In this document: in pieces, positions 1-64,000 of the stretch | Layout of the letters: every line of letters begins with the position of its first letter | Numbering within the stretch: position 1 is the first letter of the stretch | NCBI RefSeq assembly: GCF_004364435.1 | Contig: NZ_SOCT01000010.1 | Span: 1 to 64,000 of the forward strand | DNA length: 64,000 nucleotides | DNA from: Pseudomonas sp. LP_7_YM | GTDB lineage: Bacteria > Pseudomonadota > Gammaproteobacteria > Pseudomonadales > Pseudomonadaceae | Direction: 5' to 3' | Position numbers and translations under genes: made by a program | The notes under the pieces: generated by a model | Databases searched by the model: none | Told to the model about the DNA's origin: nothing | The model's input: the letters and a program-made list of their open reading frames with translations, nothing else

Positions 1-3000
1 GCAATCTGGCGTTTCTGGGTCGCAATGACGACCAGGTCAAGATCCGTGGTTTCCGGATTGAGCTGGGTGAAATTGCAGCCCGATTGGCCGAGCATTGCTC
101 CGTCCGCGAGGCGGTTGTAGTGGCGCAAGGCGAGGATACCAATAAGCGTCTGGTAGCTTACGTGGTGGCGCAGTCCGAAGTACAGGATACGCCGATAGAC
201 TCCGAGTCTGGCGTTGCGCTAGCGGGCGCGCTGCGTGATTACCTGAGTAGCCGTTTACCTGACTACATGGTGCCTTCTGCTTTTGTGCGAATGGAAAGTT
301 TACCGCTGACAGGCAATGGCAAGCTTGATCGGCGGGCGTTGCCGGTTCCGGAGGGCAATGATTTTGCGCATGCGGTCTACGAGGCGCCGTTGGGCGAGAT
401 CGAGGTCACCCTTGCCTTGATATGGTCAGAATTGCTTGGCGTCGAACAAGTTGGTCGCCATGACAACTTCTTTGCCCTTGGCGGCCATTCACTTTTGGCG
501 GTGCGGTTGATCGAGCGGTTGCGCCGGCAGGGCTTGAGCCTTGCTGTGCGTGATCTATTTCAGACGCCGGTGTTATCGGTGCTGGCTAGCACCCTTGGCC
601 AACACCGCGAGGTGGTAGTGCCGCCCAATTTGATCAAGCCCGAGACGTGTAGAATCACGCCCGACCTGCTGCCATTAATCGATCTCGACCAATCGGATAT
701 CGACGTTATCGTTTCACAGGTACCTGGAGGGGCAGCCAACATCCAGGATATCTACGCGCTCTCACCCATGCAGGACGGCATTCTGTTCCACCACATGTTG
801 GCAAAAGAGGGTGACCCCTATTTGCTGGTTGCCCAGATGGCCTTTTCTGATCGTGAAACCCTGGAACGCTATCTCTGCGCGGTTCAGCAGGTGGTAGACC
901 GTCACGACATTTTGCGTACCTCCTTTGTTTGGGATGGGTTGTCTGGAGCCGCGCAAGTTGTCTGGCGACAGGCTCCAATCTCCATCACTGATATTGTTCT
1001 TGATCCGGCGGACGGCCCCGTTACCGAGCAGCTTTCCCGGCGCTTTGATTCTTGTCGGCACCGGATTGACCTGACCCAGGCGCCGGTGCTGCGCTTTATC
1101 GTCACCCATGACCCTGCTACAGACCGCTTCATTCTGATGCAGCTGCAGCATCACTTGATTGACGATGCTTCTTCATTGCAATTTTTTTATAACGAAGTGC
1201 AGGCTTTCCTCGCCGATCGCGGTGAGAAACTGCCGTCGCCTCAACCGTTCCGCAACCTGATCGGTCAGGTGCGGTCGGGTAAAAGCGTGGCCGAACATGA
1301 ATGTTTCTTCAGGTCTATGCTGGCTGACTTAGAAGAGCCGACGTTGCCCTTTGGATTGGCAGAAGTGCATTTGGACGGCGCGCAGGTGGGGCAGACCCAC
1401 CGCATGATTTCGGCTGAGCTCAATGACCGGTTGCGGGCGCAGGCCAGGCGATTGAATGTGAGTCTCGCCAGTCTGTGTCACGTTGCTTTTGCCCAGGTAC
1501 TGGTGCGCACCAGCGGCCAGGAAAAGGTCGTGTTTGGTACTGTACTGTTTGGACGAATGCAAGCGGGCCACGGGTCAGATCGAGCCATGGGCATGTTCAT
1601 CAACACGCTGCCGATCCGATTTGACTCAAGCGGCATTGATACCGCTGGGAGTGTCCAGCAGGCTCATGCCTGTCTGGCTGAGTTGCTCGCTCACGAGCAT
1701 GCTTCGCTGGCGCTGGCACAAAGGTGCAGTGGGGTCGCTACAGGCACGCCGCTGTTCAGCGCGTTGCTCAACTATCGGCACAATGACCTTGCGGGTGCAG
1801 ACAACATTGTCCAGACCATGGAGCAAATGCCAGGTGTTGAGTTCCTGAGTGAACAAGAGCGGACCAATTATCCGTTCACATTGTCAGTTGAAGATTTCGG
1901 TCAGTCCTTAGGGTTGACCGCTCAAGTAGTCACACCGTTCGATTCTGATCGTGTGTGTGGCTACATGGAGCAGGCGTTGCACAGCCTGGCGCAGACTCTG
2001 GAGCGCTCGCCGCACCGCCCGGTTCGACAGCTGAATATTTTGCCTGCGTCCGAACGTACAGTGCTGCTCAATACGTGGAACGCGACGGATGCATCCAGCC
2101 CGGATCATCTGTGCATTCATCATTTGTTTGAGGCGCAGGTGGCGCGCACTCCAAGGGCAACGGCGCTGATCTTTGAGGGCGAGGCGCTCAGTTATGCTGA
2201 GCTTAATGCCAGGGCCAATCGACTGGCACATCAACTGGTTGAGCGGGGCGTCGGGCCAGACCAACGGGTGGCGATCTGTGTCGAGCGCTCGACAGCGATG
2301 GTTGTTGGGCTTATGGCGATCCTTAAGTCAGGCGGCACCTATGTACCGCTTGATCCGGCTTATCCGGGAGATCGACTGGCTTACATTCTTACCGATACGG
2401 TGCCGGTTCTGGTACTGGCCGATGCGGCCGGGCGGCAGGTGCTAGGTGAGGCATTGCAGCCCTATACCGTGCTTGATCCCAATGAGATCTCGACGAAGGC
2501 TGATGCTAATTTCCAGGTGACCGGCTTGACACCCCGCAACCTCGCTTATCTGATCTATACCTCGGGTTCAACCGGACAACCCAAAGGCGTGATGATTGAA
2601 CATCGTGGATTAGTCGCATCGACATTGGCAAGAACCACGGTATACAAGCCAAGTTTAGACACTGTATTTTTACTGCTGTCATCCATGGCGTTTGACAGTT
2701 CCGCGGCAGGCATTTTCGGAACGTTAACAACCGGGGGGGCCTTGTGTTTACCAGGCAGTAAAGCTGTCGTAGACCCACACATCATCAGCCGCCTTTTGAT
2801 TGAAAACAAAGTCACCTCAGTGCTGCTGGTGCCATCTCTCGCAAGATTGGTTTTGCCGCAAGTCGCCCAACTTGGATATGGACAACTGCGTCAGGTAATC
2901 GTGGCAGGTGAAGTGTGTCCTGCGAAGTTGGTCCAGGAAGTGACCTCAGCATTTACTGCGGTTGAATTATTCAATGAGTATGGCCCGACGGAGGCGACAA

Positions 3001-4712
3001 TCTGGGCGGCGGTCCATCGCTGTTCCTCTGATGACGTTGATCCGGTTCCGATAGGTCGTCCGATTTCAAACACACGAATTTACCTTCTGGACGCGTATGG
3101 CGAGCCTGTTCCGCTGGGTGCGGTGGGTGAGATGTACATCGGGGGCATGGGCGTTGCGCGTGGATATCTGAACTTGGCCGAACTGACGGATGAGCGCTTC
3201 TCGCTCGATCCATTTGCCGGCAAGCCCGACGCGCGAATGTATAAGACGGGGGACTTGGCTCGTTACCTGCCGAACGGGAACCTGGTGTTCCTGGGCCGCA
3301 ATGACGACCAGATCAAGATCCGCGGTTTGCGGATCGAGCCGGGTGAAATTGCGGCCAGACTGACCGAGCATCCTTTCATCCGCGAGGCGGTTGTAGAGGT
3401 ACAAGGGGTGGACTTGGACAAGCGACTGGTTGCTTACGTGGTGGCTCGGCCAGAGGCCTGGGTAAATGATGTCTTTATACTCAGCGCCGACTCCGGGGTG
3501 GGTCTATCGCTAGCTGGACGACTGCGTGATTACTTGAGTGAACGTCTACCCGACTACATGGTGCCGTCTGCTTTTGTACTGATTGAACGCTTGCCGCTAA
3601 CCCCGAATGGCAAGCTTGATAGGCGAGCATTGCCTGTTCCCGAGGGGGAGGCCTTTGCCCATGAGGCGTATGAGGCACCGCAAGGTGAGATCGAGACGAT
3701 CCTGGCTGCGATTTGGTCAGGATTGCTTCGGCTTGAGCAGGTCGGTCGCCATGACAACTTCTTCGTCCTCGGCGGCCATTCGCTCATGGCCGTCCAACTG
3801 ATGCAGAAAGCCAGGAGTTATGGTTTGGAGTGCTCGTTGAGCGACATTTTTGAACACCCTCGATTGGCTAACCTTGCCACTCAGATTGCGCAGTCTCCTG
3901 TGCTCAACCTGCAGAACGGGGCGATCACGGTGCGCGCTGGCGGGACTGAGCCCCCGGTCTTTTTCGTGCCCTCGGGATTAGCCGATTATTCGTATGCTAT
4001 ATCGCTGGCCCAAAATATCCGCGCCAGCTGCCCGGTCCATGTACTGCCGTGGTCGGCCATTGGCGATTCCCTGCCTCATTCAATGGAGGACATGGCCGAA
4101 AGAATGATACCGCTCATCCGGGCGATCCAGCCTGAAGGGCCCTATCGGATCGCGGGATATTCCTCTGGAGGGATTCTTGCTTATGCCATCGTCCATGCGC
4201 TTATGTGCAAAAAGGCCAGCGTTGAATTTTTAGGCTTTATTGATGTTCCTGCGCCGCATAAGTTGCTTTATAAGAATCAGGATATTAAGCACTACTTTAT
4301 CGAGCATGTTAAGGCTGTGGCGCCTGAGGCGGAGCGTCCTAAATTCGATATTTTAAATCCCGGGGATGAATTTGCTGAGTTGCTTAAGAAAGCACAGGGT
4401 TTGGGAGGCTATGATTTAAATGCCGACATCTCGGTGGAAACAGTCAAATGGCAAGCCATTTATCATTTTTCGCAGATCGCTGGCGCCTATACACCCTCTC
4501 CATTGCAGGTCAATATCCATCATTTCTACGCGGCTGACCGTGAGCGCACCTCTCTGCCGCAGGTTGATATGGCAGGTGGGTGGAGAGAGCGTTTACCTGA
4601 CTTGGCGATTAATCATGTTTCTATTCCTGGAGGGCATGTCTCCATGATGGAGGACGTCGGTAATCGCATGTACTTGGCTGAAGCATTGAATCGAGCACTT
4701 TGTAAGCGGTAA
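1..4712 (+). CDS. Nonribosomal peptide synthetase, C-terminal part with thioesterase (5' end outside window)
   Basis: The frame is open from base 3, so the gene begins upstream. Domain order read from motifs: the tail of an adenylation domain (GRNDDQVKIRG), a carrier domain with LGGHSL (phosphopantetheine Ser at 489-491), a condensation domain (HHLIDD at 1149-1166), a full adenylation domain (YTSGSTGQPKG near 2555, NEYGPTE near 2970, a second GRNDDQIKIRG near 3295), a second carrier domain (Ser at 3780-3782) and a type I thioesterase with GYSSG (Ser at 4161-4163) and a late His in GGHVSMMED. It adds the last residue and releases the peptide. The condensation start carries HHMLAKEGD (789-815), close to the HH[IL]xxxxGD signature of dual condensation/epimerisation domains, so the previous residue is probably turned to D. 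My by-eye alignment to GrsA gives specificity residues D,S,A,L,I,A,E,I,W; I cannot assign a substrate or name the product. Confidence 0.93.
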   Translation, partial: NLAFLGRNDDQVKIRGFRIELGEIAARLAEHCSVREAVVVAQGEDTNKRLVAYVVAQSEVQDTPIDSESGVALAGALRDYLSSRLPDYMVPSAFVRMESLPLTGNGKLDRRALPVPEGNDFAHAVYEAPLGEIEVTLALIWSELLGVEQVGRHDNFFALGGHSLLAVRLIERLRRQGLSLAVRDLFQTPVLSVLASTLGQHREVVVPPNLIKPETCRITPDLLPLIDLDQSDIDVIVSQVPGGAANIQDIYALSPMQDGILFHHMLAKEGDPYLLVAQMAFSDRETLERYLCAVQQVVDRHDILRTSFVWDGLSGAAQVVWRQAPISITDIVLDPADGPVTEQLSRRFDSCRHRIDLTQAPVLRFIVTHDPATDRFILMQLQHHLIDDASSLQFFYNEVQAFLADRGEKLPSPQPFRNLIGQVRSGKSVAEHECFFRSMLADLEEPTLPFGLAEVHLDGAQVGQTHRMISAELNDRLRAQARRLNVSLASLCHVAFAQVLVRTSGQEKVVFGTVLFGRMQAGHGSDRAMGMFINTLPIRFDSSGIDTAGSVQQAHACLAELLAHEHASLALAQRCSGVATGTPLFSALLNYRHNDLAGADNIVQTMEQMPGVEFLSEQERTNYPFTLSVEDFGQSLGLTAQVVTPFDSDRVCGYMEQALHSLAQTLERSPHRPVRQLNILPASERTVLLNTWNATDASSPDHLCIHHLFEAQVARTPRATALIFEGEALSYAELNARANRLAHQLVERGVGPDQRVAICVERSTAMVVGLMAILKSGGTYVPLDPAYPGDRLAYILTDTVPVLVLADAAGRQVLGEALQPYTVLDPNEISTKADANFQVTGLTPRNLAYLIYTSGSTGQPKGVMIEHRGLVASTLARTTVYKPSLDTVFLLLSSMAFDSSAAGIFGTLTTGGALCLPGSKAVVDPHIISRLLIENKVTSVLLVPSLARLVLPQVAQLGYGQLRQVIVAGEVCPAKLVQEVTSAFTAVELFNEYGPTEATIWAAVHRCSSDDVDPVPIGRPISNTRIYLLDAYGEPVPLGAVGEMYIGGMGVARGYLNLAELTDERFSLDPFAGKPDARMYKTGDLARYLPNGNLVFLGRNDDQIKIRGLRIEPGEIAARLTEHPFIREAVVEVQGVDLDKRLVAYVVARPEAWVNDVFILSADSGVGLSLAGRLRDYLSERLPDYMVPSAFVLIERLPLTPNGKLDRRALPVPEGEAFAHEAYEAPQGEIETILAAIWSGLLRLEQVGRHDNFFVLGGHSLMAVQLMQKARSYGLECSLSDIFEHPRLANLATQIAQSPVLNLQNGAITVRAGGTEPPVFFVPSGLADYSYAISLAQNIRASCPVHVLPWSAIGDSLPHSMEDMAERMIPLIRAIQPEGPYRIAGYSSGGILAYAIVHALMCKKASVEFLGFIDVPAPHKLLYKNQDIKHYFIEHVKAVAPEAERPKFDILNPGDEFAELLKKAQGLGGYDLNADISVETVKWQAIYHFSQIAGAYTPSPLQVNIHHFYAADRERTSLPQVDMAGGWRERLPDLAINHVSIPGGHVSMMEDVGNRMYLAEALNRALCKR

Positions 4713-4735
4713 TGATTGAGCGTTTCGCTCATTTA
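4709..4735 (+). terminator. Possible weak terminator after the NRPS gene
   Basis: TGAGCG (4717-4722) and CGCTCA (4726-4731) form a stem with a TTT loop, extended imperfectly by GTAA/TTAC. There is only a short T run, so termination is uncertain and the MFS gene may be co-transcribed. Confidence 0.3.
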
Positions 4736-4868
4736 CGTGCAGGTGGGCTTGTCACTGCCCACTTGTATATTTGCTCAAGTAACCACTCAGGCGCCTGTCT
4801 ACTGCTCCATTAGTGCGTCGCCTGCAGCGGGCTATTCATCAGCGTTAAATTATAAAAAAGGAGCAATT

Positions 4869-6074
4869 ATGGCGAATCCCTACCGCGAACTTATCAACAC
4901 TCCGGGTGTGATGGGGTTAGTGATCGCAAGTTCCATTGCCCGTCTGCCACAGGCAATGATCGGCATCGGCATCATTACCATGTTGGTGCAGCAGACGGGT
5001 CTTTATTGGCTGGCGGGCTCGGTCGCCGGTACTTTTACCTTGGCGAACGCGCTTATCGGTCCACAGGTGTCGAAACTTGTTGATATGCGGGGGCAACGCC
5101 GGGTTTTGCCCTTTGTGACGGCCTTCAGCATTGGTATGTTGCTTGCGCTGATCATTGCCGTCTATATGAGGGCTCCCGCCACACTGCTGTTTATTCTTGC
5201 GGTATTGGCGGGCACGATGCCAAGCATGCCCGCCATGATAAGAGCACGCTGGACGCAGCTTTTCCGTGGCAAGCCACAGTTACACACGGCCTTCTCTTTG
5301 GACACGGTTCTAACTGAACTCGCCTTTATCATTGGCCCACCACTTGCCATTGGTTTGAGCGTCAGCTTTTTCGCCGAAGCCGGGCCTCTTGTAGCCGTCC
5401 TGTTGCTGGTTGTCGGCGTGACTGCTTTTCTTATGCAGCGGCAGACAGAGCCGAAGGTGGTCTTGGGCATTAAACGGAGCGCAAACTCAACCCTGCTTAT
5501 CCCCGGCGTTCGCACTATCGTGCTGGCGCTCTTGGCGATGGGTGTGATTGGTGGATCCGTCGACGTGGCGGTTGTTGCCTTCGCCAACGCACAGGGCTGG
5601 CCGGCGTCAGCCAGTTTCATCCTGGCAGCCTATGCGCTCGGCTCAATGATCGCGGGTCTGACGTTCGGCGCTTTAAGGATTGCTTTGCCGATTGAAAAGC
5701 AGTTCTTTAGCGGGGTGCTGATAACGGCAGCCACTGCGGTGCTGCCCATTCTTTCACCGGACGTCTACATCCTTTCCGGGATGCTGTTTGTGGCAGGTAT
5801 GTCATTTGCGCCAACGATGGTCGTCGTCATGAATCTCGGTACGATCATTGTTCCACCGTCCAGGATCACCGAAGGACTTACGTGGATGACGACAGGCATC
5901 AGCATCGGCGTAGCGCTCGGTGGCGTATTGGCGGGCCTGGTCATCGACGCCTATGGCGCGCAGGCAGGGTTCGGTGTTGCGATTGTGGCGGGCGTGTCTA
6001 TGGTGGTGATCGTGCTTTTGGGCCTGCGTACACTTCGTGCCACGTCTGCGGTTTGTGCCGAGCTGAACTTCTAG
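4869..6074 (+). CDS. MFS transporter, probable exporter linked to the NRPS
   Basis: A 401-residue hydrophobic protein with about 12 predicted membrane segments and an MFS-like loop (LVDMRGQRRVLP) after the second segment. The frame stays open up to 4716, but the ATG at 4869 is preceded by AAGGAG (4858-4863) with a 5-nt spacer, and the codons before it do not read like a transporter N-terminus, so I use 4869. It lies 156 bp after the NRPS on the same strand, which suggests export of, or self-protection against, the peptide. That link rests on position only; the substrate is unknown. Confidence 0.85.
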   Translation: MANPYRELINTPGVMGLVIASSIARLPQAMIGIGIITMLVQQTGLYWLAGSVAGTFTLANALIGPQVSKLVDMRGQRRVLPFVTAFSIGMLLALIIAVYMRAPATLLFILAVLAGTMPSMPAMIRARWTQLFRGKPQLHTAFSLDTVLTELAFIIGPPLAIGLSVSFFAEAGPLVAVLLLVVGVTAFLMQRQTEPKVVLGIKRSANSTLLIPGVRTIVLALLAMGVIGGSVDVAVVAFANAQGWPASASFILAAYALGSMIAGLTFGALRIALPIEKQFFSGVLITAATAVLPILSPDVYILSGMLFVAGMSFAPTMVVVMNLGTIIVPPSRITEGLTWMTTGISIGVALGGVLAGLVIDAYGAQAGFGVAIVAGVSMVVIVLLGLRTLRATSAVCAELNF

Positions 6075-6137
6075 TGATCAGCACTCTGGACTTCGTCGGG
6101 GCATCGATCTGTCGGCCATGGACAATGCCCCTTCACG

Positions 6138-6165
6138 AAAAAAACACCCCGTCGAGAGAGGTGTT
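6138..6165 (-). terminator. Rho-independent terminator for the minus-strand iron permease-like gene
   Basis: On the minus strand AACACC (6165-6160) and GGTGTT (6148-6143) pair around an 11-nt loop, followed by a run of seven T (complement of 6138-6144). The orientation fits the gene ending at 6250. Confidence 0.65.
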
Positions 6166-6249
6166 AGTGAGATTCGCAAATTTTTGCTTACACTATTTAT
6201 TCGGTTATGGGGCATAAGCCTCGCGCAGGCTTATCAGGTAGGCGGAGAA

Positions 6250-6705
6250 CTAAACCGTAGAGTTCCTAGACGGCTGCTCAACGGTCGCGGTCTGATCCAA
6301 AGTGTTGTGGACTGCGTCGGCCTCACACTCAGGAAACGGTTTGGTGTGATCCATTTCTTCCATCTCACCCATCGCCCGGTACTTCTTGCGTAACTCGTGC
6401 AGTTCTTTCTGATCCAGATTGTCCAGGCTCAATACGGCGTTCTGCGCGTCCTTGGTCACACGCAACAGTTCATCGATCTTGATGTGCATCTGGTCGGTGT
6501 CGCGGTTTTGAGTATTTTGTATCAGGAACACCATGAGGAAGGTGATGATGGTGGTAGAGGTATTGATGATCAACTGCCAGGTGTCGTTGTAATGAAACAG
6601 CGGACCCGTTGCAGCCCACACGCAAATCAACAGAATCGCGACGAGAAAGGTACGAGGGCTCCCGGTCCATTTCGATAATGCTTGCGCGAATTTGGAGAAT
6701 TTCAT
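6250..6705 (-). CDS. Low-affinity iron permease family protein
   Basis: 151 residues. Two hydrophobic segments (about 18-37 and 43-62) are followed by FLIQNTQNRDT and a KIDELL stretch, the hallmark of the low-affinity iron permease family (PF04120-like), then a charged cytosolic tail. The fungal founder of the family moves ferrous iron; the role of the short bacterial members is not established, so iron transport is inferred from the family only. It is a single gene with a terminator just downstream and no Fur box that I can see upstream. Confidence 0.8.
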   Translation of the reverse strand: MKFSKFAQALSKWTGSPRTFLVAILLICVWAATGPLFHYNDTWQLIINTSTTIITFLMVFLIQNTQNRDTDQMHIKIDELLRVTKDAQNAVLSLDNLDQKELHELRKKYRAMGEMEEMDHTKPFPECEADAVHNTLDQTATVEQPSRNSTV

Positions 6706-6796
6706 TGCCAGTGTCCTTAGCTATCAGGGTTGATATTCAAGGGACCCCCGGACGGCTTCGAAATTTCTTTTTACAACATGAAATCTGCGGATGACT

Positions 6797-7573
6797 TCAC
6801 AACCAGCCGAAAATTGCGCAGGCATTTTCGCTGCTGGCCTGGGCCAGTCGCTCGGCCGAAACGTTCATGATGCCGGCCAGTGCCGCACAGATTTTCGGTA
6901 AATGTTCGGGGCTGTTGCGCTGGCCGGGAAACATCGCCGGCGCCATGTCCGGGGCATCGGTTTCCAGCACAACGCTGTTCAGTGGCAGCTCGGTGAGAAC
7001 CCGGTGCATGCGTAACGCCTGAGGCCAGGTTGCGGCTCCGCCCAGTCCGAGTTTGAACCCCAGTTTGATGTACTCCCTGGCCTCCTCACGACTGCCTGAG
7101 AAGGCATGCACGATCCCGCTTCGCTTGAGTTTGAAGCGCTTGAGCGTGGCAATGGTGTCGGCGTGGCTGCGACGCACGTGGAGCAAGGCAGGAAGATTGA
7201 GATCAGCGGCCATCTTGAGCTGGTTGTCGAACAGCGCTTGCTGCTGCGCTCTGTCCAGTGACTCGACGAAGTAGTCGAGGCCGATTTCGCCCACCGCACA
7301 GAGCTTGGGGTGCCCCGCGTACCTGGCGAGCCGGTCACGTAAATCCTCCACGTGCTCGGATCGATGCTCATCCAGATAGATCGGATGCAGGCCCAGCGCG
7401 GCGTAAATGGAAGGTTCGCTGAGTGCCAGATCCCACACCCGTTGCAGATTGCGCTGATGGACCCCCAGCACCACGATGCGATCTACTTGCAGCGCTCGGC
7501 AATGACTGAGCACGGCTTGACGATCGGCGTCGAAATCCTCGAAATCCAGATGCGTGTGGGTGTCGATCAACAT
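6797..7573 (-). CDS. tatD: TatD-family metal-dependent hydrolase (DNase)
   Basis: 258 residues from the ATG at 7573 (MLIDTHTHLDF). Metal-binding positions of the TIM-barrel amidohydrolase superfamily are visible: HTH near residue 6, the Glu in VGEIGLDYF, His in LLHVRRSH and IVHAFSGS, and Asp in LETDAPDM. Family members are Mg-dependent exo/endonucleases acting in oxidative DNA repair and RNA turnover. The open frame reaches 7906, but that extension lies inside fruR and reads as its shadow. The start is 5 nt after the fruR stop, so the two are probably co-transcribed, an arrangement I also recall from other pseudomonads. Confidence 0.92.
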   Translation of the reverse strand: MLIDTHTHLDFEDFDADRQAVLSHCRALQVDRIVVLGVHQRNLQRVWDLALSEPSIYAALGLHPIYLDEHRSEHVEDLRDRLARYAGHPKLCAVGEIGLDYFVESLDRAQQQALFDNQLKMAADLNLPALLHVRRSHADTIATLKRFKLKRSGIVHAFSGSREEAREYIKLGFKLGLGGAATWPQALRMHRVLTELPLNSVVLETDAPDMAPAMFPGQRNSPEHLPKICAALAGIMNVSAERLAQASSENACAIFGWL

Positions 7574-7578
7574 CACGC

Positions 7579-8574
7579 TCAGGCCTCGTGAATGCGCTGT
7601 TTGAAAGTACGCACGATGGCATGGACACCAGGTTCGTACTGAGCCTGCTCGACGGCGGACAGCGCCAGTGTCAGTGCTTTCTCGGCAATCAAATGGTGTT
7701 GCTGCGCCATGGCATTGACGGGCAGCGGCAAGAAGTCCAGCAACTGCGTATCGCCGAACGTGCCCAGATGCAGCTGGGCGGGGTTCAAGCCGCGGGCGTG
7801 CAGCAGGTCGAATACTCCCTGTAACAAAACATAGGAAGTGGTGATCAGAGCGTCGGGAAAGTAGCCCAGGCGGTCCAGCATTTCGCCGGCAATGCGCAGC
7901 CCGCATTCGCGGCTGAAGGATTCGCCATGCTCGACGATGACCGAGCCGTTAAAGTTGTCCAGCGCGTCCTTGAAACCGTCGGCCCGGGCCTTGCTCACAC
8001 TAAGCTCCGGGCGCGCACCGATCAGCGAGATATGCCTTGGTCGGGTTTCCAGCAGGCTGCGAGTCAGTTGTTGACTGGCGTCGTGGTCGTCGCTGACCAC
8101 CGAGCAGAAGTGCTCGGGGTCCATTTCACGGTCAATGGCGATGACTGGAATGCCGTGTTTTTGCAGGTCACGATAGCTGTCATCGCTGGCAGGCAGGCAA
8201 CTGGCGACAAACAGCGCATCGCATCGACGAGCACGAAACAGCTGCAACAATTGCAACTCGCTGATGGGATCATCGTCGGAACTGGCAATGAGCAACTGAT
8301 ACCCGCGGGCACGTGCGCCCTGTTCCAGCTGCTTGGCGATGCGCGCGTAGCTGGGGTTTTCCAGGTCCGGCAGGATGAAACCCAGTGTGCGCGTGTGCCG
8401 GCTGCGCAGGCCTGCAGCTTGCGGGTTTGGACGGAAGCCATGGGCCTCGACCACCGCACGCACGCGCTCGACCGTCGCATTGCTGATGCGCTGCTGTTCG
8501 GCCTTGCCGTTGATCACGTAACTGGCGGTAGTGACGGATACACCGGCCAGACGTGCAATATCAATGAGTTTCAA
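7579..8574 (-). CDS. fruR: FruR/Cra-type LacI-family repressor of fructose genes
   Basis: 331 residues. The N-terminal LacI helix-turn-helix reads LIDIARLAGVSVTTASYVIN, followed by the hinge region and a periplasmic-binding-protein-like effector domain. I place the start at TTG 8574 because AAAAGGAAC lies just upstream and because FruR proteins begin directly with KL(S/I)DIARLAG; the frame is open to 8688 but those residues do not look conserved. In P. putida FruR represses fruBKA and responds to fructose-1-phosphate. It is divergent from fruB, with operator-like sequences between them, so regulation of both sides is likely. Confidence 0.93.
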   Translation of the reverse strand: MKLIDIARLAGVSVTTASYVINGKAEQQRISNATVERVRAVVEAHGFRPNPQAAGLRSRHTRTLGFILPDLENPSYARIAKQLEQGARARGYQLLIASSDDDPISELQLLQLFRARRCDALFVASCLPASDDSYRDLQKHGIPVIAIDREMDPEHFCSVVSDDHDASQQLTRSLLETRPRHISLIGARPELSVSKARADGFKDALDNFNGSVIVEHGESFSRECGLRIAGEMLDRLGYFPDALITTSYVLLQGVFDLLHARGLNPAQLHLGTFGDTQLLDFLPLPVNAMAQQHHLIAEKALTLALSAVEQAQYEPGVHAIVRTFKQRIHEA

Positions 8575-8746
8575 GCGGACGTTCCTTTTATTCTTTGGAC
8601 GGAATGCGGGCAGGATTTTCATCGATTCATGGTCATCATTACAGCAGACCTGCGTCAGTCCGGATTTTTCGGACGCGGCTTGAATCAATCGACCGGCAGT
8701 GCTTCATTCCGCCGAGAATATCGAGTAACGTGCCGGCGCATTTAGA

Positions 8747-8758
8747 TTAAACGATTCA
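8747..8758. promoter_or_regulatory. Putative FruR operator 1
   Basis: TTAAACGATTCA differs by one base from the P. putida FruR operator TTAAACGTTTCA as I remember it. It lies in the fruR-fruB divergent region, 109 bp before the fruB start. Confidence 0.6.
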
Positions 8759-8797
8759 GCAAACAGGTTTGTGGCGGTAAACGGTCCACAATGCGGG

Positions 8798-8809
8798 TCT
8801 AACGTTTAA
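8798..8809. promoter_or_regulatory. Putative FruR operator 2
   Basis: TCTAACGTTTAA read on the minus strand is TTAAACGTTAGA, a 10/12 match to the same operator. It is closer to fruB (58 bp before the start) and could overlap the transcription start. Confidence 0.4.
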
Positions 8810-8846
8810 CACCAACGCTGCAGTCATTGGCCATTCGAGGCCTCAA

Positions 8847-8854
8847 AACAAGAA
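8847..8854 (+). promoter_or_regulatory. CA-rich Hfq/Crc-like motif at the fruB ribosome-binding site
   Basis: AACAAGAA matches the Pseudomonas catabolite-repression motif AAYAAYAA at all but one position. It sits directly before the Shine-Dalgarno AGGAG (8857-8861), where Hfq/Crc would block translation. Confidence 0.4.
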
Positions 8855-8867
8855 TCAGGAGAAAGCG

Positions 8868-11729
8868 ATGCTCGAGCTGACCGTTGAGCAAATTTCCATG
8901 GGCCAATCGGCCGTGGACAAACTCGCCGCGTTGCGATTGCTTGCTGATCTGCTGGTGGCCGACGGTCTGGTGGCCCCCGGTTATCTGCAAGGCCTGCAGG
9001 CGCGTGAGCAGCAGGGCTCGACCTTTCTGGGGCAGGGCATCGCAATTCCCCACGGTACGCCGCAAACCCGCGATCAGGTGTATGCCACCGGCGTGCGTCT
9101 GATGCAGTTTCCGCAAGGCGTGGATTGGGGCGAAGGGCAGATGGTTTATCTGGCCATCGGCATTGCCGCCAAGTCCGACGAACACCTGCGCCTCCTGCAA
9201 CTGTTGACCCGCGCCCTGGGTGAAAACGATCTGGGCCAAGCATTGCGTCAGGCGCAGGATCCAGAGTCGCTGCTCAAGCTGCTGCAAGGCGCGCCGCAGG
9301 AGCTGGCGCTGGACGCGCAGATGATCAGTCTTGGCGCCTCGGTCGATGATTTCGAAGAACTGGTCTGGAACGGCGCGCGGCTGTTACGTCGCGCCGAATG
9401 CGTCCACAATGGCTTTGCCGCCGTGCTGCAACAAGTTGAACCGCTGCCGTTGGGCGATGGCCTGTGGTGGTTGCACAGCGAACAGATGGTCAATAAACCG
9501 GGTCTGGCATTCGTCACCCCGGACAAGCCGATGCGTCATCTGGGGCAGCCGCTTAGTGGTCTGTTCTGTCTGGCTAGCCTGGGGGAGTCTCATCAGGCGC
9601 TGCTGGAGCGCCTTTGCGCGCTGCTGATCGAGGGCCGTGGTCAGGAGCTGGGGCAGGCCACCAGCAGCCGCGCCGTGCTTCAAGCACTGGGGGGCGAGGT
9701 GCCGCCTGACTGGCCGAGCCAGCGCGTCACGGTGGCGAACTCCCACGGGCTGCATGCGCGGCCGGCAAAAGTGCTGGCGCAACTGGCCAAGGGTTTCGAA
9801 GGCGAAGTGCGCGTACGCATCGTCGACAGCACCGAAAGTCCGGTGTCAGCCAAGAGCCTGAGCAAGCTGCTGAGCCTGGGCGTCCGTCGTGGCCAGCAGC
9901 TGGAGTTCATCGCCGAGCCCACCATCGCGGGGGATGCCTTGCCGGCACTGATCGCGGCGGTGCTCGAAGGCCTGGGAGAAGAAATCGAACCCCTGCCGAG
10001 CGAAACGATCCCAGCGCCAATTCCCGCTGCAGTGGAAAAGCACCTGAGCGCTCCCGTCGCCGGTTCGCACGTCCAGGCCGTCCCGGCCGCGCCCGGGATC
10101 ACCACGGGTCCGGCTCATGTGCACGTGTTGGCGGAGTTTGATTACCCGTTGACGGGCCAATCCCACCATGTCGAGCGAGAGCGTCTGCATGGCGCGCTGG
10201 CGCAAGTCCGCGAGGACATCGAAGGGCTGATCCAGCGCAGCACCGCCAAGGCCATCCGCGAGATTTTCATCACACACCAGGAAATGCTCGACGACCCCGA
10301 GCTGGTGGATGAAGTCGTTCTGCGCCTCAAGCAGGGTCAAAGCGCTGCCGCTGCGTGGGCGCAAGTGATCGAGTCCGCTGCCCGGCAACAGGAAAAGCTT
10401 AAAGACGCATTGCTGGCCGAGCGCGCTGCGGATCTGCGTGATGTCGGTCGCCGCGTATTGGCACAGATCTGCGGTGTCGATGATCTGGTCGAGCCCGAAG
10501 AACCCTACATTCTGGTTATGGAAGAAGTCGGTCCTTCCGACGTGGCCCGGCTCGATCCGGCACGCGTTGCCGGAATCGTCACCGCACGCGGTGGCGCCAC
10601 CTCCCACAGCGCAATCGTCGCCCGAGCGCTGGGTATTCCGGCGCTGGTAGGGGCCGGTGATGCAGTGCTGTTGATCAAATCCGGCACAGTCCTGCTGATC
10701 GATGGCCAGCGCGGCCGCCTCGATGTAGCGCCGGACGAGCAGACGTTGCAACGCGCATTGCTCGACCGCGACACCCGTGAGCGTCGGCTGAAAGCGGCGG
10801 CTGCCTTGCGCAAGGAGCCGGCTATCACCAGAGACGGCCACGCTGTCGAGGTGTTTGCCAATATCGGTGATAGCGCCGGGACCCCCGCTGCGGTCGAGGA
10901 AGGTGCCGAGGGTATTGGCCTGCTGCGTACGGAGCTGCTGTTCATGGCCCACAGCGCTGCTCCCGATGAAGCCACGCAAGAGGCCGAATACCGCCGCGTG
11001 CTTGATGATCTTCAGGGCCGGCCACTGGTGGTGCGAACCCTTGATGTCGGGGGCGACAAACCCTTGCCTTACTGGCCGATCGACAAGGAAGAAAACCCGT
11101 TTCTGGGCGTGCGCGGGATTCGTCTGACCCTGCAACGCCCCGAGGTAATGGAGAGCCAACTGCGTGCGCTTCTTCGCGCGGCTGACAACCGTGCGCTACG
11201 AATCATGTTCCCTATGGTCGGTACCGTCGAAGAATGGCGTCTGGCGCGGGACATGGCCGAACGCTTGCGTGCGGAAATTCCGGTGGCAGACCTGCAACTG
11301 GGCATCATGATCGAAGTGCCATCGGCAGCACTGCTGGCTCCTGTGCTGGCCAGGGAAGTGGACTTTTTCAGCGTCGGCACCAACGACCTGACGCAGTACA
11401 CCCTGGCCATCGACCGTGGGCATCCAACCCTGTCAGCTCAGGCCGATGGTTTGCATCCAGCGGTGTTACAGCTGATCGACATCACCGTGCGGGCCGCCCA
11501 CGCCCACGGTAAATGGGTCGGTGTTTGCGGCGAGCTCGCAGCGGACCCTCTGGCCGTACCGGTGCTGGTTGGTCTGGGCGTGGATGAGTTGAGTGTCGCA
11601 GCGCGCAGTATTGGCGAGGTCAAAGCCTGCGTACGTGAATTGAATGTGACCGGTGCCCGAAAGCTTGCGCAAGCCGCGTTGGCCGTCGGCAGTGCCGCTG
11701 AAGTGCGTGCCCTCGTGGAGGGGTTGTAA
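8868..11729 (+). CDS. fruB: Fructose PTS phosphoryl-transfer protein, fused EIIA-HPr-EI
   Basis: 953 residues carrying the whole soluble phosphorelay for fructose. An EIIA-Fru domain comes first (active His62 in GIAIPHGTP), then an HPr domain (SHGLHARPA, His296), then Enzyme I ([15 protein letters not shown], His580) and a C-terminal PEP-binding barrel ([23 protein letters not shown]). PEP phosphate passes EI, HPr, EIIA and then FruA. The ATG at 8868 follows AGGAG. The stop overlaps the fruK ATG by one base, indicating translational coupling. This three-domain fusion is typical of pseudomonads, where fructose is the main PTS sugar. Confidence 0.97.
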
Positions 11730-12667
11730 TGGCGAAAATTCTGACATTGACCACTAACCCGGCCCTGGACCTGACGGTGCAGTTGGGCCCGTTGCAAGTG
11801 GGGCAGGTCAACCGCAGCGAAGCGATGCTCAGCCACGCGGCGGGCAAGGGCATCAACGTCGCCCAGGTGCTGGCAGACCTTGGGCATACACTGACCGTGG
11901 CGGGCTTTCTGGGGGTCGATAATCAACAGCCGTTCGAGTCGCTGTTTGACCGGCGCGGTTTCGTCGATGAGTTCGTACGCGTGCCGGGGGAAACCCGGAG
12001 CAACATCAAGTTGGCCGAAAGCAGCGGTCGGATCACCGATCTGAACGGCCCCGGCCCGCAGGTGAGCCTTCAGGCGCAACAGTCGTTGGCGACCCGTATC
12101 GAACAGATTGCGGGCGACTTCGATGCCGTGGTGGTCGCAGGCAGTCTGCCCAGAGGGGTCGATGCGCAGTGGCTTAAAACCTTGCTGCTGCGACTCAAGG
12201 CGATGGGCCTGAAGGTCGCGCTGGACACCAGTGGCCAGGCCTTGCGTGCAGGACTGCAAGCCTCGCCCTGGCTGATCAAACCCAACACCGAAGAACTGGC
12301 CGACGCGCTGGATGCCCCGATCATTTCCATCGCCGCCCAGGCTCAGGCTGCAGCTGCCCTGCGGCAGCGCGGGATCGAGCATGTGGTGATTTCGCAAGGC
12401 TCCGAAGGCGTGCATTGGTTCAGTGCCGACGTAGCATTGCAGGCACTGCCGCCCAAGGTCAGTGTGGCGAGCACTGTAGGTGCGGGCGATTCACTGCTGG
12501 CAGGGATGGTTCACGGTCTGCTCAGCGGACACAAGCCCGAGCAGACGCTGCGCACCGCCACTGCGATTGCCGCGATGGCGGTGACCCAGATCGGTTTCGG
12601 CATCAATGACACTGTGCAACTCAAGCGGCTGGAAGGCGGCGTCAATGTGCGCGCCATGACCGAATAA
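11729..12667 (+). CDS. fruK: 1-phosphofructokinase
   Basis: 312 residues of the PfkB/ribokinase family. The N-terminal GKGINVAQVLADLG and the C-terminal anion-hole/catalytic motif VGAGDSLLAG, with the Asp base, are both present. It phosphorylates fructose-1-phosphate, made by the PTS, to fructose-1,6-bisphosphate with ATP in the cytosol. It is the second gene of fruBKA; its ATG overlaps the fruB stop. Confidence 0.96.
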   Translation: MAKILTLTTNPALDLTVQLGPLQVGQVNRSEAMLSHAAGKGINVAQVLADLGHTLTVAGFLGVDNQQPFESLFDRRGFVDEFVRVPGETRSNIKLAESSGRITDLNGPGPQVSLQAQQSLATRIEQIAGDFDAVVVAGSLPRGVDAQWLKTLLLRLKAMGLKVALDTSGQALRAGLQASPWLIKPNTEELADALDAPIISIAAQAQAAAALRQRGIEHVVISQGSEGVHWFSADVALQALPPKVSVASTVGAGDSLLAGMVHGLLSGHKPEQTLRTATAIAAMAVTQIGFGINDTVQLKRLEGGVNVRAMTE

Positions 12668-12683
12668 GAAGAGAGGAAGTGTG

Positions 12684-14426
12684 ATGAAGTTAGCCATTGT
12701 CACGGCATGTCCGAACGGCAAGATCAGCAGTGTCCTCAGTGCACGACTGCTCGACGCCGCGGCCCAGCGTCAGGGCTGGAGTACCTGCGTCGAGGTGCAT
12801 GACCCTCGCCATCCCGAAAAGCGCCTCAGCGCGCAGGAAGTCGAAAGCGCCGACTGGGTGCTGGTGGTCAATACCGGGCCGCTGGACCTGACCCGTTTCG
12901 CAGGCAAACGTCTGTATCAAGCGACGCCTTCCCGAGCATTGCAGGATATCGATGCCTTCATGGGGTCGGCGGGCGAACTGGCAACGCTGTATACCGCCAG
13001 CGAAAGCGCCGAAACAGTCGCCGTCGCTACTGCCGCCAAGACGCCGCGTCTGGTGGCGGTAACAGCCTGCCCAACCGGCGTGGCGCACACATTCATGGCT
13101 GCCGAGGCGATCCAGCAGGCGGCCAGGAAACTCGGCTATGACCTGCAGGTGGAAACCCAAGGCTCGGTCGGCGCACGTAACCCGCTTAGCGATCAGGCCA
13201 TTGCCGACGCCGACGTGGTGCTGCTGGCCGCCGATATCGAAGTCGCCACTGAACGATTCGCAGGCAAGCGCATTTATCGTTGCGGCACCGGAATTGCGCT
13301 CAAACAGTCCGAAACGACATTGAAAAAAGCCTTGGCTGAAGCTGCGGTCGAATCCACCGCAGCAGCCTCATCGGCACCCGCCAAAAAAGAAAAGACCGGG
13401 GTCTACAAGCACTTGCTGACCGGTGTGTCGTTTATGCTGCCGATGGTGGTGGCGGGTGGTCTGTTGATTGCGCTGTCATTCGTTTTCGGGATTCATGCCG
13501 CCGAAGAGCCGGGCACGCTGGCGGCCGCGTTGAAACAGATCGGCGCCGGTGCAGCCTTTCAGTTGATGGTGCCGCTGTTGGCGGGTTACATCGCCTATTC
13601 CATCGCTGATCGTCCAGGGCTGGCGCCGGGGATGATCGGCGGAATGCTGGCGACGACCCTGGGTGCCGGCTTCATCGGCGGGATCATCGCAGGGTTTCTG
13701 GCGGGCTACAGCGCAGCGCTGGTCAATCGCTATGCGCGGCTGCCGGCCAGCGTCGAAGCTCTCAAACCGATCCTCATCATTCCACTGCTCGCCAGCCTGT
13801 TCACCGGTCTGGTGATGATCTATGTGGTCGGTAAACCAGTGGCGGACATGCTGGAAGGTCTGACCCACTTCCTCGATACCATGGGCACCGCCAACGCTGT
13901 TTTGCTGGGTGTTTTGCTCGGGGCCATGATGTGCGTCGACTTCGGTGGACCGATCAACAAGGCTTCATACGCGTTCTCCGTAGGGTTGCTGGCATCGAGC
14001 AGCGGCGCACCTATGGCGGCGACCATGGCCGCCGGTATGGTGCCGCCCATCGGGATGGGCATTGCCGCGCTGATTGCACGCGGCAAGTTCGCCCAGAGTG
14101 AACGCGAAGCAGGCAAGGCGTCGTTCGTGCTGGGGCTGTGCTTCATCTCCGAAGGCGCGATCCCGTTCGCTGCGAAAGACCCGTTGCGGGTGATCCCGGC
14201 CAGTGTCGTCGGTGGCGCACTGACCGGGGCACTGTCGATGTTCTTCGGCTGCAAACTCATGGCGCCCCACGGCGGACTGTTCGTGCTGCTGATCCCCAAT
14301 GCGATCAACCACGCGTTGTTGTATCTGCTGGCTATCGTCGTTGGCAGTGTGGTGACGGGCGTGTTGTATGCGCTGCTGAAACGACCTGAGGTGGTTGAAC
14401 TGGACGCGGTGCCAGCGGGGGCCTGA
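12684..14426 (+). CDS. fruA: Fructose-specific PTS permease EIIB'BC
   Basis: 580 residues. An N-terminal IIB-like domain (IVTACPNGKISS) is followed by the catalytic IIB domain (VTACPTGVAHTF, phospho-Cys129) and a IIC membrane domain of about ten segments from residue 245 on (GVSFMLPMVVAGG; DFGGPINKASYAF). It takes up fructose and releases fructose-1-phosphate. A GTG at 12681 is also in frame, but GAGAGGAAG (12671-12679) is correctly spaced for the ATG at 12684. It completes the fructose operon; no clear terminator follows. Confidence 0.96.
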   Translation: MKLAIVTACPNGKISSVLSARLLDAAAQRQGWSTCVEVHDPRHPEKRLSAQEVESADWVLVVNTGPLDLTRFAGKRLYQATPSRALQDIDAFMGSAGELATLYTASESAETVAVATAAKTPRLVAVTACPTGVAHTFMAAEAIQQAARKLGYDLQVETQGSVGARNPLSDQAIADADVVLLAADIEVATERFAGKRIYRCGTGIALKQSETTLKKALAEAAVESTAAASSAPAKKEKTGVYKHLLTGVSFMLPMVVAGGLLIALSFVFGIHAAEEPGTLAAALKQIGAGAAFQLMVPLLAGYIAYSIADRPGLAPGMIGGMLATTLGAGFIGGIIAGFLAGYSAALVNRYARLPASVEALKPILIIPLLASLFTGLVMIYVVGKPVADMLEGLTHFLDTMGTANAVLLGVLLGAMMCVDFGGPINKASYAFSVGLLASSSGAPMAATMAAGMVPPIGMGIAALIARGKFAQSEREAGKASFVLGLCFISEGAIPFAAKDPLRVIPASVVGGALTGALSMFFGCKLMAPHGGLFVLLIPNAINHALLYLLAIVVGSVVTGVLYALLKRPEVVELDAVPAGA

Positions 14427-14447
14427 TTTCTGGCTTCTGCGCAAAGG

Positions 14448-14571
14448 GGAGTCCGGCTTGCCAGGGAGGGGGTGCGCAGCGGCCACAGAACCGGCTGACG
14501 CGGTGTGGCTGTCATGCCGCGTGTTCCGGATTTGCTACCGCCTGGCGCCAGCGCCGGTCAGCCGGACTCCC
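14448..14571. repeat. 12-bp perfect inverted repeat with 100-bp spacer
   Basis: GGGAGTCCGGCT (14448-14459) and AGCCGGACTCCC (14560-14571) are exact inverted copies in the fruA-phoD gap. Similar GCGCAGCGGCCA and GCGCTGCGGCCA strings lie just inside the left arm and just outside the right arm. It may be a long hairpin at the end of fruBKA or a degenerate small mobile repeat. Confidence 0.6.
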
Positions 14572-14672
14572 ACGCGCTGCGGCCAGAAGCATCTGCGTGA
14601 GCCCGTTGTCACATTCTCCCAACAATCCATTGTTAGGTTCCCTTCTTTGGCATTCGCTTGAGGGGGATGAAA

Positions 14673-15593
14673 ATGACTCAGTTGGACCTGACACGCCGCC
14701 GCATCATTCAAGCCGCTGGCGCTGGATTCCTGTTGCCGGGCTTGGCGCCTGCGGTCATCGCGTCGTTCAAGGATCGACCGAAAATGACCGACGGCGTGCA
14801 GTCCGGCGACCTGCTGGGAGATCGCGCCATGGTCTGGAGCCGCGGCGATCGGCCTTCGCGCATGGTGGTGGAATGGGACACCCGCAGCATGTTCAGCAAT
14901 CCGCGCCGCGTAGTTTCAACGCTTGCCGATCAACGCAACGATTTCACAGCACGTGTGGAGCTGACCGGCTTGCCCGCCGATCAAGCGATCTACTACCGAG
15001 TGTTCTTCGAAGATGCGCAAAGCGGCGTTGCCAGCGAGCCTTGGTTCGGGCATTTGCGCAGCGTACCGCAGGCCCAGCGCGACATTCGTTTTGTCTGGAG
15101 TGGCGACACGGTGGGGCAGGGCTTCGGCATCAACCCCGATATTGGCGGGATGCGCATCTACGAAGCCATGCGCCTGCGTCTGCCGGACTTCTTTATCCAC
15201 AGCGGCGACACCATTTACGCCGACGGCCCGGTGCCTGCCGAAGTGGTTACCGAAGGCGGGCGTATCTGGCGCAATATCACCACCGAAGAAAAGAGCAAGG
15301 TCGCCGAAACCCTCGACGAATACCGCGGCGCCTATCGCTACAACCTGATGGACGAAAACCTGCGCCGCTTCAACGCCGAAGTTCCGCAGATCTGGCAGTG
15401 GGACGACCATGAGGTGAGCAACAACTGGTCTCCGAGCAAGCAGCTGGACGAACGCTACAAGGTCAAGGACATTCAACTGCTGGCCGCGCGTGAACGCCAG
15501 GCATTTCTGGAATATGCGCCAAAGCGCCTGCAAAGCGCCGACAATGGCGGTCGGATTTACCGCAAGCTTGCGAGGCGTTGTTCCAGACATTGA
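14673..15593 (+). pseudogene. Alkaline phosphatase D (PhoD-like), truncated at the 3' end
   Basis: 306 residues against roughly 500 for the family. A twin-arginine signal (LTRRRIIQAAGAGFLLPG) starts after the ATG at 14673, which is preceded by GAGGGGG. The N-terminal PhoD domain and the start of the phosphodiesterase domain are intact (VWSGDTVGQGFG, HSGDTIYADGP, WDDHEVSNNW). After GGRIYRKL near 15567 the frame enters seven unrelated residues and stops. The rest of the catalytic domain, with its last metal ligands, is missing, and I find none of it downstream. The protein is probably inactive. A nonsense or frameshift alone would leave the remainder readable in another frame, so a deletion is the better explanation. 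Confidence 0.8.
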
Positions 15594-15759
15594 AAACCCT
15601 GCGTCTGGAAATGGCCTCTCGCAAATGAATTTACACCTATACAAGACTTTGCCCCTGTATCTTTTTGCGGTTGTACGACAACTGCGCAAAACCTGGTAAC
15701 ACTTACCACCTCGCTGGCCTATCATTAGCCACCTAACAACGGCTCAGGGTTTGGCGTGC

Positions 15760-16701
15760 ATGCTGGCAATTTTTTGGGAAACCCTGAACATCACCGCACC
15801 GGTATTCGCCATGCTGTTTCTGGGCGTGGTGCTCAAGCGGGTAGGCTGGATCAACGATAGCTTCATTCACACCGCATCCTCGCTGGTGTTCAATTGCACC
15901 ATGCCTGCACTGCTGTTCCTGGGCATCATCCACGCCGACCTGCAGGCGGCTTTGCAACCGGGTGTGCTGATCTATTTCATCATTGCGACGGTGCTGGGGT
16001 TCGCGCTGGTCTGGGGCTGGGCGATCTATCGTGTGCCTTTCATCGAACGCGGCATCTACGTGCAAGGCGCGTTTCGCGGCAATAACGGCGTCATCGGCCT
16101 CGCGCTGGCGGCGAGCATGTATGGCGATTACGGCATCTCCCTCGGCGCCATCCTCGCCGCACTGGTGATCCTGTTCTACAACACCCTCTCGACGGTGGTG
16201 CTGGCGGTCTACAGCCCGGTGATCAAATCCGACCCGTGGAGCATCTGCAAAAGCGTCGTGGCCAATCCGCTGATCATCAGCATCGTCGCAGCGACCCCCT
16301 TCGCCTACTTCGGCATCGGCTTGCCGAAATGGCTCGATACGTCCGGCAACTATCTGGCGCAGATGACCCTGCCGCTGGCGCTGATGTGCATTGGGGGCAC
16401 GCTGTCGCTCAAGTCCCTGCGAGAGAGCGGCGGGCTTGCAGTGAGCGCGAGCATGATGAAGATGGTCTGGCTGCCGCTGGTCTGTACTTTAGGCGCCTGG
16501 TTGCTGGGTTTCCGTCATGCCGAACTGGGCATTCTGTTTCTGTACTTCGGCGCGCCGACGGCATCGGCCAGCTTCGTCATGGCCCGTGCCGCTGAGGGCA
16601 ACCATGCCCTGGCTGCGTCGATCATCGTCATGACCACGCTGGCGGCAGCGGTCACCACCAATATCGGGATTTTCATTCTGCAGTGGGGCGGGTGGATCTG
16701 A
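15760..16701 (+). CDS. AEC-family (auxin efflux carrier-like) transporter
   Basis: 313 residues, nearly all in about ten membrane segments in the 5+5 arrangement of the AEC family, with NNGVIGLAL in the middle and FGAPTASASFVMA near the end. Family members export or exchange malate and other carboxylates; the substrate here is unknown. A TTG at 15751 is in frame, but the ATG at 15760 has AGGG at a better distance. The upstream 165 bp contain the deletion scar of phoD. It converges with the antiporter gene. Confidence 0.85.
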   Translation: MLAIFWETLNITAPVFAMLFLGVVLKRVGWINDSFIHTASSLVFNCTMPALLFLGIIHADLQAALQPGVLIYFIIATVLGFALVWGWAIYRVPFIERGIYVQGAFRGNNGVIGLALAASMYGDYGISLGAILAALVILFYNTLSTVVLAVYSPVIKSDPWSICKSVVANPLIISIVAATPFAYFGIGLPKWLDTSGNYLAQMTLPLALMCIGGTLSLKSLRESGGLAVSASMMKMVWLPLVCTLGAWLLGFRHAELGILFLYFGAPTASASFVMARAAEGNHALAASIIVMTTLAAAVTTNIGIFILQWGGWI

Positions 16702-16742
16702 CGTGGACGCCGCATTCCGCGGGAGCACTGTCGAGGGTTGGT

Positions 16743-17828
16743 TCAGTGCTGCCGTCGCCATGCGCGAACGGTGCTGACCAGCACGCACACACCCAACGTC
16801 GGCAACGCATAGTGAGTCATCAGGCGCTCCAGCCGCTCCGCCAGCGGCATGCCGGTGGCGAACGAGATGATATGCAGCCCATATACCGCATATAGCCCCA
16901 GCAGCAGCAGCCCCTCGAGCCGAGTGATCCGATACCCGGAATAAAACAGTGGCAGGCACAGCACGGCGACGCCAAGCATCACCGGCAGATCGAAATCCAT
17001 TGCATTGGGAGAGATCGACAGCGGCCCTGATGCGATCAGCGAAGTGAGCCCGAGCACGCCCAACAGGTTGAACAGGTTGCTGCCGATGATGTTGCCCACT
17101 GCGATATCCCGTTCCCTGCGCAGTGCGGCGATCAGCGAGGTCATCAGTGCGGGAAGCGAAGTGGCTACGGCAATGACCGTCAGGCCGATGACCCGCTCCG
17201 ACAGCCCCAGATCCTGGGCAACTACTACTGCAGACTCCACCAGCAGGTGACTGCCTAGAATCAGCAGCGTCAGTCCGCAGGCCATCAACCCCAGGCGGCC
17301 GAGAATCGGCCAGACCTTACGCCGCGTGGTCTCGTCGTGGGCGCTGAAATGTCGTGCGCCGTGAGCGAACTGTCGTACCACCACCGCCAGATAGCCGGCC
17401 ATGGCCAACAACAGAATGACCCCGTCCAACTTGCTCAACACGCCATTCCAGGCCAGCCCGGTAACCAGAGCGGTAGCGCCGATCATCAATGGCAGGTCGA
17501 CTCGCACCAGTTGCCGGGCCACGCGCAGCGGGATGATCAGCGCCGACAGGCCGAGGGTCACCAGAATATTGAAGATGTTGCTGCCGATGACGCTGCCCAC
17601 CGCGATGTCGGTGCTGTCGGTTAGCGCCGCTTGCAAGCCGACGGCCATCTGCGGCGCGCTGCTCCCGAGGGCGACAACGGTCAGGCCCAGAAACAGCGGA
17701 CGGGTTTTCAGCAGGGCAGCCAGCGCTACGGCGGCACGCACCGACAGGTCGGCACCGATAATCATCAACAGCAGGCCGCCTGACAGGGCGATCAGGGTCG
17801 GCAGCGGCAGGTTTGATAGCGCGAGAAT
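16743..17828 (-). CDS. CaCA-family sodium/calcium exchanger-like antiporter, probable ATT start
   Basis: 361 residues if translated from ATT at 17828. Two alpha-repeats are visible, VVALGSSAPQMAVG with GSVIGSNIFN and VIAVATSLPALMTS with GNIIGSNLFN, as in YrbG-type exchangers that swap cations across the inner membrane. The first ATG (17768) would cut the first membrane segment in half. In frame upstream stand LSNLPLPTLIALSGGLLL, then ATT, and directly before it a TGA. AAAGGTG lies 6 nt before the ATT. The ATT is therefore either a true AUU start or an ATG lost by mutation. It follows rlpA closely and is probably co-transcribed with it. Confidence 0.85.
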   Translation of the reverse strand: MLALSNLPLPTLIALSGGLLLMIIGADLSVRAAVALAALLKTRPLFLGLTVVALGSSAPQMAVGLQAALTDSTDIAVGSVIGSNIFNILVTLGLSALIIPLRVARQLVRVDLPLMIGATALVTGLAWNGVLSKLDGVILLLAMAGYLAVVVRQFAHGARHFSAHDETTRRKVWPILGRLGLMACGLTLLILGSHLLVESAVVVAQDLGLSERVIGLTVIAVATSLPALMTSLIAALRRERDIAVGNIIGSNLFNLLGVLGLTSLIASGPLSISPNAMDFDLPVMLGVAVLCLPLFYSGYRITRLEGLLLLGLYAVYGLHIISFATGMPLAERLERLMTHYALPTLGVCVLVSTVRAWRRQH

Positions 17829-17840
17829 TCAGGGCACCTT

Positions 17841-18212
17841 TCAGTCGAGAGCTTGAACGCGCACTTGGGCGGTTCCGCTGCGCAGCATACCCAATTGTTC
17901 GGCGGCTGCGCGGGATACGTCGATCAATCGCCCGCGAACATGCGGGCCGCGATCATTGATACGGACGATGACCTTGCGATCGTTGTCCAGGTTGGTGACT
18001 TGCACGCGGGTGCCAAATGGCAGTTGGCGGTGAGCGGCAGTCAGGGAATTCTGGTCCAGGCGTTCACCACTGGCAGTGCGTTTGCCCTGATGACGCGAAC
18101 CGTAATACGAGGCCGTTCCGGTAGCGTTGTAACCGTGTGGATCGATGATGCCTTCACTGGCGCAACCGGCCAGCAAAGAGAGCAGCGCAAAAGCGCCAAG
18201 GAGCCTCCACAT
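17841..18212 (-). CDS. RlpA-like lipoprotein (septal ring lytic transglycosylase family, short form)
   Basis: 123 residues from the ATG at 18212. A lipobox signal peptide (LLSLLAGC) is followed by a double-psi beta-barrel of the RlpA type: GTASYYG, GKRTASGE, LPFGTRVQVTN, VRINDRGP and LIDVSRAAAEQLGM. Long RlpA proteins cleave denuded glycan strands at the septum and carry a SPOR domain; this short form has none, so its peptidoglycan role is inferred. The frame continues upstream into a palindromic repeat, which I exclude. Confidence 0.88.
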   Translation of the reverse strand: MWRLLGAFALLSLLAGCASEGIIDPHGYNATGTASYYGSRHQGKRTASGERLDQNSLTAAHRQLPFGTRVQVTNLDNDRKVIVRINDRGPHVRGRLIDVSRAAAEQLGMLRSGTAQVRVQALD

Positions 18213-18230
18213 GGGTCGCAGTCCTGATCG

Positions 18231-18335
18231 TGCCCACGCTCCGCGTAGGCATATAGCTCGTGATGCTGCGCGTCGCAAAAAACGGACGCGGAGCGTCGGA
18301 AGGGCCGTTCCCACGCTGAACGTGGGAACGAGCAA
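18231..18335. repeat. Palindromic intergenic repeat, copy 1
   Basis: A CCCACGCTCCGCGT start, an internal GGACGCGGAGCGTC, and a perfect hairpin CGTTCCCACG (18306-18315) / CGTGGGAACG (18321-18330) with loop CTGAA. It belongs to the same family as the repeats at 35540 and 38797-39172. It lies between gatB and rlpA. Confidence 0.7.
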
Positions 18336-18349
18336 ACACAGGTCGGGCG

Positions 18350-19795
18350 TTAACCTTCCAGCTTGCGCTTGAGCAGTTCGTTGACCTGCTGCGGGTTGGC
18401 TTTGCCTCTGGACGCTTTCATGGCTTGTCCGACGAAGAAACCGAACATCTTGCCGCGCTTGGCTTCATCGGCTGCGCGGTACTGTTCGACCTGCTCGGCG
18501 TTGGCCGTCAGCATGTCGTCGAGAATCGACTCGATGGCGCCGCTGTCGGTCACTTGCTTCAGGCCGCGCTGTTCGATGATCTCGTCAGCGCTGCCTTCAC
18601 CATTGGCCATCGCCTCAAAGACCATTTTGGCGATCTTGCCGGAGATGGTGTTGTCAGTGATGCGTTGCAGCATGCCACCCAGTTGCTCGGCGCTGACCGG
18701 CGATTCGTCGATCTCCACGCCTTGCTTGTTCAGCAGTGAACCCAGTTCGACCATGACCCAGTTGGCGGCAAGCTTCGCGTCACCGCCGATGCTGACTACC
18801 TTCTCGAAGTAATCCGCCTGTTCACGGCTGGAGGCCAGCACGCTGGCGTCATACAGCGACAAGCCGAATTGCGACTGGAAGCGCTCGCGCTTCTGCGGTG
18901 GCAATTCCGGCAGCGTGGCGCGGGTCTGCTCAAGGAACGAATCCTCAATGATCACCGGCAGCAGGTCAGGGTCGGGGAAGTAACGGTAGTCGTTGGCTTC
19001 TTCCTTGCTGCGCATGGCGCGGGTTTCGTTGGTGTTCGGGTCGTACAGGCGGGTTTGCTGAATGACCTTGCCACCGTCTTCGATCAGGTCGATCTGACGC
19101 TGGATTTCGCTGTTGATCGCCTTCTCGATGAAGCGGAACGAGTTGACGTTTTTGATCTCGCAGCGCGTACCGTATTCGACCTGGCCTATCGGGCGAATCG
19201 ACACGTTGCAGTCGCAACGCAGCGAACCTTCGGCCATGTTGCCGTCGCAGATACCCAGGTAGCGCACCAGTGCGTGCATTGCCTTGACGTAGGCAACGGC
19301 TTCCTTGGCCGAACGCATGTCCGGCTCGGAAACGATTTCCAGCAATGGCGTGCCAGCGCGGTTCAGGTCGATACCGGTCATGCCGCTGTAGTCTTCGTGC
19401 AGGCTCTTGCCGGCGTCTTCTTCAAGGTGCGCGCGGGTGACGCCAATACGCTTGATGGTGCCGTCTTCCAGGGTGATGTCCAGGTGACCCTTGCCGACAA
19501 TCGGCAACTCCATCTGGCTGATCTGATAGCCCTTGGGCAGGTCCGGGTAGAAGTAGTTCTTGCGGGCGAACACGTTGTGCTGGCCGATTTCGGCGTCGAT
19601 GGCCAGGCCGAACTTGACCGCCATCTGCACCGCTTCCTTGTTCAGCACTGGCAGCGTGCCGGGCATGCCCAGATCGACGAGGCTGGCCTGGGTGTTGGGC
19701 TCGGAGCCGAACGTGGTGGCGCTACCGGAGAAAATCTTCGATTGGGTGGTGAGCTGGGTGTGAATCTCCAGCCCGATGACGACTTCCCATTGCAT
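18350..19795 (-). CDS. gatB: Aspartyl/glutamyl-tRNA amidotransferase subunit B
   Basis: 481 residues, full length for GatB. Kinase-like domain from the start ([13 protein letters not shown]), then [26 protein letters not shown] and [11 protein letters not shown], ending in the helical YqeY-like tail. It phosphorylates the side chain of misacylated Glu-tRNA(Gln)/Asp-tRNA(Asn) and amidates it with ammonia from GatA. The ATG is preceded by AAGGAG. It is the last gene of gatCAB, 11 bp after gatA. Confidence 0.98.
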
Positions 19796-19806
19796 GTGTT
19801 TTCTCC

Positions 19807-21258
19807 TTAGAAGCCGGCCGGCGAGCGGGTGTGCCAGTCGGTTACCAACTGATATTGGTGAGCGACATTAAGCAGGCGGCCTTCCTCGAAGTACGGCGCG
19901 AGCAGTTGCACGCCCACCGGCAAGCCGTCGGCGAAACCGGCTGGCATCGACAGGCCAGGCAGGCCCGCGAGGTTGGCGGTGATGGTGTAGAAGTCTTCCA
20001 GGTATTCGGCGATCGGGTCGGCGTTCTTGGCGCCGATTTTCCAGGCCGGGTTCGGCGTGGTCGGGCCGAGGATTACGTCGACGTCCTTGAACGCGTTCAT
20101 GAAGTCGTTCTTGATCAAGCGACGAATCTTCTGTGCCTGCACGTAATAAGCGTCGTAGTAACCGGCGGACAGGGCATAGGCACCGACCATGATCCGGCGC
20201 TGCACTTCAGGGCCAAAGCCTTCGCCACGGGAGCGCTTGTACAGGTCAGTGAGGTCTTTCGGGTCTTCGCAGCGATAGCCGAAGCGTACGCCGTCAAAAC
20301 GCGACAGGTTGGAAGACGCTTCTGCGGGGGCGATCACGTAGTAGGCAGGGATTGCATGCTGCAGATTCGGCAGGCTGACTTCCTTGACCACTGCGCCGAG
20401 CTTTTTAAGCTCCTCGACGCAGGCCTGGACCAGATCGGCAATGCGCGGATCGAGACCGGCGCTGAAATATTCCTTCGGCACGCCGATGCGCAGGCCCTGC
20501 AGCGAACCGTCGAGGCTGGCGCTGTAATCAGGGACTGCCTGCTCGATGCTGGTGGAGTCGTTGATGTCGAAACCGGCCATGCCCTGCAGCAGCAGCGCGC
20601 AGTCTTCGGCGGTGCGTGCCATCGGTCCGGCCTGATCGAGGCTCGACGCGTAGGCGATCATGCCCCAGCGGGACACCCGGCCGTAAGTCGGTTTCAAACC
20701 GGTGAGGTTGGTCAGCGCAGCAGGCTGGCGAATCGAACCGCCGGTGTCGGTGCCGGTCGCGGCAGGCAGCAGGCGTGCGGCAACGGCAGCAGCCGAACCG
20801 CCGGAAGAGCCACCTGGCACGTGGTCCAGATTCCACGGGTTTTTCACTGCGCCGTAATGGCTGGACTCGTTGGCCGAACCCATCGCGAATTCGTCCATGT
20901 TGGTCTTGCCCAGCGTCACAGTGCCCGCAGCAGCCAGTCTGGCGACGACGGTGGCGTCATACGGCGCCTTGAAGTTGTCGAGCATCCTGGAGCCGCAGCT
21001 GGTGCGGATGCCCTTGGTGCAGAACAGGTCCTTGTGCGCCAGCGGGGCACCCAGCAGCGCGCCGGTTTCGCCTGCGGCACGACGGGCATCGGCGGCCTGG
21101 GCTTGGGTAATGGCCAGGTCTTCAGTGATGGAAATGAAGCTGTTGACCTGCGGATCCACCTGCGCGATACGCGCCAGCAGGGTGCGGGTCAGTTCTTCGG
21201 AGGAAAACTTTTTTTCGGCGAGTCCGCGAGCGATCTCGGCCAGAGTCATTTGATGCAT
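19807..21258 (-). CDS. gatA: Aspartyl/glutamyl-tRNA amidotransferase subunit A
   Basis: 483 residues of the amidase-signature family. The Ser-cisSer-Lys triad is readable in [11 protein letters not shown] (Lys), [12 protein letters not shown] (cis-Ser) and [13 protein letters not shown] (nucleophile Ser). It releases ammonia from glutamine for GatB. A second in-frame ATG at 21249 is possible. It lies 15 bp downstream of gatC and 11 bp before gatB. Confidence 0.98.
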
Positions 21259-21273
21259 TGCAGGCTCATTCCC

Positions 21274-21561
21274 TTAGTCGAGGACTTTCGGAACCAGATA
21301 AAGGCCGTCTTCGACCGCTGGTGCGATGGCTTGATAGGATTCGCGGTGATTGGTCTCGCTGACCACGTCTTCACGCAGGCGTTGCGAGGCTTCAAGCGGG
21401 TGCGCTAGAGGTTCGATGCCGGTTGTGTCGACCGCCTGCATCTGGTCAATCAGCCCGAGAATGCTGTTCAGTGCTTCAGTAGTACGCGGGATATCGGCGT
21501 CATTGAGGCCCAGTCGAGCCAGATGAGCGATTTTTTCCACGTCGGAGCGATCAAGCGCCAT
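21274..21561 (-). CDS. gatC: Aspartyl/glutamyl-tRNA amidotransferase subunit C
   Basis: 95 residues, typical length for GatC, with the [12 protein letters not shown] start and a C-terminal [10 protein letters not shown] tail. It wraps GatA and GatB together. GGAG lies before the ATG. First gene of gatCAB, divergent from mreB across about 205 bp that should hold both promoters. Confidence 0.97.
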
Positions 21562-21755
21562 GGGGTTCTCCAGTGGAATGCGTACGGAATGCGCCGTACG
21601 TCAGATTGCGGAACACTACGCGATTTAGACGGTCATAACGCCGCGATCGTCGAGGGTAGTGCTCGGAAAACCGCCAATTTAGCATATTGGCTCCTTGCCC
21701 AAAATCCCTGTCGTTGTTAGAGTTTGCCGCACTTTTTTACCCACGCGTTCCCTAG

Positions 21756-22805
<1,050 letters not shown>

Positions 22806-23010
22806 GTCGCCGGATTGCTACTGTGTGAGCTGAACGGGTGGCACTTTGCGGTGCTGCCTGTTCGTGTCTGATCTGCTGATGTCCTGCTGCTGTATTGAAA
22901 GCTCGATGCTGCAAGTCTGGCACTCCGTATTTCCATCAACCGCACCAGGCCGGTTTCATGTCCCATGAATAAGCACAGCCAAACACAAGCATCCCTGGAA
23001 GGAGCGGCCC

Positions 23011-24156
23011 ATTAAACCGCTTTTCTCAAAGGGCCCGTCGTTGGGCGTTCGTCTCTTGGTGCTGGTCGTCCTCTCCGTGGCCGTCATGGTGGTGGATGCA
23101 CGCTTCACGCTACTCAAGCCTGTGCGCAGTCAGATGTCGCTGGTGCTGATGCAGTCCTACTGGATTGCCGATCTGCCCGAGCGTTTGTATCAGGGTGTCG
23201 CCAGCCAGTTCGGCAGTCGCACCGAGCTTGCCGCCGAAAACGAGAAACTCAAAACCGAGAACCTGCTGCTGCAGGGCCGCCTGCAAAAGCTGGCTGCCTT
23301 GACCGAGCAGAACGTTCGGCTGCGCGAATTGCTCAATTCATCCGCGCTGGTCAACGAGAAGGTTGAAGTGGCCGAACTGATCGGCATGGACCCCAACCCC
23401 TTCACCCATCGCATCATCATCAACAAGGGTGAGCGCGACGGCGTGGTACTGGGTCAGCCGGTGCTTGATGCGCGCGGTTTGATGGGGCAGGTCGTCGAGT
23501 TGATGCCCTACACCTCCCGAGTCCTGCTGCTCACCGACACCACCCACAGCATTCCCGTGCAGGTGAACCGTAATGGCCTGCGTGCGATCGCCAGTGGCAC
23601 CGGTAATCCCGAGCGTCTGGAGTTGCGCCATGTGGCCGATACCGCCGACATCAAGGAAGGCGACCTGCTGGTGAGTTCCGGGCTGGGGCAGCGTTTCCCG
23701 GCCGGTTATCCGGTGGCGACGGTGAAGGAAGTGATTCACGATTCCGGCCAGCCGTTTGCCATCGTGCGGGCGGTGCCTACCGCCGCGCTGAACCGCAGCC
23801 GTTATCTGTTGCTGGTCTTTTCCGATGGCCGTTCGCCTGAAGAGCGTGCGGCTGATGCTGCGCAGCAGCAAGAATCGCTCGAGCGTCAGACCGCCGACCC
23901 TTCTGCAGTGCCTTCGGCGACGGTACCCGGTGCTACGCCTGCGACGACCCCGAACAAACCGGTTGTACCCGCCACCGTGCCTAAACCCGCCGAGACCGGT
24001 CACAGCACCTCATCAGCTCCGGCGGCTGCGCCTGTGCCTGCTGCTACGCCTGCCAGGCCTGCGGCGAGTAAACCTGCCGCCAAGCCTCAGGCCAGGCCCG
24101 CCAAACCGGCCACGCCGACAGCGACTCCTGCAGCCCCGCGTGAGAGGGAGGAATAA
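23011..24156 (+). CDS. mreC: Rod shape-determining protein MreC, probable ATT start
   Basis: 381 residues if started at ATT 23011, 371 from TTG 23041. A short cytosolic N-terminus and one membrane segment (LLVLVVLSVAVMVV) precede a coiled coil (LAAENEKLKTENLLLQGRL) and the MreC beta domains (GMDPNPFTHRIIINKG; GDLLVSSGLG), then a Pro/Ala-rich tail of about 90 residues. It links MreB to PBP2 in the periplasm. AAGGAG (22999-23004) lies 6 nt before the ATT. No ATG or GTG occurs in frame between the stop at 22966 and 23041. The TTG has a competing AAAGGG (23028-23033), so the start is open. The stop overlaps the mreD ATG by one base. Confidence 0.95.
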   Translation: MKPLFSKGPSLGVRLLVLVVLSVAVMVVDARFTLLKPVRSQMSLVLMQSYWIADLPERLYQGVASQFGSRTELAAENEKLKTENLLLQGRLQKLAALTEQNVRLRELLNSSALVNEKVEVAELIGMDPNPFTHRIIINKGERDGVVLGQPVLDARGLMGQVVELMPYTSRVLLLTDTTHSIPVQVNRNGLRAIASGTGNPERLELRHVADTADIKEGDLLVSSGLGQRFPAGYPVATVKEVIHDSGQPFAIVRAVPTAALNRSRYLLLVFSDGRSPEERAADAAQQQESLERQTADPSAVPSATVPGATPATTPNKPVVPATVPKPAETGHSTSSAPAAAPVPAATPARPAASKPAAKPQARPAKPATPTATPAAPREREE

Positions 24157-24647
24157 TGGTTCGTCATGCTCCTGCACGAAATGGCTGGGTGGTCTGGTTG
24201 ACCTTCGCCATCGGCCTGCTGCTCAGCGTCTCGCCGCTGCCGCAATTCATGGAAATCTTCCGTCCGCTGTGGCTCGCGCTGCTGCTGGCATTCTGGGCGC
24301 TCACGCTGCCACACAGGATCGGCATGGTCACTGCGTGGATGCTCGGTCTGGCTGAAGACGTGCTTTACGGGACATTGCTGGGGCAGAACGCGTTGATCCT
24401 GACGTTGATTACCTTTCTGGTCCTGTCCCTGCAACAACGCTTGCGGATGTTCCCGATGTGGCAGCAGTGCCTGGTGATTCTGGTGATCTTCGGCATCGCG
24501 CAGTTGATCCAGCTGTGGCTCAGCGCCCTGACCGGCAACCGTCAGCCGACCCTGGCGCTGGTCTTGCCTGCATTGGTCAGTGCATTGTTGTGGCCATGGG
24601 TCAGCTACGGTCTGCGCGGCTTGCGCTCGCGATTGAAGATCAACTGA
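24156..24647 (+). CDS. mreD: Rod shape-determining protein MreD
   Basis: 163 residues, with about five membrane segments and the conserved stretch GMVTAWMLGLAEDVLYGTLLG. It is an inner-membrane partner of MreC in the elongasome. GGAGG precedes the ATG, which overlaps the mreC stop. Confidence 0.96.
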   Translation: MVRHAPARNGWVVWLTFAIGLLLSVSPLPQFMEIFRPLWLALLLAFWALTLPHRIGMVTAWMLGLAEDVLYGTLLGQNALILTLITFLVLSLQQRLRMFPMWQQCLVILVIFGIAQLIQLWLSALTGNRQPTLALVLPALVSALLWPWVSYGLRGLRSRLKIN

Positions 24648-24680
24648 GGCTTTACCCGTAAAACGGTCTGGCCCGTACTT

Positions 24681-24735
24681 CTGTCGGGAGTTCTTCGTCT
24701 GAGCGCTTGCATCGCGAATGAATTGGCTCACGCAG
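24681..24735. repeat. Degenerate pseudomonad REP-like repeat
   Basis: ATCGCGAATGAATTGGCTCA (24711-24730) resembles the right arm of the REP pair at 37770-37795 (TCGCGAATGAGTTCGCTCAT). The left half (CTGTCGGGAG) is decayed. Confidence 0.45.
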
Positions 24736-24827
24736 AGACTGGGGTGCCCGTTTGAATGTGCGCTTGTCGGGTAACGGATGTTTTCACGCAACGCCCAAGC
24801 TTGTGATTACTGACACGGAGACGTCCC

Positions 24828-25439
24828 ATGCCCCAACTTCTTCTCGCCTCCGGCTCCCCGCGCCGTCGTGAACTGCTGACTCAGATAGGTGTGCCGTATA
24901 TCACGCTCAGTGCGGATATCGACGAAACCCCGCTCAAGGACGAAGCGGCATTGGCCTATGTCCAGCGTCTGGCCCGCAGCAAGGCCGAAGCCGGTCTGCT
25001 GCAGTTGGTCAACGACTCTGCCTACTCCACCGCCTGCGTACTTGGCGCCGACACTGCCCTCGTGCTCGATGGGCGCATTCTCGGCAAGCCTGTCGACCAA
25101 GCTGACGCCCTGGCCATGCTCGCTGCCCTGTCCCATCGCGAACACGAAGTGCTGACCGCCATCGCGGTGGTGGACGAGCAGCACTGTGAAACCCGCGTGG
25201 TCAGCAGCCGCGTGCGTTTTCGTTCGATTTCTGTGCAAGAGGCGCGGGCTTACTGGGCCAGTGGCGAGCCACAGGACAAGGCAGGCAGTTATGGGATTCA
25301 AGGACTGGGGGCGGTGTTCGTGGAAAGCCTCAGCGGCAGTTATTCCGCTGTGGTTGGCCTGCCGTTGTGCGAAACCGCAGAACTCCTGCAGCGTTTCGGC
25401 ATACCCTGTTGGCAATGCCTGGAAGGTGACAAGCCATGA
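24828..25439 (+). CDS. maf: Maf-family nucleotide pyrophosphatase (dTTP/UTP type, YhdE-like)
   Basis: 203 residues. The Maf signature [18 protein letters not shown] opens the protein, with [16 protein letters not shown] and [16 protein letters not shown] further on. Family members hydrolyse dTTP, UTP and modified nucleotides to monophosphates, a house-cleaning role, and affect septum formation. The stop overlaps the rng start (ATGA). Confidence 0.94.
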
Positions 25440-26893
25440 GTGAAGAGATTCTGATCAACATCACGCCGATGGAGTCGCGCGTGGCCGTCGTCGAGAACGG
25501 GGTTTTGCAGGAAGTGCATGTCGAGCGGACCCAGCGTCGCGGGATCGTCGGCAATATCTACAAAGGCAAGGTCGTACGTGTGCTGCCGGGGATGCAGGCG
25601 GCATTTATCGATATCGGTCTGGATCGCGCGGCCTTCATCCACGCCTCGGAAATTTCAATGCGCGAGGGGCCTGCGGTGGAGACCATCAGCTCGCTGGTCC
25701 ATGAAGGCCAGAGTCTGGTAGTGCAGGTTACCAAAGACCCGATCGGCACCAAGGGCGCGCGCCTGACCACTCAGTTGTCCATCCCCTCGCGGTATCTTGT
25801 TTACATGCCACGCACGGCCCACGTCGGCATCTCCCTGAAAATCGAGGACGAGGCCGAGCGGGAACGCCTCAAGCAGGTCGTCAGCGATTGCGTGGCCAAA
25901 GAAGGGATCAAGGAAAAGGGCGGTTTCATCCTGCGCACGGCGGCCGAAGGCGCTGGCACCGATGAGATCATGATGGACATCCGCTACCTGCGCCGTCTCT
26001 GGGATCAGATTGGCGAGCAGATCAAGACCATTGGCCCCGCCACCGTGATCTATGAAGACCTCGGTCTGGCGCTGCGCACCCTGCGTGATCTGGTCAGTCC
26101 GCGTACCGAGAAAATCCGTATCGACTCTCGGGAGACCTTCCAGAAAACCACTCAGTTCGTCGCGGAGCTGATGCCGGAAATCGCCGACCGTCTTGAGCAC
26201 TATCCAGGCGAGCGGCCGATTTTCGACCTCTACGGCGTGGAAGACGAAATCCAGAAGGCCCTGGAGCGTAAGGTGCCCCTTAAGTCCGGCGGCTACCTGG
26301 TGATCGACCCTGCCGAGGCGATGAGCACGATCGACGTCAACACTGGCGCATTCGTTGGCCATCGCAACCTGGAAGAAACAATTTTCAAGACCAACCTGGA
26401 AGCGGCGACCGCCATTGCCCGGCAACTGCGGCTGCGCAACCTGGGCGGGATCATCATCATCGACTTCATAGACATGGAAGATGGCGAACATCAGCGTCAG
26501 GTTCTGCGCACACTGGAAAAGCAGCTGGAGCGCGACCACGCCAAAACCAACATCATCGGCATCACCGAACTGGGTCTGGTGCAGATGACCCGCAAGCGCA
26601 CCCGCGAAAGCCTTGAACAGGTGCTGTGCGAACCGTGCAGCAGCTGTCAGGGCCGCGGCAAGCTGAAGACCCCAGAAACCATCTGCTACGAGATATTCCG
26701 CGAGATCCTGCGCGAGGCGAGGGCCTATCAGGCGGTGGGGTATCGGGTGCTGGCCAACCAGAAGGTTGTCGACCGGCTGCTTGATGAAGAGTCCGGCAAC
26801 GTGGCGGAACTCGAAGTGTTCATCGGCAGGACCATTCGATTTCAGGTTGAAACCATGTATTGCCAGGAACAATACGACGTTGTACTGCTCTGA
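25436..26893 (+). CDS. rng: Ribonuclease G
   Basis: 485 residues, usual RNase G length, lacking the long C-terminal scaffold of RNase E. An S1 domain comes first ([22 protein letters not shown]), then the 5' sensor and DNase I-like catalytic region with the two Mg-binding Asp ([10 protein letters not shown] and [10 protein letters not shown]), and the Zn-link CEPCSSCQG. It is an endonuclease in 16S 5' maturation and mRNA decay. It overlaps maf by 4 nt, as in many gamma-proteobacteria. Confidence 0.97.
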
Positions 26894-27094
26894 TTCTGCT
26901 CAAAATGTTGCTTGAAAGCACCGCGCCGGGCTTCGTGCGGTTATTGAACCGATGGAAAAAGCCCAATGGGCCGACGGCAGCGATGCCCTTCAAAGAGAAT
27001 GATGCGTGGCCAATGAGCTTTTCCGGGACTGTCTCCCGACCGCACGAATGAGCCAGATGCCGCTTGCAGGCTCACTGTCTGGGGGCGTGGCCAC

Positions 27095-30000
27095 ATGGAA
27101 CGTCTGATGCGATTCTTCGGCGCGCTGACGCGTTGGGGCCTGAGCCTGTGCGCGCTGGTTCTGGTGGTGATCGCGTTGTACGTCAGCGTCGGCCGTCAAT
27201 TGGCGCCGATGGTCGCCGAGTATCGTGCGGATGTGGAAAACAAGGCCCAGGCAGCCGTCGGTATGCCGGTCAGCATTGGTCGTCTTGAGGGCAGCTGGAG
27301 CGGCTTTGCGCCGATCTTCGTCGCGCGGGATGTAACGGTCGGGCAGGGCTCGTCGGCGTTGCGTCTGGATCAGGTGCGCGCGGTGCCCGATCTCTGGGGC
27401 AGCATCAGGGCCCGGCAAGTGCGCATCGCCCGGCTTGAACTGGACGGCGTGCAATTAGGGCTCAAGGAGGACAAGGACGGCCACTGGGCGCTGCAAGGCT
27501 TCCCGGTGCAGGATGACAAGCCTTTCGATCCCGGCCAGGTGCTGAAACAGATGCAGACGATCGCGACGCTGTCGTTGTTCGACAGCCAGATCACCCTGCA
27601 GCCTTATCAACAGTCGCCGCTGACCCTCACCTACGCCAGCATGACCCTCAAGACCGGGCGCTTTCACCAGCGTCTGGACGCCAGGGTGACATTGCCTGAT
27701 GGCCAGCCGCTGTCGCTGAACGTGCGCTCAAGAATCCGTGCTGACGCCTGGCGCGATGCAGAGGCTGAAGCGTATTTGAGCCTGCCACAAAGTGAATGGT
27801 CCAAATGGCTGCCCAAAAGCGTGACACGCGACTGGACTGTCAAGAATCTCAAGGCCGGTGGAGAGTTCTGGTTGACTTGGGGCAAGGGCCATCTGCAGTC
27901 GGCCGTGGCCCGGCTCAACGCCCCGCAGTTCAAGGGGGCTTACGCCGAACGCAAGGCGGCGAAGATCGACAATCTTGCGCTCAATGCCTGGTTTCAGCGC
28001 GACGACACCGGTGCCGCGCTGTTGCTGGATTCCCTGGCGATGGACATCGCTGGCAAACGTTGGGAAAGCCAGGTTCAGCTCAGGCAAACCGCAGCGACGT
28101 CCGACAGCGAAGAGTTGTGGCACGTACAGGCTGATCGGTTGGATCTGACGCCCGTCACCCCGTTGCTTGATTCTCTGGCGCCATTGCCGGAAAAGCTGAT
28201 GGTGGTGCTCGATCACCTGAAGGTTACCGGTGGCATGCGCAACGTTCTGGTGGACTACCGCCCGCACGCTGAAGGCGCCAAGCGTCTGAGCTTTGCTGCC
28301 AATCTGGACAAGGTCGGATTCAGCGCTTACCACGGTGCTCCAGGCGCCGGAAACGTCAGTGGTGCCATCAGCGGCGATCTGGGACGGGGTGAACTGCGCC
28401 TGAACACCGACGACTTCATGTTGCATCTGGACCCAATCTTCAAGAATGCCTGGAATTACCATCACGCCGAGGCGCGCCTGACCTGGGCGTTGGACGACAA
28501 GGGCTTCACCCTCATAGCCCCTTACATCAAGGTGGTCGGTGATGAAGGCAAGATTGCCAGCGACTTCCTGATTCGCCTGCATTTCGATCAAAGCCAGGAG
28601 GACTACATGGACCTGCGCGTCGGTCTGGTCGACGCCGACGGACGCTATACCTCCAAATACCTGCCAGCGGTTCTCAGTCCCGCGCTGGACCAGTGGCTGC
28701 GCACCGCGATACTCAGCGGTCACGTCGATCAGAGTTTTTTCCAGTATCAAGGCTCGCTCAATCACGATGCTTCGGACGTCGCACGGGTCATCAGCCTGTT
28801 CTTCAAGGTTCGCAATGCCGATCTGGCGTTCCAGCCGGGCTGGCCGCAACTGACAGGGGTGGACGGCAACGTGTTCGTGGAAAACAGCGGCGTGCGTATC
28901 CGCGCCACCAAGGGCCAGTTGCTGGGCACTCAAGTGCGTAATGTCGCAGTGGACGTACCTCATGTGGCGACCGGCCAGACCAGCCATCTGCTGGTGGACG
29001 GCGACTTCGACGGCCGCCTGCAGGACGGCATGAAGATTCTGCAGGAGGCGCCCATCGGCACCGGTCAGACCTTCGCCGGCTGGCAGGCCGACGGGCCGCT
29101 GCAAGGCCATATCAATCTGGACATCCTGCTGGTCAAAGGCCAGGAGCCCAAGGTCGTGGTGGACTTCAACACCAGCAATGCGCGTTTGAAGCTGGCTGAT
29201 CCGGTGCTTGACCTGACCCAGCTCAAGGGCAACTTCCGGTTTGATTACGACAAAGGCCTGAGCGGCAAGAACATCAAAGCGACGGCGTTCGACAGACCGG
29301 TCGCTGCCGAGATCTTCGCCGAGGGTAAACCGGGGGCCCCGGTGACGCGCATCACGGCCAACAGCCAGATTACCGTCAAGCGGCTGACCGACTGGTTGGA
29401 CGTTACCCAACCGTTGCCAGTCTCGGGTGACTTGCCGTACCAACTGCAGTTGACCCTCAACGGCGCAGAGAGCCCGTTACAGATCAATTCCAATCTCAAA
29501 GGTGTGGCTGTCGATCTGCCAGCGCCTTTCGGCAAAACTGCGGATGAGAGTCGCGACACCGATTTTCGTATGAACCTGCAGGGGCCCGAGCGGCGCATCA
29601 CTGTAGGTTACGGCAACCTCGCGAATCTGGCGCTCGCCGCGCCAGGGGGCAAGTTCGCGGATGCACGCGGCGAACTGTTCCTTGGAGAGGGCGGCGCTGT
29701 CGTGCCTGACAGCAAGGGGCTGCGCGTCCGCGGCTCGTTATCGGAACTGGACATCGCGCCGTGGCAGGCAATGGTCGAACGGTATGCAGGTAATGATTCC
29801 GGTGGCGGCGCCAAACAGCTGCTCAGCAGCGTCGATCTGCAAATCGGCAAGTTGACAGCCATGGGCACAACCCTGGATCAGGCCAATGTTCAACTCAAGC
29901 GCAACAACGCCAGTTGGGGCCTGTCGCTGGACAGCTCGAAGATAAAAGGCACGGTAACGCTGCCAGACAACAAAGCCACGCCGACGGATATCGATCTGTT

Positions 30001-30910
30001 GTACGTGCGGTTGCCAGCAACGGATCCCAAACCCGTCGTCGTCGAAAATGCGCCTGATCCACTGGCCGACGTTGACCCTCGTAACATCCCAGCGCTGAAC
30101 ATTAAGATCACTCAGTTGTTCCAGGGCAATGATCTGATCGGTGCCTGGTCGCTGAAGGCACGTCCGACCGCCAACGGCCTTCAGCTCAACGACCTGGATC
30201 TTGGCCTCAAGGGAATATCGCTGCTCGGCAACGCCGGTTGGGAAGGCGCCCCCGGATCGACCAGCAGTTGGTTCAAGGGGCGGGTAGCTGGCAAGAATCT
30301 CGCGGACGTACTGAAGGCCTGGGGGTTCGCGCCGACGGTGACCAGTCGGGAGTTCGAGATGAACGCTGATGGCCGCTGGCCGGGTTCGCCTGCGTGGGTG
30401 GGCCTCAAACGTTACTCAGGCAGTCTCGATGCCACGCTGAAAAACGGTCAGTTCGTCGAAGTGGAGGGCGGTGCTCAGGCTCTGCGCGTGTTCGGGCTGC
30501 TCAACTTCAACTCCATCGGTCGCCGTCTGCGCCTGGATTTCTCCGATTTGCTGGACAAGGGCCTCAGTTATGACCGGGTCAAGGGACTGTTGGTCGCCAG
30601 CAACGGCGTCTATGTCACGCGCGACCCGATCACCATGACTGGACCGTCGAGCAATCTTGAACTCAATGGCACACTGGATATGGTGCGTGACCGCATTGAT
30701 GCCAAATTGCTTGTAACGTTGCCCGTGACCAACAACCTGCCGATTGCCGCGCTGATCGTGGGTGCGCCAGCGATTGGTGGCGCGCTGTTTTTGGTCGACA
30801 AGTTACTGGGTGATCGCGTGGCGCGTTTTGCCAGCGTGCAGTACAAGGTCCAAGGCCCGGTGAAGGACCCTAAACTCACGTTCGATAAGCCGTTCGAAAA
30901 GCCGCAGTAA
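27095..30910 (+). CDS. yhdP: YhdP-family AsmA-like protein
   Basis: 1271 residues. One N-terminal membrane segment (LCALVLVVIALYVSVG) anchors a very long periplasmic beta-rich region with the domain of unknown function DUF3971 (QGSLNHDASDVARVISLFF; KLADPVLDLTQLKG) and an AsmA-like C-terminus (FGLLNFNSIGRRLRLDF). E. coli YhdP helps move phospholipids to the outer membrane as a bridge-like lipid-transfer protein. It follows rng by about 200 bp and precedes the nitrilase and tldD in the common pseudomonad order. Confidence 0.94.
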   Translation: MERLMRFFGALTRWGLSLCALVLVVIALYVSVGRQLAPMVAEYRADVENKAQAAVGMPVSIGRLEGSWSGFAPIFVARDVTVGQGSSALRLDQVRAVPDLWGSIRARQVRIARLELDGVQLGLKEDKDGHWALQGFPVQDDKPFDPGQVLKQMQTIATLSLFDSQITLQPYQQSPLTLTYASMTLKTGRFHQRLDARVTLPDGQPLSLNVRSRIRADAWRDAEAEAYLSLPQSEWSKWLPKSVTRDWTVKNLKAGGEFWLTWGKGHLQSAVARLNAPQFKGAYAERKAAKIDNLALNAWFQRDDTGAALLLDSLAMDIAGKRWESQVQLRQTAATSDSEELWHVQADRLDLTPVTPLLDSLAPLPEKLMVVLDHLKVTGGMRNVLVDYRPHAEGAKRLSFAANLDKVGFSAYHGAPGAGNVSGAISGDLGRGELRLNTDDFMLHLDPIFKNAWNYHHAEARLTWALDDKGFTLIAPYIKVVGDEGKIASDFLIRLHFDQSQEDYMDLRVGLVDADGRYTSKYLPAVLSPALDQWLRTAILSGHVDQSFFQYQGSLNHDASDVARVISLFFKVRNADLAFQPGWPQLTGVDGNVFVENSGVRIRATKGQLLGTQVRNVAVDVPHVATGQTSHLLVDGDFDGRLQDGMKILQEAPIGTGQTFAGWQADGPLQGHINLDILLVKGQEPKVVVDFNTSNARLKLADPVLDLTQLKGNFRFDYDKGLSGKNIKATAFDRPVAAEIFAEGKPGAPVTRITANSQITVKRLTDWLDVTQPLPVSGDLPYQLQLTLNGAESPLQINSNLKGVAVDLPAPFGKTADESRDTDFRMNLQGPERRITVGYGNLANLALAAPGGKFADARGELFLGEGGAVVPDSKGLRVRGSLSELDIAPWQAMVERYAGNDSGGGAKQLLSSVDLQIGKLTAMGTTLDQANVQLKRNNASWGLSLDSSKIKGTVTLPDNKATPTDIDLLYVRLPATDPKPVVVENAPDPLADVDPRNIPALNIKITQLFQGNDLIGAWSLKARPTANGLQLNDLDLGLKGISLLGNAGWEGAPGSTSSWFKGRVAGKNLADVLKAWGFAPTVTSREFEMNADGRWPGSPAWVGLKRYSGSLDATLKNGQFVEVEGGAQALRVFGLLNFNSIGRRLRLDFSDLLDKGLSYDRVKGLLVASNGVYVTRDPITMTGPSSNLELNGTLDMVRDRIDAKLLVTLPVTNNLPIAALIVGAPAIGGALFLVDKLLGDRVARFASVQYKVQGPVKDPKLTFDKPFEKPQ

Positions 30911-31121
30911 GCGAAACGCAGGCCCTTGCGTTCGTTGATAGGGCGTATGCAGATCGGTGGGAGTGAGGCTGTTCACGATAGGGGCCATTACATCTTTAGC
31001 GGATGCAGGGTCTCAAGCCAGCCTTCTGCCGATGGCGGCCCGACCAGGCTCACTCTCTCAGGTGTTCTTGTTCGCTGCAGATCTCGGAGTACAGTGCAGT
31101 TTTACCGATCAAGGAGCGCCT

Positions 31122-31973
31122 ATGTCCTTCGCTGTGATTCAGATGGTCAGCCAGAGTGATGTCCAGGGCAATCTGGATAAAGCTCGTGCGCTGCTGGAGC
31201 AGGCCGCGGCGTCCGGTGCGAAGCTTGCGGTGTTGCCGGAAAACTTTGCGGCCATGGGTCGTCGCGACATTGCTGCCATCGGACGCGCCGAGGCAGTGGG
31301 TGAAGGCCCGATCCTGCCGTGGTTGAAACTTGCTGCTCGCGACCTCACGTTATGGATTGTCGCCGGGACATTGCCGCTGCCGCCTGAAGGCCAGCCGGAA
31401 GGCAAAGTCACGGCGTGCTCGCTGTTGGTCGATGATCGGGGCGAGCAGGTTGCGCGCTATGACAAACTGCACCTGTTCGACGTGGATGTGGCCGATACAC
31501 GGGGGCGTTATCGTGAATCCGACGACTATGCTCATGGCAGCAACGTGGTCGTCGCCGATACACCTGTGGGAAAGCTGGGCCTGACCGTGTGTTACGACCT
31601 GCGCTTCCCCGAACTGTATACCGCCCTGCGTGACGCCGGAGCTGAACTGATTACCGCGCCGTCGGCCTTTACTGCCGTGACCGGCGCGGCGCACTGGGAA
31701 GTCCTGCTGCGTGCGCGTGCCATCGAAACCCAGTGTTACCTGCTGGCGGCCGCGCAAGGCGGCGTGCACCCGGGGCCAAGGGAAACATTTGGACACGCGG
31801 CGATCATAGACCCATGGGGCCGCGTGCTGGCCGAGCAGGCACAAGGTGAAGCTGTGCTGCTGGCCGAACGAGACAGTGAAGAACAAGCGTCCATACGGGC
31901 GCGAATGCCGGTTACCAACCACCGGCGATTTTTTTTGCAGGACGCCTTGCGGCCTGCCAACACCCCGGAGTGA
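31122..31973 (+). CDS. Carbon-nitrogen hydrolase (nitrilase superfamily, Nit1/YbeM-like)
   Basis: 283 residues from the ATG at 31122, preceded by AAGGAG (31111-31116); the upstream open frame is excluded. The Glu-Lys-Cys triad is visible: LAVLPENFA (Glu), YDKLHLFDV (Lys) and [13 protein letters not shown] (Cys). The closest described relatives are Nit1/deaminated glutathione amidases, which repair deaminated glutathione; this is inferred from motifs and context. The stop is 3 nt before the tldD ATG. Confidence 0.92.
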
Positions 31974-31975
31974 AT

Positions 31976-33415
31976 ATGAGCGACTTGTCCTCTGTCAGCG
32001 AACACCTTCTGGCGCCAGGCGGCCTGAGCATCGACAGCCTGCAATCGGTGCTGGGAGAGCTTGCCGGTCCCGGGATCGACGCCGCTGACCTGTATTTCCA
32101 GGGCCAGATTTCCGAGTCCTGGGCGCTGGAAGACGGCATCGTCAAGGAAGGCAGTTTCAACCTTGACCAAGGCGTTGGCGTGCGGGCACAGTCTGGTGAG
32201 AAAACCGGCTTCGCCTACAGTAACGCGATCACCCCCGATGCATTGAGTCAGGCCGCACGCGCTGCCCGTTCGATTTCCCGCGCCGGGCAGAATGGTCGTG
32301 TGCAGGCGTTCACCACTCAAGACGTCACCCAGTTGTACGCGCCGGATAACCCGCTGGAAGTCATCAGCCGCGCCGAGAAGGTCGAGCTGCTCAAGCGTGT
32401 CGACGCCGCCACCCGGGCGCTGGACCCTCGCATTCAGCAGGTTACCGTTAGCATGGCCGGTGTATGGGAGCGCATTCTTGTCGCCTCCACCGATGGCGGA
32501 TTGGCTGCCGACGTTCGCCCGCTAGTGCGCTTCAACGTCAGCGTGATCGTCGAGCAGAACGGCCGTCGCGAGCGCGGTGGGCATGGCGGTGGTGGCCGTA
32601 CCGACTACCGCTACTTCCTAAGCGACGATCGCGCCATGAGCTATGCCCGCGAAGCCTTGCGCCAGGCGCTGGTCAATCTCGAAGCGATCCCTGCACCAGC
32701 GGGTACGCTGCCGGTGGTGCTGGGTTCGGGCTGGTCCGGCGTGCTGTTGCACGAAGCGGTGGGGCATGGTCTGGAAGGCGACTTCAACCGCAAGGGCAGT
32801 TCGGCCTACAGCGGTCGCATGGGCGAGAGGGTCGCTTCCAAACTCTGCACCATTGTCGATGACGGCACTCTGGCCGGTCGTCGCGGCTCCCTGAGTGTGG
32901 ACGACGAAGGTACCAAAACCGAATGCACCACGCTGATCGAAAACGGGGTGCTCAAAGGTTACATGCAGGACAAGTTGAACGCGCGGCTGATGGGCGTTGC
33001 CCGCACCGGCAATGGTCGTCGCGAGTCGTACGCCCACCTGCCAATGCCACGCATGACCAACACCTACATGCTCGGCGGTCAGAGTGATCCGGCGGAAATC
33101 ATCGCCTCGGTGAAGAAGGGCATCTACTGCGCCAACCTGGGCGGCGGTCAGGTCGATATCACCAGCGGCAAGTTCGTCTTTTCCACCAGCGAAGCCTATT
33201 TGATCGAGGACGGCAAAATTACCACGCCGGTCAAAGGCGCGACGCTGATTGGCAACGGTCCTGAATGCATGAGCCGGGTGTCGATGGTCGGTAACGACCT
33301 GTCGCTGGACAGCGGCGTGGGTACTTGCGGCAAGGACGGGCAGTCGTTGCCGGTGGGTGTGGGCCAGCCGACCTTGAAAATCGATGCGATCACTGTGGGT
33401 GGCACAGGCGCTTGA
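31976..33415 (+). CDS. tldD: Metalloprotease TldD
   Basis: 479 residues, typical for TldD. The Zn-binding HExxxH-type motif reads [11 protein letters not shown] near residue 260, with [16 protein letters not shown] and the late [15 protein letters not shown] loop. With TldE/PmbA it forms a heterodimeric peptidase that processes microcin B17 and unfolded peptides. A GTG at 31970 is in frame, but GGAG fits the ATG at 31976. pmbA follows after the opposite-strand darP. Confidence 0.96.
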
Positions 33416-33434
33416 TCAGGCCTTGTTTGGTATT

Positions 33435-33460
33435 GCGCCGGGTGCTATGTCACCCGGCGC
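33435..33460. terminator. Strong hairpin between convergent tldD and darP
   Basis: GCGCCGGGTG (33435-33444) and CACCCGGCGC (33451-33460) form a perfect 10-bp stem with a 6-nt loop. There is no long T run on either side, but the convergent position suggests bidirectional termination. Confidence 0.55.
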
Positions 33461-33467
33461 AGCAGCT

Positions 33468-33989
33468 TTAACGCAGTCCGCGCTTGGCTTCGTCCAGTTC
33501 GCGGATGTATTTGAAGATTTTGCGGATCGCAGTAGGGGCCTTGCTCTGCCTGGCCTCGTGCTGGGCGTGACGGATGAGGGAGCGCAGGTGCTGACGGTCG
33601 GCGTCCGGGTATTCGACGACGAACTGTTCAAGCACCTCGTCAGTACCGGTTACCAGACGATCGCGCCAGCGCTCCAGATTGTGAAAGCGCTCGTTGTACT
33701 GGCGCGTGGAAGCGTCGAGCTGGTCGAGCAGAACCAGGATCTCGTCCAGGTTCTGATCGCGCATCAGCCGGCCGATGAACGAGATGTGGCGTTTGCGCGC
33801 GATATGCGCGGTGTGCTTTGGAGCATCGGCCAGTGCCCGACGCAATTCGTCGGTCAGCGGCAGCTTGGCCAGCACATCGGGCTTGAATGTCGTCAAGCGT
33901 TCGCCCAGATCCACCAGAGCGTGCAGCTCTTTTTTGATCTGGGTTTTGCTTTTCTCTCCGTCGAAGGAGTCGTCGTAAGAATCAACCAT
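33468..33989 (-). CDS. darP: Ribosome-associated protein DarP/YjgA (DUF615)
   Basis: 173 residues from the ATG at 33989; the longer frame to 34004 has no better ribosome-binding site. An all-helical, charged protein with [33 protein letters not shown] and [11 protein letters not shown], all typical of the YjgA family. In E. coli it binds late 50S precursors and promotes peptidyl-transferase-centre maturation. It sits opposite tldD and pmbA. Confidence 0.94.
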
Positions 33990-34082
33990 GGGGGCAGTCC
34001 GCAAATAAACGCCGCCATGATAACCAGTCAGGGGCCAATTGTCCGGCCCGGCTGCCGAAATCGGAATTTGATGGAGTAAGTC

Positions 34083-35429
34083 ATGAGTGCATCAGAAAGC
34101 GTCGGCCCGCAGGCCTTGCCGGCACTGCAACAGCAGGTTGAGCAAATCGTCGCCGAAGCCAGGCGTCAGGGCGCGACGGCCTGCGAAGTGGCGGTGTCCG
34201 TGGATCAAGGGCTATCGACCTCGGTTCGCCAGCGTGAAGTGGAAACCGTCGAGTTCAATCGCGATCAGGGTTTCGGCATCACCTTGTACGTTGGCCAGCG
34301 CAAAGGCTCGGCCAGCACCTCGGCCAGCGGCCCTGACGCGATTCGTGAAACCGTCGCCGCTGCCTTGGCCATCGCCAAGCACACCTCCGAAGACGAGAGT
34401 TCAGGTCTTGCCGATGCCGCGTTGATGGCCAAGGAACAACCGGACTTTGACCTGTTCCACCCCTGGAATATCACTCCGGAAGAAGCGATCGAGCGAGCGC
34501 TGACCTGTGAAGCGGCCGCATTCGATGCGGACAGCCGGATCAAGAATGCCGATGGCACCACGCTGAACGTGCATCAAGGCTGCCGCGTGTATGGCAACAG
34601 TCATGGCTTTATCGGCGGCTATGCATCGACTCGTCACAGCCTGAGCTGCGTGATGATCGCCGAAAAAGATGGCCAGATGCAGCGCGATTACTGGTACGAC
34701 GTTAGCCGTCAGGGCGAGTTGCTAATGGATGGCCGGTTGATTGGTCAGAAAGCTGCCGAGCGTGCAGCAAGCCGTCTGGGCGCGCGCCCGGTGCCGACCT
34801 GCGAAGTCCCGGTGCTGTTTTCGGCTGAACTGGCAGGCGGGCTGTTCGGCAGTTTCCTGGGTGCCATTTCCGGCGGCACCCTGTACCGCAAGTCGTCGTT
34901 TCTGGAGGGCGCCATGGGGCAGCGTCTGTTTCCGGAATGGATGACCATCGATGAGCGCCCGCATCTGATGCGTGCCATGGGCAGCTCGGCGTTCGACGGT
35001 GATGGCCTTGCGACGTACGCCAAGCCCTTCGTCGAAAACGGCGAGCTGGTGTCTTACATCCTCAGCACCTACTCGGGCCGCAAGCTGGGCCTGCCCAGTA
35101 CAGCGAACGCAGGCGGCGTGCATAACCTGTTCGTCTCCCATGGCACCGAAGGTCAGGCTGCGCTGATCCGCCGTATGGGCCGTGGACTACTGGTCACCGA
35201 GCTGATGGGCAGTGGGCTGAATATGGTGACTGGCGATTATTCGCGCGGTGCGGCAGGGTTCTGGGTGGAAAACGGCGAGATCCAGTTTCCGGTTCAGGAA
35301 GTAACCATTGCCGGCAACATGCGAGATATGTTCAAGCAGATCGTCGCCGTTGGCAGCGATCTGGAACTGCGCAGCAACATCCGCACCGGGTCGGTGTTGA
35401 TCGAGAAGATGATGGTGGCGGGGAGCTGA
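34083..35429 (+). CDS. pmbA: Metalloprotease PmbA/TldE
   Basis: 448 residues. It has the TldE-type fold without the HExxxH motif ([55 protein letters not shown]). It pairs with TldD to form the protease, contributing substrate-binding surface. GGAG is present 7 nt before the ATG. A strong terminator follows. Confidence 0.96.
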
Positions 35430-35455
35430 TCGTCCCCAAATTCAAGGCACTCCCC

Positions 35456-35489
35456 AAAGGCCTGCACCGGTTTCGGTGCAGGCCTTTTT
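35456..35489 (+). terminator. Rho-independent terminator of pmbA
   Basis: A perfect 14-bp stem (35456-35469 with 35474-35487) around a GTTT loop, ending in a T run. The A-rich foot on the other side would also allow action on the minus strand. Confidence 0.9.
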
Positions 35490-35539
35490 ATTGCGCGTCA
35501 ATCGGCCTAATCCCACAAGGGGACTGGATTGTCCCCACT

Positions 35540-35652
35540 TGATTGTTCCCACGCTCCTCGTGGTAACACCTCCCCGGCCGCTCTGCGTCCACCTCAAACT
35601 GACGCCCAGCGTCTGGGTTGCATCCCTAGGCAGAGCGTGAGGACGATCAACC
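35540..35652. repeat. Palindromic intergenic repeat, copy 2
   Basis: GATTGTTCCCACGCTCCTCG at the left, GCTCTGCGTCCACCTC in the middle and GCAGAGCGTGAGGACGATCA at the right match the units at 38871 and 39025 with several differences. The rest of the 35430-35750 gap holds the pmbA terminator and a Fur box; I see no gene. Confidence 0.65.
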
Positions 35653-35715
35653 GCATTCACACAGCTGAGACCCATCCTCCCTTCGTTGGGGTTGTTTTGA
35701 TTCTTAAACTCATTT

Positions 35716-35734
35716 AATAATGAATATCATTCGC
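35716..35734. promoter_or_regulatory. Fur box
   Basis: AATAATGAATATCATTCGC matches the 19-bp Fur consensus GATAATGATAATCATTATC at 14 positions. It lies 16 bp before the orfX-like start, so the orfX-sodA unit should be induced by iron limitation. Confidence 0.75.
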
Positions 35735-35750
35735 TAAGTGAGCCGAGGTC

Positions 35751-36161
35751 ATGGGTACTGTCCTGCACGAGTCGCCTTATCTGGAAAACTGGCGTGCGCT
35801 GAGTCTACGGGTTCGCTGTGCCCTTGACCCTGATGAGGCGGTGGTGGCCTTCGTGATTCCCCATCACAACCTTGCGGATTTGCAACTGAGCCTCAATCAG
35901 CCGGAGGAGAGCGCCGAATACCTGTGTTCGGCGCATCAATGCCTGCTGCAAGTGATCCCGAGTTCGCACCTGACGCCTGCATTACGTCAGACCGCGTTTC
36001 GCCACAGCAACAAGACATACAGCGAACTGTCGGGCTTCATCAACGAACACGGTGAATACCCGCGCACCCAACGCCTGCTCGATAGCAGCGGCGAATACTC
36101 ATGCTCGGCGCTACAGCGCAACGCCGCAGCCGCCGGCACCTTGTCATTCGGAGTCCATTGA
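35751..36161 (+). CDS. Hypothetical protein upstream of sodA (OrfX-like)
   Basis: 136 residues, no membrane segment or signal peptide and no motif I can tie to a function. Conserved-looking parts are [18 protein letters not shown] and [15 protein letters not shown]. By position (after a Fur box, directly before Mn-SOD) it corresponds to the orfX of the P. aeruginosa fagA-fumC-orfX-sodA operon; fagA and fumC are not here. The stop is immediately followed by the sodA ATG (one base between). Confidence 0.7.
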
Positions 36162-36162
36162 T

Positions 36163-36774
36163 ATGCCGTATACCTTGCCTGCCTTGCCATACGCCTACGA
36201 CGCCCTTGAGCCGCACATCGATGCGCAGACCATGGAAATCCACTACACCAAGCACCATCAGACCTACATCAACAACCTCAACGCTGCCGTCGAGGGCACT
36301 GAATTCGCTGAGTGGCCGATTGAAAAGCTGGTCGCCAGCGTCGGTCAGTTGCCGGAAAAGCTGCGCCCGACGGTCATCAACCAAGGCGGCGGTCATGCCA
36401 ACCACTCGCTGTTCTGGGACGTCATGAGCCCCAAAGGCGGTGGCCTACCAACGGGCGGCCTGGCCGAGGCCATTGATGCGCAACTGGGTGGCATCAAGGC
36501 CTTCAAGGAGGCGTTCACCAAAGCCGCGCTGACCCGTTTTGGCAGTGGTTGGGCCTGGCTGAGCGTTACCCCTGAGAAAAAACTGGTGGTTGAAAGCAGC
36601 GGTAACCAAGACAGTCCGCTGATGAATGGCAACACGCCGATTCTTGGCCTCGACGTCTGGGAACACGCTTATTACCTGCGTTACCAGAATCGTCGCCCGG
36701 AATACATCGCCGCGTTTTACAACGTCGTGAATTGGGACGAAGTCGCCAAGCGCTATCTGTCGGCTATTGGCTGA
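36163..36774 (+). CDS. sodA: Superoxide dismutase, manganese type
   Basis: 203 residues. Metal ligands are readable: His in [12 protein letters not shown], His in [10 protein letters not shown], and Asp/His in [20 protein letters not shown] and GNQDSPLM favour Mn over Fe. It dismutates superoxide in the cytosol. The ATG at 36163 has CGGAG upstream; the frame open from 36052 is a shadow of the gene before. The Fur box at 35716 makes it iron-repressed, which is sensible for a Mn enzyme that replaces Fe-SOD. Confidence 0.97.
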
Positions 36775-36783
36775 GCGATTCAT

Positions 36784-36791
36784 AACAACAA
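36784..36791 (+). promoter_or_regulatory. CA-rich Hfq/Crc-like motif before the ZIP gene
   Basis: AACAACAA is an exact AAYAAYAA match, directly before the Shine-Dalgarno AAGGCGG and 12 nt before the ATG. Confidence 0.4.
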
Positions 36792-36803
36792 GTAAGGCGG
36801 TTT

Positions 36804-37691
36804 ATGCGCTCGGCGTTTCTCACCATCAGCAGCGGACGGTTGTTGCGTCTGGCCGTGGGTTCGATTCTGTTACTGGCCGGTACGGGATTACTGATCGCAC
36901 AAGGGCTTTCGTGTTTGAGTCTTGAGCCTGGGATGCTGCGAGCGCTGCAGGGCGGAGCAATCTGCGCCCTGGGCACCGCTCTGGGCGCGGTGCCGGTACT
37001 GGTGATTCGCGGCATGCCGGTGGCGGTATCCGACGGCTTATTGGGGTTTGGCGCCGGGATCATGCTCGCTGCGACCGCGTTCTCCTTGATCGTGCCGGGG
37101 CTGAACGCTGCTCAGGGCCTGGGTTTCTCGCAGTGGGGCGCTGGCGCCTTGATCAGCTTCGGCATCCTCGCCGGGGCGGTCGGGCTGTTCGTCGTCGACA
37201 CGTTGGTCTCGCAGGGGCCACACCTGGCCGATGTCGCAGAAAAACCGGCGATCCCCTCCAATATCTGGCTATTCGTCATCGCCATCATTGCCCATAACAT
37301 TCCCGAAGGCATGGCGGTTGGCGTGTCGGCGGGGGGCGGTCTGGCCCATGCCGACAGTCTGGCGATGGGCATTGCGTTGCAGGACGTGCCTGAGGGCCTG
37401 GTCATTGCGCTGGTGCTCGCTGCAGCGGGTATGTCGCGGCTCAATGCCTTTCTGATCGGTGCTGCTTCGGGTTTGGTCGAGCCGGTTTTTGCCGTGCTCT
37501 GTGCCTGGCTGGTGGAAATTGCCACGTGGCTGCTGCCTATCGGTCTGGCCCTGGCGGCGGGCGCGATGCTGTTGGTGGTGACTCATGAAATCATCCCCGA
37601 ATCGCGCCGCAACGGGCACGACAAGATCGCCAGCCTCGGGCTGCTGCTTGGTTTTTGTCTGATGATGGTGATGGATACGGCGTTGGCGTGA
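36804..37691 (+). CDS. ZIP-family metal transporter
   Basis: 295 residues with about eight membrane segments. Metal-site motifs of ZIP proteins are present: HNIPEGMAVG in segment 4, DVPEGLVIAL in segment 5 and VTHEIIPESRRNGHDK near the end. Members import Zn, Fe or Mn. Its place 29 bp after sodA and behind a Fur box would fit Mn or Fe import for the dismutase, an inference from context. Confidence 0.88.
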   Translation: MRSAFLTISSGRLLRLAVGSILLLAGTGLLIAQGLSCLSLEPGMLRALQGGAICALGTALGAVPVLVIRGMPVAVSDGLLGFGAGIMLAATAFSLIVPGLNAAQGLGFSQWGAGALISFGILAGAVGLFVVDTLVSQGPHLADVAEKPAIPSNIWLFVIAIIAHNIPEGMAVGVSAGGGLAHADSLAMGIALQDVPEGLVIALVLAAAGMSRLNAFLIGAASGLVEPVFAVLCAWLVEIATWLLPIGLALAAGAMLLVVTHEIIPESRRNGHDKIASLGLLLGFCLMMVMDTALA

Positions 37692-37700
37692 ATGTGGATG

Positions 37701-37795
37701 ACCTGTGGAGCGAACTCATTTGCGAAGCAGCGGTATGGCTGGCCGAGATGTATCGTCTGTACTGGCCAATCGCGAATGAGTTCGCTCATACAGGT
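37701..37795. repeat. REP-type inverted pair
   Basis: The left arm 37701-37725 and right arm 37770-37795 share ACCTGT, AGCGAACTCATT and GCGA as inverted copies, with two small differences. This is the common pseudomonad REP form found after genes; here it lies between the ZIP gene and the convergent DUF1810 gene. Confidence 0.75.
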
Positions 37796-37837
37796 GCTGT
37801 GTTTGCTGCTGGATGGCGCATGGGGCTCTTGGAGGTT

Positions 37838-38266
37838 TCAACCTTGCCTGAGCCTGGACACTGTTGCGCTGTCCGGCGTGCCGCCAAAGAACGCATCAAT
37901 CACCTTTTGAAACAGCGGACTCTGCGGGGCGACGCTGGCAAACAACGTCATGCTCGAACGTAGCTTCAGGTCGTCCGGCGAGCCCATGATTTCGGTAGCG
38001 CTGCGCTGGCGCCATTGAAGCAGAGCGCTGCAGCAACTTTCCAGCCGCGCACCCAGGCAGGGATGCTGCAAATACGCCAGTGCCTCTTCGCGACCTGAAA
38101 TGCCATAGCGCTGCGCCATTTCGCTGTGACCGAGCCCCTTCAATTGGGGAAAGACGAACCACATCCAGTGACTGCGTTTGCGCCCGTTGCACAGCTGCGA
38201 CAGAGCTGTTTCAAAGACAGGTTCTTGGGCATCGAGAAAGCGTTGCAGGTCGTATTCATCGTTCAT
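37838..38266 (-). CDS. DUF1810 family protein
   Basis: 142 residues. The signature [15 protein letters not shown] and the preceding [14 protein letters not shown] are characteristic of DUF1810; the family is helical and cytosolic, with no established biochemical role. GGAG precedes the ATG. It stands alone between the REP pair and the yjdM-like gene on the other strand. Confidence 0.88.
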
Positions 38267-38423
38267 TTGGAGTCTCCCGCATCAACGGCGCTGCCAGCGA
38301 CAGCGCATAAGTAATAAGACTGCCATGACGCGCAGGGTTCACGGCCTTTTCAGGGGCGTTGCCCGTGCGCCTATAAAAACCCTTATAATCCTGCGTCTAT
38401 TTCTTCCTGATGCGAGATCTGCC

Positions 38424-38762
38424 GTGAGCTTACCGCCGTGCCCAAAATGCAATTCCGAGTACACCTATGAAGACGGCACCCAGCTGGTCTGCCCGGAATG
38501 CGCCCACGAGTGGTCCGCCGACGGCGTGGCCGAGGCCAGCGATGAAGTCAAGATCATCAAGGACGCGGTCGGCAATACCCTGCAGGACGGCGACACCGTG
38601 ACCGTGATCAAGGACCTGAAGGTCAAGGGTTCATCGCTGGTGGTCAAGGTCGGCACCAAGGTCAAGAATATCCGCCTTGTGGACGGCGACCACGACATCG
38701 ACTGCAAAATCGACGGCATCGGCGCGATGAAGCTGAAGTCGGAGTTCGTGAAGAAGGGTTGA
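38424..38762 (+). CDS. Zinc-ribbon protein of the YjdM/PhnA family
   Basis: 112 residues from GTG at 38424. An N-terminal zinc ribbon (CPKC...CPEC) precedes the PhnA-like domain ([20 protein letters not shown]). Despite the old phnA name, E. coli YjdM is not required for phosphonate breakdown and its role is unclear. No ATG fits the conserved start SLPPCPKC. It is followed by a 486-bp gap filled with repeats. Confidence 0.9.
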
Positions 38763-38773
38763 AGCGCGCATGT

Positions 38774-38796
38774 GTAGGAGCGCGCTTGCCGGCGAA
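38774..38796. repeat. Single pseudomonad REP half-element
   Basis: GGAGCGCGCTTGCCGGCGAA (38777-38796) is the widespread Pseudomonas REP core. It abuts the tandem array at 38797. Confidence 0.6.
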
Positions 38797-39172
38797 TGAT
38801 TGTTCCCACGCTGCGCGTGGTAACACCGCCTGATGATTGTTCCCACGCTGCGCGTGGTAACACCGCCTGATGATTGTTCCCACGCTCCGCGTGGTAACAC
38901 CGCATTGGACGCTCTGCGTCCACTCAAGCCAGCGCGCAGCGTTAAAGGCTGCGTTCCCACGCTGAGCGTGCGGAACGATCACTGCCTTTGCGACAGCATC
39001 GACCCACGATAGCCTGCAAGTTGATGATTGTTCCCACGCTGCGCGTGGTAACACCGCCTTGGACGCTCTGCGTCCACTCCAGGCCGACGCGCAGCGTTGA
39101 AGGCTGCGTTCCCACGCTGAGCGTGCGGAACGATCACTGCCTTTGCGACAGCATCGACCCACGATAGCCTGC
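38797..39172. repeat. Tandem array of palindromic intergenic repeats
   Basis: A 37-bp unit (TGATTGTTCCCACGCTGCGC onward) starts at 38797 and 38834, and again at 38871 where it opens a longer unit. A 147-bp segment (38871-39017) is repeated as 39025-39172 with few changes, period 154. Each unit holds the palindrome CCACGC-N3-GCGTGG, GGACGCTCTGCGTCC, and an inverted TTCCCACGCTGAGCGTG. No spacer variation or cas gene is present, so this is not CRISPR. It fills the 38763-39248 gap; I see no gene there. Confidence 0.85.
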
Positions 39173-39248
39173 CGGTTGCATGGCTGACTGTCCTGATCCG
39201 CCCCAGGCCTATGCGAGCGGCTGAAGCCCTTGCAACAGCTGCGCGCGG

Positions 39249-40622
39249 CTAGTCGCTCATCCCCGGCAACTTCATCCCGAACGTATTCACACCGTCTTCA
39301 CTGCGCACGAATACCGTGCCGCCGTGCATCAGTGCAATGGCTTTAACGATCGCCAGCCCCAGGCCATGATTGGCACCGCTGTTGCTGCGTGAGGCGTCGA
39401 CCCGGTAGAAGCGCTCGAACAACTTGGGCAAGTGCTCACCGCAAATCTGCGCACCGGGGTTGGCCACGCCGATACTCACGTGATTCCTCTCTTCAGCGAT
39501 ATCCACATGAATGACCTGTCCCGGCAGGGTGTGCTGCACCGCGTTGTGCAGCAGGTTGATCAGCGCGCGCCGCAGATGGGCTTTTTCAATGGGCGCGCTG
39601 GCATCGCCGCGCACCTGAACCCGCACCTGCGCGTCTTCCAGAATGAAGTCCAGATAATCGAGGGTAGTGGCAACTTCCTCGGCCAGTGACGACTCCGTCA
39701 GCTCGGTGGCCTTGCTGCCTTGATCGGCGCTGGCCAGGAACAACATGTCATTGATGATCGAACGCAGTCGCTCCAACTCTTCCAGATTTGATTGCAGGAC
39801 TTCGAAATAATGCTCGGCAGAACGCCCGCGGGTCAGTGCTACCTGGGTCTGGCCGATCAGGTTGGTCAACGGCGAGCGCAGTTCGTGGGCGACGTCGGCG
39901 TTGAACGACTCCAGCCGCGAATACGCTTGCTCGACGCGTTCGAGCGTGGAGTTGAACGAGGTCACGAACTGATCCAGTTCAGGTGGCAACGATGACAAGC
40001 GCAGGCGCCCGGACAACCGCGGCGGCGCCAGTTTGCGCGCTTCCAAAGACAGGTCGAGCAACGGCTTGAGACCGATGCGCGCTACCCAGTAACCCAGCGC
40101 CGACGCCAGCGCGATACCGACAGCCGCCAGACTGATCAGGGCGATCAACAGCGAGTGCTGGGTCTGCCAGAAGGTTTGGGTGTCGATAGCGGTGAGAAAG
40201 CGTAATGGGGGTCGCTGATCCTTGGGCGGGAACTGGCTGACCAGGACTTTGAACGGATAGTCGTGCCCGCGCAGATTCAGATTGCGCATACCCAGCGAAC
40301 CATTGGCGAACTGGCGGATTTCGTCGTCGGGGTTGCCGAATTCGTAGGTGGGGTTGTCACTGACAACCCAGAAGCGCAGGCGCTTGTCTTCTTCGCTGAG
40401 CAGCTTGAGCTTGGCGTTGATCTTGGTCCAGTGTTCGGGATTGCCATAACGCTGCACCGCCGATTCGAGCACGCTGTAACGCGCATCGACTTCAGCCGCC
40501 GGAAGCAGGCCCAGGCCCTTGTCCACTTGAAGATACAAGGCCCAACCGATCAGCAGGAACACCAGCAACGCCACCAGGGCGAACATGCCGCTCAGGCGCA
40601 GGGCGATGGAATTACTCGCCAC
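39249..40622 (-). CDS. Sensor histidine kinase, heavy-metal (CopS/IrlS) type
   Basis: 457 residues from GTG at 40622, with GGAGAG 5 nt upstream. Two membrane segments (about 12-32 and 162-186) flank a periplasmic sensor region, then HAMP, HisKA (FNADVAHELRSPLTNL, phospho-His) and HATPase (NLLHNAVQH; NHGLGLAIVKAIA). The GTG lies inside the end of the regulator gene (11-bp overlap). The family senses Cu, Zn, Cd or Ag, but the adjoining pump is of multidrug type, so the signal is uncertain. Confidence 0.9.
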   Translation of the reverse strand: MASNSIALRLSGMFALVALLVFLLIGWALYLQVDKGLGLLPAAEVDARYSVLESAVQRYGNPEHWTKINAKLKLLSEEDKRLRFWVVSDNPTYEFGNPDDEIRQFANGSLGMRNLNLRGHDYPFKVLVSQFPPKDQRPPLRFLTAIDTQTFWQTQHSLLIALISLAAVGIALASALGYWVARIGLKPLLDLSLEARKLAPPRLSGRLRLSSLPPELDQFVTSFNSTLERVEQAYSRLESFNADVAHELRSPLTNLIGQTQVALTRGRSAEHYFEVLQSNLEELERLRSIINDMLFLASADQGSKATELTESSLAEEVATTLDYLDFILEDAQVRVQVRGDASAPIEKAHLRRALINLLHNAVQHTLPGQVIHVDIAEERNHVSIGVANPGAQICGEHLPKLFERFYRVDASRSNSGANHGLGLAIVKAIALMHGGTVFVRSEDGVNTFGMKLPGMSD

Positions 40623-41289
40623 GACGGCTCTCCAGCACGTAGCCCATGCCGCGAATGGTGTGCAGCAGTTTTTGCTCGAAGGGCCCGTCGAGCTTGGCAC
40701 GCAAGCGTTTGATCGCCACTTCGACTACGTTGGCGTCACTGTCGAAATTGATGTCCCAGACCATCTCGGCAATCGAGGTCTTGGAGAGGATTTCACCCTG
40801 ACGACGAGCCAGCACACTGAGCAGTGAGAATTCTTTGGCGGTCAGGTCCAGACGCGAACCCGAACGCGTGGCCCTGCGGCTGATCAGGTCGATCCACAGG
40901 TCGGCGATGCTGATCTGCACCGGCTCATGCCCGCCACTGCGGCGAGTCAACGCCTGTAGGCGGGCCACCAACTCCAGAAAGGAAAACGGCTTGCCCAGAT
41001 AATCATCCGCGCCTTCGCGCAAGCCGCGGATGCGATCATCGACGTTTTCGCGGGCCGTGAGCATGATCACCGGTGTTTGCTTGCGCGCGCGCAGCGCACG
41101 CAGCACGCCATAGCCATCGATCCCGGGAAGCATGACGTCGAGAATGATCACCGCATACTCGTTCTCCAACGCCATGTGCAAACCTTCGATGCCATCCCGA
41201 GCAACGTCCGTGGTGTAACCCTGCTCGGTCAGGCCGCGGTGCAGGTAATCAGCGGTCTTTTCTTCGTCTTCGATTATCAGGACACGCAT
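40612..41289 (-). CDS. OmpR-family response regulator
   Basis: 225 residues. Receiver domain with acidic DE near residue 8, phospho-Asp51 in IILDVMLPGIDG and Lys in LGKPFSF; then a winged helix (LTAKEFSLLSVLARRQGEILSK; KRLRAKLD). Closest in style to CopR/IrlR regulators. It starts 24 bp after the RND permease stop and overlaps its kinase gene, so pump and regulators form one operon and may be autoregulated. Confidence 0.93.
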   Translation of the reverse strand: MRVLIIEDEEKTADYLHRGLTEQGYTTDVARDGIEGLHMALENEYAVIILDVMLPGIDGYGVLRALRARKQTPVIMLTARENVDDRIRGLREGADDYLGKPFSFLELVARLQALTRRSGGHEPVQISIADLWIDLISRRATRSGSRLDLTAKEFSLLSVLARRQGEILSKTSIAEMVWDINFDSDANVVEVAIKRLRAKLDGPFEQKLLHTIRGMGYVLESRRGE

Positions 41290-41313
41290 CGGCCCACTCT
41301 CACTTTTCTATGC

Positions 41314-44300
41314 TTATTGTTCAGTCGTAAGTGTCGCAGCAGTTTTTTGGCCCGTTGAAGGGGGAATCGGAGTCGCTGTCGGATGCCTGCGATGGAAGAT
41401 TCGCTCCAGTTGCAGGTAAATCACTGGCGTGGTGAACAGCGTTAGCGCCTGGCTCACCAGCAAACCACCTACCACCGCAATACCCAGCGGCTGACGCAAC
41501 TCGGCACCGACACCGTAGCCGAGCATAAGCGGCAGGGCGCCAAGCAGTGCCGCCAGAGTGGTCATGATGATGGGCCGGAAACGGGTGATACACGCCTCAT
41601 AAATGGCGTCCTGCGGCGAAAGCCCTCGCTGTCGCTGGCCCTCCAGCGCGAAGTCCACCAGCAGAATGCCGTTTTTCTTGACGATGCCGATCAGCAACAC
41701 GATACCGATAAGGCCCATGATCGAGAAATCCTGGCCCATCAGCCACAACAGCAACAGCGCGCCGATGCCGGCGGAGGGCAGGGTAGAGATGATAGTCAGC
41801 GGATGCACGAAGCTCTCATACAGCACGCCAAGTATGATGTACACCGCCACCAGCGCCGCAAGGATCAGCCAGGGCTGATTGGCCAGCGAACTCTGAAACG
41901 CCTGAGCTGCGCCTTGAAAGTTGCCGATGATAGAGGCTGGCATGCCAATCTCGTTCTTGGCCTGATCGAGTAACTGCACCGCATCGCCCAGGGCCACGCC
42001 CGGCGACAGGTTGAACGACAGGTTGGCGGCCGGGAACATGCCGTCGTGGCTGATCGACAGTGGCCCCATCTTCGGCGCTCCGACCTTGGCCAGTGCCGAC
42101 AACGGCACCATTTCGTGAGTCAGCGTCGAGCGCAGGTAGAAGTAGTTCAGGCTTTCGGCCTTGCCACGCTGTGAAGGGTCGAGTTCGAGAATGACTTTGT
42201 ACTGGTTGATGTCGGTCTGGTATTCGTTGATCTGCCGCTGGCCGAATGCGTCGTACAACGCCTGATCGACGTCAGCGGTGGTCAGGCCAAAACGTGCTGC
42301 GGCGCTGCGGTCTATATCCAGATGAGTGACGCTGCCGCCCAATTGCAGATCGTTGGACAGGTCGCGAAAGGCGGGGCTCGTTCTCAGCTTCTCTGTAAGC
42401 TTTTGCGTCCATTCGTTAAGCAGTGCGCCGTTATTGCTCTTGAGTACATATTGATACTGCGCACGGCTCGGACCGGAGCTCAGGTTGATGTCCTGCCCGG
42501 CGCGCAGGTACAGCACGATGCCGGGGATTTTTGCCAGCTTGGGGCGAATGCGGTCGATGAACTCGCTGGCAGAAACGTCGCGGTGCTCACGATCCTTCAG
42601 CGCAATCCACACCCGGCCATTGGCGATGGTCTGATTGCTGCCACTGACGCCTACCGAGTGAGAGAAGGCTTTGACTGCCGGGTCGGCACCGATGATTTTT
42701 GCCAGCTGTTTATGTTTCTCCACCATGTCCGGATAGGAAATATCTGCCGCGGCCTCGCTGGTGCCCAACACCATGCCAGTGTCCTGAACCGGAAAGAAGC
42801 CTTTGGGGATCAGCACATAGCCTGCCACCGCCAGCATCAGGGTCAGGCCGAAAAGGCCCAGCATCAGGCGTTGGTGAGCGAGGGCATAGCGCACACCACG
42901 GGCGTAGTGAGCCAATAGTTTTTCGCCGAAACCGGGCGTGGTGCTGGGGTCGTGTTTCGGCGCGCGCATGAACAGCGCGGCGAGGGTCGGTGCCAGGGTC
43001 AGCGAGACCAGCACCGAGATCAGAATGGTCGAGGTTGCGGTCAGCGCAAATTCCTTGAACAACCGTCCGACCACCCCGCCCATGAACAGCAGTGGAATGA
43101 ACGCGGCAATCAGCGAGAAGCTGATCGACACCACGGTAAAGCCGATCTCGCCGGCGCCCTTGATCGCTGCATCACGCATGCTTTCGCCGGCTTCCAGGTG
43201 CCGGTGGATGTTTTCCACCACCACGATCGCGTCGTCGACCACGAAACCGACAGCCACCACGATCGCGACCAGCGTCAGGTTATTCAGGCTAAATCCCAGG
43301 ACATACATCAGAGCGAAACTGGCCACCAGCGAAACGCCCAATACGGCGGTGACGATCAGCGTTGCCGACCACTGGCGCAGGAACAGTGCCATTACCGCGA
43401 TCACCAGCACGATAGCGATCAGCAGGGTCATTTCCACTTCGTGCAACGAGGCGCGGATGGTCTTGGTGCGGTCGCTGAGTACCGTGACGTCCACCGATGC
43501 CGGAAGCATTTCCTGCAAGCGCGGCAGCTCTCCCAGTACCCGATCCACAGTCTCGACGATGTTGGCGCCCGGCTGGCGGAAGACCACGACGTTCACGCCT
43601 TGCTGATCCCCCGACCAAGCGTTGACGTAGGCGTTTTCCGAGCCGTTGATGACGCGCGCGACATCGCGCAAGTGAACCGGGGCGCCATCCTTGTAGGAAA
43701 CGATCAGTTGTTCGTAATCCTGAGCCTGAAACAGCTGGTCGTTAGACGCCAGTGTCGAGATGCTGTCCTTGCCGTACAGCGCGCCCTTGGCCAGGTTGAG
43801 GCTGGTCAGTTGCAAGGTGCTGCGCAAGTCGGCCAGGGTCAGGCCACGGGAGGCCAGTTTTTCCGGCGCTGCCTGCACCCGAATGGCAGGGCGCCGTTGA
43901 CCGGTGATGGCGACCTGGCCGACGCCGTTGATCTGACTCAGTTGCCGGGCCAGCAGCGATTCGGTGATATCGCTGAGTTCGGTGGCCGGCATCAGGCTGG
44001 AGCTGACGCTGAGAATCAGCGCCGGGCTGTCGGCGGGGTTGACCTTGCGCCAGGTTGGCGCCGTCGGCAAATCGACCGGCAGCCGACCCGATGCGGTGTT
44101 GATCGCGGCCTGGACCTCTTGAGCGGCGGTATCGATGCTCTTGTTCAGCACGAATTGCAGGGTCAGGTTGGTCGAACCCAAGGCACTGCTGGACGTCATC
44201 TGGGTCATGCCGGGGATGGCGCTGAATTGCACTTCAAGGGGCGTCGCCACCGACGAGGCCATGGTTTCCGGGCTAGCCCCGGGCAGGGTTGCAGAGACTT

Positions 44301-44448
44301 GAATGGTGGGGAATTCGGCTTCCGGCAACGGCGCGACCGGCAGCCGTGGAAAGGCGATGCAACCCAACAGAACCAGGGCCAAGCTCAGCAAGGCGGTGGC
44401 GATGGGGTGATTCACGCACCACGCGGAAATTGATCCATGGCCCTTCAT
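41314..44448 (-). CDS. RND efflux permease (HAE1 family, MdtC/MuxC-like)
   Basis: 1044 residues, 12 membrane segments and two large periplasmic loops. Proton-relay motif VAVGFVVDDAIVVVENIHRHLEAG (segment 4 region) and the A-type end GALPLMLGYGVGAELRQPLG. It exports drugs or other amphiphiles using the proton gradient. The start overlaps the MFP stop (ATGA). The sequence style (WCVNHPIATALLSLALVLLG) is close to MdtB/C and MuxB/C, but only one permease is present. Confidence 0.93.
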   Translation of the reverse strand: MKGHGSISAWCVNHPIATALLSLALVLLGCIAFPRLPVAPLPEAEFPTIQVSATLPGASPETMASSVATPLEVQFSAIPGMTQMTSSSALGSTNLTLQFVLNKSIDTAAQEVQAAINTASGRLPVDLPTAPTWRKVNPADSPALILSVSSSLMPATELSDITESLLARQLSQINGVGQVAITGQRRPAIRVQAAPEKLASRGLTLADLRSTLQLTSLNLAKGALYGKDSISTLASNDQLFQAQDYEQLIVSYKDGAPVHLRDVARVINGSENAYVNAWSGDQQGVNVVVFRQPGANIVETVDRVLGELPRLQEMLPASVDVTVLSDRTKTIRASLHEVEMTLLIAIVLVIAVMALFLRQWSATLIVTAVLGVSLVASFALMYVLGFSLNNLTLVAIVVAVGFVVDDAIVVVENIHRHLEAGESMRDAAIKGAGEIGFTVVSISFSLIAAFIPLLFMGGVVGRLFKEFALTATSTILISVLVSLTLAPTLAALFMRAPKHDPSTTPGFGEKLLAHYARGVRYALAHQRLMLGLFGLTLMLAVAGYVLIPKGFFPVQDTGMVLGTSEAAADISYPDMVEKHKQLAKIIGADPAVKAFSHSVGVSGSNQTIANGRVWIALKDREHRDVSASEFIDRIRPKLAKIPGIVLYLRAGQDINLSSGPSRAQYQYVLKSNNGALLNEWTQKLTEKLRTSPAFRDLSNDLQLGGSVTHLDIDRSAAARFGLTTADVDQALYDAFGQRQINEYQTDINQYKVILELDPSQRGKAESLNYFYLRSTLTHEMVPLSALAKVGAPKMGPLSISHDGMFPAANLSFNLSPGVALGDAVQLLDQAKNEIGMPASIIGNFQGAAQAFQSSLANQPWLILAALVAVYIILGVLYESFVHPLTIISTLPSAGIGALLLLWLMGQDFSIMGLIGIVLLIGIVKKNGILLVDFALEGQRQRGLSPQDAIYEACITRFRPIIMTTLAALLGALPLMLGYGVGAELRQPLGIAVVGGLLVSQALTLFTTPVIYLQLERIFHRRHPTATPIPPSTGQKTAATLTTEQ

Positions 44449-45611
44449 TTAGCCGCTCCAGCAGTTGCGGAGGCTGCCAGGGTGTCCACGGGCTCAGCAT
44501 TCACCACCTCGATGCGCGAGCCGTTCTTGAGTCGCGACTGGCCATCGCTGACCAGCACATCATTGGCGTTCACACCGCTGATCAGCACCAGGTCGCTGTC
44601 CTGATACAGCACCGTGACCGGCACCACTTCAACGCTGTCGCCCTTGACTCGATACACGAAGTGCTGATCCATACCGCGCTGCACGACTTGCGGTGGGACT
44701 TTCAGGGCGTCGCGATCAATGGCTGTCTGAATCCGCACGGTGACCAGCTGCCCGGGCCACAGTTTTTCGGCAGCGTTCTCGAACACCGCTTTGGCGCGAA
44801 TGGTGCCTGTGGTGGCGGCCACCTGATTGTCTATCAGGGCAAGCTCGCCCTCGCCCAGTAACGTACCGCTGGCACCTTCGCCTGCGTACGCGCTGACCTT
44901 GGCTGGAGCAGGGGAGGCGAGCAGGTTGTGCAGCGTGGGGAGCATTTGTTGCGGCAGGGAAAATTCCACGGAGACTGGGTCGATCTGGGTCACCGAGAAC
45001 AGGCCGGTCGCATCGCTGACCCGCAGAAAATTGCCTTCGTCGACATTGCGAATGCCGACGCGGCCGGTGACCGGGGAGCGAATCTGGGTGTAGGAAAGTT
45101 GTACCTGCGAGGCATTGATCGACGCCTGATTGCCCAGCACGGTGGCCTTAAGCTGATTGACCAGCGCTTGTTGCTGGTCGTATTGCTGTTTGGAGATGCC
45201 ATTGTCGGCGCTCAGCAATGTGTAGCGTTTGAGGTTGATTTCGGCGACGTCCAGTTGCGCCTGACTCTGGCCCAATAGCGCCCTGGCCTGTTCCAGCGTG
45301 GCCCGAATGGCGCGGTCGTCAATGGTCGCCAACAGTTCCCCTGCCTTGACCTGCTGACCTTCCTTGACCATCAGTCTGGTCAATATGCCGTCGACCTGCG
45401 GGCGGATTACCACACTTTGCAGCGATAACACCGAGCCGATACCGGTGACGTAGCGCGGCACATCGTGCCTGACCACGTTGATGACCTGAACCGGCACCGG
45501 TGCCGGCGTACTGGCCTTTTTTTCGGCAGGACGCTTGATCGACCAGACACCTACGGCTAGCAACAGCGCAAGAGTGGCGACGGCCAGCACAGATTTATTT
45601 TTTTTGTACAT
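44445..45611 (-). CDS. RND efflux periplasmic adaptor (membrane fusion protein)
   Basis: 388 residues from ATG 45611 (MYKKNKSVLAV). N-terminal membrane anchor (VLAVATLALLLAVGVW), biotinyl-lipoyl-like halves (RPQVDGILTRLMVKEGQQVKAGELLATID and RSPVTGRVGIRNVDEGN read in parts), alpha-hairpin with AELLGQSQAQL-like heptads, and a beta-barrel. It connects the permease to an outer-membrane channel that is not encoded nearby. An in-frame TTG at 45689 would add 26 residues; neither start has a clear Shine-Dalgarno sequence. Confidence 0.9.
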   Translation of the reverse strand: MYKKNKSVLAVATLALLLAVGVWSIKRPAEKKASTPAPVPVQVINVVRHDVPRYVTGIGSVLSLQSVVIRPQVDGILTRLMVKEGQQVKAGELLATIDDRAIRATLEQARALLGQSQAQLDVAEINLKRYTLLSADNGISKQQYDQQQALVNQLKATVLGNQASINASQVQLSYTQIRSPVTGRVGIRNVDEGNFLRVSDATGLFSVTQIDPVSVEFSLPQQMLPTLHNLLASPAPAKVSAYAGEGASGTLLGEGELALIDNQVAATTGTIRAKAVFENAAEKLWPGQLVTVRIQTAIDRDALKVPPQVVQRGMDQHFVYRVKGDSVEVVPVTVLYQDSDLVLISGVNANDVLVSDGQSRLKNGSRIEVVNAEPVDTLAASATAGAAK

Positions 45612-45789
45612 ACAGGGATAACGCCAGCAGATGCATGGGAAGGCGGACAATCGGTAGCCCTCTTTATAAACCTTCGACCCGGTCAGCAAAATGACTGCTA
45701 CCTGTCAATATTGTCAGTTGAACAAGAGAGCACCATGAAGTCGGGTAGAGAAAGGATGCGCAACAGCGATCCTTCGGATGATAGAAATT

Positions 45790-45801
45790 CCTACACGTAG
45801 G
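45790..45801. promoter_or_regulatory. Palindrome CCTACACGTAGG upstream of fimbrial genes
   Basis: A perfect inverted repeat CCTAC-AC-GTAGG in the divergent region between the efflux adaptor and the first fimbrial gene. The form is like binding sites of NarL/LuxR-type regulators such as RcsB; the binder is not known. Confidence 0.4.
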
Positions 45802-45830
45802 TTCGTAAATTCTGATCGAGTGTTTGGGAC

Positions 45831-46205
45831 TTGGATGATTGTTATGCGTGGGCGTTACTCCGGTATGCCCCAGCGAAACGTAAAAAGGCCGGCTGGACGC
45901 TTTTTTCGATCTTTTTTATCAAAACCTTCTTCCTGTTCACGCCACTGGCTGCAGTAGCAGGGGAACGTGCTTTCCTGTTCCACGGACAACTGGTCAACGC
46001 TGGATGTGATACCCGGCTGCTCAGCAATCCACAAGAGTTAAACGGACTCAAATTCCTCAAAGTGAACGAGAGCCTCAGCCTCGAGTTGATCAGTCACGAT
46101 GATGCGTGCGACAGCATGGCAGTGCCTGTGTCAGCGGCTTACGCCGAGCGAGTATCACGTGTGGTCGATGCACGTTGCGGCATCGTGACCTTGACCTATC
46201 AGTAA
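45831..46205 (+). CDS. Small fimbrial-subunit-like secreted protein
   Basis: 124 residues from TTG 45831; no ATG or GTG lies in frame, so the start is weakly supported. A hydrophobic signal (FSIFFIKTFFLFTPLAAVA) leads to a mature part of about 82 residues. It has pilin-like features: FHGQLVNAGCD near the mature start and GIVTLTYQ at the C-terminus, like the terminal beta strand of chaperone-usher pilins. It is about half the length of the major pilin and has three Cys in the mature part instead of two. First gene of the fimbrial island; it could be a minor subunit, a terminator of assembly, or a decayed pilin. Confidence 0.6.
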   Translation: MDDCYAWALLRYAPAKRKKAGWTLFSIFFIKTFFLFTPLAAVAGERAFLFHGQLVNAGCDTRLLSNPQELNGLKFLKVNESLSLELISHDDACDSMAVPVSAAYAERVSRVVDARCGIVTLTYQ

Positions 46206-46221
46206 TCCAGAAAGTACCCAC

Positions 46222-46253
46222 TGCCAGAGTGGGAAAGTGCCAGAGTGAGAAAG
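46222..46253. repeat. Tandem 16-mer
   Basis: TGCCAGAGTGGGAAAG (46222-46237) is followed directly by TGCCAGAGTGAGAAAG (46238-46253), one mismatch. Confidence 0.75.
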
Positions 46254-46332
46254 CCGCGTCAGGGAGTCCGGTCGGGACGGTTTTATGTATTCGTCAGTTT
46301 TCGACGTCTCACACCTTCCTGATAAAGATTGG

Positions 46333-46390
46333 CCAAACCTTTTTTTGATGAGCTTTTGCAAAGCCGCTTGTTTCGAGGGGGAAGGTTTGG
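46333..46390. repeat. 9-bp inverted repeat upstream of the pilin gene
   Basis: CCAAACCTT (46333-46341) and AAGGTTTGG (46382-46390) are exact inverted copies 40 bp apart, with a smaller palindrome (GCTTTTGCAAAGC) inside the loop. Confidence 0.65.
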
Positions 46391-46534
46391 TCGCTCACGT
46401 CATACAGAAAATTCTGTCATACGCCACTGTCGTTTCCACAAGTTCCAGGTAGGGAGCCTGACATCCTGTTATGGAGCGCCTGCTTATAGTTTCGTCGTCC
46501 TTTTGGGCACACACGAAATGACACAAGGAACGTC

Positions 46535-47125
46535 GTGAGCATGAAAAAGATTTCTCTTTCTTTGGCTGTCGTAGCCGCAATGGGTTTCACCTTGGCAGGC
46601 ACTGCCAATGCGGCAAACAATGGGCGGCTGGTCTTCAACGGCACCCTGACAGATATCACTTGTGATATCGGCGCAGGTGCCGGTGCAAGTGCGGGCAGCA
46701 ATCCGGGTGACATCAACGTCGACCTGGGTAACGTATCGTTCGCAGACATCGGCCGGTTTGCGGACAACAAACTGGAGACTGCATCGCCGATTCAATTGCT
46801 GGTGACCTGCACCGGCGGCGCTGCAGCGTACGACACCGTGACCATGCGCTTCGTCGCGCGTCAGGGCAGCGGTCTGGATACCCGCGATCAACGACTGCTG
46901 CGCACCACTGGCGCGGCCGACGGTGTGGGCATCGGCCTGCTGAACTCTTCTTACCAACTGATGGATCTGAGCGGTAATGAAACCATCCCCGCCCCGCTGA
47001 TTCAGGACGGCGCGGGTGGTGCCACGGCTGAACTCAACTTCGGTGCGGTGTATGTACTCAACACTGCCGCCACCAATCCTGGCAACGCCGATGGCTTCCT
47101 GCCGTTTGTGATGGACTATCAGTGA
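46535..47125 (+). CDS. Major fimbrial subunit (chaperone-usher pilin)
   Basis: 196 residues from GTG 46535; ATG 46541 is the alternative. AAGGA (46525-46529) is 5 nt from the GTG and 11 nt from the ATG. Signal peptide with cleavage after AGTANA, then an incomplete Ig fold: GRLVFNGTLTDITCD, a second Cys in LLVTCTGG, and the closing strand GFLPFVMDYQ. Pilins polymerise by donor-strand exchange outside the cell. It is the largest pilin-like protein of the cluster, hence probably the shaft. Confidence 0.85.
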   Translation: MSMKKISLSLAVVAAMGFTLAGTANAANNGRLVFNGTLTDITCDIGAGAGASAGSNPGDINVDLGNVSFADIGRFADNKLETASPIQLLVTCTGGAAAYDTVTMRFVARQGSGLDTRDQRLLRTTGAADGVGIGLLNSSYQLMDLSGNETIPAPLIQDGAGGATAELNFGAVYVLNTAATNPGNADGFLPFVMDYQ

Positions 47126-47185
47126 TCCCACCGGCGGACGAGCCCGGCTCGTCCTGCCGCCCTCTGATTTCGAGAAGCCCCCACC

Positions 47186-47941
47186 ATGTTCTTTCCCCAT
47201 CTTCGACGCGTGGTGCTGTGGTCGTGCTCAGCTTTGGCAACGACGCTGGCCGCCCATGCCCAGGCGGGCATCGTGCTGAACACGACACGCGTCATCTACC
47301 CGGCTACCGACAAGGAGGTGAACCTCCAGGTGCACAACACCGGCACCGGCGAAATCCTGGCGCAGTCCTGGCTCGAGACCGACAGCGATGGCCCTTCGGT
47401 GATCAGTCCATTGTTCGCGGTCACACCGTCTCTTGCGCGACTGCCCGGAAATGCCAGGCAATTGATCAGGATCATCTACTCCGGCGAGGGCCTTGCGACC
47501 GACCGCGAGTCAGTGCTCTGGCTCAATGTCCAGGAAATACCCCAGACCGCCCGTGAGAACGAACTGCAGATCGCCGTTCGGCAACGCATCAAGTTGTTCT
47601 ATCGGCCACAAGGGCTGGTCGAGGATCCGCTCAAGGCTGCTCAATCACTGCGATGGCAGCTCAGCGATGGGCATCTCGAGGTCACGAACCCCGGGCCTTA
47701 TCACGTCTCGATGATCAAGCTTTCTGTCGCCCGCCAGGGGCAGGTAGCCCTTAAGGAGGACAGCCGGATGCTTGCGCCCGGGGCGCGAGTGCAACTGCCG
47801 TTGAAGCCGATGAAACAATCAGGACCTGTGGACCTTACGTTCATCAGCATCAACGATTTCGGTGCTCAGGAGCCTTACCGCGCCAAAGTCTCCGGTGAGC
47901 AAGCGATTGAGGCCTACAGGGCTGATTCACGGCCTGACTAA
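47186..47941 (+). CDS. Periplasmic fimbrial chaperone 1 (PapD/FimC family)
   Basis: 251 residues with a signal peptide. The two-domain Ig chaperone is shown by NTTRVIYPATDKEVNLQVHN, the G1 region ESVLWLNVQEIP, RQRIKLFYRP (subunit-anchoring Arg/Lys) and the late FISINDFGAQEPY. It folds pilin subunits and carries them to the usher. It lies 60 bp after the pilin gene. Confidence 0.95.
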   Translation: MFFPHLRRVVLWSCSALATTLAAHAQAGIVLNTTRVIYPATDKEVNLQVHNTGTGEILAQSWLETDSDGPSVISPLFAVTPSLARLPGNARQLIRIIYSGEGLATDRESVLWLNVQEIPQTARENELQIAVRQRIKLFYRPQGLVEDPLKAAQSLRWQLSDGHLEVTNPGPYHVSMIKLSVARQGQVALKEDSRMLAPGARVQLPLKPMKQSGPVDLTFISINDFGAQEPYRAKVSGEQAIEAYRADSRPD

Positions 47942-47977
47942 CCGCCACGCCGGTCGACATGTTTTTTTGACCCCTTT

Positions 47978-47997
47978 AGCTGGATGTACATCCGGCT
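47978..47997. promoter_or_regulatory. Palindrome between chaperone and usher genes
   Basis: AGC-T-GGATGTACATCC-G-GCT contains a perfect 12-bp palindrome (47982-47993) with extending arms. It could be an operator or a processing hairpin in the 125-bp gap. Confidence 0.4.
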
Positions 47998-48066
47998 TCA
48001 GCGTCGCACGCCTGTAAGAAAGGATCTGCAGTGCATCGACACTCAGTGTACGAGTGAAATCAGCGA

Positions 48067-50664
48067 ATGGAACGGCGAGACAAAAGCACCAAGGGATGTC
48101 ATTCCAGACGCGTTCTGTCATGCAGCCGCAGGTCCGCATCGAGACCGGAGACCAAGCCACCGCATCACCCGTTGTCCATTCGCATCGCCGCTCTCGCCGC
48201 ATGGGTGTTCGGTTCCAGCGCCATGGCAGTGGCCGACAGCGCCAATGAAAGGGGTGCCCCGGCTTCGGCATCAGTCGGAGTGAAGTTCAACACTGCGTTC
48301 ATTCAAGGCACGGAGCAACCCATGGATCTGGACAGTTTTCTTCAAGGTAACAGCGTGGTGCCAGGCACTTACCGAGTCGACATCTTCGTCAACCGGGTAC
48401 TGAGTGGACGGCGTGACATCAGCTTTATGGCGAACCCGGCCAGCGGTGCGATCGAGCCCTGCCTGAACCTGGAAATGCTGGCGCAGTTCGGGATGGACAT
48501 CTCCGGTCTGAACCGCGCAAACGGTGCGGTCGACTCGTGTTTCGATCTGTCGGCGAAGGTCGAATTCGCCCATGTCGAGTACCAACCCGACCGGCTGCGG
48601 CTGAATATCAGCATCCCCCAGGCGAGGATGTTGCGCAGCACGCGTGGCTATGTATCGCCGGAGTTGTGGGACGAGGGCGGGACAGCCGCGTTCGTCAATT
48701 ACAACTTCAGCGGCGCGCGTCGGACCCGTGCCAGTCAGACTCAGGATCAATACCATCTCGGCCTGCGTAACGGATTGAACCTGGGAGCATGGCGGCTGCG
48801 CAACGAGTCTACGCTGGGCTACGGTGCCGGTCAGCCGTATCGTTTTCGCAGCAACCGCACTTTCGTCCAGCGCGATATAACTGCGCTCAAGAGCCAACTG
48901 ACGCTGGGGGAAACCTTTACCGATTCGCAGGTGTTCGACAGTGTGCGCTTCATTGGCGCGATGCTCGCTTCGGATGAGGGCATGCTTCCCGACGGCGAGC
49001 GGGTTTACGCGCCGACCATTCGGGGGATTGCCGAAACCAACTCGACCGTGGAAGTACGTCAGAACGGATTCTTGCTGTACAGCAGTAGCGTGTCGCCGGG
49101 GCCGTTCGAGGTATCCGACATCTACCCCAGTGGCTCGAACGGCGATCTGGAAGTTACCGTGATCGAGGCAGACGGGCGCAGACGCGTATTCATTCAAGCC
49201 TACGCGTCGTTGCCAATCATGGTGCCCAAGGGTGCGTCGCGTTACAGCCTCGCCGCTGGTCATTACGACAGCCATAATGAGTCCGCAGCGTCGCCCGCAT
49301 TCACCAGCGCAACGCTGGTTCATGGTTTGACGGACTGGCTCACCGTCGCCGGCGGTGCTCAAGTGGCCGAAGATTTTCAGGCGGGCAACATCGGCGCGGG
49401 TATCAATACCGGGCTGGGTGCGGTCTCATCGGACCTCACCCAGTCCGTCAGCCAGCAACAGCACCGGTCCTACTCGGGGCAAAGCCTGCGAGTGCGCTAC
49501 GCCAATACGTTGAACCTGACCAACACCACGTTGGCGTTGGCCGGTTATCGCCGCTTCACCGATCATTACCGCACCTTGGATGAGCATGTCGAAGAACGGC
49601 AGCCACTTCGCGGAACTGCCTCAGGACGGGCCAAGGATCGCCTTGAATTCAACCTGACGCAGTCGCTGGCCGCGCAGTCTGCCTCGTTGAGCTTCACAGG
49701 TTCCGAACAGCGCTATTGGGACTCGGCGGCCAAGAGCCGGCAGCTTTACCTGTCGTGGAGTGCCGCCTGGGGCAGCCTCGCCTATGGCATTTCGCTGGAG
49801 CACAATCAGACGTTGCAGCACGACGGCCAGAGGCAATCCGACAACCGCATCGCGCTCACATTGAACCTGCCGCTGGGGGGCAGCTCGTCTTCTTCACGGA
49901 TTTTCTTCAATGCCGTGCGTGACAGCACGGGCGGCGCCAATATGCAGGGCGGTATCAACGGGCAGGCATTCGATGACCGTGACACTTTTTACGCCTTGCA
50001 GGCCGGGAATGACAGCCGCTCAGGGACCAGCGGTTTCGGCAAGATCAACACGACGGCATCGTTCGGGCGCTTCGATGCCGGGTATGGTCAGGGCCGTGAC
50101 TACCGCACCGTAAACGTTGGCGCAAGCGGCTCGGTGGTCGCCCACGCGGGGGGTATAAATGTTGGCCAGCCGCTGGGTGAAACGTTCGCCCTGGTGCAGG
50201 TCAGGAATGTTGCCGGCGCTCGCCTGGGCAATCACAGCAACGTCGAAACGGCCGGCAACGGCTACGCCATTGTTCCTTACACCCAGCCTTATCGCGCCAA
50301 TTGGGTCAGCCTCGATACCCGTCAATTGGGCGCCGACATTGAACTGGAGAACGCCTTGACCCAGGTCATACCGCGCCGGGGTGCTGTGCCGGTGGTCGCT
50401 TTCAGGGCCCAGGTCGGGCGGCGAGTACAGTTCGAACTGGTGCGCAACGATGGCAGCGGTTTGCCTATGGGTGCTGTGGTTGAGGATCAACACGGCAAGC
50501 CGCTGGCGGCCATTGATCCTGCCAGCCGCGCTTTGGTGTTGAGCGAGGAGGAGAGCGGGGAGTTGGTCGTGAAATGGTCCGATCAGCAATGTCGCGCGCA
50601 TTTCGATCTTCCTCCCCGAGACCCGCAACGCACCTATGACAGGATCAAGGTGGCCTGCCTGTGA
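48067..50664 (+). CDS. Outer-membrane fimbrial usher (FimD/PapC family)
   Basis: 865 residues from ATG 48067. A long charged leader precedes the hydrophobic signal core (IRIAALAAWVFGSSAMA), so a later start such as TTG in PLSIR is possible. Then the usher N-domain (FNTAFIQGTEQPMDLDSF; VPGTYRVDIFVN), the 24-strand barrel with plug (IRGIAETNSTVEVRQNG; VSPGPFEVSDIYP) and C-terminal domains (RRGAVPVVAFRAQVGR). It translocates chaperone-bound subunits. The stop overlaps the next chaperone start (GTGA). Confidence 0.95.
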   Translation: MERRDKSTKGCHSRRVLSCSRRSASRPETKPPHHPLSIRIAALAAWVFGSSAMAVADSANERGAPASASVGVKFNTAFIQGTEQPMDLDSFLQGNSVVPGTYRVDIFVNRVLSGRRDISFMANPASGAIEPCLNLEMLAQFGMDISGLNRANGAVDSCFDLSAKVEFAHVEYQPDRLRLNISIPQARMLRSTRGYVSPELWDEGGTAAFVNYNFSGARRTRASQTQDQYHLGLRNGLNLGAWRLRNESTLGYGAGQPYRFRSNRTFVQRDITALKSQLTLGETFTDSQVFDSVRFIGAMLASDEGMLPDGERVYAPTIRGIAETNSTVEVRQNGFLLYSSSVSPGPFEVSDIYPSGSNGDLEVTVIEADGRRRVFIQAYASLPIMVPKGASRYSLAAGHYDSHNESAASPAFTSATLVHGLTDWLTVAGGAQVAEDFQAGNIGAGINTGLGAVSSDLTQSVSQQQHRSYSGQSLRVRYANTLNLTNTTLALAGYRRFTDHYRTLDEHVEERQPLRGTASGRAKDRLEFNLTQSLAAQSASLSFTGSEQRYWDSAAKSRQLYLSWSAAWGSLAYGISLEHNQTLQHDGQRQSDNRIALTLNLPLGGSSSSSRIFFNAVRDSTGGANMQGGINGQAFDDRDTFYALQAGNDSRSGTSGFGKINTTASFGRFDAGYGQGRDYRTVNVGASGSVVAHAGGINVGQPLGETFALVQVRNVAGARLGNHSNVETAGNGYAIVPYTQPYRANWVSLDTRQLGADIELENALTQVIPRRGAVPVVAFRAQVGRRVQFELVRNDGSGLPMGAVVEDQHGKPLAAIDPASRALVLSEEESGELVVKWSDQQCRAHFDLPPRDPQRTYDRIKVACL

Positions 50665-51428
50665 AGTGGCCGACGACGGTGTTTGTGGCCATCGCGTTTT
50701 TTTGCAGCGACGCCGATGCGGTGGTGTCGTTGGCCGGGACTCGCTTGGTGTTCGATGGCCGGTTCCACGAGACGACGATTGACGTCAGCAACCCCGGCAA
50801 CTCTCACGTGCTGATTCAGGCATGGCTGGCGGACCCGCGCACTGGTACGGCTGCCGTGCCCAATCTGCCGTTCGCGCTGACTCCCCATCTGGTGCGGTTA
50901 CGCGCCCACGACAGGCAGACGTTACGCCTGCTTTACCAGGGAGTCGGCATGCCTGCTGATCGCGAATCGCTGCTGCATCTGTATGTGCTGGAAGTGCCGC
51001 GTCGCAGTGAGGCCAGCCAACAGTTGAGCATTGCCGTACGCCAGCGCATCAACGTGTTCTATCGCCCGGCCGGGCTGCCTGGCGATCCCCCCGACGCGGC
51101 GCAGAAGCTTTCCTGGCGATGGGATGAGGCCGCACGCGCCACGCTGACGGTGCACAACCCGACTCCGTTCCATGTGTCGTTGCACCGGCTGGCCTTTAAC
51201 GAGGTCGGGATCGCAGAGGACCTCATGCTCGAACCTTTTTCGACGCATTCACTGCCGCTGCCGAAAGCGCTGGAAGGACACGCCGGGGAAGGAGCTTTGT
51301 ATTTCAAGGCGCTGACCGATTACGGCGGGCTGCGCGACTTCTGTGCGCAATCGCGAGGCAGCTCGTCATTCAACGCCTGGCTACGCCCACCCGCCGTTCA
51401 ATCATCCATAGGGACATGTCAACCATGA
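50661..51428 (+). CDS. Periplasmic fimbrial chaperone 2
   Basis: 255 residues from GTG, which overlaps the usher stop. Short signal (FVAIAFFCSDADA), then LAGTRLVFDGRFHETTIDVSN, ESLLHLYVLEVP and RQRINVFYRP, as in PapD-type chaperones. Clearly diverged from chaperone 1, so it may serve the adhesin or the small subunit. It overlaps the adhesin start by 4 nt (ATGA at 51425). Confidence 0.93.
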   Translation: MKWPTTVFVAIAFFCSDADAVVSLAGTRLVFDGRFHETTIDVSNPGNSHVLIQAWLADPRTGTAAVPNLPFALTPHLVRLRAHDRQTLRLLYQGVGMPADRESLLHLYVLEVPRRSEASQQLSIAVRQRINVFYRPAGLPGDPPDAAQKLSWRWDEAARATLTVHNPTPFHVSLHRLAFNEVGIAEDLMLEPFSTHSLPLPKALEGHAGEGALYFKALTDYGGLRDFCAQSRGSSSFNAWLRPPAVQSSIGTCQP

Positions 51429-52417
51429 TCACCCTCTCTCTTTTACGCGGGTGCTCAGCGCTTGTGCTTTTTCTGCTGGTACCCGCCGCATCGATGGGCA
51501 TGACCTGCAAAACCCAGGGGGCGAGGGAGACCGTCGTGCATGCCGACCTGGGCAGCACGGTCGCTATCCCCTCGACGCTGCCGGACGGCAGCGTGGTCTG
51601 GCGCTCGGCGCGGGAACATCTGAGCATTGAATGCGCACGAGAGCACCCCGGGCCTGCGGAGGATGTCGTGCTGTATCTGAACCCTGAAAACCTGCGGATC
51701 GGCCAGGGCATCCGGGCAGGGCTTACGCTCAACGGTATCGACTACGTGCAAAGCGCCGGACGGATTCCCACGCAACAGGTAGTTCCGGCCTGCATCGAGG
51801 GCGCCAGCAACATCCAGGCATGTCCAAAGGTCACTTTCAGCCTGCCGTTTTCGGTATTTATCGAGAAGTACGGTTCTACGCCGCCATCAGGCATTGCCAG
51901 CGATCTGCTCAACTATCGGATGTTTCAGGTCGACAGCGCCAACGGCATGCACCCGCTGCCGGATACCAACCTCAACTACGTCATCAACAACCTGAGCGGC
52001 CTTCGATTCGTTGCCTGCAATGCGCATATGCGGTTGCTGCCGGAGACAGTGGAGTTTGGTCCGGTGCCAATCAAGGACGTACGCGTGGGCGAGGTGGCGG
52101 CGTTTCAGCGATTCGCCCTTGCGGCCAGCCGCACTTGCGACTCGCCGTTCAGCCTCGATGCGCGGTTCACGCCGGTGTCCGGGAGGTTGTCCGGTGACGT
52201 ATTGCTACCGACGGGCAACGCCAGTATCGGCATCCGCATCACCCATGCACCGGCGCATCGGCCGATTCGTTTCAACGAGCCGTTTCGTGTAATCGACCTG
52301 CCGGATGGCACGTACTCCGCCACCGCCGATTTCAATGCCGAACTGGTATGGCAGACCCGTACGCCGGTGGCCGGGCCGTTCTCGGCGGAGGTGATGGTGG
52401 ATCTGTTCTACAAGTAA
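51425..52417 (+). CDS. Fimbrial tip adhesin
   Basis: 330 residues from ATG 51425; ATG 51416 is in frame but too close to AGGGAC. After a signal peptide (LVLFLLVPAASMG) comes an N-terminal lectin-like half (DLGSTVAIPSTLPDGSVVW; FSLPFSVFIEKYG) and a C-terminal pilin domain (ETVEFGPVPI, RTCDSPFSLDARF, VMVDLFYK). Two-domain layout and last position in the operon fit a tip adhesin; the receptor is unknown. Confidence 0.85.
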   Translation: MITLSLLRGCSALVLFLLVPAASMGMTCKTQGARETVVHADLGSTVAIPSTLPDGSVVWRSAREHLSIECAREHPGPAEDVVLYLNPENLRIGQGIRAGLTLNGIDYVQSAGRIPTQQVVPACIEGASNIQACPKVTFSLPFSVFIEKYGSTPPSGIASDLLNYRMFQVDSANGMHPLPDTNLNYVINNLSGLRFVACNAHMRLLPETVEFGPVPIKDVRVGEVAAFQRFALAASRTCDSPFSLDARFTPVSGRLSGDVLLPTGNASIGIRITHAPAHRPIRFNEPFRVIDLPDGTYSATADFNAELVWQTRTPVAGPFSAEVMVDLFYK

Positions 52418-52521
52418 TCATTGATCGCTTGCTGCGGGCGATGGGACGGGGATTCAGGTATGCTGCGCCGCTTACAGGCCGAGCCTGTCACCCATCGACC
52501 GTTTTGCGATACGGAGCTTTC

Positions 52522-52755
52522 ATGACCACCCCCGAACATACGCCAGCTCCCGACAATGTCGCCGAACCCGAGGCCCATGCGGAAGCCGGTGAACAGAAAC
52601 CGGTGATCCCGACCTTCGGTTTCCCGTTCAAGCCGGGAGAGCTGATGCAGGCGAAAAAGGATGCCTCGTATTACAAAGGGCCCGGGAAGTCGAACCACGA
52701 TAAACGCCCCGGCGCCGCTCCTTCCGGCACTCGTCGTTCGATGGGCAAGCGCTGA
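52522..52755 (+). CDS. Small conserved hypothetical protein
   Basis: 77 residues from ATG 52522 with GGAG upstream. An acidic, Pro/Glu-rich first half and a basic end (PTFGFPFKPGELMQAKKDAS; RPGAAPSGTRRSMGKR). No membrane segment. It looks like a conserved small cytosolic pseudomonad protein with no known role. The open frame continues upstream to 52348 but overlaps the adhesin. Confidence 0.65.
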   Translation: MTTPEHTPAPDNVAEPEAHAEAGEQKPVIPTFGFPFKPGELMQAKKDASYYKGPGKSNHDKRPGAAPSGTRRSMGKR

Positions 52756-52800
52756 CGGACTCCTCTCAGCCAGCGCCTGCCAGAAGCAAGTGCCCATGCC

Positions 52801-53262
52801 TCATCGCGGTTCCAGTTCGCAGCGCTGAACGTAGTGCATCCCGGCACGCTCATACAGGCGGCGGGCCGTCAGGTTGCTTTCCCTGACCTTGAGATCGACA
52901 TGCCTTTCACGGCGCTCGGCAAAGGTCTCGAATACCTGACCCAGCAGCGCAAGGCCTATCCCACGGCCTTGCGCCCGGGGATGAACCACCAGATTGCGGA
53001 TGAACGCGCTGGTCCAGCAGTGGGCTACCGCTACCAGTCCCGCTGCATCCCCTACAAGAAAACACAGGTGCCGATCAAATTCAGGATCGTCCTCGAAGCC
53101 GCGCAGCCATGGCTCGAAGTCAGGCACCCGCCCACCGCCCAGTTCGGTGCCCAGCGCCAGCAACCGGTGAGCCTCCCCAGCGTTTTCGACGCTGAGGGCC
53201 GCCAGGCTTAGCGAGGAGGGCCCGTCCTCAGTGCGGTGAGGCGAGCTGAGGTCGCGTCGCAT
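52801..53262 (-). CDS. GNAT-family N-acetyltransferase
   Basis: 153 residues from ATG 53262. Acetyl-CoA binding motif A reads FIRNLVVHPRAQGRGIGLALL, with the later RESNLTARRLYERAGMHYV typical of GNAT motif B. The acceptor substrate cannot be told. The start is 41 bp after the cheV stop and lacks a clear Shine-Dalgarno sequence; the frame is open further into cheV. Confidence 0.85.
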   Translation of the reverse strand: MRRDLSSPHRTEDGPSSLSLAALSVENAGEAHRLLALGTELGGGRVPDFEPWLRGFEDDPEFDRHLCFLVGDAAGLVAVAHCWTSAFIRNLVVHPRAQGRGIGLALLGQVFETFAERRERHVDLKVRESNLTARRLYERAGMHYVQRCELEPR

Positions 53263-53303
53263 CAGCCAGTAATGACTGGTGGATGCAGCGTCCGGGGTGG
53301 GTC

Positions 53304-54200
53304 TCAGATCCCTTGGGCTTCGACCGTACGGGCGGCTTCGATCAAGCATCGTGTCAGCTCGGGTGAGGAAAATTTGGTCAGTACAGCGTTGGCACCGGCC
53401 GCCTTGGCCTTTTCGGCGTTCATCGCGCTGTCCAGCGAAGTGTGCAACAAGACGTACAGTTCATGGAAATCGGGCGTCTCGCGCAAGGTGCGGGTGAGTG
53501 CGTAGCCGTCCATCTCCGACATCTCGATATCCGATACCACCACGTTGATCTGCTGCTCGGTGCCTTGCAGATCCAGCAATTGATCAATCGCCTCGCGAGC
53601 ACTGCGCGCCGTATGGCACTCGATGCCCAGATTGCGGAGGGTGATGACCGATTGCTGCAGCGCAACCTGACTGTCATCGACTACCAGAATGCGTGCCTTG
53701 CTCAGAACCTCGGCTTCCGCAGGGCTGAGTTCGTTGGAGTGTGCTTCTATCCTCGCCGGGGCGATGCCGTGGATAACCTTTTCGATATCCAGCACCTGAA
53801 CAAGGGTGCCATCCACCTGGGTGACACCGGTAATGAACGACTTGTTGCCAGAGCCAAATGGCGGCGGACGGATATCGGTGGTCAGGCAATGCACGATCTT
53901 GCTTACAGCCTGCACGTGCAGCCCCTGTTTCGAGCGGCTGACATCCGTGACGATCAGGCAGCCGCCGTCCGGGTCGATCAGCGGACGTTCGCCGATGGCC
54001 CGGCTCAGGTCGATCACCGATAGCGAATTGCCGCGCAATGTTGCGATCCCTTTGACGTGCGGATGCGATTCCGGCATGCGGGTGAGAGTAGGGCAGGGGA
54101 TGATTTCACTGACCTTGAGCAGGTTGATCGCCATCAGCTTTCCGCTGCGTAACGTGAACAGCAGAAGCGAGAGCGAATCTGCTCGAACGTTTTTGGACAT
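53304..54200 (-). CDS. cheV: Chemotaxis protein CheV
   Basis: 298 residues. An N-terminal CheW-like coupling domain (LLLFTLRSGKLMAINLLKV; GIATLRGNSLSVIDLSRAIG) is followed by a receiver domain (ILVVDDSQVALQQ; phospho-Asp in VVVSDIEMSEMDG; KFSSPELTRCL). CheV couples certain chemoreceptors to CheA and is tuned by phosphorylation. AAGG lies before the ATG. Divergent from hmp. Confidence 0.95.
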   Translation of the reverse strand: MSKNVRADSLSLLLFTLRSGKLMAINLLKVSEIIPCPTLTRMPESHPHVKGIATLRGNSLSVIDLSRAIGERPLIDPDGGCLIVTDVSRSKQGLHVQAVSKIVHCLTTDIRPPPFGSGNKSFITGVTQVDGTLVQVLDIEKVIHGIAPARIEAHSNELSPAEAEVLSKARILVVDDSQVALQQSVITLRNLGIECHTARSAREAIDQLLDLQGTEQQINVVVSDIEMSEMDGYALTRTLRETPDFHELYVLLHTSLDSAMNAEKAKAAGANAVLTKFSSPELTRCLIEAARTVEAQGI

Positions 54201-54330
54201 ATGAACCTTCTGTCATGCAGTGTCTGTATGCGCTTGGCGCTACAGCTGTCGGTAACGGTGTATCGACCCCTGAAAGGCAGCCTTTAACCTTTTTGGCAGA
54301 TACCGGTATCTGCTGTCAGCGCCGCCCGTA

Positions 54331-54386
54331 GTCAAAATGACCAGTAAGGAGTCGTAATGACTACGCGCAGGCTTGGTCATAATGAC
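54331..54386. promoter_or_regulatory. Three NorR/FhpR-type enhancer boxes
   Basis: GTCAAAATGAC (54331-54341), GTCGTAATGAC (54351-54361) and GTCATAATGAC (54376-54386) fit the NorR site GTCA-N3-TGAC (one mismatch in the middle copy), at spacings of 20 and 25 bp. In P. aeruginosa the NorR homologue FhpR activates fhp/hmp in response to NO. Confidence 0.75.
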
Positions 54387-54426
54387 ATTTGTCAGTTATC
54401 TAACTGATTTTATTGAATATTAAAGC

Positions 54427-54441
54427 TGGCACGCATTCTGA
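54427..54441 (+). promoter_or_regulatory. Sigma-54 (-24/-12) promoter of hmp
   Basis: TGGCACGCATTCTGA fits TGGCACG-N4-TTGC at the -24 GG and most other positions; the -12 is GA rather than GC. It lies 39 bp before the hmp ATG and downstream of the three boxes, as expected for enhancer control. Confidence 0.65.
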
Positions 54442-54480
54442 TACAGAGGGGTACTCATCTTCCAGTCTCAGGGGACTCCC

Positions 54481-55662
54481 ATGTTGAATGCTTCAGATCG
54501 TGCCATCGTCAAAGCTACTGTGCCATTACTGGAAAGCGGCGGTGAGGCGCTGGCCACTCATTTCTACAAGAAATTGCTTGGCAGATACCCGCAGGTGCGT
54601 CCGCTGTTCAATCAGGCGCATCAGGCCAGTGGCGCCCAACCCCGTGCGTTGGCTAATGCCGTATTGATCTATGCCCGCCATATAGACCAACTCCAGGAGT
54701 TGGGCGAGCTGGTCACCAGGATCATCAACAAGCATGTTGCTTTGCAGATATTGCCAGAGCATTACCCCTTGGTTGGCGAGTGCTTGTTAGAGGCCATCCG
54801 TGACGTGCTCGGCGCCCAGGTCGCGACCGATGCGGTCATTGCCGCTTGGGGGAATGCCTACTGGCAACTGGCCAATATCCTGATCGGAGCCGAAAAGGAC
54901 ATCTATGAGGAAAAAGCCCGGGCACCGGGCGGCTGGCGTGGAGCTCGCGAATTCAAGCTGGTGGCCAAAGTGCCGGAGAGTGCCGAGATCACTTCGTTCT
55001 ATCTCGCCCCGGCTGACGGGCAGCCAATTGTTGAGTTCATCGCGGGCCAGTACATCGGGCTGCAACTGTTTCTGGGGGGGGAAGAGCTTCGTCGCAATTA
55101 CTCGCTCTCCGGGTTGGTGCGGGATAACCAGTACCGGATCAGCGTCAAGCGCGAAAACGGTGGTCGCGTCTCCAGCCACCTGCACGATGAATTGAATATA
55201 GGCGATAGCATCAACCTGTTCACGCCGTCGGGCGAATTCACGCTCAGGCAAAGTGACAAGCCGTTGGTCCTGATCAGTGGCGGAGTCGGCATCACGCCGA
55301 CCCTGGCCATGCTGCAAGCGGCGCTGGAGGGTCCACGGCCCATTCATTTCATCCACTGTGCACGCAATGGTTCTGTCCATGCGTTCCGGGACTGGATCGA
55401 AGAACTGGTCAGCAAGCATTCTCAGCTCAAACGCTTTTACATTTACGATGAAGAGGACCACGCCAGTCCGCCTGCCGACGCTACAGGGTTGCTGGATCAG
55501 TCGCGCCTCGAACAGTGGCTGCCAGAAAGTCGTGACCTGGATGCCTACTTGCTCGGGCCGCAAGGTTTCATGGCCGCCGTCAAGCGTCAGCTGAGGGCGG
55601 CGGGTGTGCCAGACGAGCAGGTCCACTATGAATTCTTCGGGCCTGCAACCGCGCTGGAGTGA
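54481..55662 (+). CDS. hmp: Flavohaemoglobin, nitric oxide dioxygenase
   Basis: 393 residues. Globin domain to about 140 (proximal His in INKHVALQI, ATHFYKKLL), FAD domain (RRNYSLSG; GRVSSHLHDELNIGD) and NAD(P)H domain (LISGGVGITPTLAML; LLGPQGFM). It oxidises NO to nitrate with O2 and NADH. The promoter carries NorR/FhpR-like boxes and a -24/-12 element. No regulator gene lies next to it in this window. Confidence 0.97.
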   Translation: MLNASDRAIVKATVPLLESGGEALATHFYKKLLGRYPQVRPLFNQAHQASGAQPRALANAVLIYARHIDQLQELGELVTRIINKHVALQILPEHYPLVGECLLEAIRDVLGAQVATDAVIAAWGNAYWQLANILIGAEKDIYEEKARAPGGWRGAREFKLVAKVPESAEITSFYLAPADGQPIVEFIAGQYIGLQLFLGGEELRRNYSLSGLVRDNQYRISVKRENGGRVSSHLHDELNIGDSINLFTPSGEFTLRQSDKPLVLISGGVGITPTLAMLQAALEGPRPIHFIHCARNGSVHAFRDWIEELVSKHSQLKRFYIYDEEDHASPPADATGLLDQSRLEQWLPESRDLDAYLLGPQGFMAAVKRQLRAAGVPDEQVHYEFFGPATALE

Positions 55663-55972
55663 TCTGAATAAACGTCAGGAGAGCGCAGTTCGCTGCGACA
55701 AATAGACGCACGCTTTCTATATAAAGAGGGCGTGCGGCATTAGGTCTCTGCGGCAAAGCGTCGCACTCCACCTATATAGAAGAATCTGAATTTTCGTCCG
55801 TGGGTTGTTGCGCGGGTTTGGTTAATGTTTGGCTAATGGCCGTGTGTTCACCATCGGCGCCGGCGTGCGGATGCGACGATGGTAGAATTGCCGGCTTTCC
55901 CGCCCACTTCGGGGCGCGCGCGAAGACAGATCTTCTCGATCTGGATGGACACCACATTCAAAGGGCATGTGA
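55663..55972. other. Gap with two hairpins after hmp
   Basis: No gene seen. CGCAG-TTCG-CTGCG (55684-55697) makes a UUCG-loop hairpin, and GCACGC (55708-55713) with GCGTGC (55730-55735) a second one around a TCTATATAAAG core; neither has a T run. A CTATATAG palindrome follows near 55773. Confidence 0.45.
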
Positions 55973-56482
55973 ATGACTGACAAGATTTTTTTCCTGCAAC
56001 GTGAAAAGCAGTTTCTGGTACTGCTGGGTATCATCTGTCTGGCCCTCATCGGCGGGGCGCTGTACATGCAGGTGGTATTGGGCGAGGCGCCTTGCCCGCT
56101 GTGCATCCTGCAGCGCTATGCCTTGTTGTTTATTGCCATTTTCGCGTTCATCGGCGCTGCGATGCCGAGCCGTATGAGCCTTAGCGTTTGCGAACTGCTG
56201 GTCACCCTCAGCGCGGTTGGGGGAATGGTCGCGGCAGGGCGCCATGTCTGGATTCAGACTCATCCCACCGAAAGCTGCGGTATCGACGTGCTGCAGCCCA
56301 TCGTTGACGGGCTGCCGTTGGCATCGCTGTTTCCGCTTGGCTTTCAAGTGGGTGGTTTCTGCGAGACGCCATATCCGCCAGTCTTCGGACTTTCGTTGGC
56401 GCAGTGGGCATTGATGGCTTTTGTTCTTACGGTAATTCTGGTACCCGTAGGTGTCGTTCGAAACCGCATGAAAGCGCGTTAA
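55973..56482 (+). CDS. dsbB: Disulfide bond formation protein B
   Basis: 169 residues with four membrane segments. The first redox pair is CPLC (LGEAPCPLCILQRYAL); the second pair is Cys in TESCGIDV and in GGFCETPYP. It reoxidises DsbA and passes electrons to quinone. Pseudomonads often carry two DsbB copies; which one this is cannot be told. Its position before the cyo oxidase, which takes electrons from quinol, fits functionally. Confidence 0.93.
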   Translation: MTDKIFFLQREKQFLVLLGIICLALIGGALYMQVVLGEAPCPLCILQRYALLFIAIFAFIGAAMPSRMSLSVCELLVTLSAVGGMVAAGRHVWIQTHPTESCGIDVLQPIVDGLPLASLFPLGFQVGGFCETPYPPVFGLSLAQWALMAFVLTVILVPVGVVRNRMKAR

Positions 56483-56506
56483 TTACAAAGTGTTGCACAA
56501 AACGAA

Positions 56507-56537
56507 GCCCCAATTCCTTAGGGAATATGGGGCCTTT
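56507..56537 (+). terminator. Terminator after dsbB
   Basis: GCCCC-A-ATTCC pairs with GGAAT-AT-GGGGC around TTAGG-type loop bases, then CTTT. Confidence 0.6.
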
Positions 56538-56608
56538 GCTGGATTTTCAGGTGCGGCATAGGGGTTCATTATTACCGAATCGGAAATTAACTGTTGCGCA
56601 GAAACTCA

Positions 56609-56637
56609 TAGTCAATAAAACTTTACGTATCTACAAT
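56609..56637 (+). promoter_or_regulatory. Possible sigma-70 promoter of cyoABCDE
   Basis: TAGTCA (56609-56614), 17-bp spacer, TACAAT (56632-56637). The -10 is strong, the -35 weak. It would give a leader of about 310 nt. Confidence 0.4.
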
Positions 56638-56950
56638 CGCCCCCACTTAACGCCCCCATCACTTGATGGACGTCGTAAATCGAGGTCGGAAAGCGTTTTT
56701 ACGCCTTTGTAGACGCCGTCTGGATGGCCTCTTTGAGTCGAATCCGAATGTATGCGCCAAGGGATTTGTACCGCTTTGCGGTTGCCACCATTCGAATAAG
56801 AAACCACAGCTCAACCCGGATTTGTTACGAGGCCGCAAGCTTCTTGACAGGCCCCTGTTCAATCCCAAAAATTTGCCAGCACCTGGCAGGGTGAAGTGTT
56901 GGCGGTCGAAACCCAACTGCGATGCGAAAGCTGCTTTTAGAGGTCGTGAG

Positions 56951-57886
56951 ATGAGTAAAAAAAGGTACCCCAGGTTTTTTGGCTTCTTGGCCCTTTTCAG
57001 CATGCTCCTGCTCAGCGGGTGCGATTACACCTTGCTGAATCCCAAGGGCCATATTGGCGTGCAAGAGCGTGACCTGATTGTCACCGCTACGTTGCTCATG
57101 CTGCTGGTGGTGGTGCCGGTCATTTGCATGACCATCATCTTCGCCTGGAAGTATCGCGCGTCGAACAAGAACGCCACCTACACCCCTGACTGGGCACATT
57201 CGACCAGAATCGAACTGGTTGTCTGGGTGATCCCGATGATCATCATCGCCATTCTCGGCTACTTCACCTACAAGTCGACTCACGCCCTGGACCCTTACCG
57301 TCCGCTCGAGTCTGACGTCAAGCCGGTGACTATCGAAGTCGTGGCGCTGGACTGGAAGTGGTTGTTCATCTACCCGGAACAAGGCATTGCTACCGTCAAC
57401 AAGATCGTGTTCCCGGCCAACACGCCGGTCAATTTCCGCATCACTTCCGATGCGGTCATGAACTCGTTCTTCATTCCGGCATTGGGCGGCCAGATTTACG
57501 CCATGGCCGGCATGCAGACCAAGTTGCACTTGATCGCCAATGAAAATGGCGAATTCGACGGTATCTCCGCCAACTACAGTGGCGCGGGTTTCACCGGCAT
57601 GAAATTCAAGGCAACCGCCACCTCACAGGCAGATTTCGATGCCTGGGTTGCCGAGGTCAAGAGTTCACCTAAACAGCTGGGAACGGCTGAATACGCTGCA
57701 TTGGCCAAACCTAGCGAACGCAACCCCGTTGAACTCTACTCTGCAGTCGCCCCAAACCTGTTCCAGACTATCATCGATAAGTATGAAGGTATGAAGCCGG
57801 GCAAGATTGTTCACGAGAAGAAAGAAGTGGCCGGTACGGAAGTGATGGACATGGGTAAGCATTCAGCTGCGCAGGCAGAGGAGTAA
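56951..57886 (+). CDS. cyoA: Cytochrome bo3 ubiquinol oxidase subunit II
   Basis: 311 residues from ATG 56951. Lipoprotein signal ([13 protein letters not shown]), two membrane segments, then a periplasmic cupredoxin-like domain without the CuA ligands ([33 protein letters not shown]), as in quinol oxidases. GAGG precedes the ATG. First gene of cyoABCDE; the stop is 3 bp before cyoB. Confidence 0.97.
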
Positions 57887-57889
57887 ACG

Positions 57890-59908
57890 ATGTTTGGTAA
57901 ATTAAGTCTGGACGCGATACCGTTTCACGAACCGATAGTCATGATCACGCTTGCCATGATCGCTATAGGCGGCGTGGCGGTATTCGGTCTGATTACATAT
58001 TTCAAGAAATGGACCTACCTTTGGACCGAGTGGCTGACTTCGGTTGACCACAAGAAAATCGGTGTGATGTACATCGCCATCGCCATGGTCATGCTGATTC
58101 GTGGCTTTGCTGACGCCGTGATGATGCGTTCCCAGCTGGCCCTGGCCACCGAGGGTTCGCCTGGCTATCTGCCGCCTGAACACTATGACCAGATCTTCAC
58201 CGCCCACGGTGTGATCATGATCATCTTCATGGCGATGCCGTTCTTCACCGGTCTGATGAACATCGTTCTGCCTTTGCAGATCGGCGCTCGCGACGTTGCC
58301 TTCCCGTTCCTGAACTCCCTGTCCCTGTACCTGCTGATCTCTGGCGTGGTTCTGGTGAACATTTCTCTGGGTGTCGGCGAATTCGCACGTACCGGTTGGG
58401 TTGCCTATCCGCCGCTGTCTGAACTGGGGTATAGCCCGGGCGTAGGTGTGGATTACTACATCTGGGCACTTCAGCTATCGGGTCTGGGTACGACACTGAC
58501 GGGCGTGAACTTCCTGGTTACCGTCCTGAAAATGCGTGCACCCGGCATGAAAATGATGGACATGCCGATCTTCACCTGGACCTGCACCTGGGCAAACGTC
58601 CTGATCGTGGCTTCGTTCCCGATCCTGACCGCCACCCTGGCGTTGCTGACCCTTGATCGTTACCTGGACTTCCACATCTTCACGAACGAACTGGGTGGTA
58701 ACCCAATGATGTACGTGAACCTGTTCTGGGCATGGGGTCACCCTGAGGTTTACATCCTCGTGCTGCCGGCATTCGGTGTGTTCTCCGAAGTTATCTCGAC
58801 GTTCACCGGCAAGCGCCTGTTCGGCCACCATTCGATGATCTACGCCTCGGGTGCGATCTCCGTACTGGGCTTCATGGTCTGGCTGCACCACTTCTTCACC
58901 ATGGGCTCGGGTGCAAGCGTCAATGCCTTCTTCGGACTGGCGACGATGCTGATTTCCATCCCGACGGGGGTGAAGCTGTTCAACTGGCTGTTCACCATCT
59001 ACCAGGGCCGCCTGCGCTTCACCGCGCCGGTCATGTGGACCCTGGGCTTCATGGTGACCTTCTCCATCGGTGGTATGACGGGCGTGCTGCTGGCGGTGCC
59101 GGGCGCTGACTTCGTACTGCATAACAGCCTGTTCGTAATCGCGCACTTCCACAACGTGATCATCGGTGGTGCCGTATTCGGTTACATCGCGGGCTTCGCG
59201 TTCTGGTTCCCGAAAGCGTTCGGCTTCAAGCTGAACGAGAAGTGGGGCAAGGCAGCGTTCTGGTTCTGGATCTCGGGCTTCTACGTGGCATTCATGCCGC
59301 TGTACGCACTGGGCTTCATGGGCATGACTCGTCGTCTGAATACCACCGATAACCCGGACTGGACACCTTACCTGCACGTTGCCTTCTGGGGCGCCATGCT
59401 GATCGCGGTAGGTGTTGCCTGCCAGTTGATCCAGCTGTACGTGAGTATCCGTGACCGTGAGCAGAATCGCGACGTGACCGGCGACCCATGGAATGGCCAC
59501 ACTCTGGAATGGTCGACCTCGTCGCCACCTCCGTTCTACAACTTCGCAGAAATGCCGAAGGCTGAAGAAATCGATGCGTTCTACGCGGCCAAGCGTGATG
59601 GCGAAGCGTACAAGGTTCCGGCCAGGTACTCTGACATCCACATGCCGAACAACACCGCAACCGGGCTGATAATGGGTGCACTGCTGACCATTTTCGGTTT
59701 CGCGATGATCTGGCACATCTGGTGGCTGTCGATCGCAAGCCTTGCTGGCACGATCATCTATTTCGTCATTCATGCTGCACGTGACGATCAGGGCTTCATG
59801 GTTCCTGCTTCTGAAGTGGCACGTATCGAAGGCGAGCACCACAGGGTCCTGGAATCGGTCCGCAATGCCCAGGCAAACACTCCTGTCAACAAGCTGGAGC
59901 AGGCGTAA
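57890..59908 (+). CDS. cyoB: Cytochrome bo3 ubiquinol oxidase subunit I
   Basis: 672 residues, with about 15 membrane segments. Haem and CuB ligands are readable: [13 protein letters not shown] (low-spin haem His), [15 protein letters not shown] (CuB His-Tyr), HHFFTMG (CuB His pair) and [17 protein letters not shown] (haem o3 and b His). It reduces O2 to water and pumps protons. GGAG precedes the ATG. Confidence 0.98.
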
Positions 59909-59911
59909 ACA

Positions 59912-60532
59912 ATGTCGAACTTAGTATTTGATAGTGCGAAGGGTCACGACCACGCGCATGACCACGGCCATCACGACGCCGGTGAGATGAAAATCTTCGG
60001 CTTCTGGCTGTACCTGATGACCGACTGCATTCTGTTCGCGTCGATCTTCGCCGCCTACGCAGTACTGGTTAACAACGTTGCCGGTGGTCCTTCGGGCCAC
60101 GATATTTTCGAACTGCCTTACGTGCTTGGCGAAACCGCCTGCCTGTTGCTCAGTTCGATCACCTACGGCTTCGCCATGCTGGCGATGCACAGAGGCAACA
60201 AGTCGGGCGTCCTGGGCTGGTTGTTCGTGACCTTCCTGTTCGGTCTGGGCTTCATCGGGATGGAGATCAATGAGTTCCATACCCTGATCTCCGAAGGCTA
60301 CGGTCCTAACCGCAGCGGTTTCCTCTCGGCGTTCTTCACGCTGGTGGGCACCCACGGTCTGCACGTTACCAGTGGTCTGATCTGGATGGCGGTCATGATG
60401 TATCAGGTCAGCAAGAATGGGCTGACGCCGTCCAACCAGACGCGCCTGAGCATGCTCAGCCTGTTCTGGCACTTCCTGGACGTGGTCTGGATCTGCGTGT
60501 TCACCGTTGTCTATCTGATGGGGACCATCTAA
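59912..60532 (+). CDS. cyoC: Cytochrome bo3 ubiquinol oxidase subunit III
   Basis: 206 residues, five membrane segments. A His-rich N-terminus ([16 protein letters not shown]) is followed by [21 protein letters not shown] and [13 protein letters not shown], typical of subunit III. It stabilises the catalytic subunit. Its stop is directly followed by the cyoD ATG. Confidence 0.97.
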
Positions 60533-60865
60533 ATGGCGAATTCACATCAATCTCATGACGACTCCAGCCACGGCAGCTACAAGTCGTACATGGTCGGTTT
60601 CGTACTGTCGATCATCCTGACCGCGGTTCCTTTCGGTCTGGTGATGTTCCCGACAATCTCGAAAATCGCCACCTTGTGGGTCGTACTGATCTTCGCAGTT
60701 GTGCAGGTTCTGGTTCATCTGGTGTATTTCCTGCACCTGGATCGTTCGAGTGGACAGCGCAACAACATGGTTGCTTTCGCGTTCGCAACGCTGGTTATCT
60801 TCCTGCTGGTGGGCCTGACTGTCTGGATCATGTTCAGCATTCACACCGCCATGATGGCGAAGTGA
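60533..60865 (+). CDS. cyoD: Cytochrome bo3 ubiquinol oxidase subunit IV
   Basis: 110 residues, three membrane segments with [32 protein letters not shown] and a final [11 protein letters not shown]. It assists assembly of the haem-copper site. It starts at the base after the cyoC stop. Confidence 0.96.
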
Positions 60866-60875
60866 GGAAAACCTG

Positions 60876-61766
60876 ATGTCACTGAAGCACTTTATCCAAA
60901 TCACCAAACCGGGGATCATTTTCGGTAACGTGCTTTCGGTGGCCGGTGGCTTTTTTCTGGCGTCCAAGGGGCATGTCGATTTCGGCCTGTTCCTCGTAGC
61001 GATGATTGGTACGTCGCTGGTCGTAGCGTCCGGTTGTGTCTTTAACAACTGCATCGACCGCGACATCGATCTGAAGATGGAGCGCACCAGGAACCGAGTG
61101 CTGGTTCAGGGACTGGTTTCGTTGAAACTGGCCCTGACCTACGCCGTGGTGCTGGGTGTAGTCGGTGTGGGCCTGCTGTACTTCAAGGCCAATGCGCTGG
61201 CGGCACTGTTCGCAGTGATCGGTTTTGTGATCTACGTCGGCTTCTACAGCCTGTACCTGAAACGCAAATCCGTTCACGGAACATTGGTTGGCAGTCTGTC
61301 CGGAGCGATGCCTCCCGTCATCGGCTATGTCGCAGTGAGTAACAGCTTTGACCTGGCTGCGCTGACCTTGCTGGTCATGTTCAGTCTGTGGCAGATGCCT
61401 CACTCTTATGCCATCGCAATCTTCCGCTTCAATGACTATCTGGCTGCCTCGATTCCGGTTCTTCCGGTCAAACGCGGCATCCGGGTTGCAAAACGCCATA
61501 TCCTGATCTACATCCTGGCCTTCCTGCTGGCGACTCTGATGCTGACGTTTGGCGGTTACGCCGGGCTCAACTATCTGGCCGTCGCCGCTGCCATGGGCAT
61601 GTACTGGTTGTACATGGCCTGGACAGGTTACAAAGCCAAAGATGACACCGTTTGGGCACGCAAGCTGTTCGTGTTCTCCATCTTCACGATCACAGCCTTG
61701 AGCGTGGCAATGTCGCTGGATTTTCAGGTAACTAAGGAATTGCTGGTGACATACGCAGCTCCTTGA
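60876..61766 (+). CDS. cyoE: Protohaem IX farnesyltransferase (haem O synthase)
   Basis: 296 residues, about nine membrane segments of the UbiA prenyltransferase family. The Asp-rich motif [18 protein letters not shown] and the YTLYLKRKS-like loop ([20 protein letters not shown]) are clear. It makes haem O for CyoB. GAGG lies before the ATG; a strong terminator ends the operon. Confidence 0.97.
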
Positions 61767-61783
61767 TCACCTGAACCGAACAT

Positions 61784-61821
61784 AAAAAACCCCGCTGTTC
61801 AACAGAGCAGCGGGGTTTTTT
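61784..61821. terminator. Strong terminator after cyoE
   Basis: AAAAAACCCCGCTG (61784-61797) pairs with CAGCGGGGTTTTTT (61808-61821). The A and T feet allow action in both directions. Confidence 0.93.
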
Positions 61822-62009
61822 ATTGCCTCGCCGCCCGTAGTGCTACGCAGATGGTCGCAATGCGCTGTAGGGCAAATCCGCTTTTTCCGTTCGTAACGCT
61901 TAATCCTCCATGACAAAAGCCATCGCTTTGCCGCATCATGTGTCTGTTTTGTACAGGGATCGTAGCGAAATGCCTTCGATCCAGTCGTAGAGACACAACA
62001 ATCAGAATT

Positions 62010-62912
62010 ATGACTGACCAAATCACTCCAGAACGCCTGCCCCGGAATGACTCGATGCCTCTCGTATCGATCATCGCGCCCTGCTACAACGCAGAAAGGT
62101 ATCTGGACGCTGCCATTGCCAGCATCTTTGCCCAGGACTACCAAAACTTCGAAGTCATTATCGTCGATGATGGTTCGAGCGATAACAGCGTCGCGATGCT
62201 TCAGGCGCTCCAAAGCACGTACGATTTCCAGCTCTATGCTCAGCCCAATCAAGGTGTCAGTGCCGCTTTGAATCACGGGCTTCGGTACGCTCGCGGCGAA
62301 TACGTGTGCACGCCCGATCTGGACGACATCATGCTGCCCTCGTCGGTGCGGTTGCGTGCGGACTACCTGAACCAGCACCCTGAAGTAGGCTGCGTAGGTG
62401 CGCTGATCATCTACATGGATTCGGACGGCAACGACACCAAGACCCAGAAGCTAGCGGGTATCAGAAAGCTCAGTTTCGATGAGATCCTCGGAGACGCCAT
62501 CGTCGTCGGTGCACCGGTTTCGCTTTACCGGATGGATGCCATGAAGGCGGTGGATTTCTATGACCCACAGATCAGGGTTCAGGATTTTCAGATGACCCTC
62601 AAGATCGCCAACAGGGGCTATGAAGTCCATGTTTTGCCGATGAACGTCACGCGCTATCGCCGCCATCCGAACAACCTGTCGCGTCGCTACAAGGTGCTTC
62701 TGGACGCAGATATGCGCACCATTGCCCCTTATCGGGCGCATCCGGCCTACAACCGTGGTTTCACTGCGATCATCAACAAGGCGTTGAAGTACGCAGTGGT
62801 CAACGACAAGAAGTACGCGTGGACCCTGTTGCGCTCGATTCCGCTTCGACAATTCAACAAGACCACCTTTCGCCGCTTCAAGCGCCTGTTGCTGCACCGC
62901 CAAAGCAGTTAA
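62010..62912 (+). CDS. Family 2 glycosyltransferase
   Basis: 300 residues from ATG 62010. GT-A fold: [30 protein letters not shown], and the DxD-like [12 protein letters not shown]. No membrane segments, so probably a cytosolic enzyme that uses a nucleotide sugar to build a surface glycan. The C-terminal third is basic ([14 protein letters not shown]). The next gene, 40 bp downstream, is an acyltransferase of the kind that decorates such glycans. No strong Shine-Dalgarno sequence is visible; the frame is open to 61938. Confidence 0.87.
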
Positions 62913-62952
62913 CCCGAAAACCAGTGCGCCTGCTTTCGCCCCGGACCCTCGC

Positions 62953-63576
62953 ATGAAATTCTTCGAATTGCTCAAGACCCGCAAAACCAGAAAGCATCTG
63001 CGCAGCCTGGATAAACTCGAACGCGAGCCGGAAAGAATCCGCCTGCGTTACCCGCACTACGTTGTGGGCACAGGCACCTACGGCATCCCGGAGGTGTTCG
63101 AATTCGGTGATGACACCCTCCTGCGGGTCGGCTCGTACACCTCGATTGCCGCTGGAGTGAAGATCCTGCTCGGTGGCGAGCATCGCACCGACTGGCTGAC
63201 CACTTACCCATTCCCGGCGATGATGAAGGGCCTGGAAGACATCAAGGACTACGCCCCCAGCAAAGGCGATGTGGTGATTGGCAGCGATTGCTGGATCTGT
63301 GCCGGAGCGACCATTCTGTCGGGCGTCACCATCGGCCACGGTGCTATCGTCGCCGCCGGTGCGGTGGTGGCCCGGGATGTGCCGCCTTTTGCGGTAGTGG
63401 GTGGCAATCCCTGCAAATTCATCCGCTGGCGCTTCGACGAAGAGGTTCGCGAGCGGCTGCTTCAGGCTGCGTGGTGGGATTGGCCGATGGAAGAGGTCAA
63501 GTCGGTTGCCAGAATGCTCTCAGGGTCGGATCTGAGCGCTTTTCTGAACTACCTCAGGTCACGCAAGGCGGCCTGA
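62953..63576 (+). CDS. CatB-like hexapeptide-repeat O-acetyltransferase
   Basis: 207 residues. Left-handed beta-helix repeats are visible ([73 protein letters not shown]). The His in GGEHRTDW matches the catalytic His of the xenobiotic/CatB acetyltransferase group. Given the glycosyltransferase before it, acetylation of a sugar is more likely than antibiotic resistance. Confidence 0.87.
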
Positions 63577-63622
63577 ACCGTGGTGACAGGCCAGCGCTAA
63601 TGGGATTTGCGTGAGTTTCGGG

Positions 63623-64000
63623 CTATTGCGCCTCGGCGCTGTCCGGGTTTTTTGCGGGTCCCAACACGATTGCCAAATGGCGCAAATCCTCGATTTCCAC
63701 AGTGAAGCTTTTGCCCAATGGGCTGGCTTTCAGCGTGCCTAAGGCAAACACGGTAAAGAATCGAATCTCATCGGCGTGGCTCAACAGCTCGCTGATGTAA
63801 CGGCTGGAGCGATAGGCTTGCATCTGTGCGGGCGACACGTACAGCGTCACCCGCTTGCCCTGCAGCCGATCAAAGAATTTGAATTTGAAGCCGGTGCCAT
63901 AGCGCTCCACCAGACCGCCGCCATAAAGCACCCGACGCTCGTTGCCCAACTGGGCAAATTTGATGTGTCGGAAATACGAGCGCAGCGACACCTCGCCCTG
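63623..64000 (-). CDS. Hypothetical protein, 3' part (5' end at or beyond window edge)
   Basis: At least 122 residues. A GTG at 63991 could be the start, but the frame is open to the end of the window (residues before it QGE), so the gene may be longer. Contains SLRSYFRHIKFAQLGNERR and YVSPAQMQAYRSSRYISELL; I do not recognise a family. It converges with the acyltransferase gene. Confidence 0.55.
   Translation of the reverse strand, partial: QGEVSLRSYFRHIKFAQLGNERRVLYGGGLVERYGTGFKFKFFDRLQGKRVTLYVSPAQMQAYRSSRYISELLSHADEIRFFTVFALGTLKASPLGKSFTVEIEDLRHLAIVLGPAKNPDSAEAQ

Follow-up and report, generated by a model that had tools for sequence, protein, structure and literature searches.

Where does translation of mreC begin? 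The question is raised by the 64-kb window (the whole stretch of DNA that was analysed), in which the MreC reading frame appears to open with AUU, at which ribosomes do not normally initiate. The sequence elements follow in the order AAGGAG, CGGCCC, ATT, AAA CCG CTT TTC TCA AAG GGC CCG TCG and TTG 23041. Between the TGA at 22966 and the ATT at 23011, the frame contains no ATG, GTG or TTG. Its first canonical start codon is TTG 23041, and a GTG at 23059 (codon 17) lies 3′ of this TTG. The initial annotation had placed AAGGAG 6 nt ahead of the ATT, and the sequence is as it described. It had also stated that no ATG or GTG exists in frame after TGA 22966; this is correct as far as TTG 23041 and incorrect further down, where the GTG at 23059 is found.

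The start codon of mreC in Pseudomonas

The product was identified as MreC by the NCBIfam profile TIGR00219 (228 bits against a curated cut-off of 92.75), and the Pfam MreC core PF04085 also matches. Furthermore, the gene order mreB-mreC-mreD was confirmed by Pfam (PF06723, PF04085 and PF04093 in sequence). The stop codon of mreB lies 205 nt 5′ of the mreC start, and the mreC stop overlaps the mreD ATG in TAATG. The genes on the minus strand 5′ of mreB are presumably gatB, gatA and gatC, and those on the plus strand 3′ of mreD are taken to be maf and rng; these names rest on the translations. Promoter and terminator scans of 21600-24700 gave counts no higher than in shuffled sequences. The features of the locus are listed in Table 1.

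Table 1. Features at the mreBCD locus of the window, with coordinates, strand and supporting evidence
Feature	Coordinates	Strand	Remark or evidence
mreB, ATG start	21768..22805	+	Pfam PF06723
TGA stop in frame with mreC	22966..22968	+	15 codons 5′ of the AUU; sequence
Shine-Dalgarno (SD) AAGGAG	22999..23004	+	6 nt 5′ of the AUU; sequence
Putative mreC AUU start codon	23011..23013	+	ATT in 80/80 relatives; onset of coding evolution; aligns with E. coli ATG
mreC codons 2-10, KPLFSKGPS, basic cytosolic N-terminal tail	23014..23040	+	variation mostly synonymous
TTG, read as internal Leu codon of mreC	23041..23043	+	different codon in 52/80 relatives
mreC, 381 codons counted from the AUU	23011..24156	+	TIGR00219, PF04085
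mreD, ATG start	24156..24647	+	Pfam PF04093

To compare the start codon within the genus, the best 80 of 414 Pseudomonas relatives in a public genome collection were used. We found that the start position of mreC was ATT in all 80 of these best-matching loci and ATG in none, which was the survey that the initial annotation had called for. The SD region was also nearly invariant: positions −11 to −3 varied in no more than 2% of the 81 Pseudomonas sequences (window included). The same procedure was applied to the neighbouring genes as controls, and ATG was found for gatC (80/80), mreB (80/80), maf (77/77) and rng (77/77), with three maf and three rng loci skipped as unaligned. For mreD, only 48 of the 80 near loci could be aligned, and all had ATG. 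Judged from these alignments, the conservation of ATT at the mreC start is far beyond chance.

In addition, the single-base codon differences on the two sides of the ATT were counted. For codons +1 to +9 of mreC, the ratio of synonymous to nonsynonymous differences was 8144:921 (90% synonymous), and for codons +10 to +30 it was 24003:2439. In the nine triplets 5′ of the ATT, read in the same frame, the ratio was 1324:5026 (21% synonymous). These counts come from 81 sequences including the window (74 of them distinct), and they are pairwise comparisons among related sequences, not independent events. As far as such comparisons can tell, the shift from non-coding to protein-like evolution falls exactly at the ATT. 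The initial annotation had read the ten codons from ATT to TTG 23041 as an MreC N-terminus and had proposed AUU as the probable start. Both proposals gain strong support here, the first from the protein-like evolution of the codons before TTG and the second from this evolution together with the conservation of the ATT.

Apparent AUH starts across the Gammaproteobacteria

Beyond the genus, we refer to AUU, AUC and AUA collectively as AUH (H = A, C or U). At the family level, 295 of 298 genomes were matched. Among 30 Pseudomonadaceae representatives from 19 genera, all had AUH at the start position (ATC in 16, ATT in 11 and ATA in 3). A further 29 loci, the best matches of the family search, were all ATT, and their species may repeat those of the genus set.

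The order search matched 55 of 56 genomes and the class search 114 of 124. From these, 48 order-level and 89 class-level loci (137 in total, mostly one genome per family) were fetched. The count leaves out five order-level matches and 24 of the 114 at class level, most of which were among the most divergent or fragmentary; one of the five order-level genomes entered through the class set. Sixteen of the 137 loci were dropped before counting, either with an unaligned N-terminus or at a contig end; inspected by eye, 10 of these had a canonical start nearby, 1 had an AUH start and 5 were unreadable. Finally, among the 121 scored loci of the GTDB class Gammaproteobacteria, 81 had AUH (ATC 37, ATT 31, ATA 13), 34 had a canonical codon (ATG 21, GTG 9, TTG 4) and 6 were ambiguous. 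Because of the unfetched and dropped loci, the share of 81/121 probably overstates the class-wide share of AUH. Nor is the AUH start indispensable, as a canonical codon takes its place in 34 of the 121. ATA was not enriched at the start site relative to internal Ile codons (p=0.20).

The position of the codon is well defined. AUH was found at exactly the aligned position in 77 of the 81 loci and one to three codons upstream in the other 4, and this position aligns with the ATG of E. coli and Aeromonas. In two Acinetobacter, a GTG lies one codon earlier than the AUH position. Among the 77 AUH-type order- and class-level loci aligned at position 0, Phe5 was present in all and Lys2 in 66. Furthermore, an in-frame stop was found no more than five codons 5′ of the AUH in 26 of the 81 loci, and in 9 of them it was only one or two codons away; there is therefore little or no room for any other start in these genes. 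No canonical start occurred between the upstream stop and the AUH in 77 of the 81. Within the sample, then, the aligned sequences show an apparent AUH start of mreC that is widely conserved in the class and has switched type in many lineages. All 11 loci returned from other classes of the phylum had a canonical start near the N-terminus, and their N-termini were unrelated or not alignable.

The controls were extended in the same way. For gatC, ATG was found in 19/20 family, 9/10 order and 21/21 class loci, and for rng in 25/25 family, 21/22 order (one GTG) and 0/1 class loci (GTG). For mreB, a non-ATG codon was found in 2/30 family, 7/28 order and 5/27 class loci, two of them ATT; all of these (14/85) were taken as N-terminal misalignments because an ATG lay one to three codons upstream in every case. 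ATG was counted for maf in 20/22 family and 3/10 order loci, with none aligned at class level, and for mreD in 2/4 family, 1/3 order and 2/6 class loci. These two genes align too poorly beyond the genus to serve as controls.

As a side observation, an AUH is found one or two codons further 5′ than usual in four mreC loci (L371, L189, L234 and L268), and from there back to the preceding stop the frame lacks a canonical start. The AUH of mreC may therefore be able to shift in position in addition to changing type.

Shine-Dalgarno strength and rival readings

The two types of mreC differ in their SD. The mean duplex energy with the anti-SD was −7.35 kcal/mol for AUH-type genes (n=81) vs −3.56 kcal/mol for ATG-type genes (n=21; Mann-Whitney p=1.4e-6). 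If a gene had no start at the aligned codon but more than one canonical candidate, its candidate with the best SD was used. To estimate the genomic background, 8.5-14 kb around mreC was used from 20 genomes of each type (canonical and AUH), two of the AUH-type ones having been scored as ambiguous. The background was equal in both sets (−4.45 vs −4.45 kcal/mol; 98 ORFs in canonical-type and 105 in AUH-type genomes). The SD of AUH-type mreC exceeded that of its own genomic background by 2.7 kcal/mol (p=2e-5), and that of canonical-type mreC did not exceed its own background (mean difference −0.43, p=0.84). Compensation is therefore visible on the AUH side only, since canonical-type SDs are not weaker than those of their own genomes. 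The strengthening of the SD is specific to AUH-type mreC, and the SDs of canonical-type genes are ordinary.

On the best MreC tree (the short tree of 131 rows), the start type changes 28 times. Independent pairs on supported branches numbered only 3, too few for significance in a comparison of SD with start type. Regardless of branch support, the same tree yields 26 path-independent pairs, and the AUH member had the stronger SD in 23 of them (p=2e-5). When only AUH vs ATG was compared, it did so in 17 of 20 pairs (p=3e-4).

Taken jointly, these results make us highly confident in a reading in which mreC starts at AUU 23011 behind a strong SD; by inference, this SD would compensate for the codon, and initiation would be held at a low, fixed level sensitive to initiation factor IF3. 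Several other explanations should be weighed against it. Gene callers would put the start at TTG 23041 (or at GTG 23059) and leave the preceding 30 bases as an untranslated leader; the frame indeed offers no canonical start before this TTG, and a deposited P. aeruginosa record begins mreC at the GTG of codon 17. However, the codon at the position of TTG 23041 was CTG in 46 relatives, TTG in 28, ATG in 4, TTA in 1 and CTC in 1, so the possible alternative that the initial annotation had kept for this TTG is not upheld. Codons 2-10, which would be leader, evolve as protein. Moreover, the first canonical codon downstream has a weaker SD duplex than the ATT in 81/81 near sequences, and a weaker one than the AUH in 78/81 order- and class-level loci. 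A start at codon 17 in P. aeruginosa would also strip the tail of its basic residues and cut into the membrane segment, whose peak 19-residue hydropathy would fall from 2.34 to 1.58. We therefore regard a downstream start as extremely unlikely. Even less credit can be given to the idea that translation enters from upstream, by stop readthrough or from an upstream canonical start, with AUU as an internal Ile codon. It could draw on an in-frame ATG, GTG or TTG no more than 12 codons upstream in 3/80 near, 5/30 family and 6/121 order- and class-level loci (the last scored as ambiguous). Counted at any distance before the stop, an in-frame canonical start lies 5′ of the codon in 3 of 81 near loci and in 9 of 31 family-level loci (the 30 representatives and P. 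aeruginosa). Against it, the triplets 5′ of the AUU evolve as non-coding DNA, in-frame stops stand one or two codons 5′ of the AUH in 9 of 81 order- and class-level loci, and the AUU site aligns with the E. coli ATG.

Two further explanations accept the AUU and dispute its role. It might be a near-cognate codon without regulatory purpose, tolerated where a strong SD is good enough and where mutation to AUG would bring no benefit. The frequent changes of start type on the tree and the ordinary SDs of canonical-type genes speak for such tolerance. However, a single base change would turn AUU, AUC or AUA into AUG, and AUU is nonetheless fixed in all 80 Pseudomonas while nearby synonymous sites vary; the neighbouring genes of the same loci remain ATG, and the SD strengthening is confined to AUH-type genes. 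Tolerance alone is thus possible and, in our judgment, unlikely. Alternatively, the real regulator might be a conserved mRNA hairpin that holds the AUU in its loop and hides the SD. Minimum-energy folds of three of four leaders (the window and two relatives) had 8-9 contiguous pairs and a 9-nt loop holding the AUU, and the P. aeruginosa leader had a shorter hairpin. Nevertheless, in none of 19 loci did the fold exceed in stability those obtained with randomised synonymous codons (P=0.52 for the window, 0.20 at the lowest), and against shuffled partners the observed stem score was reached in 73/200 (family), 121/200 (order) and 101/200 (class) permutations. The permutation test is uninformative in the near group, in which the sequences are too alike. 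An Rfam scan of 22700-23300 around the mreC start also gave 0 matches. With stability no greater than under synonymous randomisation and, beyond the near group, stem scores no higher than for shuffled partners, the start-site hairpin was rejected as a selected element, and we consider it very unlikely to be the regulator. The hairpin predicted at 22999-23025 in near Pseudomonas has the SD in its stem.

A probable weak start in mreBCD and its known counterparts

A start at AUU 23011 is thus very likely; it is inferred from comparison alone, and not from ribosome profiles, N-terminal peptides or reporters. If so, AUU 23011 would be decoded as formyl-Met by the initiator tRNA, and TTG 23041 would be an internal Leu codon. 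The strong SD would compensate for a codon against which IF3 discriminates, and by analogy with known genes AUH and SD would jointly set the initiation rate. By this analysis, the initiation of mreC is likely to be low and IF3-sensitive, at a set rate that would depend on the balance of IF3 to ribosomes; this is inferred and has not been tested. The pattern suggests that MreC synthesis is deliberately kept low, again by inference and with no direct translation data. MreD is perhaps held down together with MreC because the mreD ATG overlaps the mreC stop, and translational coupling is possible. MreC and MreD would then be scarce relative to MreB, whose gene lies upstream in the same cluster with an ordinary ATG. 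It is plausible that the weak start sets the MreC:MreB ratio, an inference that fits the strong compensating SD.

The textbook AUU-start gene is infC. It was used as a positive control, with starts scored by tblastn, and its AUH codon had the best SD of the N-terminal region in 30/30 genomes of the class, this genome included. Within 30 codons 5′ of the conserved domain, 15 of the 30 had no canonical start and the other 15 had one with a weaker SD.

The bacterial genes described with an AUU, AUC or AUA start are few, and most of those with proof are special cases (PMC5472188, PMC1780047, PMC13009471). In E. coli, infC encodes IF3, starts with AUU and is autoregulated by IF3, which represses initiation at noncanonical codons (PMC5472188). 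In vitro, more IF3 lowered the full-length peptide share from AUU read by a CAU anticodon to 31.1% and raised that from well-paired codons to 70-100% (PMC10158994). Like mreC, infC has an AUH start. However, infC encodes IF3 itself and so forms a feedback loop, and mreC encodes a cell-wall scaffold; any IF3 link of mreC would therefore be one-way. Another difference from infC is that many lineages have a canonical start in place of the AUH of mreC.

Three other systems are instructive. The AUU start of E. coli pcnB limits its expression (Binns and Masters 2002, via PMC1780047, PMC13009471), so pcnB, as proposed here for mreC, is a non-autoregulatory gene held low by AUU. Unlike mreC, pcnB shares the start ATG CTG AAG AAG CTG TTC in the four Pseudomonadaceae that were read. 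The sigR gene of Streptomyces has an IF3-repressed GTC start behind a strong, extensive ribosome-binding site (RBS), and SigR is overproduced when the GTC is changed to a canonical codon (PMC5472188). It resembles mreC in its noncanonical start, its extensive RBS and its pairing with a second gene, the ratio of the two products being important; it differs in that the codon is GTC instead of AUH, that it encodes a stress sigma factor and that its case has been shown by experiment. In S. aureus, cvfC1 (AUU) and ccpN (AUA) have conserved starts behind extended SDs, with an output below that of AUG in reporters (PMC13009471). The conserved noncanonical start with an extended SD is common to these genes and mreC. 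However, they are Firmicutes genes for a small protein and a repressor, and mreC is a core elongasome gene of Gammaproteobacteria.

With an AUH at the homologous start position, no canonical start that fits the conserved N-terminus and a strong, well-placed SD, mreC has the features of a noncanonical-start gene. It joins the kind known from infC, pcnB, sigR and ccpN, and what is unexpected is the depth of the start and its place in the cell-shape machinery. A core cell-shape gene has an apparent AUH start in most scorable gammaproteobacterial genomes, with RBS strength shifted to match, and mreC thus offers a natural comparative experiment on the trade-off between start codon and SD. Among the matches listed in a search of open-licence literature, none concerned a noncanonical mreC start, and earlier notice elsewhere is not excluded. 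In PMC4394545 and PMC5945682 the relevant words co-occur, and neither concerns the mreC start as far as their available text goes.

A wider proposal is that an ancestor of much of the Gammaproteobacteria put mreC under an IF3-discriminated AUH and a strengthened SD as a translational governor. We offer it only as a tentative idea that may well be wrong. If it is true, the capacity for cell-wall elongation (MreC, and MreD by coupling) would follow the state in which the initiation machinery finds itself. Lineages that moved to AUG, such as Enterobacterales, would in that case have needed another way to keep MreC low.

The initial annotation had also counted two AUU-type cases in this 64-kb window and suggested a habit of the lineage. 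As worded, this is not borne out. We scanned the window for frames of at least 120 codons with an AUH behind an SD of −6 kcal/mol or better, leaving out CTG starts and any frame in which a canonical start preceded the AUH or followed it by no more than 6 codons. Seven other places were found, and none was convincing by eye, without comparison with relatives. Of these, the ATC at 54457 lies 8 codons 5′ of the ATG of the gene at 54481, and the translation at 14426 has the look of a shadow frame. The remaining five, judged only from short translations, were unconvincing. The shared ATG start of pcnB in the four Pseudomonadaceae also speaks against such a habit. The noncanonical start follows the gene mreC, not this genome. 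Separately, in pcnB of one genome (G434, locus L393) the frame from the upstream stop to the conserved part has a TTG and an adjacent ATT ATA, and neither ATG nor GTG; this sequence leaves an AUH start possible.

The P. aeruginosa record mentioned above, CP123788.1, reads AGGAG-CGGATC-ATC AAA CCG CTA TTC, with a stop four codons 5′ of the ATC. Its apparent AUC start is at 219, and the deposited CDS begins at GTG 267, 16 codons late and inside the membrane segment. Deposited MreC annotations can thus be truncated, as in this record, which lacks 16 N-terminal residues. Such a truncation would matter for full-length constructs, two-hybrid tests and models of the MreB-MreC contact. The fourteen residues given in a structural paper are short, which by our inference would fit a numbering from a late start. 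CP123788.1 is filed as a plasmid and looks like a 1.1-kb chromosomal fragment. Three other mreC-bearing records filed as plasmids (NZ_CP134663.1, NZ_OL790811.1 and NZ_AP026896.1) have lengths that suggest chromosomes.
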